Source of the DNA: Daphnia pulex
Lineage: Eukaryota; Arthropoda; Branchiopoda; Diplostraca; Daphniidae
Reading direction: 5' to 3'
NCBI RefSeq assembly: GCF_021134715.1
Contig: NC_060023.1
Location: 11,594,001 to 11,658,000, forward strand
Length of the DNA: 64,000 bases
Each line of letters starts with the position of its first letter. Within the stretch, counting starts at the first letter, position 1. Below are positions 1 to 64,000 of this stretch, one piece after another. The position numbers and the translations under genes were made by a program. Under the pieces are notes generated by a model. That model saw only the letters and a list, made by a program, of their open reading frames with translations, had not been told where the DNA came from and did not search any database.

Positions 1-118
1 ACATAATAGTCACATAATACATATGGGATCATTGATCTGTTTTTTTTTTGCTCAAAACTTCAAAGGCGCGCTTTAAATTGCTTAAAATCTACCTAACAAT
101 ATTGAGAACTGTACACAT

Positions 119-506
119 AACAAAGCTCACTTGCTAGTCTAAAAAAAAAATTCCGGAAGTAGACCGGAAGTAACCACAGCGCCTCAACCATTGAGCTGTC
201 ATCAAATTAAACCACATATTCGTGATCTCCATGAAATTTGGGGTCGATTAGGTGTGATTTAAACGAAATCCAAAATTTGGCCAAAATCGAGAATTTTCCT
301 GAACTATAGTTCAGGAAAATTTTCGAAACCGGAAGTACGAAAACGTAAAAAATATAACATGAACTTTACCACAAATTTTACGAGGATCACGAATATGTGG
401 TTCTTTTGCTCCTCAAATGAATATTTACTGAACTACAGACTGAAATGAGCAAACCGGAAGTAGAAAAAAAAAGCAAAATATCGAAAATTTAACAAGTGAG
501 CTTTGT
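119..506. repeat. Nested palindromic MITE-like unit, left arm
   Basis: Within the left arm, about 388 bp form a second imperfect palindrome. The termini pair (CAAAGCTCACTTG near 120 with its complement near 492-505). An inner block pairs (212-241 with 373-402). The centre is a perfect 30-bp palindrome at 292-321. This looks like a terminal-inverted-repeat element already present when the larger arms were copied. No clear target duplication was seen. Confidence 0.65.
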
Positions 507-2940
507 TGCTGGCATAGTAATCGTCAGTTATCACTAAATATTTCAAAAAAATAACTGCCGATAAATGTTAAAAGCCATGTGCAAAGTTTCTGAAACTGAC
601 TGTTTTGACAGCTTTAAATTTTCAAAAAGCCATCTAGCGTTGGAAAAAAGAAACTTCAATGTTAAACTTCGTTGGCGCGTAAGAAAGGCCTGATTTTGGA
701 AACTACTACACAGACAGAGTCTAACTCAACTAGACTATTGGTAGATAACCTACGAAAATAAATCAAATGTTGGGTACCTGGGCATAATCCCGTGGTGAAT
801 GATGACAGGTGTGTCACAGCGGGCGGAAGCGAACACTGAAGTTATTTAATTCGCCAATGAAGCACAGGAAGCAGCGTACGTGGTGAAGATAAGGACCCGA
901 ACGTTGGTAGAAGTCCTTCTTCTGTCATGGACAAAAACCAGCGCTGGTTCAGGACTCACGATTCCATGAAGAAACTGCGTTGTAGATTGAACTGGCGGCC
1001 GACTCGCGATCTCAGAGGACGTCATAAATAGTTCTGTAAAAAGGAGTTGGGAATTAAAAGGAAGCTTAAACAAAATTAACTCATAGTAGCATGGTAAAAG
1101 GTGATAATGATGTTTACCTTTATCATTTGGGTGACAAATTCAGTAAGGCATTTGACTTTGATCAAGCAGATCTGGAAATGTACTAAATGCACTCACACTC
1201 TTCATGTACATTCACTGAAACTGGAACTGTAATTAGCAATTGGATAAGGAAAATTATCTATATTATTTACAAATTTACATATGAAAAACAAAACTCTACC
1301 TATCTCTCAGCTGGGTTGCCTTCTGAGCGGCTGTAGAAACAGTTGTACACTCGACAAACATTCTGACACAGGTTACACTTGCAAGATTCAGAAAAGATCC
1401 ATGCTTTCATGCACAAAAACTTTTGTCTAATTCCACTGTATGCAGGCTTCAAATATGAATTTCAGGCTTTTGACAGCATAAGGATCTAATGGATGGAAAG
1501 CTACTTTAGCACTAAGTCAACTTAATTGTTGGACTGACAGACTGACTTTCTAGAATTTGAAGAAATGGATGTAATAGATAAAATAATAAGGAAAATAGGT
1601 CAAGATAAACCTACACCATAAACCTACAAACGAAGTTCAATTGAGTATTCGTAATCACAAAAGGGTTCTATTAACGGTGGAGTTCTTCTGTCAGAAACCC
1701 TTATTTACTGACCGCTAGATGCCACTGTCTTCAGTTGATTTTGTCATACAGCCTGCTTCATGAAACATGGCGAAACAAATTGTTGCTAACTTGCTATTTA
1801 CTTATTTTTCTGTGAATTCTCAATTGAACTTCGTTTGTGTAAGTTTATCTTGACCTAGTTTCCTTATTTTTTTATCTATTACATCCATTTCTTCAAATTC
1901 TAGAAAGTCAGTCCGTCATTCCAACAAGTTGACTTAGTGCTCAGTCACTTTCCATCCATTAGATCCTTATGCTGTCAAAAGCCTGAAATTCATATTTGAA
2001 GCCTGCATACAGTGGAATTAGACAAAAGTTTTTGTGCATGGACCATGGATCTTTTCTGAATCTTGCAAGTGTAACCTGTGTCAGAATGTTTGTCGAGTGT
2101 ACAACTGTTTCTACAGCCGCTCAGAAGGCAACCCAGCTGAGAGATAGGTAGAGTTTTGTTTTTCATATGTAAATTTGTAAATAATATAGATAATTTTCCT
2201 TATCCAATTGCTAATTACAGTTCCAGTTTCAGTGAATGTACATGAAGAGTGTGAGTGCATTTAGTACATTTCCAGATCTGCTTGATCAAAGTCAAATGCC
2301 TTACTGAATTTGTCACCCAAATGATAAAGGTAAACATCATTATCACCTTTTACCATGCTACTATGAGTTAATTTTGTTTAAGCTTCCTTTTAATTCCCAA
2401 CTCCTTTTTACAGAACTATTTATGACGTCCTCTGAGATCGCGAGTCGGCCGCCAGTTCAATCTACAACGCAGTTTCTTCATGGAATCGTGAGTCCTGAAC
2501 CAGCGCTGGTTTTTGTCCATGACAGAAGAAGGACTTCTACCAACGTTCGGGTCCTTATCTTCACCACGTACGCTGCTTCCTGTGCTTCATTGGCGAATTA
2601 AATAACTTCAGTGTTCGCTTCCGCCCGCTGTGACACACCTGTCATCATTCACCACGGGATTATGCCCAGGTACCCAACATTTGATTTATTTTCGTAGGTT
2701 ATCTACCAATAGTCTAGTTGAGTTAGACTCTGTCTGTGTAGTAGTTTCCAAAATCAGGCCTTTCTTACGCGCCAACGAAGTTTAACATTGAAGTTTCTTT
2801 TTTCCAACGCTAGATGGCTTTTTGAAAATTTAAAGCTGTCAAAACAGTCAGTTTCAGAAACTTTGCACATGGCTTTTAACATTTATCGGCAGTTATTTTT
2901 TTGAAATATTTAGTGATAACTGACGATTACTATGCCAGCA

Positions 2941-3328
2941 ACAAAGCTCACTTGTTAAATTTTCGATATTTTGCTTTTTTTTTCTACTTCCGGTTTGCTC
3001 ATTTCAGTCTGTAGTTCAGTAAATATTCATTTGAGGAGCAAAAGAACCACATATTCGTGATCCTCGTAAAATTTGTGGTAAAGTTCATGTTATATTTTTT
3101 ACGTTTTCGTACTTCCGGTTTCGAAAATTTTCCTGAACTATAGTTCAGGAAAATTCTCGATTTTGGCCAAATTTTGGATTTCGTTTAAATCACACCTAAT
3201 CGACCCCAAATTTCATGGAGATCACGAATATGTGGTTTAATTTGATGACAGCTCAATGGTTGAGGCGCTGTGGTTACTTCCGATCTACTTCCGGAATTTT
3301 TTTTTTAGACTAGCAAGTGAGCTTTGTT
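2941..3328. repeat. Nested palindromic MITE-like unit, mirror copy in right arm
   Basis: This is the mirror of the unit at 119-506, with the same paired termini and central palindrome. Its presence at the symmetric position shows that the nested unit was copied together with the arm. Confidence 0.65.
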
Positions 3329-3672
3329 ATGTGTACAGTTCTCAATATTGTTAGGTAGATTTTAAGCAATTTAAAGCGCGCCTTTGAAGTTTTGAGCAAA
3401 AAAAAAACAGATCAATGATCCCATATGTATTATGTGACTATTATGTAACTTTTATTGGCATGTCACTTAATAAGAATTGTTTGTCTTGATTCAGGTAATG
3501 CAGAGGAGACGTCGAGAAGATGGATTTTCCCATCTTTAACAGTCGTCACCGGTCTCCATCGGACGTTGCCCCTGCTCCTGGTGCGAACGAAACTCGGTGA
3601 AATCGCGACCGACACCGAGACTCGTCATCAACTTGGATAATCGTATTGTTGGTATTATTGTGTTAGTGTTAG

Positions 3673-3943
3673 TTAACCCGTTGGCTGCCACACCTTTGTT
3701 CTCCACTGCACGGGCCGCGCTGTTCGGTCTCGTGGTTTAAAAGCCGCGGGGTCGGGGAGTCGCCAAGCCCAAACTTTGCCGCAAGGCAAGCCTGTTAAAA
3801 GGCAATGCACCTTAGTCCTCCCCTTGTCAGCACGGACTTGTCAGCAATGGCAAGTCCCACTTGGTCATGGATCCTTCAGACGTGGCGCGTAGAGTAGTAG
3901 AGTGCAACCTACGGGTTGTATGGCGTGGCAGCCAACGGGTTAA
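3673..3943. mobile_element. piggyBac-type MITE, 263 bp flanked by TTAA
   Basis: TTAA at 3673-3676 and at 3940-3943 flank a non-coding core whose ends are inverted repeats beginning CCCGTTGGCTGCCACACC. TTAA target duplications and termini starting with CCC are the hallmark of piggyBac-family elements, and the CTGCCA block resembles known piggyBac termini. No transposase is encoded, so it would depend on one supplied in trans. Short open frames across it are not credible genes. Confidence 0.8.
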
Positions 3944-4515
3944 CTTAAGTGTATGTATGTATGCATGTGACTGTAAAATGTGGTGGAATTGTGGGTGGAG
4001 GTGGGACAATATAACACAATTCTTTTCAAAGTTATTTGTTCATTGTCTCTTAATTTATACCAAGTTTTGTTTAGGAATTTCCTCAACTTCAAAGTCTTTC
4101 ATTTATACCAAGATCAACCACTTCCCTTTTACATATAAGATTTGCAAAAATCAACAGTTACAAGATTCTTTCGTAACTTCCCTTGAAACTTCACGTCGAA
4201 CCACTAAAACAAATCCGTATGCAGAGCGATTAAGGCAGTAATCACTTCCAAAACATAACAGACAAATCACAACGTAGGATACTGGCCTTAGAGAAGTCCA
4301 ACACCAATAGACACCTGCCGCAACGTTGACAGGCTTGAAGTTACTACCAAGTCTTACAAACGAATTACCGGCATTAGAAATTTTATTTTCTCAATCAAGA
4401 TCAACAATTAATTCCCAATGACCAACGACCATGAAGAAAACCGACATATCTAAATAAAATCAAATAGAAATTTCGGGTCTAGCATTTAGAAATTTCATGT
4501 AGTAAGTTGCGGAAG
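3944..4515. other. Intergenic, no gene seen
   Basis: About 570 bases between the MITE and the tyrosine-rich array. The 126-codon open frame spanning part of it starts inside the MITE and has no family features or splice support. Confidence 0.6.
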
Positions 4516-5220
4516 CGTTTGTGGTGTAATGTTCGGCTTCCTTAATGGTGTGGTAACTCAGCACAGAGTAAAACTTCGGAGCTTCGGTGTAGTAGGTGGT
4601 AGCAGCATAAGAAGTGGTGTAATACTCAGTTGCCTTGGTGGTATAGTACCTGGGAGAAGCGCGGGCTGTAGTATAGAAAACTGGAGCCTCGGTTTAGCAT
4701 TCCGGTTTAACGTAGTACGAATATGCAGCTGTCTTGGTGGTGTAGTACTCCGCTCCCTTGGTGGTGTAGTACTCCGCTCCCTTGGTGGTGTAGTACTCCG
4801 CTTCCTTGGTGGTGTAGTACTCCGCTTCCTTGGTGGTGTAGTACTCCGCTTCCTTGGTGGTGTAGTACTCCGCTTCCTTGGTGGTGTAGTACTCCGCTCC
4901 CTTGGTGGTGTAGTACTCCGCTCCCTTGGTGGTGTAGTACTCCGCTCCCTTGGTGGTGTAGTACTCCGCTCCCTTGGTGGTTTAACACGGGGCTGAGTTA
5001 AACATCGAAGCTTTGGTGTAGAAGTTCGGGACATCATAAGTTATGGTGTAATACTCTAGGGCCTTGGGGGTGTAGTATCCGGTTGCTGCGTATGTTGTTG
5101 TATAGTAAGACGCCGGCGTTGCGGTTTGGTATCCGCCATACCCAGGAGACATCGGTACACCAGTGGTCAACCCAGCCATCAAGGATAATACAACCAACAG
5201 CAGCACGACGCCATAGTTAA
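4516..5220 (-). pseudogene. Tyrosine-rich YYTT-repeat secreted protein, copy A (decayed)
   Basis: After a good acceptor at 5221, the frame reads a signal peptide (VNYGVVLLLVVLSLMAG) and then tyrosine-rich motifs such as ASYYTTTYAATGYY, down to a TAA at 4982-4984. The same frame stays open after that stop through ten YYTTKGAE/YYTTKEAE repeats to another TAA at 4694-4696, then continues with YYT motifs. In sister copies exon 1 supplies ATG-G before an intron; here the matching upstream position (near 5328) lacks the ATG. Such proteins are probably secreted structural (cuticle, matrix or egg-coat) proteins; that function is inferred from composition. The copy is most likely a pseudogene. Confidence 0.6.
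4733..4981 (-). repeat. Ten tandem 24-bp repeats encoding YYTTK(G/E)AE
   Basis: Ten near-identical 24-bp units, each an 8-residue period when read on the minus strand. Two unit types (GGAGCGGA and GAAGCGGA variants) occur in blocks (two, four, four), indicating recent expansion by slippage or unequal exchange. All three minus frames are open across the array, so long ORFs in the other frames are shadows. Confidence 0.9.
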
Positions 5221-5327
5221 CTAGACGGTACAAAATATGAACATCAATTTTCAATATGAAATGTCATATTAACAAAGAGAAAAAAATAATTAAGTGATAC
5301 AAAACTCCATGTTGAAACAATATTTAC

Positions 5328-6004
5328 CGTTTGGTTGTAGTATAATACTCGGTGGCCTTGGTAAACAGGAGCCTCAGTTTGGTAGTAGCTTGGAGCAGAG
5401 TAATACTTGGGTTCCTCGGTGTAGTAAACTGGGGCACTGTACGTTGATGTGTAACATGTGGCCTCTTCGGTGTAGTAGTTGGGGGCTTCGTCATAGTAGC
5501 TAGGTGTAGCGTAGGTTGTGGTGTAGTTAACTGCAGCCTTGGTGTAGTATTTCAGTTCAACGTAGTATGAAGGAGCAGCTGCTGTGTTGTAAGCCTAGGC
5601 TACGTAGTACTTCACCGCCTCAGTTGTAGTGCCTCGGGGATGTAGTACTCAGGCGCTTTGGTGATGTAACTCGGGGCAGCGTAATTTGTAGCGTAACTCT
5701 TGAGCCTTGGTGGTGTAGCACTTGGGGGCCTCGGTGTTGTAAGTAGATGTTTCGAAGGCGGCGGCGTGGTGTAGTATTCTTTCGCTGCTGTTGCTTAGTC
5801 TCCACGATGACCAGAAGACATCAGTAAACCCGTGGTCGACCCAACCTTCAACGATAAGACACCAAACAGCAGCACGGCGCCAGAGTGAACTAAACAATAT
5901 AAACGATTTGAACATTATCGAATATAAACTCATAACTACTAATATAAACTGAAAACAAGACAAAATTGATTCACGACTCGAAATAAAGATGAATTTTTGC
6001 CCAT
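5328..6004 (-). pseudogene. Tyrosine-rich secreted protein, copy B (frameshifted)
   Basis: Exon 1 is a single ATG-G at 6001-6004 followed by GC instead of a GT donor. Exon 2 begins at 5889 and reads a signal peptide (VHSGAVLLFGVLSL) that meets a stop after about 32 codons (GGA GAC TAA). Beyond it, YYT-type motifs continue in shifting frames to 5328, where a donor GTAAAT follows. The donor change, the early stop and several frameshifts mark it as a pseudogene. Its 3' part abuts copy A's intron, so a deletion probably removed copy A's promoter and first exon. Confidence 0.65.
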
Positions 6005-6116
6005 GATTGCGAACTGGTTGTACAATGAAGAAGGAAGTTGGTGACAAATAGTGGGCTGCAGTTGTTGCCGTGATGGAGATACTCACTCGACTGATCCCTA
6101 TCGACTTTTCTCTTGC

Positions 6117-6125
6117 CATTTATAC
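6117..6125 (-). promoter_or_regulatory. TATA box of copy B
   Basis: On the minus strand TATAAATGG lies about 115 bp upstream of the exon 1 ATG. A TCAGTCGAGTGAGT initiator-like block lies some 30 bp downstream of it. The arrangement matches copy D's promoter. Confidence 0.55.
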
Positions 6126-6321
6126 GACTTTTTCTCACCCTGACCCCTCTCTTAAGCCTTACGCCCCTATTAAACTTGCTCGATAATAAAGCAAACACTT
6201 TCTGTTCTCACCCAACCTTACACCACCGCATTGACAGATTTACGTAATGATCTCCGCGACCTTCAAGCGTGAAGGACATGCATATTGGACGTTGCTGGGG
6301 GTGGGTATACAACAAACAATA

Positions 6322-6491
6322 TCAAATTAATACCAAATGGTTGTGGCTTAATACGAATGGAATCAGGATGTAGTACTCGGGCTCTTTAGTGATGCATCTC
6401 GCAGCAGCATAAATTGTAGTGTAATACTTTGAAGCCTCGGTGGTGTAGTATTTCAGGACAACAACCAACAGCAGCACGACGCCACAGTTTA
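6322..6491 (-). pseudogene. Tyrosine-rich secreted protein, copy C (start lost)
   Basis: Exon 2 reads VNCGVVLLLVVV directly into KYYTTEASKYYTT, a short repeat tail and a stop, lacking the spacer found in copies A and D. At the expected exon 1 (near 6590) the donor GGTAAAT is kept but the ATG is replaced. The matching promoter copy (6640-6690) has lost the TATA box and initiator by deletion. It is probably untranslated in its original frame. Confidence 0.55.
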
Positions 6492-6729
6492 CTATACAAT
6501 AAATTATAGGAACATAATTATGCAACAGACATTATTTAAAAAAGGAGAGTTGATACACAATTCCATGTAGAAAACTGAAATTTACCGCTTTATACGATGA
6601 AGAAGGCAGTTGGTGACAAATTGTGCGCGGAAGTTGTTGTCGTGTCGGAAAAGGCTTTTCTCTCCTTTAATGCAACTTGTCTGAAGCCTTGGTGGTGTAA
6701 GCTGGAGCAGCATTGGTTGATGATGAGTA

Positions 6730-6960
6730 TTAAGACAGCAATGTTGTGCTTTTATATCCACCATACACAGGACCAGGAGACATCGGTACACCAGTGGTCG
6801 ACCCAACCGTCAGCGATTCAACACCCAACAGCAGAACAACGCCATAGTTTACTAGACAATAAATAATTTGAACATTAATATTCAAAAATTACTGACTAAA
6901 AACAATAGAAATTGATACTAAATAACAGAAGTAACAGAATATTTACCCATGATTGCGAAC
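6730..6960 (-). pseudogene. Tyrosine-rich secreted protein, copy D (truncated, promoter intact)
   Basis: Exon 1 is ATG-G (6957-6960) with a good GTAAAT donor. Exon 2 (6730-6851) reads a hydrophobic signal peptide (VNYGVVLLLGVESL) and ends at a TAA after 41 codons in total. Open sequence with AAPAYTTKAS continues in frame after that stop, so the original protein was longer. It is the only copy with TATA box, initiator, ATG and donor all intact. A short secreted peptide may still be made, but loss of function by nonsense is more likely. Confidence 0.55.
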
Positions 6961-7061
6961 TGATGATACGATGAAGAATGCAGCTGGTGACCAATAGTGC
7001 GCTGAAGTTGTTACCGTGTCGGAGATACTCGTTCGACTGATCCTTGTCGACTTTTCTCTCT

Positions 7062-7070
7062 CCTTTTATA
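7062..7070 (-). promoter_or_regulatory. TATA box of copy D
   Basis: Minus strand TATAAAAGG lies about 100 bp upstream of the ATG at 6960, with an initiator-like TCAGTCGAACGAGT roughly 30 bp downstream. Confidence 0.6.
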
Positions 7071-7599
7071 CGACTTTTTCTCACCCTGACCCATATCTTA
7101 AACCTTGCGGCTATTTTACCTACTTGATAATGATGTTACACGTGTCGTCCTCACCCAACCTCTACACCACCGCATTGACAGTTTTACGTAATGATCTCCT
7201 TGACCTTCGAAAGTGAAGGAAATGCAAACTAGCCTTTCCTTCTTTAGGTTGACGTTGATGGGGATGGGTCTACAAAAACCAAAATCAAAATGAATATCAA
7301 ATGGCTGAGCCTTGCGGCTATTGTACCTGCATGATAATGATGAAACACGTCCAGTTCTCACCCAACCTCTACACCGCCGCATTGACAGTTTTACACAATG
7401 TTTCCCTCGACCTTCAAGCTTGAAGGATATGCAAACTGGCCGGCCCGTCTGCAGGTTGAACTCTACAATGGTAATTGAAAAATAATTAACAAACACTGCA
7501 TCAGTTGAAACATGTTGAAAATATACCAAAATTTAACTTAAGCCATTATAAAGTAACGTAAGAGTGCACATAGAGAAAAAATAGTTGAATTGATACGAA

Positions 7600-7660
7600 A
7601 CTCGATGTAAAAAAAAAACGAAACATTTACTCATTATTGCGAGTAGGAAGTATGCAGTTG
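7600..7660 (-). pseudogene. Exon 1 remnant of a fifth tyrosine-rich copy
   Basis: The reverse complement contains a CAATAATGAGTAAATG block equivalent to the exon 1/donor block of copy D (CAATCATGGGTAAAT). It is preceded by sequence like the copy D leader (CATCAACTGCATACTTC). No exon 2 could be recognised downstream, so only a fragment remains. Confidence 0.4.
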
Positions 7661-8692
7661 ATGGTTGGACTTTCGTCGTCTTAACTTTCTGTTCACTAGG
7701 CCTACGAGCCATATGAACGGAGTAAAGTAGAATTAAGCAGTTAATTAAATTTTTTAAGATGTAAGAGATTTCACAGAGTCTAAGGGTAAACAATCTTACC
7801 CAATTACAAAAAAATTTGGGTAAACGATGAAAAATCAATCACATAAAACCACATCTTAAAATTTTACGTAAAATTACACCTAAATTAAACAGAGGAATCT
7901 ACTCTCTGGTCTTCAATCGCTGACATTAACAGCTTGCTTTTAAGGAAATTAATAAACACATTAAATTTAAATAAATACCTTAATCAAGCCTGACAACAAT
8001 AGGACGAGTAGAACGATCACCTTCTAGTTCTAGCGTACATAGAGTGACGCTACACAGTCTCAACATTTTCTTCGTTTCAGACATTACGTACATCAAAGTC
8101 TACTGAGTAAAACAGCAGGCACGTCGGACGTTTATGACAAGAAAATTCAATTCGTGACAATTGGGGTTGAAATCAGAGATGAAATGGACTGTTTCTAGCA
8201 AAAGTCTGGATTTGGTCAGGAACGTTCTGGTAAAATTTCAATTAAGCGTGATTTTGGCTTGGGATTTTTTTCTATTGACGTACGAAACCGAATGGAAATT
8301 TAACGAGGATCTCAAAATTCAGGTTCGTCTTGATACAAGATAAATAGTTACCATGTTAGAGAACCATTTAGTAACCAGAAGAAGGAAGAATAAATAAATT
8401 TGGGAAAGGATCGGACTTTTACAAATACGTAAAATGAGCAATGGTTTTAAATTAATGAGAGTTAATTATGTTACAAAAACTTACTTTAAAATCTTGAGCT
8501 GAAGTTGTTTTCAGAAGGAACCCGTAATGAAGCTTGATACACTCTTAGTCTTGGAAAGGAGATGCTTTTGTCACACTTAGACAGCCTGCCGATTTGTAGA
8601 TCACACATTTCCTTGGTTTGACTTCTCTGTTGCAATCGCGTGTAAAGTAATCAACGAACAACCACAATCTTCGAACTTACGACTTACAAGAT
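7661..8692. other. Intergenic, AT-rich, no supported gene
   Basis: No frame with family features or convincing splice sites was found between the tyrosine-rich array and the DIRS element. The 60-codon plus-strand frame at 8161-8343 has no recognisable motif. Confidence 0.55.
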
Positions 8693-8838
8693 ACAATTTG
8701 AAATTGTCCCAGTCTACGCCAGGACAATTAGAATTGTACGAGATTGTACGCTTCGATTTGAACTTGTGTTGACCTTGTATTGAGACAGCTGTTTTAAAGG
8801 GGGGTAGGGAAAAAGGGGAGTAACCGGCCGTCGCCTCC
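8693..8838 (-). repeat. DIRS 3' inverted terminal repeat
   Basis: Positions 8754-8838 are the reverse complement of 13723-13807. The outer part (8693-8753) is complementary to 9192-9260 of the internal complementary region. Confidence 0.85.
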
Positions 8839-9012
8839 TCAGACCATTCGCTGATAACAAAGGTAGGGAGGGTGGGCGGGCAAACAAACAAACGGCTCAA
8901 CAAACAAAATAAACAAATAAACAAAGGAAAGGGGGGAGCAGCACAAAAAATGACTCCGATCTCCTGCGTGGCTTGAATTTCTCATGGTGTCCATGAGATG
9001 GCCATCCGACTC

Positions 9013-9076
9013 TTAGTCTCCTCGACCACGATATCCCCGGCCTCTTCCACGGAAAGCGTTGCTGTTACCGGATGAT
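9013..9076 (-). other. RGG-rich possible exon inside the DIRS 3' spacer
   Basis: On the minus strand, an acceptor-like TTTCAATTAG precedes 64 bases that read SSGNSNAFRGRGRGYRGRGD and then stop, in one of three frames. RGG boxes are typical RNA-binding tails. It lies between the internal complementary region and the 3' terminal repeat, where DIRS1 itself has no gene. It could be a spliced Gag tail, a captured host exon or chance. Confidence 0.3.
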
Positions 9077-9191
9077 CTAATTGAAAAGAAAGGAAAACCA
9101 TTATGATTTTAATTCGGATCTACCTAAGACGGACCTCACGAACGATAGATTATTTGAACTGTAAGTGGTGGGAATGGGAGGGATCTTTACA

Positions 9192-9295
9192 GTTCAAATC
9201 GAAGCGTACAATCTCGTACAATTCTAATTGTCCTGGCGTAGACTGGGACAATTTCAAATTGTACATATCGATTTACTAATCGATTTGAACTTGTG
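9192..9295 (-). repeat. DIRS internal complementary region
   Basis: The first part (GTTCAAATCGAAGCG onward) is the complement of the outer 3' repeat. It runs without a gap into ACATATCGATTTACTAATCG, which complements the outer 5' repeat at 13808-13827. It therefore holds a copy of the joined element ends. Confidence 0.9.
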
Positions 9296-9450
9296 ATATT
9301 TAAAGCGACTAAAATAAATACCTACACAAACTTACGACCTTTCTGAATATTACATCCATATAAATTAACGGGACGCGGTTCCCCCCGTACAATGCGAATA
9401 AATAAATGACGTGAATTGATAAAAACAGGAGCAGATTAAATACTTGTTTT

Positions 9451-10845
9451 TTAGCTGCTGATTCCATCCGTCTGAAGAACAATTCCGACCAGTGATGGGT
9501 CCGTCGTTACTTCACGATGATAAAACTTTCTGAAGGTGGACGCGGAGGCCCAATGACCCGCGCGCAAGACCGTATCAACCGAGATTCCAGCTGCGATTGC
9601 CTTCGAAGCCGCGGCCCCCCGTGTTGAGTGGGCCGAGAACATATTTATGTCTATTCCCGCCTCTCTCAAGACTTGTTTGATCCAGCCAGATATCGTTACG
9701 CTCTTGACCGGATTGTGCTGACCTACTGAGCTGATAAACAGCGAGCCCTCGTTATGAGGGCCCCTGAACGCCTCTGTTTTCAAAATGTAAGCTCGTAGGC
9801 ACGCAACCGGGTCCAGCAGCTCGTCATCTAGCTTTTCCAATGAGAAAGACTGCAGCGATCCTGCTTTCTGAGCCTTGCGGGGTCTGTTGAGGGCGAAGGA
9901 GACTCTATTTTCTGCGAATATAATGGACTTAAAATTTACCGACGCCAGGTCCGACGCTCGAAACAAGGTGGCCAGGGCCAAGAGTGTCGCTAATTTCGAC
10001 GCCAGCGCGCATAGAGAGAGGGCCGCATTTTCTTTTCTTTTGAGGTGAGACAGCACTGTATCTACATCCCAAACGGAGTCATACTTGGCTGCCGGTGGTT
10101 TTTTGTTGTAAATGCCTTTCATTAATAATAAAATCTTTGGATGTTGGCCCACTGGGAAGCCTTCAACCTTTTCTAGTGTGGCGGACAGGGCGGATCTATA
10201 CACATTGACCGTACTGTATGATTTTGACCTGGATTGCTCCGCCAAAAAGGCCGTTACCACGATCAAATCATTACACATGGGATCCGAACCCCTTCCCACA
10301 CACCAATCTGCCCAAATTCGCCAGGCACTACCGTACGCGCTGGTTGTATTTGATCTGATGGCCCCCACGAAAAGCTCGACCACTTCTCCCGAAAAACCTT
10401 GCTTTCCGTACATCGCCCTGACAATTTCCAGGCGACTAGCCGGAAGCCCGGAATGCTGCATAGTGGGTTCGTCTCCCCTTTGACCGATCTCAGCAGCCCT
10501 GGGCTCGGCCTCAAGACCCGAGGGGTGTCGCACGCCATGCTCAACAGCGTCGGGAACCACGGCTGAGCCGGCCAAAGTGGGCAGATCAATAAAATCGACG
10601 CTTTTTCCCTCCGCGCTTTCGACAGGCAATCCCGAATGACTGCGAATGGCGGGAACGCATATGCCCCTTTCAGCTCCGCCCAATTCAGAGAAAACGCATT
10701 CCATGCCCAGGCTCCGGGCTGTGGGTTCCAGGACACAAATTTTGGCAGCTGCGCGTTCCAGGGGTTCGCAAACAGGTCGATCGAGACCTTCCAAACTCTC
10801 CAAAGAGCTTGAAATGTCCTCGGATCCAGTTGCCAGTCGCTCCAA
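9451..10845 (-). CDS. DIRS tyrosine recombinase (YR integrase)
   Basis: 464 codons from the first ATG. The recombinase domain covers roughly residues 150-455. The catalytic residues are visible: Arg in FRASDL, the HxxR box in HSTRGAAAS, His in GHW and Tyr in RKFYHRE, so the enzyme looks intact. The family inserts DIRS circles into the genome. The N-terminal 190 or so codons overlap the gag-RT frame by 583 bp in another frame and are compositionally odd, so true translation may start later or by reinitiation or frameshifting within the overlap. Residues IRSNTTSAYGSAWRIWADWC mark the start of the core SAM-like DNA-binding region. Confidence 0.92.
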   Translation of the reverse strand: MERLATGSEDISSSLESLEGLDRPVCEPLERAAAKICVLEPTARSLGMECVFSELGGAERGICVPAIRSHSGLPVESAEGKSVDFIDLPTLAGSAVVPDAVEHGVRHPSGLEAEPRAAEIGQRGDEPTMQHSGLPASRLEIVRAMYGKQGFSGEVVELFVGAIRSNTTSAYGSAWRIWADWCVGRGSDPMCNDLIVVTAFLAEQSRSKSYSTVNVYRSALSATLEKVEGFPVGQHPKILLLMKGIYNKKPPAAKYDSVWDVDTVLSHLKRKENAALSLCALASKLATLLALATLFRASDLASVNFKSIIFAENRVSFALNRPRKAQKAGSLQSFSLEKLDDELLDPVACLRAYILKTEAFRGPHNEGSLFISSVGQHNPVKSVTISGWIKQVLREAGIDINMFSAHSTRGAAASKAIAAGISVDTVLRAGHWASASTFRKFYHREVTTDPSLVGIVLQTDGISS

Positions 10846-13634
10846 TCGATCCTCCTTCTCGACTCCCTGTCTGCGATAACGTTCAAAATTCCCGGTAAAT
10901 ACTGCGCCCTTAATGAAACATTTCGCTCCTCACACCAGCGCGCAACTTGGACGGCCAAACGCGTCAACGATTCGGAATGTGTGCCCCCTTTCTTATTGAT
11001 ATACGCAACGGCCGTTGTGTTGTCCAGTCTGAGCTCGACAGTGCAGTTCCTTTCAAATGCGGCGAACGATCTGAGCGCATTGAAGGCGCCCAACAACTCC
11101 AACTCATTGATGTGGCTTCCCGCCTCATCCTGTGACCACGTCATACCGGTGCGGAGACCGTTACACTCCGCCCCCCAGCCCGAAAGCGACGCGTCGGCAC
11201 AAATTGACATGATGGGCTCTGACTCAAACATAGACTGGCCTTCACCGGTGGCCAGGTTTTTTGCCCACCACTCTAACTCTTCTTTGGCTGCTCGTGAAAG
11301 GACAATTTTTCCCTGCAGGTTCCCTTCATTCGCTCTTGCGCCTTCTATATAAAGAGCTTGCACCTCTCTGTAGTGAGCCTGTGCAAACGGCACCGCTGTT
11401 GCCGCCCAGGTAAAACTGCCTAACAGACTCGCTAGCTCCCTCAGTGCTACCCTTGATCTTTTTGCCAATTCCGCACTCCTGGTTCCTATTGACTCGATCT
11501 TTTTTTCTGGCAAGCGGAACCGCATCAAAATTGAGTCGACCAACATGCCCAAAAATTCCATCAATTGGGCCGGAGTCTCTACAGACTTCTCCGAATTGAT
11601 CACAAAACCCAGAATTTGTAACAATTTTTTAATAAAATTTAGTTGCTCTACGATTACCCTCCTACACTGATTCAGCAGGATGATGTCATCGAGATAAATG
11701 ATCACCCTAAACCCGAGGCTCCTCAAGAAAGCTACCACTGGTTTTAAAAGCTTAGTGAACGCCCAAGGGGCAGAGGCCAGGCCGAAGCAAAGACAGGTAA
11801 ACTGGAACACTTCCCCTTCCCATATGAATTGAAGGAACTCGTGGAAATCACGATGGACGGGGACTGTCAAATACGCGTCTTTTAGGTCCAGCTTCACCAT
11901 CCAATCCCCTTTTACGATCAAGTGCCTGAGCGAGGCCAGGTTCTCCATCTTAAAGTGTCTATATACCACAAATTGATTGAGACTTTTCAAATTAATTATA
12001 GGTCTAAATCCTCCCGACTGTTTCTTTATAATGAACATCTGGCTGACAAACCGGATCGTACTGGCCCTTACCGCCGCTCCTTTTTGAATTAACGACCTAA
12101 CTTCGTCCCGCCCAATGTTCAATTGCTCTTCTCCCATTCGTGCGTTCGACGGAAAATTAAGCATCGTGGGAGGTGACTCGAACTCAAGTTCCAGCCCGTT
12201 CCTGACCACACTAAGGATCCAAGGATCGGCTGAAATAAGTCCCCAAGCTCTCCAAAAATGTCTTATTCTTCCACCAATAATACTTAAAGCTATTGGGGGA
12301 GGGGAGCTAGAAAGGGAATATATTAAATCTATTGCGTACCTATTGTCGCTCCAATCCTGTTGGTTGTTATTCCATCGGCTAGCCGATCCGGGCCCTTGGC
12401 GGCCCTGATCACCTACGCCGTGTCCGGTACCTCGGGAGTCTGGTTGCTGAAAACGGACGGCATGCCGTTGGTTACCGTTGTCATCTCGGATGTTACCGGC
12501 TCCGCCACTGCTGTGGTTGGTCTGCCGGCCTCGGTAACTGCTCTGCTGATCGTGGGAAGAGGGTAAGGAGACACGTTCTTTGACTGGCAGCTTGCCCTTT
12601 CTCTGCCCTCCTACGTCCAGGTCGACCAGCTCTCTGACGAAACGCCCACTTTTCGATAGCCTCTTCATGACGGAGCTCCCGAACAGATCTTTTCCTTCAC
12701 TGACTTCAAAAATTTCACGGTCTTCTAGAAGCGGAATGATCGCAGGGCCCACTATCTCCAAGATGTTCCGACGGCGCAAGTCAGAAACGTCAAAATAGGA
12801 TCTTCCGATTAACTCAGCCAAATGACGGACTGCTTTACCCGCATCTCCTTCCAACTCTTTGGACTCCAAAAACGCAAGCACTGAGAAAACTGGGAGCATG
12901 GATTGCTGCACTTTGTAAAGAGTCTTCTCAACTTCATTGACTCCTTTTCCGGTTGATGGGCCTAACAACTTTTGCAATTTTAAGTGCATCTCGAAGTCGA
13001 TTGACGGGACCTTAAAGTCCATGCTGTCTTCCACATCCAATCTGTATTTGGATTTCAGCTGCCCAACTCTCTTGTTGCTCGCTCCTCTTCTCAGTCTTTT
13101 CAGCATGCGCCTGCTCTGCTTGATTGAAGGCTTGAGTCTTTTCTTCCTACTACTTTTTGGGGCGTGCTGAGCTTCTATGAAGGAGGCTAGCTGTAACAGG
13201 GCCTGCCCCACCGCTGGAATCGGTCTCTCCTGAGCCACTCCGTCTGCTGCTGCCACTCCGTCTGCTGCTGCCACTCCGTTTGCTGCTGCCACACCGTTTG
13301 CTGCTGCCACGGCCCCCGCCGGAGCAACCATTCCGCCTGCATCACCATCTCTTCCTTGGGCTGGGACTTCTTCCCCGGCTCCACCCAAAGTTGCACGAAT
13401 AAGATTTGACAGTGCTACTGAGGCTGCGGCAGCACTCCCTGAACCACTCGCCTTCGGATTGCTGGGATTTTTTTGGATACGATCGGGGGACGTGTCCCTT
13501 TTACTGCCCTTCTTCCTACGTGATGCGACGTACGAGTCGGTGGACGAGGCGTCCGAAGTGTCTGTCGAAGACGACGAACTTGAAGATTCACTAGAACTAG
13601 AAGCTTCCGATTCCCTACGCCTTTTATTCCCCAT
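10263..13634 (-). CDS. DIRS Gag - reverse transcriptase - RNase H polyprotein
   Basis: 1123 codons in one frame. Residues 1-440 form the Gag-like part: a serine-rich basic N terminus, alanine-rich repeats (VAAANG/VAAADG type) and an RG/N/Q-rich end. The reverse transcriptase follows (about 480-720), with LKDAYLTVPVH, CFGLASAPWAF and the catalytic YLDD. RNase H comes next (about 800-930), with the acidic residues in SICADASLSGWG, ELELLGAF and LRLDNTTAV. The C-terminal region (WKVSIDLFANPWN) is typical of DIRS/Pat-type RNase H tails. Gag and RT are usually separate in DIRS1; here they are fused in one open frame. No stop or frameshift was seen. Confidence 0.93.
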   Translation of the reverse strand: MGNKRRRESEASSSSESSSSSSSTDTSDASSTDSYVASRRKKGSKRDTSPDRIQKNPSNPKASGSGSAAAASVALSNLIRATLGGAGEEVPAQGRDGDAGGMVAPAGAVAAANGVAAANGVAAADGVAAADGVAQERPIPAVGQALLQLASFIEAQHAPKSSRKKRLKPSIKQSRRMLKRLRRGASNKRVGQLKSKYRLDVEDSMDFKVPSIDFEMHLKLQKLLGPSTGKGVNEVEKTLYKVQQSMLPVFSVLAFLESKELEGDAGKAVRHLAELIGRSYFDVSDLRRRNILEIVGPAIIPLLEDREIFEVSEGKDLFGSSVMKRLSKSGRFVRELVDLDVGGQRKGKLPVKERVSLPSSHDQQSSYRGRQTNHSSGGAGNIRDDNGNQRHAVRFQQPDSRGTGHGVGDQGRQGPGSASRWNNNQQDWSDNRYAIDLIYSLSSSPPPIALSIIGGRIRHFWRAWGLISADPWILSVVRNGLELEFESPPTMLNFPSNARMGEEQLNIGRDEVRSLIQKGAAVRASTIRFVSQMFIIKKQSGGFRPIINLKSLNQFVVYRHFKMENLASLRHLIVKGDWMVKLDLKDAYLTVPVHRDFHEFLQFIWEGEVFQFTCLCFGLASAPWAFTKLLKPVVAFLRSLGFRVIIYLDDIILLNQCRRVIVEQLNFIKKLLQILGFVINSEKSVETPAQLMEFLGMLVDSILMRFRLPEKKIESIGTRSAELAKRSRVALRELASLLGSFTWAATAVPFAQAHYREVQALYIEGARANEGNLQGKIVLSRAAKEELEWWAKNLATGEGQSMFESEPIMSICADASLSGWGAECNGLRTGMTWSQDEAGSHINELELLGAFNALRSFAAFERNCTVELRLDNTTAVAYINKKGGTHSESLTRLAVQVARWCEERNVSLRAQYLPGILNVIADRESRRRIDWSDWQLDPRTFQALWRVWKVSIDLFANPWNAQLPKFVSWNPQPGAWAWNAFSLNWAELKGAYAFPPFAVIRDCLSKARREKASILLICPLWPAQPWFPTLLSMACDTPRVLRPSPGLLRSVKGETNPLCSIPGFRLVAWKLSGRCTESKVFREKWSSFSWGPSDQIQPARTVVPGEFGQIGVWEGVRIPCVMI

Positions 13635-13722
13635 CTTGCAATCGAACTTTCACAAAATAATTAACTGGTAAAGAACTACCGAAAACTGCGACTGCTCCCC
13701 GTCAACAGCTAGAATGGTCTGT

Positions 13723-13827
13723 GGAGGCGACGGCCGGTTACTCCCCTTTTTCCCTACCCCCCTTTAAAACAGCTGTCTCAATACAAGGTCAACACAAGTT
13801 CAAATCGATTAGTAAATCGATATGTAC
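13723..13827 (-). repeat. DIRS 5' inverted terminal repeat
   Basis: An 85-bp core (13723-13807) is the exact mirror of the 3' repeat core. The outer 20 bp (ATTAGTAAATCGATATGTAC) matches the second half of the internal complementary region. Confidence 0.85.
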
Positions 13828-14129
13828 AATTAGAATTCTGATGTTTTGACTTTGACCATGTTGTTTGGGGAGCAGATCAGCAGTTGCAAGCAGTAGAACT
13901 TTGTTGGAAATTAAAGCGGCGTTGCCAATATACGCAACTCAACCGCCTAATTTAAAAAATACGAAAAAACTGATAAAGCACACATAAGCATGACAATGTT
14001 AAATTTACCATAGATAATTAATTAAATTGAACTTACCTCTTTTTTTCGTGAGGGATGCGTATATATCATATAGTTGAGAGTTAGGAATTTGAAAACTGAT
14101 GTACTTTATTACGAGTTCACATGTGTAGT
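13828..14129. other. Spacer between DIRS element and TRMT44, no gene seen
   Basis: AT-rich. The short frame at 14005-14196 overlaps the 3' end of TRMT44 in another frame and is not credible. Confidence 0.6.
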
Positions 14130-16196
14130 TCAATGGAGATAGCGACACAAATCTTGATTTAAGGGACACCCATCGGGATGATTTACAAAAAACCAACAGA
14201 TTCTTGTTTTTACATCCGTTCGGGCATTGGTATCTAGGCGGGACCTCTTATTCTTAGTTGCTTTAGTATGCTTCTGTTGATTTCGCCATTCCTCAACCGA
14301 CAACTCCTTGGGAGAACGAAAACGAACGCACTTGTTTTGCACAACAAAAATGTGAGAGTGGTTTCGCAATAAAGTCTGAATTCCTCCGCACTCGCTTTTT
14401 AACTGATCGAAATCTTTGAAGTCCTGACGAACCAGTGTCACCAAATCTGTTAAGTTAATTTCCCCACCCGAATTCCATTCCCCTGGTTGATTCCGGGTTC
14501 CGCAATCAAGTAAACACTTAGCCGTCAAGTTAATAAACGAATCTTGAATACTTCGCTCAACCCGTGTACAATTGCGGATAAGTTCTACGGCGGAACGGGG
14601 CTGGAACTTGGTTTCTTCAACACCTTCTTTACTCAAAGCAATCATACTAGATTTGGCCTTTAATAGATCGGCCCACTCGGACTCGCTCTTTGATTGAATG
14701 GACCCCACAAAACACGTACGCCTTGTGGAAGGAATTCGCATCCTGTCTTCTTCTACTTGATACCCGCAGCTACGTCCTATTTCACCAACAAAGCGCAAGT
14801 ACTCAAAATAACGGGAACTATTGGCCGCATTGAACTTTTCGCGCTGAAATTTACCCCAAAATGAAAAAGGACAACAAGGCAATACCCAATAACGAGTGGG
14901 CAAACGTTCTGGCTGCCTCTTGATCGAACTCTGCAATGCCATAACAGCGATCCAAGGAGTTAATTCATCCGAGTGATTTCCAAGAAGCCAGTCAAATTCG
15001 AGGAAGAAAGTATCTTCCGACGCTATCAGAGTAGAGACCTTAAAAGAGATATCAGGTAAAGGGTAAATTAGAAAATTGTAATTGATGTAAGACACCTCTT
15101 TACCTCGAGTTTGATTTCTGGTGGATATAAGGACCAAATCCTGCGAGCTCGAATATCAATTCCTTTACCGGGGTATCCCTCCGATGTCAAAAGATAAACC
15201 AAAAGGCCGTTGCCACAACCAATATCAATAAAGGTTTGTCTATAATCAGAATCTAATTTGAGTTGCTCTTGCTCCTGACGCCATATAAGTATCAAATATG
15301 AGGCAATGGCTACGTCCTCGTGAATAAACTTTTGAGGGTCTGTACACTCAGGCCAAACCTAGATTCAATTTATGTACCGTTAAAGTAAGAAAGTAATACA
15401 GAACGTTGAATAATACCTTAGTGATGTTAGGGACGTATTTCTTCTTCAACTCTTGATAAAGATTGTTATAAGCCTCCAAAGATACCAAACGAATAGATTC
15501 AACGGCAGAGTGCTGCTCATCCATCTCTGCATGCCACTTTCTCAATTTAGGCAATACGTTTTGCAACAGCCAATCGCCCTTGATATCGCTTCTTTAAAAC
15601 AAAAGGAGATCGTTGCAAATTAGAGCGAAAATTTTTTTAAGTAATATACACTGATATGGTTTACTTGAAAACATTAAGCTCAATGTCTGATGAACCAAGC
15701 ACAACAGCATAAGGGCAAGGGGAAATAAGGTGTTCAATCTCACCTTCAACAGGTGCACTCAGTGGTACATAAACAGCACATTTCAATTTGAAATCTAAGA
15801 TAAAAAATCAAATGACAATTATAAGCAAATGTATTAAAAATTGAAAAGATATCACATCACACCTATAATTTCAAGCTCTAAAATGGTCTGATGGCGACTC
15901 TTCTGCTTGGGTAAACATTTCCTGATGGAAGCTAAGCATGTATTTTCTTGATGCTCTTCAATACTCCAATGTTCTGATTTTGACCACTTCATGCCATCCA
16001 TTTTTTTTTCTAGTTCTATCTCGTCAAGTCCAATCAGTACTAGATGTTTTTCAATAATTTCTTGCCAGGAGAGAAATTGAGACACACATTTCCAATTAGC
16101 TATTGATGCAACACCTGACAAGCGTTTGTTGACTACATGTGGCTTTTGACTCCAGACCTTCAGGGTATTCCAGAATCTTTCAGCCATATTTTCCAT
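14130..16196 (-). CDS. TRMT44: tRNA (uracil-2'-O)-methyltransferase TRMT44
   Basis: Five coding exons (16196-15863, 15794-15665, 15591-15417, 15358-15104, 15038-14130) keep frame and give 600 residues; yeast Trm44 has 567. Exon 4 carries the SAM-binding motif (FIDIGCGNGLLVYLL) followed by GKGIDIRARRIW. Exon 5 carries FDWLLGNHSDELTPWI and LPCCPFSFWGKF, characteristic of Trm44. The C terminus ends in a CCCH-type zinc motif (C-x9-C-x6-C-x3-H). The family adds the 2'-O-methyl of Um44 in certain serine tRNAs in the cytoplasm. The ATG lies only 13 bp after the stop codon of LYRM9 on the same strand, so its leader overlaps LYRM9 or both are read from one transcript. Confidence 0.95.
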
Positions 16197-16209
16197 ATTA
16201 ATTTTCTGT

Positions 16210-16839
16210 TTACTTTTTGGGACAGTACTGAAAGAAGGAAAACAATACTTTCAATTTTGATTCAACAGTTCAATTATTGAATATATCAATTAAGAATTAA
16301 CTACCTTATTCAAAATCCACTTTGAATCTTCGACAGCACGCTGCATTATTTTTCTAATCCTTTCAGCATCAGTTTCTTCAGCATGTTGACCAAAACCCTG
16401 GTGAATAAAGATAACGGAGGGCAAAGATCAAGTTATGTTGTATATGTTCCAACCCATTGGCGATAAAAAATATATTACGAGACGTATCTCCATTCTTCAG
16501 TTTATATCATACTATAGGCTACTGACAGTCGCATCTACTTATACTATATCGAATACTTTTTTCAATTTTTCTGGACACAAGGTATTGGAAAACGTATTAA
16601 AATTAACAACTGTTGTCTAAATGAAGTGTGTACGATAATAGTTTTTAACATACCTGGCGAACAAAATTAATGTAATAAGACTGTGTGTTTTTTGGAAGCT
16701 TACGACACTCTCGAATTAAAAACTTGTACAAATGTTTCGCATTAAGCGAATTACTGGAATTAGATGAGCAGAGCAATAACGACGTGGTCCACATTTTTTC
16801 AGAATCAAGTTTTCTTCTGCTAGAATTCAACGTTGCCAA
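16210..16839 (-). CDS. LYRM9: LYR motif-containing protein 9
   Basis: Exons 16839-16654, 16397-16305 and 16210-16227 give 98 residues, close to the usual small LYRM size. LYKFLIRECRKLP is the LYR-type first helix (LYR to LYK). ERIRKIMQRAVEDSKWILNK matches the C-terminal helix of LYRM9. The last exon is only 18 bp (YCPKK, stop). LYR proteins are mitochondrial and bind acyl carrier protein while helping assemble Fe-S or respiratory complexes; LYRM9's own client is not established. It sits head-to-head with the dehydrogenase at 16890 and immediately ahead of TRMT44. Confidence 0.92.
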
Positions 16840-16889
16840 ACATATTCAACGTCTATAATTTTACCGGGTTATTTAAAAATCTGTTCCGG
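16840..16889. promoter_or_regulatory. 50-bp divergent promoter between LYRM9 and the dehydrogenase
   Basis: Only 50 bases separate the two start codons, so core promoter and leaders must overlap the interval or the first exons. It contains an AT-rich stretch (TTATTTAAAAATC). No other motif is clear. Confidence 0.6.
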
Positions 16890-18648
16890 ATGGATTCCGA
16901 AATCGTTCTTGTTACGGGTAAGCACATTACATCTATTGACGTATTAATAATTAATTGTCAATATTTATTTCGAGTACAATTCATTCCCTTCCATTGAGTA
17001 CAAAATGTTGGCAACATAATTGTTTACTTTGGTTATCGGCTTAAAGAGGACTTCATGGTTATCAAAATGTGGCTTGGCTCACGCACGCAATCGTTCGATA
17101 AAATGCTGATAATAAAGTATGATGAACTGCTTAAAACATAAACTAAGTTTATTTTGGGAACAAAAAAAAAATACAAACAAATAATAATTTTGCTAAATAC
17201 TATGTAGGACTTGCAAGAAAACTACACCCTAAATTTTAATTTTTAAAGTGCTCACAGATTTATGGTACAGGTCCACTTGAAGATTTTTTAATTCTTATAT
17301 TTAGGGGGCCAAGGATTTCTTGGGCAACACATTATTCGTTTGTTGCAGCAAGACGAAAGAGTGGCAGAGATTCGCGTTCTAGACAAAGAAGTGCTAACTA
17401 ATCGCATTGGTACAATTAGAATTTACACATACATCAAATTTCTCCAATTTTCATTTTCCTTCTAAAATAATTAGGTTATGAGGAGAAAAAGGTTTTAAAA
17501 TCGTTCGTGGCTGACATTACCAAACCAGAAACGATGAGTCTTGACATTTTCGACGGCGTACATTGCGTCATTCACGCAGCTGCAGAAACTGGATTTAGTC
17601 ATTTCCCATCCGCCGAAGTAATGGAGGAAGTCAACGTCAATGGTATTTGTATGGTAATAATCAATACCTGCACTGATTCCCCAGGACACGTGTTTCCCAA
17701 TTACTATAGGCACTCGTCACGTCATCCACAAATGCATTGCAGCAAATGTCGGCTGCCTAGTTTTCACGAGCACGACTCACGTGGTGATACCAAAAAAAGA
17801 TCCTTTGTTCTTGGCTGCCGAGCACTTGGCCAAGTCGCCACCTAAAGATGGCTATCTATTTGGCCACTATGGACGAACCAAGTACGAAGCAGAGAACCTT
17901 GTGAAGGAAGCCAATGGAATTGAATTGTCAGACGGTACTAATCCTCCTATTTATCGCTGTAAAATGAAATTAAGAAAACCAAAATCTATTCACGACGACA
18001 TCAGGTTCGGGGAATTTAGCCACGGTTTGTCTTCGCCCAACTCTTCTTTACGGAGAATTAGACCCTTATTACGTCACTCATGCTTTGAAGATCGCCAAAG
18101 ATCACGGCGGATGTTTGTACAGGATCGGATGGGGTGGTGAAAGAATTCAAGTCACGTACGCTGGTTCGTGAAGACATGAATAAAACAAAGAAGTTAATTT
18201 AAAAAACGCTACAGTAATCAATTTTTGAAAAAAAAAAACAGGAAATGCCGCCTGGGCTCACATACTTGCAAAGAATCAATTATTGGAAAACCCATCGACC
18301 GTTGGCGGAGAAGTCATGTTCATCACGGACGACACGGTCATTCAGAATGCCTTTGAATTTATTGATCCATTTTTGAAGGCTAGATCGATGAGGACCTCGT
18401 CGATTGTCTATCCGGCTACTCTTGCTGTAATATTTGTCCTTTTTCTTTATTTCGTGTCGCGTATGCTACGACCATTGGTGCACCTCAAAAACCCCTTTCC
18501 GCATCCAGCGACATTGTACTTCATTGTTTGTTTCTACTGCTTCAATCGGCTCAAGGCTACTCTCCGTCTCGGCTACAAACCTATTTACAACCCTGAAGAA
18601 TCAATAAGTAAGTCACTTGAATATTACAAAAATGTTCCTCTCTCCTAG
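16890..18648 (+). CDS. 3-beta-hydroxysteroid dehydrogenase-like short-chain dehydrogenase
   Basis: Six exons (16890-16917, 17305-17409, 17475-17642, 17710-17934, 18005-18163, 18242-18648) splice in frame to 363 residues. The NAD(P)-binding motif is split by the first intron (LVTG-GQGFLGQH). The catalytic YxxxK is in HYGRTKYEAEN, and LRPTLLYGELDPYYV plus IGWGGERIQVTYAGNAAWAH are typical of the 3-beta-HSD family. A hydrophobic helix near residues 295-315 (ATLAVIFVLFLYFV) fits membrane anchoring in the ER. The substrate cannot be told; a sterol or ecdysteroid-related role is possible. The single long frame at 17781-18140 reads through an intron and is only part of the gene. Confidence 0.92.
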
Positions 18649-18764
18649 GCCCCATGGTCTTTATTTGCTGTCAACAAGTTTGCATAATTATAATAATTAG
18701 ACATTGTATAATGTATATTAGGAATATTATTCAACCCAAGAAATAGTAATATATGTGGGATAGA

Positions 18765-19442
18765 CTATTTTTTAGTCTGACTGTGTTTTTCAATCTTTTG
18801 AACATTCTTTTGAATAAGTTCCTTGAGAATTGAATTGGAATCTTTGGTGCAAAAATGGGCAATACAACATTCTAAATTGCTACCAGTCAGTTTGAATTCA
18901 GGCATGGTACATTTTTTACAGTGGCTTGATGGAATCACATTGTGTGCAGTTAAATTAGAATGAACTAAAAACTCGAAAAGACCCAATGGGGTCTGAGAAA
19001 ACAACTCATTACAGGTATCACAAAAAATCACAGACTGATGCTGTGTTTTCTCATTCCAGCAAAGAATTTTAGAAATCTGAATAGAAAGAAGGTGAAGGTC
19101 TGAGTTTTGGTAGCGAAGATGGGACCTCTTGCATGTGTGAAGGCGGACAACTTTAAATGGAAATTTCTGTACAAACACTGTGATGGGATCCGTACAATTT
19201 AAACAAATCTCCACACTGTGCCAAGGTAAGTTTTGGGAGTGGTTGCCAAGGTCTACCAAGGAACAGAATGACTGATTGCAGTTGTAGCATTGGTAATTCT
19301 TCTCTATAGCTGGGGACTCTCCAGCCAATCGATGATGAACTGCATCTGTTTCTAGGTCATTAAAAAAACTGCTCAAGTATTTTGAACTACTAAACAAATA
19401 TTTGGTTTGTAAAAGATCACACGCCGTTCTGAGAATATGCAT
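18765..19442 (-). CDS. Cys/His-rich zinc-finger-like protein, paralogue 1
   Basis: A 225-codon frame with regularly spaced Cys and His: CYNCNQSF...H-S, HSVEICLNC, HTCKRSH, CDTCNEL, HCKKCTMPEF and a final C...H..C. It aligns along its length with the neighbour at 19872-20453, sharing (D/E)-DAVHHRL near the start, HSxE-CLxC and CxKC-x-PEFxL. The pairs resemble C2H2-type fingers but do not fit the classical spacing, and I do not recognise a named family. A 5' exon may exist: ATGAGTATTCAG...GAAG with a GTAAGA donor lies just upstream (19475-19500). Confidence 0.65.
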   Translation of the reverse strand: MHILRTACDLLQTKYLFSSSKYLSSFFNDLETDAVHHRLAGESPAIEKNYQCYNCNQSFCSLVDLGNHSQNLPWHSVEICLNCTDPITVFVQKFPFKVVRLHTCKRSHLRYQNSDLHLLSIQISKILCWNEKTQHQSVIFCDTCNELFSQTPLGLFEFLVHSNLTAHNVIPSSHCKKCTMPEFKLTGSNLECCIAHFCTKDSNSILKELIQKNVQKIEKHSQTKK

Positions 19443-19871
19443 TGGTAAAATGTCTGGAGGTCAAGGGAAATAATTCTTACCTTCAATTCCGCCTGAATAC
19501 TCATCCATCTATATTCTTCCAAAGTCCAGCAAAGACTTGAAAAAATTCAGAGGAAAACTGAACACGGGCGTGTTCAGTCAAACCATAAAGCTTAGCAGTA
19601 CATATGTATAATTCAGCACGCCATATATGAATAGAGGTCAATGTTTTTATCTGTATTCTTTTTTTCCCGTGTGTCCCGAATTTTTTGTTGATAAACATTA
19701 GAAATTTCCTTAACGACTAAACATTGTTGCCAAACATCACAAAAACATCTGGGTGTGTCAATTTGTAGACATGTAAATCGCGGGTTTTTTTGTTAATAAG
19801 GAGGATAGGGAAGTAGTTAAACATAAAAGAAAAAACATTTCATGATAAACAGGCGCAAAAAAGAACGATTT

Positions 19872-20453
19872 CTAACGACTAGAAACTGATAATACAGGTT
19901 TCCCAACACAGATAATTTTTCCAGTTTTGACACAATAGTGGGAAATGGTTTTCTCTCCTCCGACACTTAATTGGAATTCTGGTAACGCACATTTTCTGCA
20001 ATCGGGAACAGTTGTGTGCTTGTATCTGTTGACGTGTTTCAAATACTTAAAGATACCATTGGCTGAAAAATCAAAACTAGCTTCACAGCTCTGAAGGTCA
20101 CATCCTATAACAGTGTAATCAGGAATCAAACCTGATGAATTTAATTTGGTAAAAAGGAACTGACTGTGAAAGTGAAGATCTGAATGATTGTGACAAACAT
20201 CAGATTTGTTACAAGAGTGAATTCTCACTGCACATTTAGATGTAAAGAATACAACAATGGATTTCTTGCACTTTAAACACATTTCTTCACTGTGGGTTGG
20301 GTTTTTAATGGAATGCTGAGCCAAGTCTTCCAATGCAGTAAATAACTGTGGGCAGTCATAGCATCTATAGGGAAAATCTTTGACTGTATTGACTTGATTA
20401 CTCAACCTATGATGAACAGCATCTGCTTCAACAATACTAGGTTGGTTATCCAT
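19872..20453 (-). CDS. Cys/His-rich zinc-finger-like protein, paralogue 2
   Basis: 193 codons from an ATG just after a good acceptor (TTGTATAG at about 20457). It shares the full Cys/His layout of paralogue 1: CYDCPQLF, H-S-x-E-MCLKC, HSCNKSDVC, CDLQSCE, CRKCALPEFQL and a terminal SHYC. The start EADAVHHRLSNQ matches ETDAVHHRLAGE of the neighbour. This is a tandem duplication with strong divergence except at the putative zinc ligands. The function is unknown; a nucleic-acid-binding or protein-binding finger is the simplest guess. Confidence 0.65.
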   Translation of the reverse strand: MDNQPSIVEADAVHHRLSNQVNTVKDFPYRCYDCPQLFTALEDLAQHSIKNPTHSEEMCLKCKKSIVVFFTSKCAVRIHSCNKSDVCHNHSDLHFHSQFLFTKLNSSGLIPDYTVIGCDLQSCEASFDFSANGIFKYLKHVNRYKHTTVPDCRKCALPEFQLSVGGEKTISHYCVKTGKIICVGKPVLSVSSR

Positions 20454-20456
20454 TGC

Positions 20457-21117
20457 TCTATACAATTTTTTTTTACTTTGTTAGAATATAATTTACATCA
20501 ACAGAAAATTTAGGATTATGCCTTGCCTGTATTCTTCACCTGTAGTTGTAATAGGTCTATGATTCTTGCTGATAAGCGATAAGATAACATATATATCTTT
20601 TATGGCTTACTATGGTGAATCAACCTTACGAAATAAACATGCCCACGAGGTAGATTAAGCAAAGAAAACCTTCAAATACTAAAGAGAGTAAATAGGGCAC
20701 CTTTACCTTGCGATATTGCGGTGCGGTCGGCTTTTTTCTTTGAATAATCAAGGTAGCAATTGAAAGCAACGACATGATTTCAACATTGCAAACCTCATCC
20801 AAAGAGAATGTTTACCAATATTTAGCAGACAGCAATTACAGCGTTGCTTCCTCTTCGTGCCTTTAAAAACCACAAGATAATTTTGATCAAACGAAAATTA
20901 CATAATACTTGCTGGATTATTTTCAAAATTTCTTTAAATAGATAGAATTGATAAAACTGAATTGAAATCGAAATAATTTTACCGCGGTTTCCAAATGACA
21001 TCGTTGCCTACAACTGCAGCGTGAAGAAAAGTTCTCTAAAAAAACGTGCATTTTTTTCAAAACAATCTGCTCGTGTTTGGAATCTTCAAGCATTTCTGGC
21101 TACTGATCGTAATTGAA
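20457..21117. other. Intergenic, upstream of RPC9 and the finger gene
   Basis: Divergent interval between paralogue 2 (minus) and RPC9 (plus). A non-coding 5' exon of paralogue 2 may lie near 20528-20545, where the sequence resembles the other copy's. Nothing else was recognised. Confidence 0.5.
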
Positions 21118-21752
21118 ATGGAAATGTAAGCTAATTGTATAAATTTGTCCATGAACTTCCACTCAACCCCATTTTTTGTTTGTGTTACAGAATCGATGCA
21201 AACACGGCTATACTTAGCAATTTTGAGGTAGGTAAAACCTGTTTACTGGAGAATGTGTGGCTTTGAATAATTTATTTGTAATCTAACATTCTTCAAGGTT
21301 CTGGGACTTTTGAACAGTTCAAGAGTCAAAGGAGACCAAACCAGGAATCAAAGTGGGTCCTTAGCCACCATCACGTATGAAGTAAGGATTTTTTCAAATG
21401 ATTTCAATGTGTATCTGCTTCGATTCACCAGTTTCTTTTTGCCTATAGGCCATAAAATATCTTGAAGGCACGCCAGCTGCAGTACAGTCTGAGGGTTGCT
21501 TCAAGAAATTTCTCGAGGATGTGAAAAAGTTTGGACTGACTAAAAAAGAGAAAACCATGATCTTGAATCTGAGGCCTAAAACTGACGTTGAAATATCACT
21601 GGTATAAAAGCTATGCATGCCACTAGAATTGTCCATGTCTTAATCAGTGATTCAAACCTTTTTAGATTGTCCAATCTACAGATCAGGAACGGTTGACTGA
21701 AGAACAAATTGAGGAGCTCATAGAACTCATTCAAAATACTTTGCCAGAATAA
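21118..21752 (+). CDS. CRCP: RNA polymerase III subunit RPC9 (CRCP)
   Basis: Five exons (21118-21125, 21191-21227, 21298-21381, 21449-21601, 21666-21752) give 122 residues. The family pattern is clear: DANTAILSNFEVLGLL, ITYEAIKYLEGTPAA, FGLTKKEKTMILNLRP, DVEISLIV and ERLTEEQIEELI. RPC9 is the Rpb4-like stalk subunit of RNA polymerase III and pairs with RPC8 to recruit initiation factors. The first exon is only 8 coding bases. It converges on PP1. Confidence 0.95.
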
Positions 21753-22807
21753 ATTTGTTTTAACCCCGATTCTCATTTTCACGTTCGTTAAAAACTCAAC
21801 TCTGAATGTAAACAAATTACTAAATCCGAGAAAGCATGAGATGACAGCGAAATGTTTCAATTGCCTAACCATTACACCATGTGCCCAACGAAACCACCGT
21901 TATCCATCAAGGTTTCTCGACAGCCGTTATTTTATCTTTATTTGTTTTTAGTCGATCAACATTCCTTCCAACATCCTAACCATTAACAGCAGGATAACGA
22001 CGGAAACATTCGAAACACTTGACAGAAGATTCATTCCGGGGTGAACCAAACTTGATTCTAGGTTAGACATCACTTGAATAAATAAGATTGTCATTTTGGT
22101 TGCACATTTCTGTTCATTTATTGTAATGACGGGATCAAAATAAGATGGACAGAATCAATATGGAGAACATATTTTGTGTGTATATCGCCCGAGTGCTAAC
22201 TCCTTGGAGGAAGAGTAAATGGTAAAGGGGGTCGGAGAGAAAAAAACAAAAAGACGTGGGAGATATTTCAGGACTTTTTTTTTTCTTAAATACACAACAG
22301 ACACATGACAAATGGTGGGGTTTGGGGGGTTCGAAGAAAGAAAATTCGAACTCGGCTATTTTTCAGGACCAGGAGGGAAGTTTAACTACATCGTCGTCGC
22401 TTTACAGTTCGTCACTTGTGATAAGATTAAAAGGGAGAATGAAAGAAAAAAAAACACAAGAATGAAATCAAAAGGTACAATTGGTAGAACCAATCCTTTC
22501 TTTTTTTTAGTAATACAATTCCCTCCCCCCATCGACGATCCCTTGATCCTCTTCTGCCCCCCTTTTTTTTATTTCGATACAGCATTCGCACGAAGCCATC
22601 CGATTGCAACGCTTAAAATAACTTGTGTAATTTTTTTTTTGTTTTACTTTTGTGTGTAATTTGGAGGTTCATGATAACAATTCGTCGGTGAAACATCCAA
22701 TTCAAGACCTCGATTTCTTTTCTTTTTTTTTGCTTCTTTTTGTTCCTAAACGCTAGTCAAACATTGCCCGTCTGTCAGACGGACATAAAGGGATGCGGGT
22801 AGTAGAT
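21753..22807. other. 3' regions of RPC9 and PP1
   Basis: Convergent interval with no supported coding sequence. It is rich in poly-T runs. AATAAATAAATC on the minus strand overlaps and follows the PP1 stop codon and could be its poly(A) signal. Confidence 0.6.
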
Positions 22808-24363
<1,556 letters not shown>

Positions 24364-25357
24364 TGGAATATGAAGATGTACAACAAAAACTGATGATACA
24401 ACGGAAGCGAAACGACAGATGACAACCGATAAATTCCTATAGATGTTCTCCAAGTCCCGCACACAATTTTGGGGTGCTTCACCAAAAACACTTTTTCCAA
24501 GATGGCTGTCTGTGCTCTAGCCCTCTACTAAAACCCGTCGACAGAGCTCTCCCAAATCCGAAGCGTTTCTATGTATGCAGTATGCAGCGTCCGAAGGCCA
24601 ACGCTAGGCTCCACCCACCATCCCCCTCGAACTAGATAACGGTAGTGCGGAGATCTTAACTGTCCTTGATGAAGCCATACAAAATAATCTTTATATGTGT
24701 CACAACTATAGATTGTGACAATTAACTATTCTTTCAGCATAGTTTTATTTCAATAATATTAATTTGGTAGCCCTTGAAGGCTTGAAATTATTAAAAAAAA
24801 TTGGATTGGGGCTTACCTTCTTGTGAGACAGCGCCTCTAGCGGTGGATCTTTATGAGGAATGAATATACGATTGATTGGAAAGCGTTGCTAACCTTGACT
24901 TTTTTCGAAAGAACAACAATTACAAATATATTTAAAAACATGAAATACATTCTCTATGCATTCTTATCATTGGTGAATTTTGATTTTATTCCAACATTTC
25001 CGCTGCTTCGTTCCCTAGGCGCCACCATCATATGATCAATACTCTACGACCTTTTACGATTTGAACCCCGGATATTGATGAGTCTGCTGTTCGATTCCCT
25101 TTTGATAAAAGAAAGGTTATCCAAATCGAGTTTGATTTCATCCAAGTTGAAAAAGGGCATCAATTGATTGAGAAAGTCGTTGGAGATGTATACTTGTTTC
25201 GTCATTAAGCTCCGCCCAGTCATTTTATTCAAATAATAAGAGTAGAGACATCTAGCGGTAGACAGCCAACAAGGTTGCGTGTGTAGACACTCGCTCTTTT
25301 TTGTCGACAGTTTGGTGCGGGGGTGATAAACAAAGGGTTGTCCGGGCTGATTGAAAC
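24364..25357. other. Divergent intergenic region PP1 / PPP4R2
   Basis: No coding sequence supported. It holds a CTCF-like motif at 24829-24846 (complement CCACCGCTAGAGGCGCTG). Confidence 0.5.
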
Positions 25358-27251
25358 ATGGAAAACATTGAAAGTATATTAGATGAATTAAATGGTAAGT
25401 TGGCATCTGTTTCTACATTCAATACTTTGTAGAAATGCTCGTCTTGAAACGGGCGAACAAATCACGAGACACTTCTTGGGCCAAGGACGCGAATGTATCG
25501 CGGTCACGTCCTTCCGATGAGTTTCTCATGATCAAGCTTGATTTCTGTAAAGATATCAGGGAGATAAGTTTTTTTTTAATGCTGTCCAAGCTAACTTGTA
25601 CTTTACTTTAATATTTTTTCCAGACTATGATAAGCAAAAGACCCCGGAAATTCCAAAAAATTTAGAAGAGTACATCAATCACCTGGCAAAGACTGGTGAA
25701 ACACTCTTCCCCTGGCTCAAGATCAGAGGTGTCCTCCGGCACAAGCTGGAATTAGTCATCGCCAATTTTAAAGAAGTATGTCCAACAGAGAACTTGCCCC
25801 CCTGCCCAAATGTGGAACCTTTTAATTTTGAGATAGTGAAAGATAAAATTCTCCAACAATTTGACAGCTTCACCTGGTAAGTTGCAATGATGCAATACAT
25901 TACAAAACACTTATTTACAACATCATTTGGGTTTCTGCAGTGCCCCTTTCACAATACAGAGATTGTGTGAACTCTTGTGTGCCCCGAGGAAGCACTACAA
26001 GAGAACAGACAAGTTCATGCGAGGCATAGAGAAGAACCTTTTAGTTGTTACCACAGTAGACCCAGAGCAAAGGTGATTTCAGTCTTGCTTAATATTCAAC
26101 AAGTATTGACTCTTATTTCTCCTATTTTTGTATTCTCTCCAGGAAACGTTCCGAATCAGTATCTTCTTCTCAAACGTTAGTTAACGGCGTTGTTGACATA
26201 AATGTGGGTTCCAGTCGACCACTTGCTACCTTCGCTGCCAAGAACGACTCTAGACCGGTTTCGGCTGCCTCAGATACTGCATCAGTTTCAGATGGTGAGA
26301 TACCAGCAACGAGATTTTCTATTTGATTAGTTCTACTTAGAGAGATGCCTAATTTGCTTTCTTTCATTCGTTCGTTCGTTCCCAGCTGACTCTGGCATTT
26401 CAGACACCGAAGACGAGGATAAGCCGGCACGAAAAGAGCCGGTATTGATCAAGGCATCTGGCACAGCAGAACCACAAGACCAAGGCGAGGCAAGAGAAAC
26501 TACAAATGGTGCTGTCGATCAAGAAGAAGCCAAGCCGTTGCCAACAACAGAAGCAGAAACGGTCTCTCCTGCACTTGTCGAGTCGCCAGTGACACCGGCT
26601 GTCGTGACCAGCGAGGAGACTCCCACCGTCCAGATGCCCGAAGATGCAACAGGGTCGTCTACTAGTGAATCCGAGAAAGCCGTAGTAAAGGAAGAGGAAG
26701 CAACGCCCAGTGAAGAGGACAGTGCCAAGAGCATCGATGTCGAGAGCGTGGCCTCTGAAGAGAAACCAGTCGACATGGAAGAAGAGGAATCGGCACCTCC
26801 GAAACTCGTTACGAAAGAAGAAACGACCGCAGATGAGCGAATAGTCGAAGTACAACCACAAGAAAGTGAAATGACGTTAGCTCCGGAGGTGAGTCAACCA
26901 CCAGCAGCAGCAGCGCTGAGCGAAACGTTGGAGACGCCAGTCAGTGATAAGAAACGACCACTGGAGAAAGCAGTTGATGGAGATGAAGAAGACGACAGTG
27001 AACACAGTCCCGACGCTAAACAACCGAGATTTTTCAGTCCTGATAAGGTAATATAGTTGACACATGTTTTATGATAAAAATACTAATAATGCCATTTCTG
27101 CGAGCAGGTGATAGAAGACAATCCCGTTCCAGCACAGACGACCGACACTCAAGTCGCCGAAGAAGAACAAAATGCCGTGACACCATCACTGGAAACGGTG
27201 GAAAAACCGGCAGAAACGGATCCTGTAGTTCCTGCAACGGAAAGCCATTAA
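25358..27251 (+). CDS. PPP4R2: Protein phosphatase 4 regulatory subunit 2
   Basis: Six exons (25358-25394, 25624-25876, 25941-26072, 26143-26294, 26386-27047, 27108-27251) give 459 residues. The conserved N-terminal domain (about 1-145) includes [40 protein letters not shown] and [16 protein letters not shown]. The rest is acidic and disordered (E/T/V/P-rich) with KRPLE and [12 protein letters not shown] near the end. The family targets PP4, for example in DNA-repair dephosphorylation and centrosome maturation. A poly(A) signal AATAAA lies near 27624. Confidence 0.95.
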
Positions 27252-29510
27252 ATCATCAGACGACAAACAAATTCAAAAACTGGAACATTTTGTTTTTTTC
27301 GCGTGCTCACATTCTCGGATTTTTCAAAAATTAATTTTTTTTTTCTTTCATCAACTATAAACTTGCTGCTCTCGGTCTCTTACACTCATTTGTGCCACGA
27401 ATGGAAAAGACCAACGTGCCCTCCTCCACCACCACCACCGTGTCACGTCCCTGTTCTCTTCCAAGGATTCTTTTGTTTTTCCAGGGGATTTTTGGGTGAC
27501 TTAATTGATTCGGTCAGCTTAATTTGCTGGCCTTCCTATTCCTCCACTTTTCTCTGTCTCTCTCCCACCTTCTGTCCTTTTTTTTAAAATCTCTAGCGTT
27601 GATTGAGTTCATTTTTTACAAATCAATAAAATAAAAAGTCTCACTGAAATTGCAATGTTGAAAATGACCTGAAAAAGAAAAAACAGAAGTTAGACCAAAA
27701 AAAAACACATGGGTTTGTTATTTATTTGCTTGACGCGAATACAAGGCTAGGAAACCACACAACAGCAAGTGCAGATAGGTTTGCCAGAGACCGAGAACTT
27801 AGGATTCATTTTTGACATGTCTTTTTTCTTTTTCTTGTCCAGCTGATCAAAACGTGTAAATCACCACTGTACACACACATCACTTGACACATACATTCGC
27901 TTACAAGAATGGATACAATTCTTTTTTATTTGATTGGGTTTTTTTTTGTTTTTGTTTACTGTAAAAGAATGTTGGAGGGGGGGAGAGAGAAAGTGAAGAT
28001 CATGAGGGGGGAGAAGAAAAGACAAGTCAGCGGGACACGAAGATAGAAATGAACGGCGGGAGAGTCTGGGGGACAACATTCGTTCTCGTGAAACACGGGG
28101 AGGAAAAAGAACAGAATTTTAGGCAGTTTTTCTTTCAACCACTCTCCACGTTTTTCTTTGCTCACCACATGGGAACCGACCACAACGGCATATTACATCA
28201 CGCAAATCGCCGAAAAACAGAAAGGAAATTATTATTTTTTCTGCTGGACATGCGACTCGCGTTTCTCATTTGTTTCGTGTCGAATGTCAAACACTGGCAG
28301 TTGCACAAAACAAATGACACACAACATTTTGAAAAAATAAAAGATAAACAAACGAAAATACATTTAAACTCATTTCTTTTTTTCTTTAGAAAAATAAAAC
28401 AAAAGAATAAAAAATAATAATAATAAAATTTTGTCTTTAAAAAAAAAACTCTTTTCAAGAGTAGGCCATTCTTCAAAATTGAATTTGAACTCTTTGAGAG
28501 GATGCCCAGAGCCCCAGACTGTGACACACACACAAACAATTGTAAAATAGGAAAACTTGTGTTTCTTTACTCTCACTCTTATGCTTTTCCTATGTATAGA
28601 ATATGTATAGAATATATCAAAAATCATTCAAACCAACCAAAATAAATTGAAAAAAAAAAATTCTGACATTTAAAAATTTTAGCCCGCGAAATTTTGAAAT
28701 CAAAATTTTTTGTGGGGGGACGCTTTCAGCAGGGCCACACAATCACACACAAACGCACAGACATTTGAATTTATAAAATCCTCACATTTTCTCTTAGCTT
28801 TAGCTGTGTGGTCACACGTGGTTCCTACATGGTTAATTCATTAGAGCAAGAATAGGGGGAAAAAACAACAAACTCTGATAAGCCCGAATTAAATTTTTAA
28901 ACAAAAAACATGGCGGAGGGATAGAGGAGGTGAAAACAAAAAACCAAAGAATTTCAACTATTTCTTCTTTCTTTTCGTTCAGTGTCGGTGTCCAGTTTAA
29001 CGGGGGTAAACCAGAAAAATATGCTTATTTATTTATATTATAAAGATGCATCCAAATTTTGGAATTCGGACGCACCTTTCTTCTCTTTTGGCTAAATTTT
29101 CTTCTTTTTTGTTTTTGTTTTGTTTGTTGTACAAAATTTGTTGACGTTTCAAAACTGGATCGAGAGATTAGAATTAGAATTCCACACACGCACGCACACA
29201 CTGACAGTCACTCGCAGGCAGGTAGACACAATTTCTCACGCGGCCAGAAAAAGAAGAAGAAGAATTGATATATATACCTATCATTCCGTAATTTAGTTTT
29301 TCTTCCGGGTGGGTGGGCCCTGTGAGAGGAGAGAGAGATTTTGGATGCATTGGTCTTTTAAGCACAACAAATTGTTTTGAATTGAAACAATGCGGAGGAA
29401 GGTGGCAAAAGGACGACAAGGGAGAGAACGGACGACGAAGATAACAATCAAGACGACGACGAATAAACTTGTTTGAGGACGATGTTTTTTCTTTTTTTAA
29501 AAAATAGCGG
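27252..29510. other. 3' regions of PPP4R2 and HR4
   Basis: Convergent, AT-rich and homopolymer-rich. No coding region supported; the open frames are poly-Lys/Phe shadows. TTATTTATTTATATTA near 29023-29038 gives AATAAATAA on the minus strand and could end HR4 transcripts. Confidence 0.6.
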
Positions 29511-32500
29511 CTATCTGTGAATGGCCGAATTCAGCAGGAAAGGAACGTAAAACATTTTACTCTCCAGCAGCAAGGTAGCAGCCGATTGGACCTAGACGTT
29601 ATAAAAGTTGAAAAAAAATGAATTCCCGTTGATTCAATTTAAAAAGAGAGAAACGTGAACGTGTCAGTACCTCAGGTAAACGTGTGAGGAGATCAGAAAA
29701 TCGCCCAGGCGATTGTGGATAGTTGTGTTCGACATAGCTCTGCAGACACTGCATGTATCGTTCTTGAATGGCTTCCAGTTCGACGCTGCCGCTACCTTTA
29801 GCTGTCGGGACGGAATGAGCTCATTGATTATCGATTCCGTTTTAAATGATTTGAAGCCGGAAAGGTCAACTTACGTTGGCTGAGCATGGCAATGACTTTG
29901 AGACAGACATACTCCTCCATCCGCAATTGGCTCCTTTGGAGCATCATCGTGACGTGAGTGATGCGCTCCACCATGAGTCCCACGTCCTGTCTCAACTGGT
30001 CCAGGGTCAAGGGTCGACCCATCATGGCGGCTAAACATGTTTGAAGGGTGACTAGGTTGGCCGATACCTAAAATATTCAAATCAAATTTCATTTTATTAG
30101 ATAATTTCCGACTTGAAATTGAAAAGTTTGTGCGACTTTACCTGCTGGACGAAATCGTGTTCAGTGGGTTCTGGTCCTGACCACGTCTTGCGCGGCCCGT
30201 GGATGGCCTGATAGGCCGAAGTGGTCAGCACCAGTAGCTCGTGCCATTTGTGCGTCAGCAATCGCGTGTGCACCTCGACGGGCAGCTCAGAGTAGAACGG
30301 AAGACGTTTGGTCCACTGCACCAGCTTGTAGACTATCGAGTCGCCGATTTGGCAGAGTTTGTCCGACAGCTCGGCTTTCGTGTCCAGCAACTCGTCCAAC
30401 TGAAAATGACCAAAAAAATGTTGTAAAAGAGCAAAATTGAATTATTGGAAATTGAAAATTTACCTTCAAGGTGGCAATATCTTCAAACTCATCACAATAA
30501 ATGAGCGTGCAAATGGTGGGCATGGCCGTCTCGTAAGGCATACTGATGGCGTCCCGGCTGGACGTGACGGCGCTTTCCAATCGTCGCCTCAAATGGAGCA
30601 CCTCGCTCGGATTCGTCAGCGCCGTCTTGAGAATGTTGCCGTTGGCGATCCGTGGCACTTGTTGTTGTTGCTGCTGCTGCTGGCCCGATCCGCCCATCAT
30701 CCCGTGGTGGTGAAGCTGCTGGAGCTGCTGTTGTTGTTGTTGTTGCTGATGGTGTTGTTGATCCATGACGGCAATGCCGGGCGGGGACTTTCGATGAATT
30801 CCGTTAGTGCTCATCACCTGCTGTTGTTGTTGCTGTTGTTGCTGGATTTTGCCGTTGGCAATGGCATTGGCTTCGAGAACGGCCTTGACGCCCAGTGCGG
30901 CGGCTGCGGCCGAAACGGCCGTCACACCACCGTTGGTGGCGGTGGTTCCCGGCGGACTTTTATTGTTGTTCTTCTTGTGCTTCCGGTATTTGACCTTGTA
31001 GAGGTTGTAAACAGCGCCGGAATTCCTTCCGCCGGGCATCCTGTCCTCCCTGACGGCGGCCAGGACCATGCCCTGGGCGAGGCACTTTTGGAAACGGCAA
31101 TACTGGCACCGATTCCGCTGGGCCTTTGTGATCTCGCAATTGCCTTCCGCCACGCAAGTGTACACCCGCTTATTCTGCACCGTCCGCTTGAAAAAGCCTT
31201 TGCACCTGTCCAAATAAAACCAAAAACAATTCAATCATCTGATCATCCGGAATTGTGTCCAATTCATTTGTTTGTTTCTTACCCTTCACAGGTGATGATT
31301 CCGTAATGGAGTCCAGTGGCTTTGTCCTCGCAGATCATGCAAATCATGGGCGTGTCTTCATCGTCCTCCTCCATCCGGTTGCCGTCGCTGTGGCTGTTGC
31401 TGCCGTTGACGGCGGACGGGCGACCTCCGCCGTTGATGGTCGTCACGATGGACGACGGAAGCTGATGGATGGCCGATGTCGGGTGATTATGAGTGCCGTT
31501 GTCATGGTGACCGTTGCTGTGAAGGTGATTGCTGTTGTTGTGGTGGACATTGTTGGAGCTGACGATGATGGACGACCGGCCGGAACAGACGGAATAATCC
31601 AACGCTTGGGAATCTGGCCTCTGCTGTTGCTGCTGTTGTTGTTGCTTGATGGCAGCGGCGGATCGCTCGGCGTTTTCCCACAGCCGCTCCATCGAGAGAG
31701 GCTGGCTGGATGAAGTGGGAGGAGCCATGGCGCTGGAAGCCGCAGAAATGGGAGGCGAGGAAGAAGAAGACGACGAGGAAGAAGAGGAGGAGGATGAAGA
31801 AGACGACGAATTGGTGGATCGCGACGAGAGGTGGAGAGCTGGCGGACGCGAGATGGAAGGCGGAAGCCCTTGGTGGTGTCCGCCAGTACTCTCAGCTAAC
31901 CGTGCGGATGACATAAAGTGACCGTTGGTGGCCCGATCCATCGACGGAGGCGTGTCCGGAAAAGGATATCCGCCTGGCGGATGGTGATGGTTCCTGGCCA
32001 CCGTCAGTAGACCCAAGGCCGGAGGAGAACCGGATCCCTGGTGGTGATGCCGTGATGATGAGGACGACGACGCCGACAGCGACGAGGAAGAGGAGGAGCA
32101 CGGCGTCGACGTGGTGGGCGTCTGAACCCGGAGCGGAGTGGCAAAATGCGGAGGAGTCGATGATCCAGCGGCCACGCCATTCGAAGAAGAAGAAGACGAA
32201 GAAGATGTGGATGATAATGATGAGGTTGGACTCAATCGCTGGATGTTGACCACACTCGGCCTCTCCGTTGGGCTCACGGTGCTGCTGCTCGGACTGTTGG
32301 CCTGCTGGATCGTTCCAAATTCAAATAATTTAAAATCAAATTGAATTTTGGCCAGGGGAAATTTAATTTCTGAATTTTACCTGCGGAGGAGATGACCTGG
32401 ATACGACGCCGTGACGTCGATCGGACGATGACTGGGCCAAACTGAGCAATCCGTCAATGGACAACCGGATGCTGGCGGCATCTTGCATGTTGTTGCTATT

Positions 32501-34042
32501 CATTTGCTTGACGCTGCCTGGACGGTTCTGGTGAACGGCCATCATCAAAGGAGGAGGAGGTTGTTGAACTTCCGATCCGTTGGGCACCGATCGCGGCCTG
32601 GATGGCGTCGGCTGCTGCTGATCCGCCCAATGGCCGGTCCACACCATCGTCTTCACTCCGCCAGACTGGCCCAGGATCACCGATGGCACTCGGGGATTCG
32701 TTCCGGCCGCCGAATGATTGGACTGCGGTTTATTGCTGCTTCCGTTGTGGTGATGGTGATCCGGCGAGGAGCCAGGCGCAAGGGAAGGCGACGTCCTGGA
32801 TCCGCCGTTGGGCGACGAATCCATCGGAACGGCACCGTGGACGACCGTGGTGCAGGTCGAGGCTCTCCGATGGCTGAAAATGATTTCCGGCCGGATTGGT
32901 TTGCTCATGTGGTTGTTGTTGTTTGTCGTCGTATGGCCGTTGGGCGAGGATTGGTTGGACCATGAGCGGATGCCGTTGTGTTCGGAACTGCTGACCGAAG
33001 TGGCCGACGACGGACTGTGTTGTCGACTTTCCGTCTTGACGATCGCCGCTGGTGAATGAGCGGAAAGATCCATTCTTCCGGCGGAAGCGGTGGTGGAAGT
33101 TGATCCTTTGGAACCGAAACTTTCGGCTGCCGGCTCCTTGATCCGCGTCCGGTGCGGATCTTCATCGTGGAATGATGAGCCCGTCGTCGCTTTGGCCTTT
33201 GACAATTTGACGGCCTCGTTTATCGTCTCGTCCACCTCGTCTCGATTCCGCACTCGTTTCTGTGGCTGCTGCTGTCGCTCCATCTCTTCTTCCTCCTCTT
33301 CCATCGCTTCCTGCTTGACAACAATCATCAAAGCGGAACCCGTTCCGGAATCCTCGCATAGTCGCAGCTGGAGGTGGTCGTCGGCGCCCAGGGAATCCGG
33401 CGTCGACCGACTTTGTTGGATAAGAAAAAGTTGTTGGTTAATAACTTATAAATTTGACCGCTAGATGGCGGATGCGTTTACCTTCCGCGAGAGAGTCCAG
33501 GTGAGGAGATGAATCCGCCGTCGCTGGCGCTGGATGCGGATGCCTGGGAGGATCTTTCCGGTGATTCATCCTCTTCATCTTCTTCAACTCCGTCATCTTC
33601 GTCTTCATCTTCTTCTTGTTTAATAATCCGGCCATTGCAGACGACCGTGATGCTGGCCGTCGCCGTTCCGCCATTCTCATCCGACGGATGTTGTTGCTGT
33701 TGTTCTCCCGCCGCGCTGCTGTTGCTGGGCGGATTTTCCTCGTCTGCGGCTCCGCCAACGTGATTGCCGCTGGTACTTCCGCAGCCTTCCTCGCCGCTCC
33801 TGGGCGGAGTGGCCGCGCTACAGTCGGGCGACGCCGAACTGCCCGTCTCCATCAGACTTTCACCTGTTTGGATAAACGATGAAATTGATTAACGTGAATT
33901 TTCACATCCATTTGTTGTGTTGTGTTGGGGATGTACCGTCGCTACTGCATCGTGAATCGACTTTTCTTCGTTTGAGCTTCAGGTCCTGGAACAAGCTCAT
34001 CTTTCCACCGGAATCACTAGAGAGCACCACCGTCACCGTCAT
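29511..34042 (-). CDS. HR4: Nuclear hormone receptor HR4 (NR6A2 type)
   Basis: Nine exons (34042-33937, 33863-33482, 33410-32381, 32304-31283, 31205-30464, 30399-30142, 30067-29875, 29801-29671, 29591-29511) keep frame to 1314 residues. The start [19 protein letters not shown] and [17 protein letters not shown] match insect HR4 N termini. The DNA-binding domain (about 828-895) begins [14 protein letters not shown], has the P-box CEGCKGFF and ends in [23 protein letters not shown], a GRF/HR4 hallmark. The ligand-binding domain fills about 1040-1314. Long Gln, Ser and Asn/His tracts lie on both sides of the DBD. In insects HR4 is an ecdysone-response repressor controlling moulting and prothoracic timing. 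Numerous antisense frames over the exons are codon-bias shadows. Confidence 0.97.
33458..33472. promoter_or_regulatory. CTCF-like motif in HR4 intron
   Basis: CCGCTAGATGGCGGA lies in the intron between coding exons 2 and 3. It resembles the CTCF core (CCNSYAGRKGGCR). Confidence 0.3.
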
Positions 34043-37000
34043 AATGTCTGCTCCTGTTTTGGCGGATGATGATTAACGTGCAGAGTGAGGTGGATCATTC
34101 CAGGATCATCACCGACGACGACATGAGAAAAGAAACAAATTGGAAGAAGCCGTAAGAATTTCGGTCAAATCAAAAGAAGAAGTTGCAAGTCAAATTCTTT
34201 TGCGTGCAGACACACATACACAGCGAGTCTCAGTGGGTGGGTGGGCGGTTAAAAGTGGGGTGGGGTTTGACACACTTAACGGTCATTGCATCATCAGCAC
34301 CATTCTATTTGTGCTCTCTCTCTATCCGATCTCTCTCCTTCTCTCTCTCTCTATTCGCCATAGAATCCCGCCCCTCTCTTTTTTACCACCACCCACCACC
34401 CACTCCCGCTCCCTTTTTCCCATTTTGTGTGTTTTGTTTTTTCGCTATCCTACAAGTCATTTACCCGGCGTATCTCTTCGACAAAAACCCACACAGGTGA
34501 AATCGAACACGAACGAGGGCTTTCACCCCGACCCTGACAGAAGTGGCACAGCCGAAAAGGCATTGAACGAAATTTAGTTTTTTGTTTTTCTTTCTTGACT
34601 GTTTCGTTCACATCTCGAAATCACGTCCGCCCTAAATCTACTAAATGTGATATGATAAAAGAAGATTTCGTTATCTTACGGTGTATAGGGGAGAGACCTA
34701 TATTTTATTACATTACAATAGCACCTGTTGATTTCGGGTTCAAAGTTCACGTGACATCATTTTCCGTTCTTTTTAAATATCCAAAGTCGACCCGGATAAA
34801 TAAATATTACCTCCTCCCAAAAAATGTGTTTGGTACGTACAAAAGTTCATTTTTGGATAATCGTGACGCAAGTTTTACCTGTAGATTGGCATCCACTTTA
34901 AATCACCATCGAGGTACAAATAACTGAACGTTGATTGTTGTGGTAAACGATTTATAAAACTGTCGAGTGGCTCTCTACCAACGGCGAATTGTATTCATTA
35001 TCCTTAATTGAATTCACTTGACACTGTTGAGCACCGAAACCCACAAAAATAGTCGAACCGAATGAAATGTTATTTAAAACTCGTTTGTGTGTTGTATAGA
35101 GAGAAAATAAAACTGTTGCGCGTTTGATGATGATTTGTGACCCGAACAGTTTGAATGTAGGACAACGACTGAGTCGACTACGAGTCTCGAGCATCAATGA
35201 CTTTGAAAATGGAAGAGAAAACCCGCCCGTCCGTCCGTCCGTCCCGCCACCAAATGGTCCCTCCCCTCTCTCTCTCTCTCTCTCCTGGATTTTTCCATCC
35301 ATTTTTATTTCATTTCTCCCTCCGATGAGAGAGAGAGAAGGGGCGGGTGAGCTCCTTTCAAGATCGTACACCTTCCCCCCACCACCACCCGAAAGGGAAA
35401 AATAATAAAATACTACCCGAAAAAATAAAAATGAAGAAAAATAAATCGCACTACAAAACAAATTGGATTATTCTTTTCTCTTCTCCCCACGGCGCTCTCT
35501 AATAATATCAAAATAAATTCTTCTTTTTCTTTTTCGGTGGTTTTTCACTTTTTTTTTCGTATTTTAACAAAAACAAAATTTATTTCGGATGGGAAAAAAT
35601 TGACGTAAAATCGTCGTAGCGTCCGCCCCAGCGGCGGCGCCACTTTCCAACCCACTCCGACCGGGGTCTACGAACTCTGCGGTGAAAATGTAGGTCACGT
35701 GACACACACACACACGCAGACGTCCCTCACGTCTCATTTGAGTTACGAAATCAATCAATCAATCTTTCTCTCCAAAAAAATTAAGGTACAAAAATTGAAA
35801 TTTTTAGCCAAAAATAAATTTCAATTAAATTGATGAAATTAAGAAAAATTTCGAGATCCGAAAAATCAGGTGAAGCGGAAATTCCATTTCTTAATCAAAT
35901 ACAATTTTTAGAAAAAAAAAATCTTTGGCCACCCCACCCGAAAATGTACAGTAAGCTATTATAGGGGCAGCATGCACACAGACACACATACCGTACGATC
36001 CCGTTATGGGAGAGAAGGATGGGGATTGTACAGGTACCCCGAAAAAGAGCCGTTATTATCCGTGTGTGTCGTGGTGCTGTGGGCTATGGGCTAAAAGGAG
36101 GGGAATCAGTGGGTGAGGGACGTTGGTGAGTCTCTCCTTTCTATAGATCCCGTTTAACGAGCACAAGTTCTTTTGATTTTGTTTTATTTAAAAACATTTT
36201 TCTTTCTTCGAATAAAGAAATCGTCGGGAGATCATTGACTTGCCGTTGCTCATCAGGCCCTGAAACGGTGAAAAACTTTCACGGTCTTGTACGGCCGAGG
36301 AAAGTTGTTGTTGTTGTTCTTTTAATGGAATAATCCCGCGCGCACCACAGAGAGAGACTTTGAATGTTGTTATTTTTCGATGAGTTGGCGCTAGAGAAAG
36401 CGGTTCAATATAATCAAGATAAGACTTTCTTTTTCATCAAAATCAAATAAAAATTCGATGAGGTCGTTGACAGCACAAATTTTTATTTGATTTTCCAGGT
36501 CGTCCATCACAAGGCCGGCCCTGGAAATTTGATTTCGGTTGGAAGAAGAAGAAAATTGTGTGCGATTGGGTTTTTGTACTACCTTGACCTCGGACTCTAA
36601 AAGAAGAAATGCGGCAGGTAAAATAATAAAAATGAAAATTCTAAAAAATAACAAAAATTTTAAAATGACCAAAAAATGTTTTTGGGGTGAAGTTTGACCC
36701 TTTGGAGAGAAAACGGGACAAGCCAAACAAGGTCAGCCAATAACCTTGGCGAGTTGGGCGTGACCCTGTTGGTCATAAAAACAGGTGGCCTACTTGACAC
36801 GTTTTATTTATAAAATAAAATAAAAAAATATTCATGAACAAATAATAAAAACTAATAATTCGATTGATTTCCTGTCGGTCGTCTGCTGACGATTTTAATC
36901 TTCCACCTTCTTCTTATAAAAGAAATGGCGGCGGCGTTCCCGTTTCTCTTTTTCTCGTTCATTTTGTAATTTTTGCGTGAGCCGATGGAAAGTGTCCCGC

Positions 37001-37923
37001 TGACCTCCTTTTTCGCCTTCTCCTCCTCTCGGCTGGCTCAGTCCCGCTGTACACACAAGGAGAAGCCAAAAAAAAGAGGAGGGTCGGTCATTGGCCTTCC
37101 CACCCACCCGAGCGTTCATTGCCTCGGCGTCCTACTGCCGAAGGGCGAACGCTCACTCTCACGCTCACGGTCATCCCTCCTTTAGATATAAAAAATATTT
37201 CCCCTCAACTGGCAACGCTGGACGGCGCCAAAAAAGAAAAATGGACATGCAGCAGCAGCAGCGGGCGGCACGTGTTGTCCTCCTACTTTCGGCGGCCCAG
37301 CCCCTGGTGGTGGTGGCCGTCGTCCCTCAACTCGTTTCAGCGTACGAAAAAATCACAACTAAACCGCCCGAGAAAAAATTGAGGTCGGTGAAAGTCTCTC
37401 TCCACACACTGCAGCTGTGTGCTGCTCCATTATTCGTAAAATATCCAAGTTGCATTGGCAAGGAGCATTCACCCCTTTTGTTCCCTCCCGCAAATAGGAG
37501 GTAGGAGCTATAGGAGCAGTTGGGAGGGGGGAAACCAAGGTGAAGGTGCTGCCACCTCGACCTCAATTGGCAACTCGTACACACACACACACACCGGGTT
37601 GAACCACCGTTTTCTAGTTGACGGGAGTCGGTCGGTCGGACGGTCGGCGATGACCTTTATCACGGCCGAGGCCACCATATTATTCGTTTCTTTTTTCTCT
37701 CTCCGCTCTCTTCTTTGGATCATGACACACAAGGGGGGGGGGGGGCTATTGCCCGCTAATCAGCACAAGGTTCCCCTATACCAAATTTTACTAATACGAA
37801 ATTCAAATTTCCCGCGCTGGCAAAAAAAAAATTTGGTGCGCCAAAAATGGTTCGATTCAAATAAAAATGTGTTTGAATGAAACATTCCAAAATTGAGGCG
37901 CGTTGATAGGCCGAGTGCACGCG

Positions 37924-37953
37924 CCGCACGACGGTGACGTCACCGTCGTGCGG
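37924..37953. promoter_or_regulatory. 30-bp perfect palindrome centred on a CRE (TGACGTCA)
   Basis: Positions 37924-37953 are a perfect 15+15 palindrome. The centre (37935-37942) is TGACGTCA, the CREB/ATF consensus, within GGTGACGTCACC. It lies about 3.9 kb upstream of the HR4 start. A second TGACGTCA is at 40215-40222. Confidence 0.45.
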
Positions 37954-38612
37954 GCACACAAAGAAAGAAGAAACGGTTTTTTATTTTATTTAGTCCCGTT
38001 AGTCCAGGGTATGCGCCAGCCATGTGAGTCTACTCTACTCTACTACTACGTAGGTATGTGTGCATAGAATAGCAGACACACACACACAGAAACTCTGCCA
38101 TCTCGCGTCGGCATCAAAACGAAAGAGAAAGTGTGTGTGTGTGTGTCGGGAGTCCCGCGGTCAAAAGCCCCGTTCTCTCTCTCTCTCAGCCGATTCCCCC
38201 CACTGGCCTCGTTTCTCCATCAGGGGTCGCTGACACTCTAAGCCCCACCCACCACCCCAGAAAACCCCAAAAAAAAACCTTTTTTTGTTTTAACTCTACC
38301 ACCTATAAGGCGCCTATTCACGCCTCTTTTTTTTCCCATTCAATGTCGACTTCAATAGGCCACACACAACCGAAAAACATTGAAAAAAGGAATCACGAAA
38401 AAAATTCGTTCGTGATCGAGAAAGAGTTTCGATAAATTTCAATCCAGACAGAAAATTTAAAAAAAGAAAAATTAATTTTTAAATAATCAGGTTTGAGGCC
38501 GTCACGAAAAAAAAAATAATATCTAAAGAAACGTTTGTGTGGAGATTGAGGGTGGTGTGAGTGGGTTGCGTGCGGGAGGAGGCTAAAAAGTCAGCGACCG
38601 TCAATTGGGTCG

Positions 38613-38628
38613 CCACTAGATGGCACTG
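38613..38628. promoter_or_regulatory. CTCF-like motif
   Basis: CCACTAGATGGCACTG resembles the vertebrate/insect CTCF core. It lies about 100 bp from a candidate 5' exon of HR4. Confidence 0.35.
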
Positions 38629-38744
38629 ACTTTCGTGAATGTTTTACGAAAACACACAACAATCTCTCTCGGGACGAGAAAAAAACCTTAAAAATTCCAT
38701 CGACAATTTATTAAAAAGAAAAACGAAAAGATGTCCACACTTAC

Positions 38745-38765
38745 GTAATAATGGCGGCCGACCAT
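38745..38765 (-). other. Candidate HR4 5' exon end with upstream ORF start
   Basis: On the minus strand, ATG GTC GGC CGC CAT TAT TAC is followed at once by a strong donor GTAAGT. If joined to the acceptor at 34054 (AAAACAG), it makes an 11-codon upstream ORF whose TGA overlaps the HR4 ATG (ATGA). The splice is predicted only; the acceptor has a weak pyrimidine tract. Confidence 0.3.
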
Positions 38766-41700
38766 GACCAATTCCACGAAGTGTTGAATTTCAAATAATT
38801 AAAAAACACAACCACACACGTTGTTATTGTCGAAATCTCCAATTCAATTATTTCGCACTGGACACACACTGGCAAAATGATAGACAAACCACACTGGTTT
38901 AATAACCAAAAATTCTACGGTTCAAATAGTTGAATGAATCAAACGAAACACCACACTCGATCAAGAAGAACTTGAACTGTGAACACGGTGGCAGACGACG
39001 AGCGACTGAGTGCCAACGCATGCGCCGATAATATTCTCGTCTCGTCTAATCTTTTTTTTTTCTTTTATTCACGTGTTTGTCGGTCGGAGGAAGAAAAACG
39101 AATAGACACACACACACAGCAGAGACTCACCCTTGGAAACAGCTGAGAGAGAGTAGTAGTGCACATATCTCTTCTCAATGTGAGATATTCTCTTTTTCTT
39201 CTGGTGAATTGGACGAAAAAGAAACGAATTTAGAACGGAGGAAAAAGAAAGAAAATGGTGGTGGTGGCGCTAGTATCGCGTCAAGGTCAAAGCACCGTGA
39301 GCCTCTGCACGACTCTGCCCCACTGATCAAATGAGACTCGATTCATCATCACGACCTTGGTTGTTGTTTTAACAATTTGGTTTTTCTTTCATGGCGTCAC
39401 AAAGTCTCTCCAGAATAGAAATCTAACGGTTTTCTATCTTTTAAGTTTCCCAAATAATGGCTGTGGAGCCTCTCTCAAATTACTTTTCACACATTCGATC
39501 AACCACTGTGTGTGCACTTGCAGCACTAGGGATCAAGGAATTTCGGACAAAAATTGTATTCAGGTTGCCCCTAGCGACACATCCAACACTCGTCAAAAGT
39601 TTGCAATTACTTTGGTAACACGAAATTTCACTTGGACATTCCCCCAGAATAATTTGGTAGTTTTTGATTCAATCGAATTGTATTCGATTGATAGTTGAAT
39701 GTATTGTTTTTTTTAACAACCGGGGGCCGGTACAGACGAACAGAACAGAACACACACACAGCAGAGTGCAACGACCTCTCGTTCGGGTTTGCCTCTAGTT
39801 TCTATTTTGCCTTTGCTCTACTCTCCCCCCCACCCTCCCTCTCAATCGACCCCACTGATCCCCCCCCCCTCCCAAAAAAAGAGGAGGAGAAATAAAAAAA
39901 GAACACGCGGGTTCCGAACCGGAAAGAACCCGCGACACCACCTAGCGGCCGAATACTTTTATATTTAAATTTTTATTTTTAAAAAATAATTTGAGAAATG
40001 AGAACAAAATGTCGTGCTAAAATTCAACATTGTTTATTTCTAATGTTTAAATTTATTTTTTAAAACGACGGCCATTTTGTTTAGATTCTGCGTAGTAATC
40101 CAGATTTCGTGCGTGCACTTGTGCGTAGTTTGGTGTAGTGCATGTACATAATGGAAAAGAATAAAGAGAAGGAAAGTTTAATACGCAGAGGTAGACGACC
40201 CCGACGTCTAAAAATGACGTCACGGCATCGATCGACGAGAGACGCCTCGACGTCGGTTGACTTTCCCGACTGGAAGAGAAAAAATACCGAAACACAAAAT
40301 TTCGGCTATGACGAAATTGACACACACGACGACGAGAAAAATTAAATCCCCGACCTCAAAAATAAAAAAGGACGTCTAACACAAGTTCTTTTTGGCTATA
40401 GGCGTGATTCATTGCTGGCTGTATATATGCACACACCGTGATTCGGCAATGAAGTCGAAGAAAGAAAAAAGAGAAAAGAAACAAAACAAAACCGAAAATG
40501 GCGCACGGCCATGACTAGTTTTTTTCATCCCGCGCCGACACTGCACGGCAAAGAGTTGAACGTCCTGCTAACCCACTTTCTCCTGTGTACACACCGACGT
40601 GTTGGATGCAGTCAGCTGTTTCTTTTTCAGTTGCCCTTTAAATATGGCGAAACTCTAAAGGGGAGTAACTCTACTACTAGTCGGTAAAAGGTATTCATGA
40701 TGAATTTGTTCTCTTGGCAGACAACTGAATAAAAATCATGGCCGCCGACCTCCATTGTTCAATTCCGGTCTGTCCAGTTTTTTTCTCAGCAGACACATTT
40801 ATGGGCATCAACGGGACACTAAAGAATTCGTATACGTTGAATCATTTTTTTTTTCTAGGACACACACTCAATTATTATTATTTCAATTTTTTGGCAAATC
40901 ATTGGCCATCCAGCAACCAGGTCAACCAAGAATGAAAGAATTTGATCGAGCAGAAATTCGTCTCTGAAGCGAAGGAAATGTTTATTCTAATGGCGAACAA
41001 TAAATTTCCTTTTAATGAACTTTGTGCGTCTAGGTTAATGGAACAAAGTTCACTATTCCAAATTGGCGTTTCCAGTTTGTTGCTGCTCCAAATGGCGTTC
41101 TGAACGCTCGTTTCACGACTTTGAAGATTCAGGTTTCTCTCTCTTTTTTTTATCGTCTGCTATCCCCCACGCGTTCTTTCTCTTCTCCCGTGTTATTTTT
41201 TCACGCAACCGGATTTTCATTCGAGCGGCAGCAGGTGAACGCACTCTCTCGGCTGGTGGCTGTCAGCAAAGAGACATGGCCGTCCCCCCCCCCCACACAA
41301 CTCTACACATTGCCGAGCTTATTGTACTCGACTCTATATGCACGAAACTCGTTTCGACGATCTGCGGTAATCAAACAATTTTTACACAACACCCATCGTC
41401 CGACCTACTTCTCCCATTCCGACTATCGTTGTCTACCATCCCCATACACACACACACGAACCAGTTAAGATTTTAAATGAAAAACGTCATAACTCTTAAT
41501 TCAATTAAGATATTTAAAAAAAACTTGGCTTTAATTCGATGCAGATGTGGCCTTGATTGTCCCAATCATCGACCAAATTCACTTACATTTCTACATCATT
41601 CCGAATGAATTTCGATAATTGAAAAAGAGTAGACGCTGCTGCTCTCAAGGACTCCCGACCACAATCATCATCTAATAACAAACAAAAAAGTTGAAACGAA

Positions 41701-42510
41701 TTATCATCTCCCTATAAAATACAACCAGCAGTTGATCAAAACAACATAAATCGAAATGAAGGCCGTAAATGACATGAAAAATAATACCCGGAAGATTTCT
41801 CTCTATAGCTCTTTTTAGACAACAGTAGCAAAAGTTGTTTACCAATGCAATTGTGTGTGAATTCCCTGGAAGTTGCTGCATCGTGGTGGAAAGCGCTAAG
41901 CGGATAGAAAGTTTTCTTTCCCTTTTTTTTACGAATTTGTTATTATTGTTGTACTACTACTGTCATGTGTGTGTGGGTGTATGGGGTTTTTTAAAACACT
42001 TTCTACACTGGCGGAATCCGTCGAGGTCGCTGTCCTCTTGCCGCTTTTTAGCTGCTGCACATTCTCAAGCTATTTTCGACATTTCCGAATTTTCTATCGA
42101 AAAAAAATCATAACCTTGGCCGGAACTGAAGAAAACTGATCCCTTTCGGATGGAGCACATGAATTCAATAATGAATAACATACGGGAGTCATCCAAGACA
42201 TCCCAAGGTTTTTCCATAGGAAATTCAATTAAAAGTTAGAGAAATCTTTCCCTCCATCAAACGATATCAATCGGCCATGAATCGATCGCCTTTGATGACT
42301 TTTGCCGATGCTGCTGGGAAGACCTTCTTTTCCATCACTTCCGTCATGACCTCCCAAAGTCAAGTGTGTCAACAAACCCTGCCGGTGTCTCTCTTCTTTA
42401 ATCAAAGCCATTCCTCCTACATGTCAAAAGGGAAAACCAAATTGTGTGTGTTGAGTTTTCTTCAATCCTAGTTTTTTTTTGAAGAACATTTAGTTTCAAA
42501 ATGAAATAAT

Positions 42511-42526
42511 CAGCGCCACCTAGTGG
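42511..42526. promoter_or_regulatory. CTCF-like motif between HR4 upstream region and BAG6
   Basis: CAGCGCCACCTAGTGG; the complement CCACTAGGTGGCGCTG fits the CTCF consensus at essentially every core position. Confidence 0.45.
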
Positions 42527-43121
42527 TGAAAAATAGCTAAACAAAAAAAGAAATCTTTATTCAATCAATCATCTATCAATTTCCGTGTTAGGCAGACAAA
42601 AAAAAAAACAATCCAAATTGCAAAGAAAATTGTCTTTGTTTATGGTGGGTATGCCATCAAGCGAAAAGGGGAAAAAAAGTTTGTTGATGGCCATTGACGG
42701 GAAAATGTAGGGAAATCAAAATATTGATGACACTCGCACAACTTTCCAACATTTGGTTGATTTTTATCTTTTACAAGAAAAACAAAATTTAGGAAGAGGG
42801 AACCACTAAATCAAAAAGCTGATGGGCGGAAAACAAACGGATAAACAATGAGAGGGAAAAAAATGAAGAAAAGTTATTACTTTTTTTTATATCAGATGAT
42901 GATGATTCGATCGAAGTCAATTAGGATCGAAATCGCCCACTCCACCTACATCGAATTTGAACAAATGAAAAACACATGGCGACTCAATAGAAGAAGAAGA
43001 AGGGAAAAAAAAACATGAAAAATGGCCGATTAATTAATTATATGGGGGTAGAGAATAGGGCAGGGTGGAGGCGATTCTTTGTTGTTTTTGTTTTATTATT
43101 ATTATTATTATTATTTACTCT

Positions 43122-46100
43122 TTAAGTGTTTCCGTGAAAGTATCGCTCTGCGTTAGGGAAACGTTCGGCATCGAAATCGGCGTCCGTGTCCAGCCTGGCG
43201 TTGCCCAAACGGCGGATTTCCGGCAAAAGGGCGCTGCCCACTTCGACATTGGCAGTGGCCACATTCGTTACTTCACCAACGGCGGCCGACGAGACGTTGG
43301 CAGAACGCAGGGCGCGTTCCATCGTTTCTAACATTTCAGAAATTAAAAAAAAAAAGGGTTTTACAAACGTTGTATAAAATATGATGAATGAATTAATTAC
43401 CCTGGAGGAGCAACTGAGGATTTGTGTTGGGTCGATTGCCTTCGGCCAACTTGCGTCGCTTATTGGGAATTCCGGCCAGGTAGGCGTCACTGAGCGGCAC
43501 ATTTGGCGGAGCTCGATTTTGACGTTGGATATCACGGGCAATCACCGGTACCCATTCCTGTCAGAAAATTGTATTTAAAAACAAAATTAATTAAAAATTT
43601 GGGTGGAATGAAAAACGATTTCTAAAAATTCTGACCCGTGGGACTTCGTTGTGCCACGACTGAGAGCCCATGACGACGTCAATGACCGGCTCTGGAGGTT
43701 TCACTTGGCTGGATTCCTTTTGACGAACATCTTGGCGGAGTTTCTCTAGTCGACTAAGTCTTGCGGGCTGTGCAGAAACTGGTGCGGATGCTGCTTCTTC
43801 CGTCTTCTCTTCTACCACATCCATCGGTTCTTCTTCAACTGGTGCCGTCGATCCAGTAGCCACTGGGGGAACAGACTCGGGAGCAACGACGGTCGCTGCG
43901 GCCGGTGAATTTGTGTCGGTCATCTCTTCCACTTCTGCATTGAAAAGGGCAGTCCAGGTCCTTCCGCGTTCCGTGTTCATCACCATGGGCTCAATAGTTG
44001 GCGTCAGTTGATCCAAATCGACGGAAGCCAAAAGTGAACGAAGACGTTCGATCGACGAATTTGTCGTCCACTCTTGGACTGCTGGATGAACTCCATCCGA
44101 TACTCCACGCTACATTTTAATAACAAAACAATTAGCGCCTCAATTCATTATAATAATTCATTTAATATCCTACCAACTGAGATAGGAAAACGCGTTCAAG
44201 ACTAGTGGAACCATCGGTGAAACAATTGAGGGCTAAAGCTGCAGCGAGTATTAAAGTCCGGCGGATTTTATCCATCATCAGTTGGCCGAAATTCGGATTT
44301 TCACCTTAAACAAAACAGAAAAGTCAATCAGCTATCAACGTCAAGTACAAGTTCAATAATACCTGGCATTCCAATTAACTGGATGACTTCGTGAAGACAC
44401 TGCTGGATGAATTGGGCCATGGTAGCGACGAAATCCACATCGGGACGAATGCTGGCCTCGGCCTAAAACCAGACAATTTAGTCAATACTTGAAATGAAAA
44501 ATGTAATAATAATAATCGTGTCCTACGGCAGCACTCTGGAGTAAGGGCATGGCTTGATTGACCAGTGTCATGATGCCCTGTCGGACGGAAGGGTCTGAAA
44601 AGTCACCACCGGAAGGTAAGACTCGTTGACGAGCGAAATTCCTCAAATGATCTCTCATCTGGTTCAAAGCCTCCGGCATTCCGTAAAATAGGGCCATCAA
44701 ATCACGGAATGTCATGTGATCCGCCTTTTTAGTCAAAAAATAAAGGTCAGCTGTTAGTTTTTGAATGGATCGTTTCATCATCGTCAAGGTAAATTTCACC
44801 ATAGTCATAAAGAGGTCAAAGAGGAACGACTCGCCGGCCGTGTAAGTGAAATCAGGAATGTTGCGTAAGAAATGGGCCACCGTGTTGGGCGACTGATGGC
44901 CACTCACCACACCCGCAACTTCTTGCATGACTCCCTGGAGCAAACTACTAAACAAGGCGTTGGTTAACACTGGATTAGGGCTGCTGGATCCATCTCCACC
45001 ACTCGTTCCACCTGCTACTACCCCGCCTGATAGTACACCGCTATTGGCCGTCACCTGAATTTCCATTTAATGACCAATCATTATCAATGTTTTCCTCTCG
45101 CAATTTTCAATGCCGCAATTACCTGACGAAACATTTCGTTCATAAATTCGTCGACGGAGGCCGGAACGGCTGTCGGTTGATTTCCAGGGCCTGGTGGACG
45201 GGTTTGATTGAGACCGGGAAAAGCTTGTGCCGCCGACGTGGAAGTGACAACCACTGGGCGTGGTCTGGCTCGCTCAGTGTCGGGTCTGGATGAAGACGAG
45301 CGGGTAACATGTCGAGAATGACACGGTAAAAAGTCGTCAAATTCGCCCAAAGATGTTGGTGATTGCCCACGAGACGCTTGTTGATCTTCCTGTTGATTGT
45401 TGTTCGAGCGAACTTCCATAAAGAGCGACATTGGATGCATTTGACCACCTAAATTGACAGGGGTCCAGCCTCCTTGACTCGCCATGGCTAAAGGCAAACG
45501 TCCAAACGGGTGCGGTCCTCCCCTGACCAGCATTTCAGGGTGCAGCATTTGGACTGAGGCTCTTGGAGCTGGGGGATTCTGCGCCGATGCATTAGCTACA
45601 CCCGTTCCGGTCGTTCCAGCAGCCCGCCAACCATGAAATGTCGGATTTGTAGTTGGAGGAACTGATGGATTGGCAGCAGTAGCTGCAGTGGGTGGGCGGG
45701 TAACGTGTCGGATGAACTCATGAGGAGATATTCTTGTGGGCAATCGCGGAGGAGCTTGCGCTGGTTGCGGTTGAGGAGCTGTAGCGGCCTCAGGAGCTGC
45801 TGGGTTAGCCTGTGTCTGAGGAGCTCGGTGGGTATGTGTAGTCTCGACGCTGATTGAAGCGTGAATGGGTATGGTCGATGAAAGAACTTGTTGGTAGACG
45901 TAGGGTCTAGCACGGACTTCACGAGGAGGGGGAGTTCCAAAGTCAACCATTAAATCGCTCATGGCGTGAAAAGCGTGGGCCAAAAAGTGCAATCCTTCGG
46001 CTACCTTTTGGATCAAAAATCAATTGAAAAACATGGAAAGGAAAATATAATATGATTTTACTGAACCTGGTTGTAGGTGTGTTGTGCTTGCCGGTATTCA

Positions 46101-47336
46101 GGTGATGTGCTGTCCAATACGGGATCATCTCTGAGGAGCTGACGGACGGTTGTCAAATGAGGGCGAAGATCCTGCTGGATCCGTTCCATATCTTCGATGA
46201 CATCGGCAAAGACAGACACTCGAGGATTTCGAATTTGCTGTTGTCGAGGTTGTTGGTCACCAGGAGGAGCTGCAGCTGACGACGGAGCTGACGAAGGAGC
46301 CGACGAAGGAGTTGCAGATGGGGTGGTTGAAGGAGGAGTTGTTGAAGGGGGTGTTGTTGAAGTCGGAGCTGTAGGACTTACGCGTTCGCTCGCGCCACTG
46401 CCACTCTCTGGTGGATTATTTGGTTGAGGCCCTTGCACCCGAAAACCAAACGATCCTTGAACTGCTGGTGATCCATTAGGTCCTTGCAACACGGCAATAT
46501 TGTTTGCCCTGATAAAAAGAAACGTAACTAACATTTTTAGTTTTTTAGTTTGGAGGTTTGTCATTACCCCAAGGATTGAACAGTTGAAAATGCAGCAGCT
46601 ATAGCAGTGGCAGCCTGTGCTTGAACCATTTGTATGGATGAGTAGGGTCCCTCAGCAGTATTATCCATTGTAAAGAGTGAACCAGTGCTGGGAACTGAAC
46701 TGATCCTTCCCAAACTCTGTGAGGCATCCTCCAGCATGTGTCTGGCTGTATTCAAACGCAACAGAGAACTACTTCCGGCTGGAGCTGGTACTGAACCTTC
46801 ATTTGATCGTAAACATTGTTATTGAGATTTCTACTTTTAATAATGATGAGAAATTTACCAAATGAATGATTGGCACCATTTTGAAACCCTCTGTCTAGGT
46901 GGTAGTGAATGTTTCCTGGTCTAGATCCTTGAGTTCTTGGTGGTCCTGAAGGAGGATTACCAACTGTTGGAGGTGCTCTCTGGACCAAGTGAATGACTTT
47001 TCCACTCAGGTCTGTAAAACACAAAAACATTTACATGCCAATCATTTGTTTTGAGCTAGGAAAGAGTATTTTCAATTTACCATATTCACTGAGCTTTTTG
47101 TCATCTTGAAGAACTCTGCCACAGTAAATCAAACGCTGAGTCTCTGCTGGTGTTCCTACATCCCCAGCAATGTGTTCTTTAAGTTCCTTGACTGTGAGCT
47201 GCAAAACAGAAATCCAGTTAGTTTCCCCTATCTAAAACTCACGAGTCGTTTCTTTTAATGGTCTTACCTCCTCTGAAACTGTGAATTTATGATTACGCGA
47301 ATCGAGGGTTTTGACGGTAACTTCAATATTTGCCAT
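43122..47336 (-). CDS. BAG6: Large proline-rich protein BAG6 (BAT3/Scythe)
   Basis: Twelve exons (47336-47268, 47198-47081, 47011-46859, 46796-46568, 46508-46067, 46004-45123, 45054-44527, 44462-44363, 44304-44174, 44109-43636, 43557-43401, 43327-43122) give 1162 residues. An N-terminal ubiquitin-like domain (about 1-75: [35 protein letters not shown]) is followed by long Pro/Thr/Ala-rich segments. A conserved helical central part includes [20 protein letters not shown]. The C terminus carries [18 protein letters not shown], which holds the nuclear signal, and a truncated BAG-like helix ending [11 protein letters not shown]6 is a chaperone holdase for tail-anchored and mislocalised membrane proteins, acting with UBL4A and GET4. 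Confidence 0.96.
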
Positions 47337-47916
47337 TTTTGTTTAGCTTTCACCACCTCGAGTTCCAACCTCGCTGTAGTTTGGTGACGATACAGACACA
47401 CTAATAATAATTATTCGGTTTCAGTATTTTTTATTTTACCGATCTAACCGGACGGCTCTGAACCGACGTCAGTTGTGTAATGGGTGTCGAAATGTAAATC
47501 TCTAACGTGGAAAACTGGAAATCGGGCCTGTAATAATACACGATAACAAATAGAGGCGCAACTGTCTCCACATCGAATCGACACGACACGACACAGCCGA
47601 CAATTCATAGGCTTACGAACCAAGTTGTGTTACAACGCCACCTATTTCTCTTGGTTTTAAACCGTAAAAGAGGAATTCACTTCAATTTCATGATAATTTG
47701 TACATTTTACGAACAAGATTTTATCTAATTTTACACGTTATATTTATCAATGACAAATTCAAGGAAAAAATTATTTTATGAAAATCAATTCCTGGAATGA
47801 GCACCATCTTTTGGTGGTTTTCGATAGTCGAGGCAAGACAGGTGTAGACGAAATCCAATGGCGAGTTAAATCTAAAAAAGTGAGCGAAGCAGTTCAAAAG
47901 TCAGAACACAACAACA
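47337..47916. promoter_or_regulatory. Divergent promoter region BAG6 / TADA1
   Basis: 580 bp between the two start codons. No coding sequence seen. ACGCCACCTA near 47635 resembles half of the CTCF-like motif found elsewhere in the window. Confidence 0.5.
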
Positions 47917-49239
47917 ATGAATGCACTTGATGTTAACGAAGCCAGGAAACGGTTGGTGGATGTTTTGGGAGATTCTTCTAAGAAGTAAATAAATCAGATT
48001 TGATATTTGTGGTGGTATATCTCTAATATCATGTTTTATTTAGTTATTTTGCCCACCTGAAATCGTGGTTTTGTATGAGGGTAAGAAATGTTTCTTTTAT
48101 ACTATCCATTCAGTCATAACTGACATTCTCTCTATTTAGACAAGCAAAGAAGAGTTTGATCGCCAAGCCAGATTGTACCTGAAAGTAGACCAAGTTCATC
48201 TTCACAATGAGTTTCTTTTGGCCATTGTTACAAAATGTCAAAGCTTGTGCCAGCCTTCAACCTATGTCTATCATGGTGTGAAGCAAAAGCCAATTGTTGT
48301 CACTGAAGTGAACAAAATCAGACCACATACCATTCCTCTACAGAAACGTAATTCTGTTGAAATCAAACCGATCACTGTGACAAGACAAGTTTACCCAAAG
48401 AACAAGCCTCTCACTGTCAACTTTGATGTAATATGTCTTAATTATTGGAATTTTCATTGGAGACCTTGATTAACATAATTCTTTTCTTATCTAGAATCGA
48501 TTCCAACCAGTGAATCCAGTTTCTCTGTTACCATTTTCTGCTCCTTGCACTGTAGAGAAACCACAGCTTCGTTACTGCAGCCAGGATCTAATTTTACCTG
48601 ACGCTGGACTCGTTCACGGTCGAATGCTAGTAGCAGCTTGGGATGCTGGTTTGGATCATGGTTGTGAAGACAAAGCCATCAAACTGATACTGGCAGCTAC
48701 CAAGCAATTTCTTAAAGAACTGATAATTGCTATCATAACAAACCGGAAAGGGTACCGCCTTCGAGAGAACAAAGTCATCTATTCGGTTGGCCAACCTACA
48801 ATTAATCCGTGGCTACACAATTCATGGTCCATCCAAGACAGTACCAGTAACAGGTAAATATTTATTGTACAGTCCTATTCTTTTTCAACAACAATGTTTC
48901 TAAGTGTTCTCATTTTAAATCAGTTATCTGACCGAAATTTCGCAAGCTGCGGAACCACCTCACGTTCCTGCCATACCCCAAACATCTCAGAAAGCAGAGC
49001 GGGATTCCGCATTCTACCTAGCGTGCACTACCGAACAAGTTACCGCACTTCAACCGATTTCCGTTCTTGACGTTTTTCAAACTTTACAAGTAAGTCGATA
49101 TTTAATTTCAAAACTTCAAACTAATCCTCATGTTTCTTTATTGAATAAACAATAGGTTAAAAAGGGCGTCATTCCCTGGCACACAGTGCACGCCGTCAAT
49201 ATGGAACGCATTTCACAGCGCCTCTATCACCCCAATTAA
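47917..49239 (+). CDS. TADA1: Transcriptional adaptor 1 (SAGA subunit)
   Basis: Six exons (47917-47984, 48044-48080, 48140-48427, 48495-48853, 48924-49089, 49156-49239) give 333 residues; human TADA1 has 335. Features include the N-terminal EARKRLVDVLGD...YFAHLKSWF, EEFDRQARLYL, VHLHNEFLLAIVTKCQ, and the histone-fold-like segment LILPDAGLVHGRMLVAAWDAGL. The C terminus ends VKKGVIPWHTVHAVNMERI, as in the family. TADA1 is a core histone-fold subunit of the SAGA acetyltransferase complex. It converges on WDR5. Confidence 0.96.
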
Positions 49240-49473
49240 ACTCGAATCTACTTGCTTAAAGAAATTATAACGATTAAAAAAAAAGATGTTTGTATTGTCG
49301 ACGAGGAGGCCATGAGAAGTCAAGAATGCCAGGAAACTTTTTTATACCAAGAAATTGCATTTTTTTTTCCTCAAAATTCTCCTATAAAGTACACACCTCA
49401 AAACTGCTTTTCATCGTCTTTTTTCCCATTATTTTTTGTTGTTGGTTCATTGCGACAAAGCTAAATGCGCGGT

Positions 49474-51062
<1,589 letters not shown>

Positions 51063-51820
51063 TTTGATTAAATAAGAAGTTGCCAACAGTATACTTGAAT
51101 CTCAAGCACAATAGCGAATTTACAATGTTTTCCTGGACAGTGATGAGTGGACTCAACAGTCAGCTGCTACACTGGCACAGGATTGTTAATCAGTGTTTGG
51201 CAACTATCCAAACTGTATTAATATTTTTTGTTTTTTTTGCAAATTTTTCTTATGATTCGTAGACGGCCTCAACACCTTTCTTTTATTTAGTGTAAGGTAC
51301 GCACGAGATTTGCCCAGCTGTGTGCCTTAATAATATTTTGCATTACAGGCACTGAACTGCGGTAATAAAGAACATGGTCGTTCTCTTCTTCTTCACCAAC
51401 TGTCACAAGCAACACTGAAACACTCAACACAAATAGTGTAATAAGTGAATCCAATTAAAGTCGCCGTCAAAACGTGAGAATCCAACAAAACGCAACACTT
51501 AACATTCGTGACAACGCTTTCGGCAGCACGGGTTTACTACTCGTGTTGAGCCAAACGTCCACCAGATGGCGTCGACTTGATCAGCGACATCTATGATTAA
51601 CTAACCAAGTTTAGACTGGATTCGCGCCAAGAGTTTGAAATTTAAAATCGAGTTTCCTCGTTCAGGTTTTATCTCATGCGCAAGCTTAGTGGAAATGGGG
51701 TGAACATGTTCATTTCAACCATAAGTAGTTCACTACTAATCTAGACGTATTTGTCGTTTATAACACAAGAGTAGTCATGTGATTTAATAGTAAACGGTAA
51801 AATGCTTTTAATCTAATGAT
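51063..51820. other. Intergenic, WDR5 upstream region
   Basis: No gene seen. A CTCF-like motif CCACCAGATGGCG lies at 51559-51571, at the boundary between conserved housekeeping genes and the accessory lectin/receptor cluster. Confidence 0.5.
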
Positions 51821-52801
51821 CTAATTATTTGTTTTCAAAATATCAGCACTATGTCGTAGAGATTTAGATTCACAGATAAACGAGTAACGATGATCGGTAC
51901 AACTCAAGTCATTCCATTCATGAATAAGGAGGGTTTCATTAAACGTTAAAACCCAAATTAGACATTCTTCTTGTGTACTTCCATGTACACGTGATGGTTC
52001 TCCCTCTTGCCAATTCATTTCTCTCGTGAGAATATCGCCTGTACCAGCCCACATCCAAGTTGATCGATTGCCGTAAAGACGATTACCGGATGTCAAGTAT
52101 AATTGTTTTTGAACTAAATTTTGAAAATTAGATTTCATTCAATTATACTTTGTAAAGAACATTTCCGTGATCACCATTTTTTTTCTCTGCTTTGAGTTGT
52201 TTGGCTAAATTGTTTTCTTCTTCTTTCGTCTCAAGCGACAGCAATTCCATGCCGTACTGCCGGCAATAATGGAGAGCACTCCACCAGTTTCTCTGTGAAA
52301 TAATTAGTGATGTAACCCAACAAGTGATTGAATTTCATTTAAATGAGACTGCTCTATATGTGTTTTATAATACATCTTCAGAGACGATGCAGTAGCATTC
52401 GCCGTTTACTTTCAAACAACGAAATTTTTTGGCCGTGAAATGTTTTGGGCAAGTTCCTTGTTACGCGAATTAAAAGATCAATTAAAGAAAGGTGAGTGTG
52501 AATAACTAAAAAGAAGTTAACCATTCATACCATGAATCAGGATATCGTTAATGTGATCCTCCTTTGAAATCTAATATTAACACAAAAAGAAAATTAATTT
52601 AAAAAACGACTAATTACAGATTAAATGATTTACCGTTTCAATCAGTGCAAAATATTCATCCTCGAGACTTTCAATTTCTTGTAAAAAGCTCGTGGATTCA
52701 GCACTAACAGGTGTAATTGGTACTATCACGCACAAACTGGCCATCAAGAAAACGATGAACGAGAAACTCAAAAAGTAGAAACAGTCGTTGGTTGTAATCA
52801 T
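51821..52801 (-). CDS. C-type lectin-like secreted protein 1
   Basis: Exons 52801-52634, 52570-52531, 52456-52374, 52292-52175 and 52113-51821 keep frame to 233 residues. An N-terminal hydrophobic segment (FLSFSFIVFLMASLCVIV) acts as signal peptide or anchor. The CTLD begins TCPKHFTAKKFRC and continues RNWWSALHYCRQYGMELLSLET and WMWAGTGDIL. In the site-2 region EPS replaces EPN/QPD while HEWND keeps the WND motif, followed by CTDHRYSFICES. Calcium and sugar binding are therefore uncertain. The gene is first in a tandem set of three with the same exon plan (signal exon, short linker, CTLD exons). Confidence 0.85.
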
Positions 52802-53055
52802 TCTTGAGCGACGGGATTTTCTAAAGTGACTTGAAAAAACAAACAAATGGAACCATTCCACACTTATTCTTGATTACAGGAAGTGAGGTTAACCACAATG
52901 TAATTTCCTGTCGAGATTTTAAAAATTAGCCTTTGTTTTGTTTTTCCCGAACGAAACAAGATCCGATGCAAATTGTATTAGAACTCGTTCAAATTACAAA
53001 CGCATGGTCGTGTAATAATTGCTGTTTTATAAAACACAGGTGATCAGTGTTCAAG
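52802..53055. other. Short spacer between lectin-like genes 1 and 2
   Basis: About 250 bp, AT-rich, presumably the promoter of lectin-like gene 1 and the 3' end of gene 2. No motif identified with confidence. Confidence 0.5.
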
Positions 53056-53973
53056 TCAAGTCTTTGATAAATTGCGGCTATTAAGCGGGAAAAAATCAAG
53101 AAACTTTTGACAAAGAAAATGGTTCTCCTCGAAACAGGATTCTGATAAAAAATCTCCTTTACTGGAGAATTTCAGGCAAGACTCGAATTCACTTGCGTCG
53201 CTGCTGCTATTAGGATTTTGATATAGCTGGCCAGTATTCATCCAAATCATCTGACCGCGGACGAAACGATCCGTCGCGCTAGTCCAGTACCATTCGCCTT
53301 TTCCATCGACGGCCGATGGATTGTTGACTTTGTGTTTAATCCATTCTACTTTGTCCGTCGGTACATCTGCCAGAGTCATCCGAAATTGACGGCAAAATGC
53401 TTCGGCTTTGTACCAAGTCGCCTTTGTCATTTAAAAAGCAAAACTTTGGTCACTATCACATGTCAACTTCTAATGCGCCGTATTAGGCTACACAGAAACC
53501 ACTTACCTTTTTATGGCTGAAACAAAGGCATTCGTTTATTCCAGACGCATGACAACGGAACTTCAATCCCTCATTGGCAGGTTCTTGCATTAGCATTTTG
53601 GGACAGATTCCTAAAAACAAATATGTTAATTCAAAGTACTCCACAGTTCTTTATAAGGCTTACCTTTTAGCAGTTGGACAAATGGTGGATTTTGCATCTC
53701 TGAGAGCATCTGTCGAATAAAATTTAAATAAATAAATGTTCCTTTCGTTACAAAGAAAATGTTGTTTACCGTTAAGATATTTTGTTCTGTAGACTGAACC
53801 AGGGAACTTAATCGCTCAACTAATCGATCCTGAAAGATGACGTCTTTTTTCACTTCAAGTGGATCGTCCATATCCAATAACGGATTTAATGTATTCTGTG
53901 CAGCGATCAAGTTAACGACCGTTAACTGAATAAAAAATACAAAAACCGGCGCAAAGTTCACTACGATTTTCAT
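53056..53973 (-). CDS. C-type lectin-like secreted protein 2
   Basis: Exons 53973-53770, 53709-53664, 53610-53507 and 53421-53056 give 239 residues. There is a signal peptide (APVFVFFIQLTVVNLIAAQ), a linker with a probable short coiled helix (DRLVERLSSLVQSTEQN), then a CTLD: ICPKML, FRCHASGINECLCFSHKKATWYKAEAFC, WYWTSATDRFV, ESCLKF and the final ESCFEENHFLCQKF. The cysteine frame is kept, but the EPN/QPD and WND calcium motifs are absent, so it is probably not a canonical Ca-dependent sugar binder. It shares architecture with its neighbours. Confidence 0.83.
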
Positions 53974-54236
53974 GGCAGCGGTAAAACCCTAGACACAGCG
54001 GAGTGATAAATTATAGTTACTTACTCCACTTTAGGCATGCTTTTTAAATAAAAATAGGAAATCCTTTGTCACTTTGAGATTGACCGCAACCTATCGGATA
54101 AATATTATCTACAGGAATTTCAAGCACCAAAATTAACCGCGTTCAAATTCGGTGGTTTATTTGTTTGTTGCAGAAACCACTAAACTTCCGTGTGCATCAT
54201 CGCTACATGTGTTAAAGTTTAGAAAATAAGAAATTA

Positions 54237-55161
54237 TTATGAAATATTTATGAATTGTTGACAAATGAATTGTTTCTTTTCCAAGCAGGATTCCGGATAG
54301 AATGTGAGTGTGTTATTGTTTAAACTGGAGCTGATGCAAGTTGTGGGTTGTGTCCAACTAGAGGTCGTGTTTTCGTTAAGGGGAGGCAATCCACTTAAAG
54401 TCAATTCATCAAGTCCATTAATTTGAAGCGATCGCTTAGAGGCTTTTTCTCGGCTCAAAATGGATCCATTACGGAAAATCCAGACCCGCCGAGTAATAAA
54501 GTCATTTGCTGACGTCCAAATGCCAGCTGATTGATCAAGAAAAAAATTTGTAACGAGATTAGATCTTGGCCTGCAATTTCTATCTTACCAGTCATAAGTG
54601 TTTTAACTGTTTGATCTTCAGCAGGGTTTCCAAATGGAAAAGATATCAAATGCATGCCGTGATAATCGCAAAAGGCATCAGCTGTAAACCAGTTCACTTT
54701 CTCCTGATTAAAGTCAATCCTACATTGAATCAGAGTAATAACGAAATGTGTTAATTAAGTCAAACCTTCTTTGAACTCCAGCAAATGCAACCATGAAGTT
54801 CCGTGACGATTTTGCATTCGAATTGGCTGTCAAATTCCAACGGACAAGTTCCTTGTTGGAATTAAATTCAAATTTTTACAACAAATTTCAATTCTGAACG
54901 AGCATCAACAGATTTACCTTCCCAGATACGAAAAAAAGTGCTTTGACTCATCCGATCTTTCTAAGAAAACACAACTATTAGTTAAATTGCATCATTAATT
55001 TTGAGTTTTTACCAACTCACCAAATTACGGAGACGAACCGTTCTTGCTTTTAGCAATTTGATCTGCTGATTCACGATTGTTGTTCCATGTGTTTCGGATG
55101 TTTGCGATGTTGAAAAAATTGCAGCGATAAAGAAAATGAATAAACAATTGATCCGGCGCAT
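54237..55161 (-). CDS. C-type lectin-like secreted protein 3
   Basis: Exons 55161-55021, 54960-54918, 54851-54766, 54703-54589 and 54526-54237 give 224 residues. Signal peptide INCLFIFFIAAIF; helix VNQQIKLLKARTVRLRN; CTLD from TCPLEFDSQFEC through GCICWSSKKEKVNWFTADAFC, GIWTSANDFITRRVWIF and TCISSSLN to ESCLEKKQFICQQF. The calcium-site motifs are missing. Without the 54527-54588 intron the frame appears to end early; that is an intron, not a frameshift. Tandem divergence at likely ligand loops is usual for secreted arthropod lectins involved in immunity or matrix; here the role is inference. Confidence 0.82.
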
Positions 55162-55435
55162 TTTGGTATGGGACTTTGAAGGCGGTCACTAAAGTAAAAC
55201 ACACAAAAATGGTATGGCGTAGACTCGTCGTCGTTTCAGTAAAGCTTTCCTAAATGTTTTAACCACTTCCGTTTGAACCACGAACAAATACCGCAAAACT
55301 ATTTTCAGGATTAATTGTGTTCTTGTTCGTTAACCTTGTAATTTGATTAAAACCAAGAGATTACACTGGTTTGTACCAATTTCCTGAATGAGACATTAAC
55401 TATACGTTTAATCAAATAAAACATCAAGTTTTCTT
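55162..55435. other. Spacer between lectin-like gene 3 and the hevein receptor
   Basis: About 270 bp with no open frame of note; presumed promoter of lectin-like gene 3. Confidence 0.5.
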
Positions 55436-57682
55436 TTAATAATTAGTCGGAAACTGAGGAACAGAAGGAGGAGCAAACCGTGGTTTGTTCAGAACTTTGC
55501 CCAAACTGACTGCTTCATCGTAAACGCCTTGACCCCTGTGCAAACAACGAACGGTTATTGCCAAAAATCAGATGAACATTAATTAGCACAGAAAAATACT
55601 TACAGCAAATCACTAGCGCTGTTACTATTCAATTGTGGTAGAGGGAAGACAAAGGGGTAATTGATCTCTTCATAGTAATCTGCATGATCTTCACTGCCAT
55701 TGAAAGAAGAGTGTCCTGGATTGCTGAATCCTAAACCTGGCGGACGGGGAGCTCTTTGGTGATCAGTAAGCGAATACTCATTTTTTGAATTAGAGTGATG
55801 TTCGTTATCTAATGCCGAGTTTTTATTCCTGGAGAACAACCATCGAGTTATTTGGATGAAACAGAAGAAATTTAAGAAATAATATACTTAAAATGATATT
55901 TGAAGCATACAACGACAAGAATCAGGATCACTAAAAGGAAGAAAATGACTGAGCTCGTGGCGATGGCAATCCATTTGATGTAACCTTCGTCCTGTCCTGT
56001 TTTTTAAAAAATGATTTTAAAAAAGATGAGCTATTTCAAGTGATGAATTTCAGTTGAGTACCGGAAGGGAAAGAGGAGACTTCTATTTCGCATATGCTCA
56101 AATCAACTAGCGGTTTGAGCCGGATGAATCTTTTGGAACCAGTGATCAAATTGATCGTCAGATTAGACAAGAAGATGACCGCTTTGCCATACTCAATAGT
56201 ATCGTTGAACGTTTTCTCCCAGTGAGTCGTTTCATTATTCCAAGTTTTATCAATATCCACTACTGACACGTTAAACACATATAAACTAGCTGCAGTAATT
56301 AAGTACACAATTAGAATGAAATAAAAAATGGAATATTTTATGTTATATACTTTTGTGCGTTGTAATGCGGATGTCTTGTATCTTACTGTGGGTACTTTCG
56401 ATTGGAATTTTTTGAACAACTTCCTTTGGGAAAAGACGACAAGTGAGAAGGTTCCCATCGACAATTTCACTTAAAGTTTCCATAGATTTGTAAACGACGT
56501 TTTCATCTAAAAACAAAACATGAGATGACAAGATCAAACTGAAACTTTTCTTGCACTTTCATACCACACTCAGGAAGAAGATTATCCGGCCAAGTGCCGT
56601 CGTCCTGATTACAGGTAATCGGTTGAGGTTGAGAGATTGTCTTCAGGATCGATCCCGGTTTGCAAAATAAATACCAGAAATTTTTTTCCCCACTCGACAG
56701 CGTACGCTGTTTAATGGGTATCTGCGGAAAGATGCTGTAATTGGGCGACGGCAGGCTGCAATTAGCGATTTCATTACAGTGGCCAAAATAACGTTGACAG
56801 CCATCGTCGCAATGTAAGTTTATGTTGTTTTCTATGTCGCTTCCGCAAAACCCGTGTTTTGAACAACACAATTTGTCCGGGCAGTACCTGTTGTCATTTT
56901 CCACACCACAGAGATTACCTGTATCGATAAAAATATCCGTCATTTGTACGAGTAGTGGGGTAAACAAATGTATAACGTGAAATGTAGTATAACCTTTACT
57001 AGGAAATCCAATGGATGCGTTCACTACAGAATCACCAAACAGGAAAATTAGGATCGCGCATGTACCAAAATTTAGAAATGAAAGATACATTATTGCTGTA
57101 CCTCTAAATGGATGACAGTGACCGTAATTCGAATTACAAAATGTAATACAATGACCTTCTTCGTCACCGCAATATCCTAAAGTTGAACAGCACAATTGGT
57201 TCGGGCAACTTCTCTTAACTTTGGGACCGCAGTCTTGATCTGTATCTATATATAGATCAGACGATAGTCATTTGTACTAATAGGCGGGTAAACCTAATTT
57301 ATAAGTGAAATACTTTACCTCTACTAGAAGCTTCAGTCGATGCGTTCACTACAGAATCACCAAAAATGAAATAAATTAGAATTTAACGACTATTTAGAAA
57401 CTATTGCTTTACCGCTAGATGGATGGCAGTGGCCGTATTGCGGCTGACAACCTGAAATACAATGTTCGCCTGTTTCACCACAATATCCATATTTCGAACA
57501 GCATAAGTTGTTGGGGCATTTCGGTTCACCTGAGCCACACTTTTGGCATTCTGGATTACAAAGGATGAAAGATAAACAATTAAACCAATTTAAGAAAAAT
57601 TATTTTTACCGCAGAGTGGAATGGATCCCAGCAGATGAGCACCGAAAATCGTCAACACGACAAACCTCTCCGATAATAACAT
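55436..57682 (-). CDS. Hevein-domain (CBM18) transmembrane receptor-like protein
   Basis: Eleven exons (57682-57610, 57550-57413, 57348-57319, 57245-57102, 57023-56994, 56918-56565, 56506-56351, 56289-56062, 55996-55888, 55828-55604, 55535-55436) give 528 residues. After a signal peptide come three hevein-type domains (about 26-66, 85-126, 141-183). The first has CPNNLCCSKYGYCGETGEHC, with aromatic residues at two chitin-contact positions; domains 2 and 3 have CCSTLGYCG and CCSKHGFCG. Then follow a CCP-like module (about 187-257), a fucolectin/F5-8-type module (about 258-380: IVDGNLLTCR, SLYVFNVSVVD, KRFIRLKPLVDLSICEIEV) and a TM helix (about 391-415). The 110-residue tail holds YYEEINY, a Src-SH2-like pYEEI. 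All introns outside the tail share one phase. Likely a chitin or glycan sensor; function inferred. Confidence 0.8.
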
Positions 57683-58054
57683 GTTACTTCATTGAGAATA
57701 TGTCCGACTGGTTCAAAGTAGAATTTAAAAAAAAACAAAGAAATGTCTCAAGCAGTAATCCAAGCATTAACATTTGTAGCGTGAAGTTATATTATTATCT
57801 GTAATCGAAAGCAGACCCGGACATGTGGTGAAGGAAACCGGTTTTCCGGTCTCGATAACTTAAAGAAACAAAAGCAAGCATTAACAAACATATTTAAACA
57901 TTTGAGAAATTTTTATGTTGCTTAACACTAGATCCACTTTTTGAATTGACAACTATAACGTTTGACAATGACAATTGCATTTCAACATTCGAAAATGTTA
58001 TCAACACATAATTCAACTATTTTTAGTTGCAAGAGTTATTTCGCGTGAAGTTGT
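57683..58054. promoter_or_regulatory. Promoter interval of the hevein receptor with conserved block
   Basis: 57821-57850 contains ACATGTGGTGAAGGAAACCG followed by GTTTTCCGGT. It is repeated almost unchanged at 59565-59594 ahead of the broken copy. The core AAACCGGTTT is a 10-bp palindrome and, on the minus strand, GGAAAACC is a half-site-like Rel motif. Retention may reflect recent duplication or constraint. Confidence 0.4.
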
Positions 58055-58866
58055 TTAGGTGGGAGAATCGGGAACATGAGGAGGTGGAAAGTTAGGTTTG
58101 CCCAAAGGTGGGTTTGGAGTCTCGTAATCACCGCCTGTCGAGACTTCACCTCTGCGAATGGCAGATTATTCGTTAGTATAATTTCAAACAAAAATTATAG
58201 TTAGACAAGTAAAATGGACTTACTCAGGAGTAACTTTCATTGGATTGTCTTTGCCTCGAAGGTTCCCTGTGTCGCAATATTCGTACATGTACATGTCTTC
58301 GTATACGTTGTCATCGTCCGTTTGAAATGGAGGAAATGGAGGCATTGTTTTCGGTGGTCCTGGAACATGTGGGGATTGTCGGCGACCGAAAATATATTGA
58401 TTATTTACAGAGGGATTCTCTGATTTAAGACTACCTCTGTCACGTCTAAAAGGTTTAAAAATTAGTGAAAAAAAAATTAGGTTCTGAAATGTAAAATACA
58501 TCACTGTTAAGTTATCTACCTCTGTGATGACCGAATCCATTTTTTAGTTACGAAGACGGTTACAACCAACAGAAGCAAGACAATTATTGGAACAGTGATA
58601 GCCACAGTCAACGTGGCGGTATCGTGTCCTTTTTTAATTTCTTGGGTACAGGTACGTTTTAGGCAACTCAACGAACAGTTAAGCGTCGCACAATTACCAA
58701 TTTTATTTTTGGGACCACAGGTTTGAAATTGACAGTCTATTTTTTTTAAATAAATGCAATTAAATCGTTTTTAATAAGACAGGGATGTCAACTTGTTACC
58801 GGCAAATTGAAGGAAGCTGCCAAAGAAAACAGAAAACAGGAAAAATATGGTGAAATTCATCATCAT
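58055..58866 (-). CDS. Small single-pass membrane protein with Cys-rich ectodomain and tyrosine tail
   Basis: Exons 58866-58800, 58736-58520, 58445-58224 and 58151-58055 give 200 residues. Signal peptide (NFTIFFLFSVFFGSFLQFA); short ectodomain with seven cysteines (DCQFQTCGPKNKIGNC...CSLSCLKRTC) that fits no family I know; TM helix (TLTVAITVPIIVLLLLVVTVF); tail of about 110 residues. The tail is proline-rich with VYEDMYMYEY (residues 142-151; YEDM is a YxxM PI3K-SH2-type motif) and ends GKPNFPPPHVPDSPT. Tail blocks PGPP, acidic-Y-E-(E/D) and KP-x-F-x-PP-x-VP recur in order in the hevein receptor next door. No ITAM spacing was seen. A signalling partner or decoy is possible; inferred. Confidence 0.75.
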
Positions 58867-59186
58867 AACTCGCTAAAAAAAATGAACCTTTCAGAATTTT
58901 CCTAAACAAGTAAATAAAAAAACGGCCGTAAGTTGAAAACTAAGAAAAAGTTGTTCTGTGTATAACCGTTTCCGGTATTGCTACTTTTATCAAGGAAGTG
59001 GTGACTTTTCTAAGCTGATGTCAGAGAAAAAAGAGAAAGAAGGTAATATCGATAGCACCTTAAACTTTAATCAAAACGTTCTATACTCACAAAAGTCTCA
59101 TCCGTTCAAAATTGATTCCGTTCAATACGGAATCACAAAAGTCAATATAAATTAGGATCGATAGGTACGATAAACTATTGCTTTAC
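58867..59186. other. Spacer, duplicated 5' flank of the small membrane protein
   Basis: Sequence at 59010-59110 (GAGAAAGAAGGT, GATAGCACCTTAAA, TTTAATCAAA) recurs at 60715-60780 upstream of the paralogue, marking the duplicated block's edge. Confidence 0.55.
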
Positions 59187-59410
59187 CTTTAGATGGATGA
59201 CGGCGACCATATTGCGAATTACAAGCTGTATTGCTAAGTCCATCTGTTTCACCACAATATCCATGTTTCGAACAGCATTTCGGTTTATCGGAGCCGAACC
59301 TATGGCATTCTGGATTACACAGTATAAGAGCTGAACAATGAAAAAAATTTAAGGAAAAGAATTCTTTTACCGCAGAGTTGTATGGATCCCAGCAGATGAG
59401 CACCAAACAT
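59187..59410 (-). pseudogene. Broken duplicate of hevein receptor exons 1-2
   Basis: Exon 1 remnant (59410-59371) reads GAHLLGSIQLCG as in the intact gene, but its upstream signal-peptide codons are out of frame and the original ATG is lost. Exon 2 (59309-59187) keeps KCCSKHGYCGETDG but has CG to FG, a deletion of the CPNNL segment and a C-to-R change near the end, so at least three disulphide cysteines are gone. No later exons follow before the next gene, so only the 5' part was duplicated. Confidence 0.75.
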
Positions 59411-59765
59411 CTTTAACACGACAAATCTTTGATTATAACACGAAGTTCATTCGGAATATGCGCATATGCCTGTTTCTAGGTAGATTTTTAAAAATACCTC
59501 GAAGCAATAATCAAACATTATAGCGTGAAATTTTATTATTATCTGATATCCACAGCGACCCCGAACATGTGGTGAAGGAAACCGGTTTTCCGGTGTCGAT
59601 AAATTAATTTAAGAAACAAAATTAAGCAAGCAATATCGACAAGATTAAAATATTAGTGAAATTTCAAAAGTTGGCTAAACAGTAACGTTTGACAAAGACA
59701 ATTGCATTTCAGCAATATTAGAAAATGTTATCAATACATAATTCAACTATTAAGTGTTGCAAGAG
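59411..59765. other. Spacer, duplicate of the hevein promoter interval
   Basis: It carries the second copy of the GGTGAAGGAAACCGG block (59565-59594) and the TTTTATTATTATCTG leader, matching 57785-57850. No gene seen. Confidence 0.55.
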
Positions 59766-60566
59766 TTATTTCGCGTAAAGTTGTTTAGGTGGGGATTCGG
59801 GAACATGAGGAGGTGGAAAATTAGGTTTGCCCAAAGGTGGGTTTGGAGTCAAGTAATCACCGTCTGTCGAGACTTCACCTCTGAGAATGGCATCATTTTT
59901 GTTAGTATAATTTCAAACAAAAATTAGTCAGTTAAATAAAATAGACTAACCTAGCCGTAACTTTCATTGGATTGTCTTCGCCTCGAAGGTTATCTATTTC
60001 GCAATAGTCGTACTCGTTTTGTTCTACGTTGCCATTGATTGGAAAGATGGGCATTGTTTTTGGTGGTCCTGGAACACCTCGACGACTAAAAGAATACTTA
60101 TTCGGTACCGAGAGATTTTCTGATTTAAGACTATCTCGGTTATTCCTAAAAGGTTTAAAAATTAATGACAAGTAAAAATTGAGACGAAATGAAAACTACG
60201 TCATCAATGTTATTACCTCTGTCGCGATCGAACGCATTTTATTGTGACGAAGACGGCAGCAACCAACAGAAGCAGGACACATATAGGAACAGCGATGGCC
60301 GTAACCTGGTCGACGCCTTCCGAAACGATACAAAGACGTTTTTGGCAACGTGATGACGGACAGGTAAGCGTCGTACACTCGGCAGCTTTTTTTTTCGAAC
60401 CACAATTTTGATTTACTAGACTATTTTTAGATGAATCTATTTTTATAAAGGAATGTGCAATTAAATAGCTTGTAATAAGATAAGATGGTCAAATTGTTAC
60501 GGCGAATTGAAGTAAGCTGAAAAAGAGAACAGAAAACAAGAAAAACATTGTGAAATTCATTTTCAT
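59766..60566 (-). pseudogene. Paralogue of the small membrane protein, one-base loss at a splice donor
   Basis: Exons 60566-60501, 60436-60217, 60145-59951 and 59880-59766 are clearly homologous to the gene at 58055-58866: signal peptide NFTMFFLFSVLFFSLLQFA, CGSKKKAAEC...CQKRLC, TM AIAVPICVLLLLVAAVFV, tail VPGPPKTMPIF, NEYDYCEIDN, GKPNFPPPHVPESPPK. The first donor is GCC|GTAACA where the paralogue has GCCG|GTAACA, so exon 1 ends one base short. The simple splice meets a TAG soon after. Either it is a recent pseudogene, it uses another splice, or the base was missed in sequencing. Everything downstream is intact. The YEDM motif is replaced by YDYCEI. Confidence 0.6.
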
Positions 60567-61489
60567 AACGTTACATTAAAAATGCATCCTTTCAGAATTT
60601 GCCTAAACAAGTAAATAAAAAACGCTACTGTTTAAAACTGAGAAAAGTTGCCTTACATTACCATTTCCGATATCACAACTTTATCGAGGAAGTGGTAAAG
60701 CTGATATTAGGAAAACAGAGAAAGAAGGTTAAAAATGGATAGCACCTTGAATTTTAATCAAAGCATACTCACTGAAGTCTCAAGGATTTTTCAACTAAGA
60801 ACTCGATCAGAAACATGAATTAATATTCCTAAGGGTCATCTAGGAAATAATACCTGATTTTCCAGAGAATAACAAAAGAAGAAGCTTAAAGGCAACCGCC
60901 TTTTTACAATTCTTATGTTTTTACTCCCGTCACCGAAACCAAGGAAGAATTAGAAATCCCTCGACAGCATGCTGAGGTCACCAAGGACAAACATTCCACT
61001 AAGAAAAATGTTCGATGAGAAGTTATTAAAAAAACATAAAAACAAGTATTAGACATCGGCTTTTTCCAAGAACATGCAAATCAGACAAATATGTACCCAA
61101 CCATAATTCAGGATCCCGTTTATGGTCACCGACAGCATCTCTGTTGCTGTTAGGTACTGCCTAGAACCTAAAAATGTCTCACATTGACTAGAGAAATTTT
61201 AATTGACGTGACGAAAACGACGTTCAGCTGAAAAGTGAATTTCAAAGATAATAAACTACTCTGATAATGTCAGAAATTTCTTTATTAACACTTCCGGAGA
61301 AGCAACGAATCAAAAACGTGAAGAGAAAAAATTTAGACCCGAGTTACATTCCAGTGGAACATAACATCAACTGAGTTAACACAAAATGTACGAAAAAAAA
61401 TGAATTTTTGAAAGTGCGAGTACCTTAAAGGCTTTCACGCATTCAAATTCCAAACCTTTTGAAAATATCCAGGAAAAAGAAATAGATAA
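60567..61489. other. Intergenic, no gene seen
   Basis: AT-rich. Apart from the duplicated flank to about 60790, nothing coding or repetitive was recognised. Confidence 0.5.
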
Positions 61490-64000
61490 CTAACATACTC
61501 CACATTCAGCGAATAAAACACGGTTTTGCTTCATGTCCATTCCACTTATTTGGTCAAAAACAGACAAGCCTTCAATTATCTACAATACACAAATAAGAAA
61601 TTAAAATCTCAATTACCTTTTGCAGTATACCTTCCGTGAAGAATATTTACCTGAGCAAAGACTGAAGTTGACCTATGATGACGGGGCCGATTAGCTAGAA
61701 TGACGTTGAACTCGGTGGATACTTGAGCAATTCCATTTTCGGATTTTTTTATCTGGAAACGCAAAGATCCTCGCTGTTCGGAGACATCTGACCTATCTGC
61801 AGTAAATACATCGCATCTCTGTTCCAAAGCGTAAGTATGAAACCAACCGGAACTGCAAAACACTGATTCGCCTTTAACTGTCTAGAAAACGGATATCCAA
61901 TTTTAATAAATAAAGATGCATTTTTACATTGTTCATGGACTTTGACATTACCTTATAGATTTTTGATCCTTTATAGCCATCCTTTATAGTACACATTTCT
62001 ATAAACTTGGCACACATGATCGGGGCTTTGGCTTTTTCGAGTTGAATAATAATCCTTTCTGACATAACTCCATTGATGCTCATACGAAAGTAACACTTAT
62101 TTTTACCGCTGCTTTCCCCACCGCCGCCACCATTAACTACACTTTTAACTTCTTTACCAGACGACTTGGTTACAGTTTGCCATTCGTTCCTTATTTTTTT
62201 TGAAAGAAAGAAAACAAAAATAGGCGTACTAGGTCAAGAAACGGAAGTAGAGGCGATTAAATTTCGGTTTTACGTTGTTTTGACGACTGGTGCTTTTAAA
62301 AGCGAATCGCGGAAGGAGGATGGTTCAGCATGCTGCTTGGCAGGCACTCTGGCAGCTGCACTATTATTAGGACTCGCATGGCCATTGCTACTTTGATTAC
62401 TAGCTTGAATCGGGGGTTGTTTTACTGGACCACCTGCTGAGAATTGAAAACCATAGAAACGTTTTACGATACACAATCTTTAAAAGCAAATTTACCCGCG
62501 GGTTTTATCGGAATATTTTTTTCAATACGATTGATTTGAATCTGCTTATTGCACTCTATGGCTTGTGCTTTTACTTCTCCATTGGAATAACGATTCGCTT
62601 GCTCATTTGCGGCTCCGTTGACTAGACCACCACCGTTAGTATTTACTTGGTTTCGATTAAATTGCCCGTTGGTCTGTTTAGACTGATCCTCTGCTACTTT
62701 TAATATCACGAAAGACAAAACTGAAACACAGGCTGATACAAAATTATTTTTAGGAATGCGTTTTGAATTATTGAGGAGTTAAACCAGAAATAGTTGTACC
62801 TTTTACTACAGGTTCGGGTTGGTTTAATCCGTTGAACGAAAGCTGCAAATGCTTCAGCAACTCGATCGAAAGCAGTGAACGCTTGGTCGGATCCCCGTTG
62901 GTAAATGATACGTCAATACAATTTTCTTCGATGGTCATAAGATTCTGCAAGAGCTGGCGGGATACAAACTGGCAACGATTCCCGTCTCCGTTCCAACCAT
63001 TAAGCCTGTACAACAAGAATATGTCATGAACAGAAAGAAAACAAGTTAATAAAGCTTTTACTGTTCGATAGCATTTTTAGTTTTTGCCATGGCACGTGCG
63101 ATATCATCTTCAGTGTTCTGAATACTAGCAGCGCGGCATAGATCACGAGCGACTTGTTTTCTGCTCTCCATTAATGCAATGTTGCTGTCATTCACTTCAA
63201 TTCGGTTCATGACGTCATTCTATGGACAACAAAGTTTACAGGGCTTCCAGGTAGCATATAACATGAATATTGCTGAACCTGAACAATTCGCATGGAATTC
63301 AAAATATCGTCGTAGTACTGATGAACTCGTTGGCGATCTTCGATAGCTTTATCCCACATAGAACAACACTCACGAACTCTTCCTTCCACTACTTCCATAT
63401 TTTCTTTTAATACTTCAATGGAATCACGCAAGACATGTCGTTTTAGTCGACAAGCGGGCGTGCTGAAAACAGAACATTGAGTGCACCACATTTCTTTGTT
63501 TTTATTGGTGGGACTCTGCAATGAAATGTGCATTTTACTGTGTAAATATAACAAAAAGTAAGGATCAATAATTAACAAATATACAACTTTAAGAAAATAG
63601 AAGTTCAAAGCTACATACTTTGGGGTGCCAGAATACATTTGTTCTTTCTTTCCTCGTTCGGCAAGCTCACGGGCGCGGTCGGTTGCTATTGTCACCAAAC
63701 GAATGACGATGTTGTTTGTGGCCAAATCTTCTATCTGACGACCCGACATATTCGTCGAACTTCGGCAAGTGGGGCAATGTACATTATTGGTCTTGGAAAA
63801 TCCCTAATATCATACAAAATGAAGACATGATAAAAACCCTTCGATTTAAGATATTTACTTTAATGCAATTGAAACAGAAGTAATGGTGGCCTAAACAGAA
63901 ACAGAACAATTAGCTTTAAAGTTGAGTAATGAATTGTAGGACATATTACAGTCAAGATATTTTGGCTTTCGATCCGTCGTGTTAAATCTCAGTAAACAAA
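61490..64000 (-). CDS. RING / coiled-coil protein with C-terminal cyclophilin-like domain (TRIM-Cyp-like), 5' end outside window
   Basis: Visible exons (64000-63950, 63890-63859, 63803-63619, 63513-63279, 63219-63062, 63005-62800, 62720-62496, 62436-62274, 62189-61952, 61881-61651, 61579-61490) splice in frame to 603 residues. The RING is nearly complete: RKPKYLDCHHYFCFNCIK, then HCPTCR (C3HC4 pattern). A short Cys/His motif follows (WCTQCSVFSTPACRLKRH, B-box-like at best), then a long helical segment. An Asn/Gln/Gly-rich linker leads to a cyclophilin-like C terminus: CYFRMSINGVMSERIIIQLE, APIMCAKFIEMCTIKDGYKG, and finally IIEGLSVFDQISGMD, VLFAECG. The catalytic HRIIPGF arginine segment and the FFICT block are not conserved, so isomerase activity is unlikely. 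A ubiquitin ligase with a recognition domain is the inference. Confidence 0.8.

Follow-up and report, generated by a model that had tools for sequence, protein, structure and literature searches.

CBM14 is the usual chitin-binding module of animals. Wheat germ agglutinin and the other plant lectins with several hevein domains are soluble proteins, without a transmembrane (TM) helix or a cytoplasmic tail. A preliminary description of the locus presented here called hevein-type domains known chiefly from plants and fungi, which agrees with their distribution, although animal examples had already been published (PMC5297725; PMC6362431). In nematodes, hevein domains are joined to a GH18 chitinase, in what was claimed as the first report from animals (PMC5297725), and 136 metazoan hevein sequences have been counted (PMC6362431). 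In Drosophila, an F-type lectin domain occurs together with a C-type lectin domain, CCP and a predicted TM helix in CG9095 and in furrowed, the latter with a role in cell adhesion (PMC5712786). By their titles, most of the listed papers on chitin receptors are mammalian or plant, with none on an arthropod receptor; titles and abstract openings listed from the open-licence literature gave neither an arthropod hevein receptor nor a hevein transmembrane receptor, and the word "hevein" is absent from the main text of the D. pulex immune-gene survey (PMC2685406).

Here, we describe a gene of Daphnia pulex that, judged by its reading frame and splice sites, is real, intact and unusual in architecture, and that would encode a membrane receptor with three hevein domains. 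It lies in a window of 64,000 nucleotides (NCBI RefSeq assembly GCF_021134715.1, contig NC_060023.1, positions 11,594,001 to 11,658,000), and coordinates given without a contig are positions in that window.

Gene model and domain architecture

The single gene runs on the minus strand from 57682 to 55436. Built by hand from splice sites, with the sequence alone as its basis, the model has 11 exons that join into 1587 nt with the stop codon and encode 528 amino acids without an internal stop. All 10 introns are GT-AG, and the 11-exon model with short introns given in the preliminary description thus holds as an open reading of this length. The first eight introns, all of them before the TM exon, are in phase 1 and the last two in phase 2; phase 1 introns are usual for the shuffled extracellular modules of animals. 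Exons 4 to 6 and the two introns that they enclose form one open frame of 254 amino acids, so that retention of both introns would keep the frame.

Exon 1 (57610..57682; minus strand, as are all the exons that follow) holds the start codon and a likely signal peptide (MLLSERFVVLTIFGAHLLGSIPLC) and ends in phase 1 at the donor gtaaaa. Hevein domain 1 (CGSGEPKCPNNLCCSKYGYCGETGEHCISGCQPQYGHC) occupies exon 2 (57413..57550, phase 1-1), domain 2 exon 4 (57102..57245, phase 1-1) and domain 3 the first part of exon 6 (56776..56918). Between them lie the two 30-bp linker exons that had been predicted, exon 3 (57319..57348; VNASTEASSR) and exon 5 (56994..57023; VNASIGFPSK), each with an N-glycosylation sequon in its VNAS. 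The claim that every hevein domain has an exon of its own is correct for domains 1 and 2 and fails for domain 3, which shares exon 6 with a CCP/Sushi-like stretch (C..CKPG..CNQDDGTWPDNLLPEC; 56565..56775). About 130 residues separate the CCP-like stretch from the TM helix; exon 7 (56351..56506) and exon 8 (56062..56289, ending LSICEIEVSS) carry, by weak similarity, the first and second halves of a possible F-type-lectin/F5-8-like stretch.

The CCP-like and fucolectin/F5-8-like modules of the preliminary description fared unequally. Neither stretch matched a Pfam family at E<=10 with the HMMER filters on; in the PDB the CCP-like stretch had no match, and the F5/8-like stretch had two chance-level matches to a GTPase and none that was credible. 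A Sushi profile built from 26 sequences (25 distinct) of the 107 Sushi matches in the D. pulex genome scored the CCP-like stretch at 7.9 bits when cut out and at 3.5 bits within the whole protein, with the displayed alignment covering the C-terminal third of the profile only. The 7.9 bits were equalled by none of 2000 Cys-fixed shuffles and by 1 of 2000 plain shuffles, which lends the label modest support for this cysteine-bearing stretch. The F5/8-like stretch scored 42 against the F-type lectin exons of a furrowed-like locus on contig C4, a score that 16 in 5000 shuffles with fixed cysteines and 11 in 5000 plain ones attained, and its score against an F-type lectin domain on contig C1 was reached by 1876 of 5000 shuffles; the fucolectin/F5-8 label is weak and ranks below the CCP label.

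Furrowed/CG9095-like loci are present at C4:5672846-5677134 and C1:2661063-2664556, with F-type lectin (PF22633) and Sushi exons and, by eye, C-type-lectin-like exons.

Hydropathy over 19 residues exceeds 1.6 at residues 6-26 (1.63-1.68) and 389-422 only and reaches 3.12 in the TM helix of exon 9 (55888..55996; residues about 394-416), which supports a predicted single-pass membrane protein with an N-terminal signal-like stretch and one TM helix. The tail, of about 110 residues, is encoded by exon 10 (55604..55828; YSLT, YYEEI, YPFV and PRPP) and exon 11 (55436..55535; VYDEAVSLGKVLNKPRFAPPSVPQFPTNY and the stop codon). With this hydropathy and six tyrosines (in YSLT, YYEE, YEEI, YPFV and YDEA and at the C-terminus), the TM helix and tyrosine-bearing tail noted earlier are clear. 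The ITAM motif is YxxI/L-x(6-12)-YxxI/L; the spacing of the tail tyrosines does not fit it, which counts against the receptor function proposed below. YEEI belongs to the classic type of Src-family SH2 site. The 528-residue protein has no Pfam match to a kinase, and Lectin_C is absent among the five Pfam families listed for it at E<=10.

This architecture raises an alternative to chitin sensing, namely that the protein is a receptor for attachment to chitin which the animal itself makes, tying epidermal or gut cells to the cuticle or the peritrophic matrix and serving adhesion rather than pathogen sensing. The architecture of furrowed, with its role in adhesion, and of CG9095 favours this (PMC5712786), and the CCP-like and possible F-type-lectin stretches point weakly in the same direction. 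The genome, however, already holds at least 111 CBM14 matches at E<=0.001 (150 of the 243 candidates scored), along with the two furrowed-like loci elsewhere, and we consider attachment to own chitin possible though rather unlikely.

Hevein domains and their sugar-contact residues

All three domains exceed the PF00187 gathering cut-off of 27.8 bits (36.0, 31.3 and 31.8 bits for domains 1, 2 and 3), and the whole spliced protein matches the family at E 5.8e-21. Of 30 distinct PDB sequences matched at E<=1, 28 bear the names of hevein-type proteins; the best of them is wheat germ agglutinin (9.8e-13), with which domain 1 can be aligned. The other two matches are weak and align outside the hevein part. 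Hence the three hevein (CBM18) domains first proposed are confirmed by the family profile and by the PDB matches. When the genome was searched (133,188,837 bases in 13 contigs), the PF00187 profile gave 10 matches from 12 candidates at E up to 10, and the receptor's three are the only ones above the cut-off. Four more, partial and weak (E 1.5-2.3), lie on contigs C1 and C2 and, twice, on C8.

Matches of the receptor to contigs C5 and C8 (E 0.005 and 0.02) were ascribed to likeness of the TM helix. By eye, L011 (its first 100 bases) is an FNIII-type protein and L012 is exostosin-like, and both were dropped as receptor relatives.

Domains 2 and 3 have eight cysteines each and the exon-2 stretch has nine. 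In an alignment of six Daphnia sequences, three of them the receptor domains (alignment A1), all eight cysteine columns are invariant, and domain 3 carries an insert of five residues between the fifth and sixth cysteines. Following the hevein numbering of PMC5297725, positions 19, 21, 23 and 30 in alignment A1 are S, Y, Y and H in domain 1, S, L, Y and H in domain 2, and S, H, F and H in domain 3. Ser 19 is thus kept throughout, and F, W or Y is found at position 21 in domain 1 alone, at position 23 in all three domains (Y, Y and F) and at position 30 in none, His standing there in every receptor domain where hevein has Tyr. Domain 1, the one domain to retain its aromatic sugar contacts reasonably well, is the best candidate binder; in domains 2 and 3 the binding residues have degenerated. 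Leu and His at position 21 in domains 2 and 3, respectively, and His at 30 throughout, count against chitin binding. The aromatic residue at 21 is missing in all but one of the C. elegans hevein domains described (PMC5297725).

Contig C5 carries three small secreted-peptide genes (C5:9794935-9799612; L072), modelled by eye with two exons each and encoding a signal peptide, a short pro-region and a single eight-cysteine module. Their matches to PF00187 are weak (E 0.00039, 0.025 and 0.0048), covering positions 1-36 of 38 in each, and fall below the cut-off, yet the family is the top Pfam match for each peptide. One of the peptides was compared with the PDB at E<=10, and 18 of 18 matches were hevein-type by name, the best being an antimicrobial peptide (7.3e-4). 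A protein search of the genome gave no more copies. The peptides share with the receptor domains an HC...C...(Y/F/W)GxC ending, and in all three Glu replaces the aromatic residue at position 23, which makes classical chitin binding by the peptides doubtful.

Such substitutions bear on a second alternative, in which the hevein fold serves a role other than chitin binding: protein binding, peptidase inhibition or recognition of another glycan. The aromatic triad is incomplete in domains 2 and 3, position 30 is His in three of three domains, and the C5 peptides, without exception, combine an intact cysteine frame with Glu at 23; wheat hevein-like peptides, moreover, are reported to inhibit fungal metalloproteases (cited in PMC5297725). 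Domain 1 argues the other way, with Ser, Tyr and Tyr at 19, 21 and 23 and a close alignment to wheat germ agglutinin. We regard a non-chitin role as unlikely and keep domain 1 as the putative chitin binder.

The hevein array has grown by local copying. The repeated unit consists of a hevein exon, an intron, a linker exon and an intron, and between units 1 and 2 the introns are identical at 52 of 61 (85.2%) and 56 of 68 (82.4%) aligned bases, gaps left out, both alignments outscoring all of 500 shuffles. The linker exons are identical at 23 of 30 bases and the hevein exons at 100 of 134. The exon duplication that the preliminary description had suggested thus finds support from the introns as well, and copied the hevein/linker unit as a whole. 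Relatedness between the introns 5' of hevein domains 1 and 2 found no support (score 26.3, against a shuffle maximum of 30.1, n=500).

Within 56919-57412, the unit introns (82-85%) are more alike than the hevein exons (75%), which suggests conversion, or later copying, of the intron-linker stretch.

Substitution rates between the hevein exons point to purifying pressure. For domains 1 and 3, pN is 0.349 and pS 0.839, with silent sites saturated; for domains 2 and 3, pN is 0.355 and pS 0.654 (Ka/Ks 0.31); and for domains 1 and 2, pN is 0.261 and pS 0.414 (Ka/Ks 0.53, with zero inside the bootstrap interval). By this measure, the hevein fold is under constraint.

A cluster of receptor-like and lectin-like genes

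A larger tandem duplication adjoins and overlaps the receptor gene: 57343-59100 is copied as 59119-60782, with 73.7% identity over 1807 aligned bases. The first two exons of the hevein gene were copied along with a small receptor gene, and the alignment of the two copies reveals a decayed version of these hevein-gene exons (59152..59446, minus strand) in which several cysteines are lost. This decayed version matches PF00187 at 14.2 bits (E 0.055). Antimicrobial_6 ranks ahead at E 0.022, a match at chance level, and neither match reaches its family's cut-off.

Small receptor gene A (58055..58866, minus strand) has 4 exons and encodes 200 amino acids, with a signal, a Cys-rich stretch, a TM helix and a tyrosine-bearing tail. 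In copy B (59766..60566, minus strand), exon 1 falls one base short at its donor and the joined exons do not divide into whole codons; copy B is probably a pseudogene. The genome has no further copies at E<=1.

The last tail exon of the hevein receptor resembles that of small receptor A, with a score of 55 where the maximum in 2000 shuffles was 43 (0 of 2000 as good). For the whole tails, 1 of 2000 shuffles did as well, and for the middle part alone 176 of 2000, so that homology of the tails rests on the last exon. The phases of the tail exons, read from the exons in the small gene, are equal in the two genes. Small receptor A is a neighbour of the hevein receptor and, through its tail, a partial relative. 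A hevein origin of the Cys-rich ectodomain of the small receptors found no support, as Cys-fixed shuffles reached the score in 1967, 205 and 1262 of 2000 cases for domains 1, 2 and 3, respectively.

Between the small receptor copies, Ka/Ks is 0.33-0.76 by exon or part, with zero within every bootstrap interval. Their exon 2, which encodes the ectodomain and the TM helix, is 67.8% identical between copies, compared with 78.2% in the non-coding remainder of the duplication, and its pS of 0.40 is also raised. Positive selection on the hevein exons and the small receptors found no statistical support: every Ka/Ks that could be computed is below 1, and none of the bootstrap intervals is wholly positive.

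The state of these neighbours bears on two of the alternatives. A hevein fragment in decay and a receptor copy with a broken frame next door are what one might see if the hevein gene, too, were on its way out, a lineage-specific remnant expressed little or never. We consider this very improbable given the gene itself, with 528 codons in 11 exons free of lesions and conserved hevein cysteines. A cluster of this make-up, with its decayed copy beside a probable pseudogene, would also suit a family in fast turnover better than a structural gene, which argues against attachment to the animal's own chitin.

Next downstream of the receptor is a C-type-lectin-like gene (54237..55161, minus strand), recognised by eye, with no Pfam match in the two frames tested. 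It is followed, on the same strand as the receptor, by a Lectin_C match above the cut-off (53059-53430) and a weak one (51824-52138).

Possible function and relation to known systems

What might such a receptor do? Taking domain content as the guide, a chitin receptor is the most likely function. Our confidence is about evenly balanced in the full proposal, a functional single-pass type I receptor whose hevein array would bind chitin or GlcNAc oligomers at the cell surface and then signal. In its favour are the intact frame, the three hevein domains above the cut-off with the contact residues that they keep, pN lower than pS between the hevein exons, the phase 1 introns before the TM exon, the likeness of the last tail exon to that of small receptor A, and the Lectin_C neighbours on the same strand. 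The three hevein modules, with their sequon-bearing linkers, would bind chitin or other GlcNAc oligomers mainly via domain 1. A multivalent ligand, such as the wall of a fungus or microsporidian, cuticle shed at the moult or the chitin of the gut lining, could then cluster the receptor, upon which the tail tyrosines would be phosphorylated and SH2/SH3 adaptors recruited. We infer chitin binding, signalling and immune use alike from the domains present, and an immune role would be a further step. Chitin also covers the arthropod itself, and any sensor of it would need some means of ignoring self, a point against the proposal.

A broader and more speculative proposal is that Daphnia evolved its own transmembrane pattern-recognition receptor for chitin from hevein modules, independently of the plant LysM kinases and of FIBCD1, with the secreted C5 peptides possibly competing for, or presenting, the same ligand, and with turnover of the cluster driven by chitin-walled parasites. 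Taken as a whole, we think this improbable.

How chitin-covered arthropods recognise chitin-walled parasites would become testable with a defined gene in Daphnia, which is genetically tractable and is parasitised by fungi and microsporidia.

Among the systems that the receptor can be compared with, wheat germ agglutinin and the other multi-hevein lectins of plants share with it a tandem array of hevein domains whose core is of the CPNNLCCSQYGYCG type. In plants, CERK1 and CEBiP have LysM ectodomains, and CERK1 is also a kinase. Like the function proposed here, recognition of chitin by CERK1/CEBiP takes place at the cell surface (PMC9742455). The same is true of vertebrate FIBCD1, which recognises chitin at the plasma membrane through a fibrinogen-like domain, where the Daphnia receptor has hevein domains (PMC3908420). 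Furrowed and CG9095 have CCP, an F-type lectin domain and a TM helix, to which the CCP and F-type-lectin likeness of the Daphnia gene is weak; they also have a C-type lectin domain, with hevein unmentioned in the accessible text (PMC5712786), whereas the Daphnia receptor has hevein domains and Lectin_C is not among its listed Pfam families.

The nematode proteins (C. elegans T01C4.1, F07G11.9 and T13H5.3) are, like the receptor, ecdysozoan. They share with it a signal peptide and hevein domains, two or three in number, that have eight cysteines and an aromatic triad that is incomplete (PMC5297725). All three contain GH18 and the two longest LysM, and a TM receptor with a tyrosine-bearing tail is not among the proteins described in the accessible text (PMC5297725). 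With the gene presented here, the published hevein domains of animals reach beyond nematode chitinases to a predicted crustacean membrane protein, with its modules carried on phase-1 exons.
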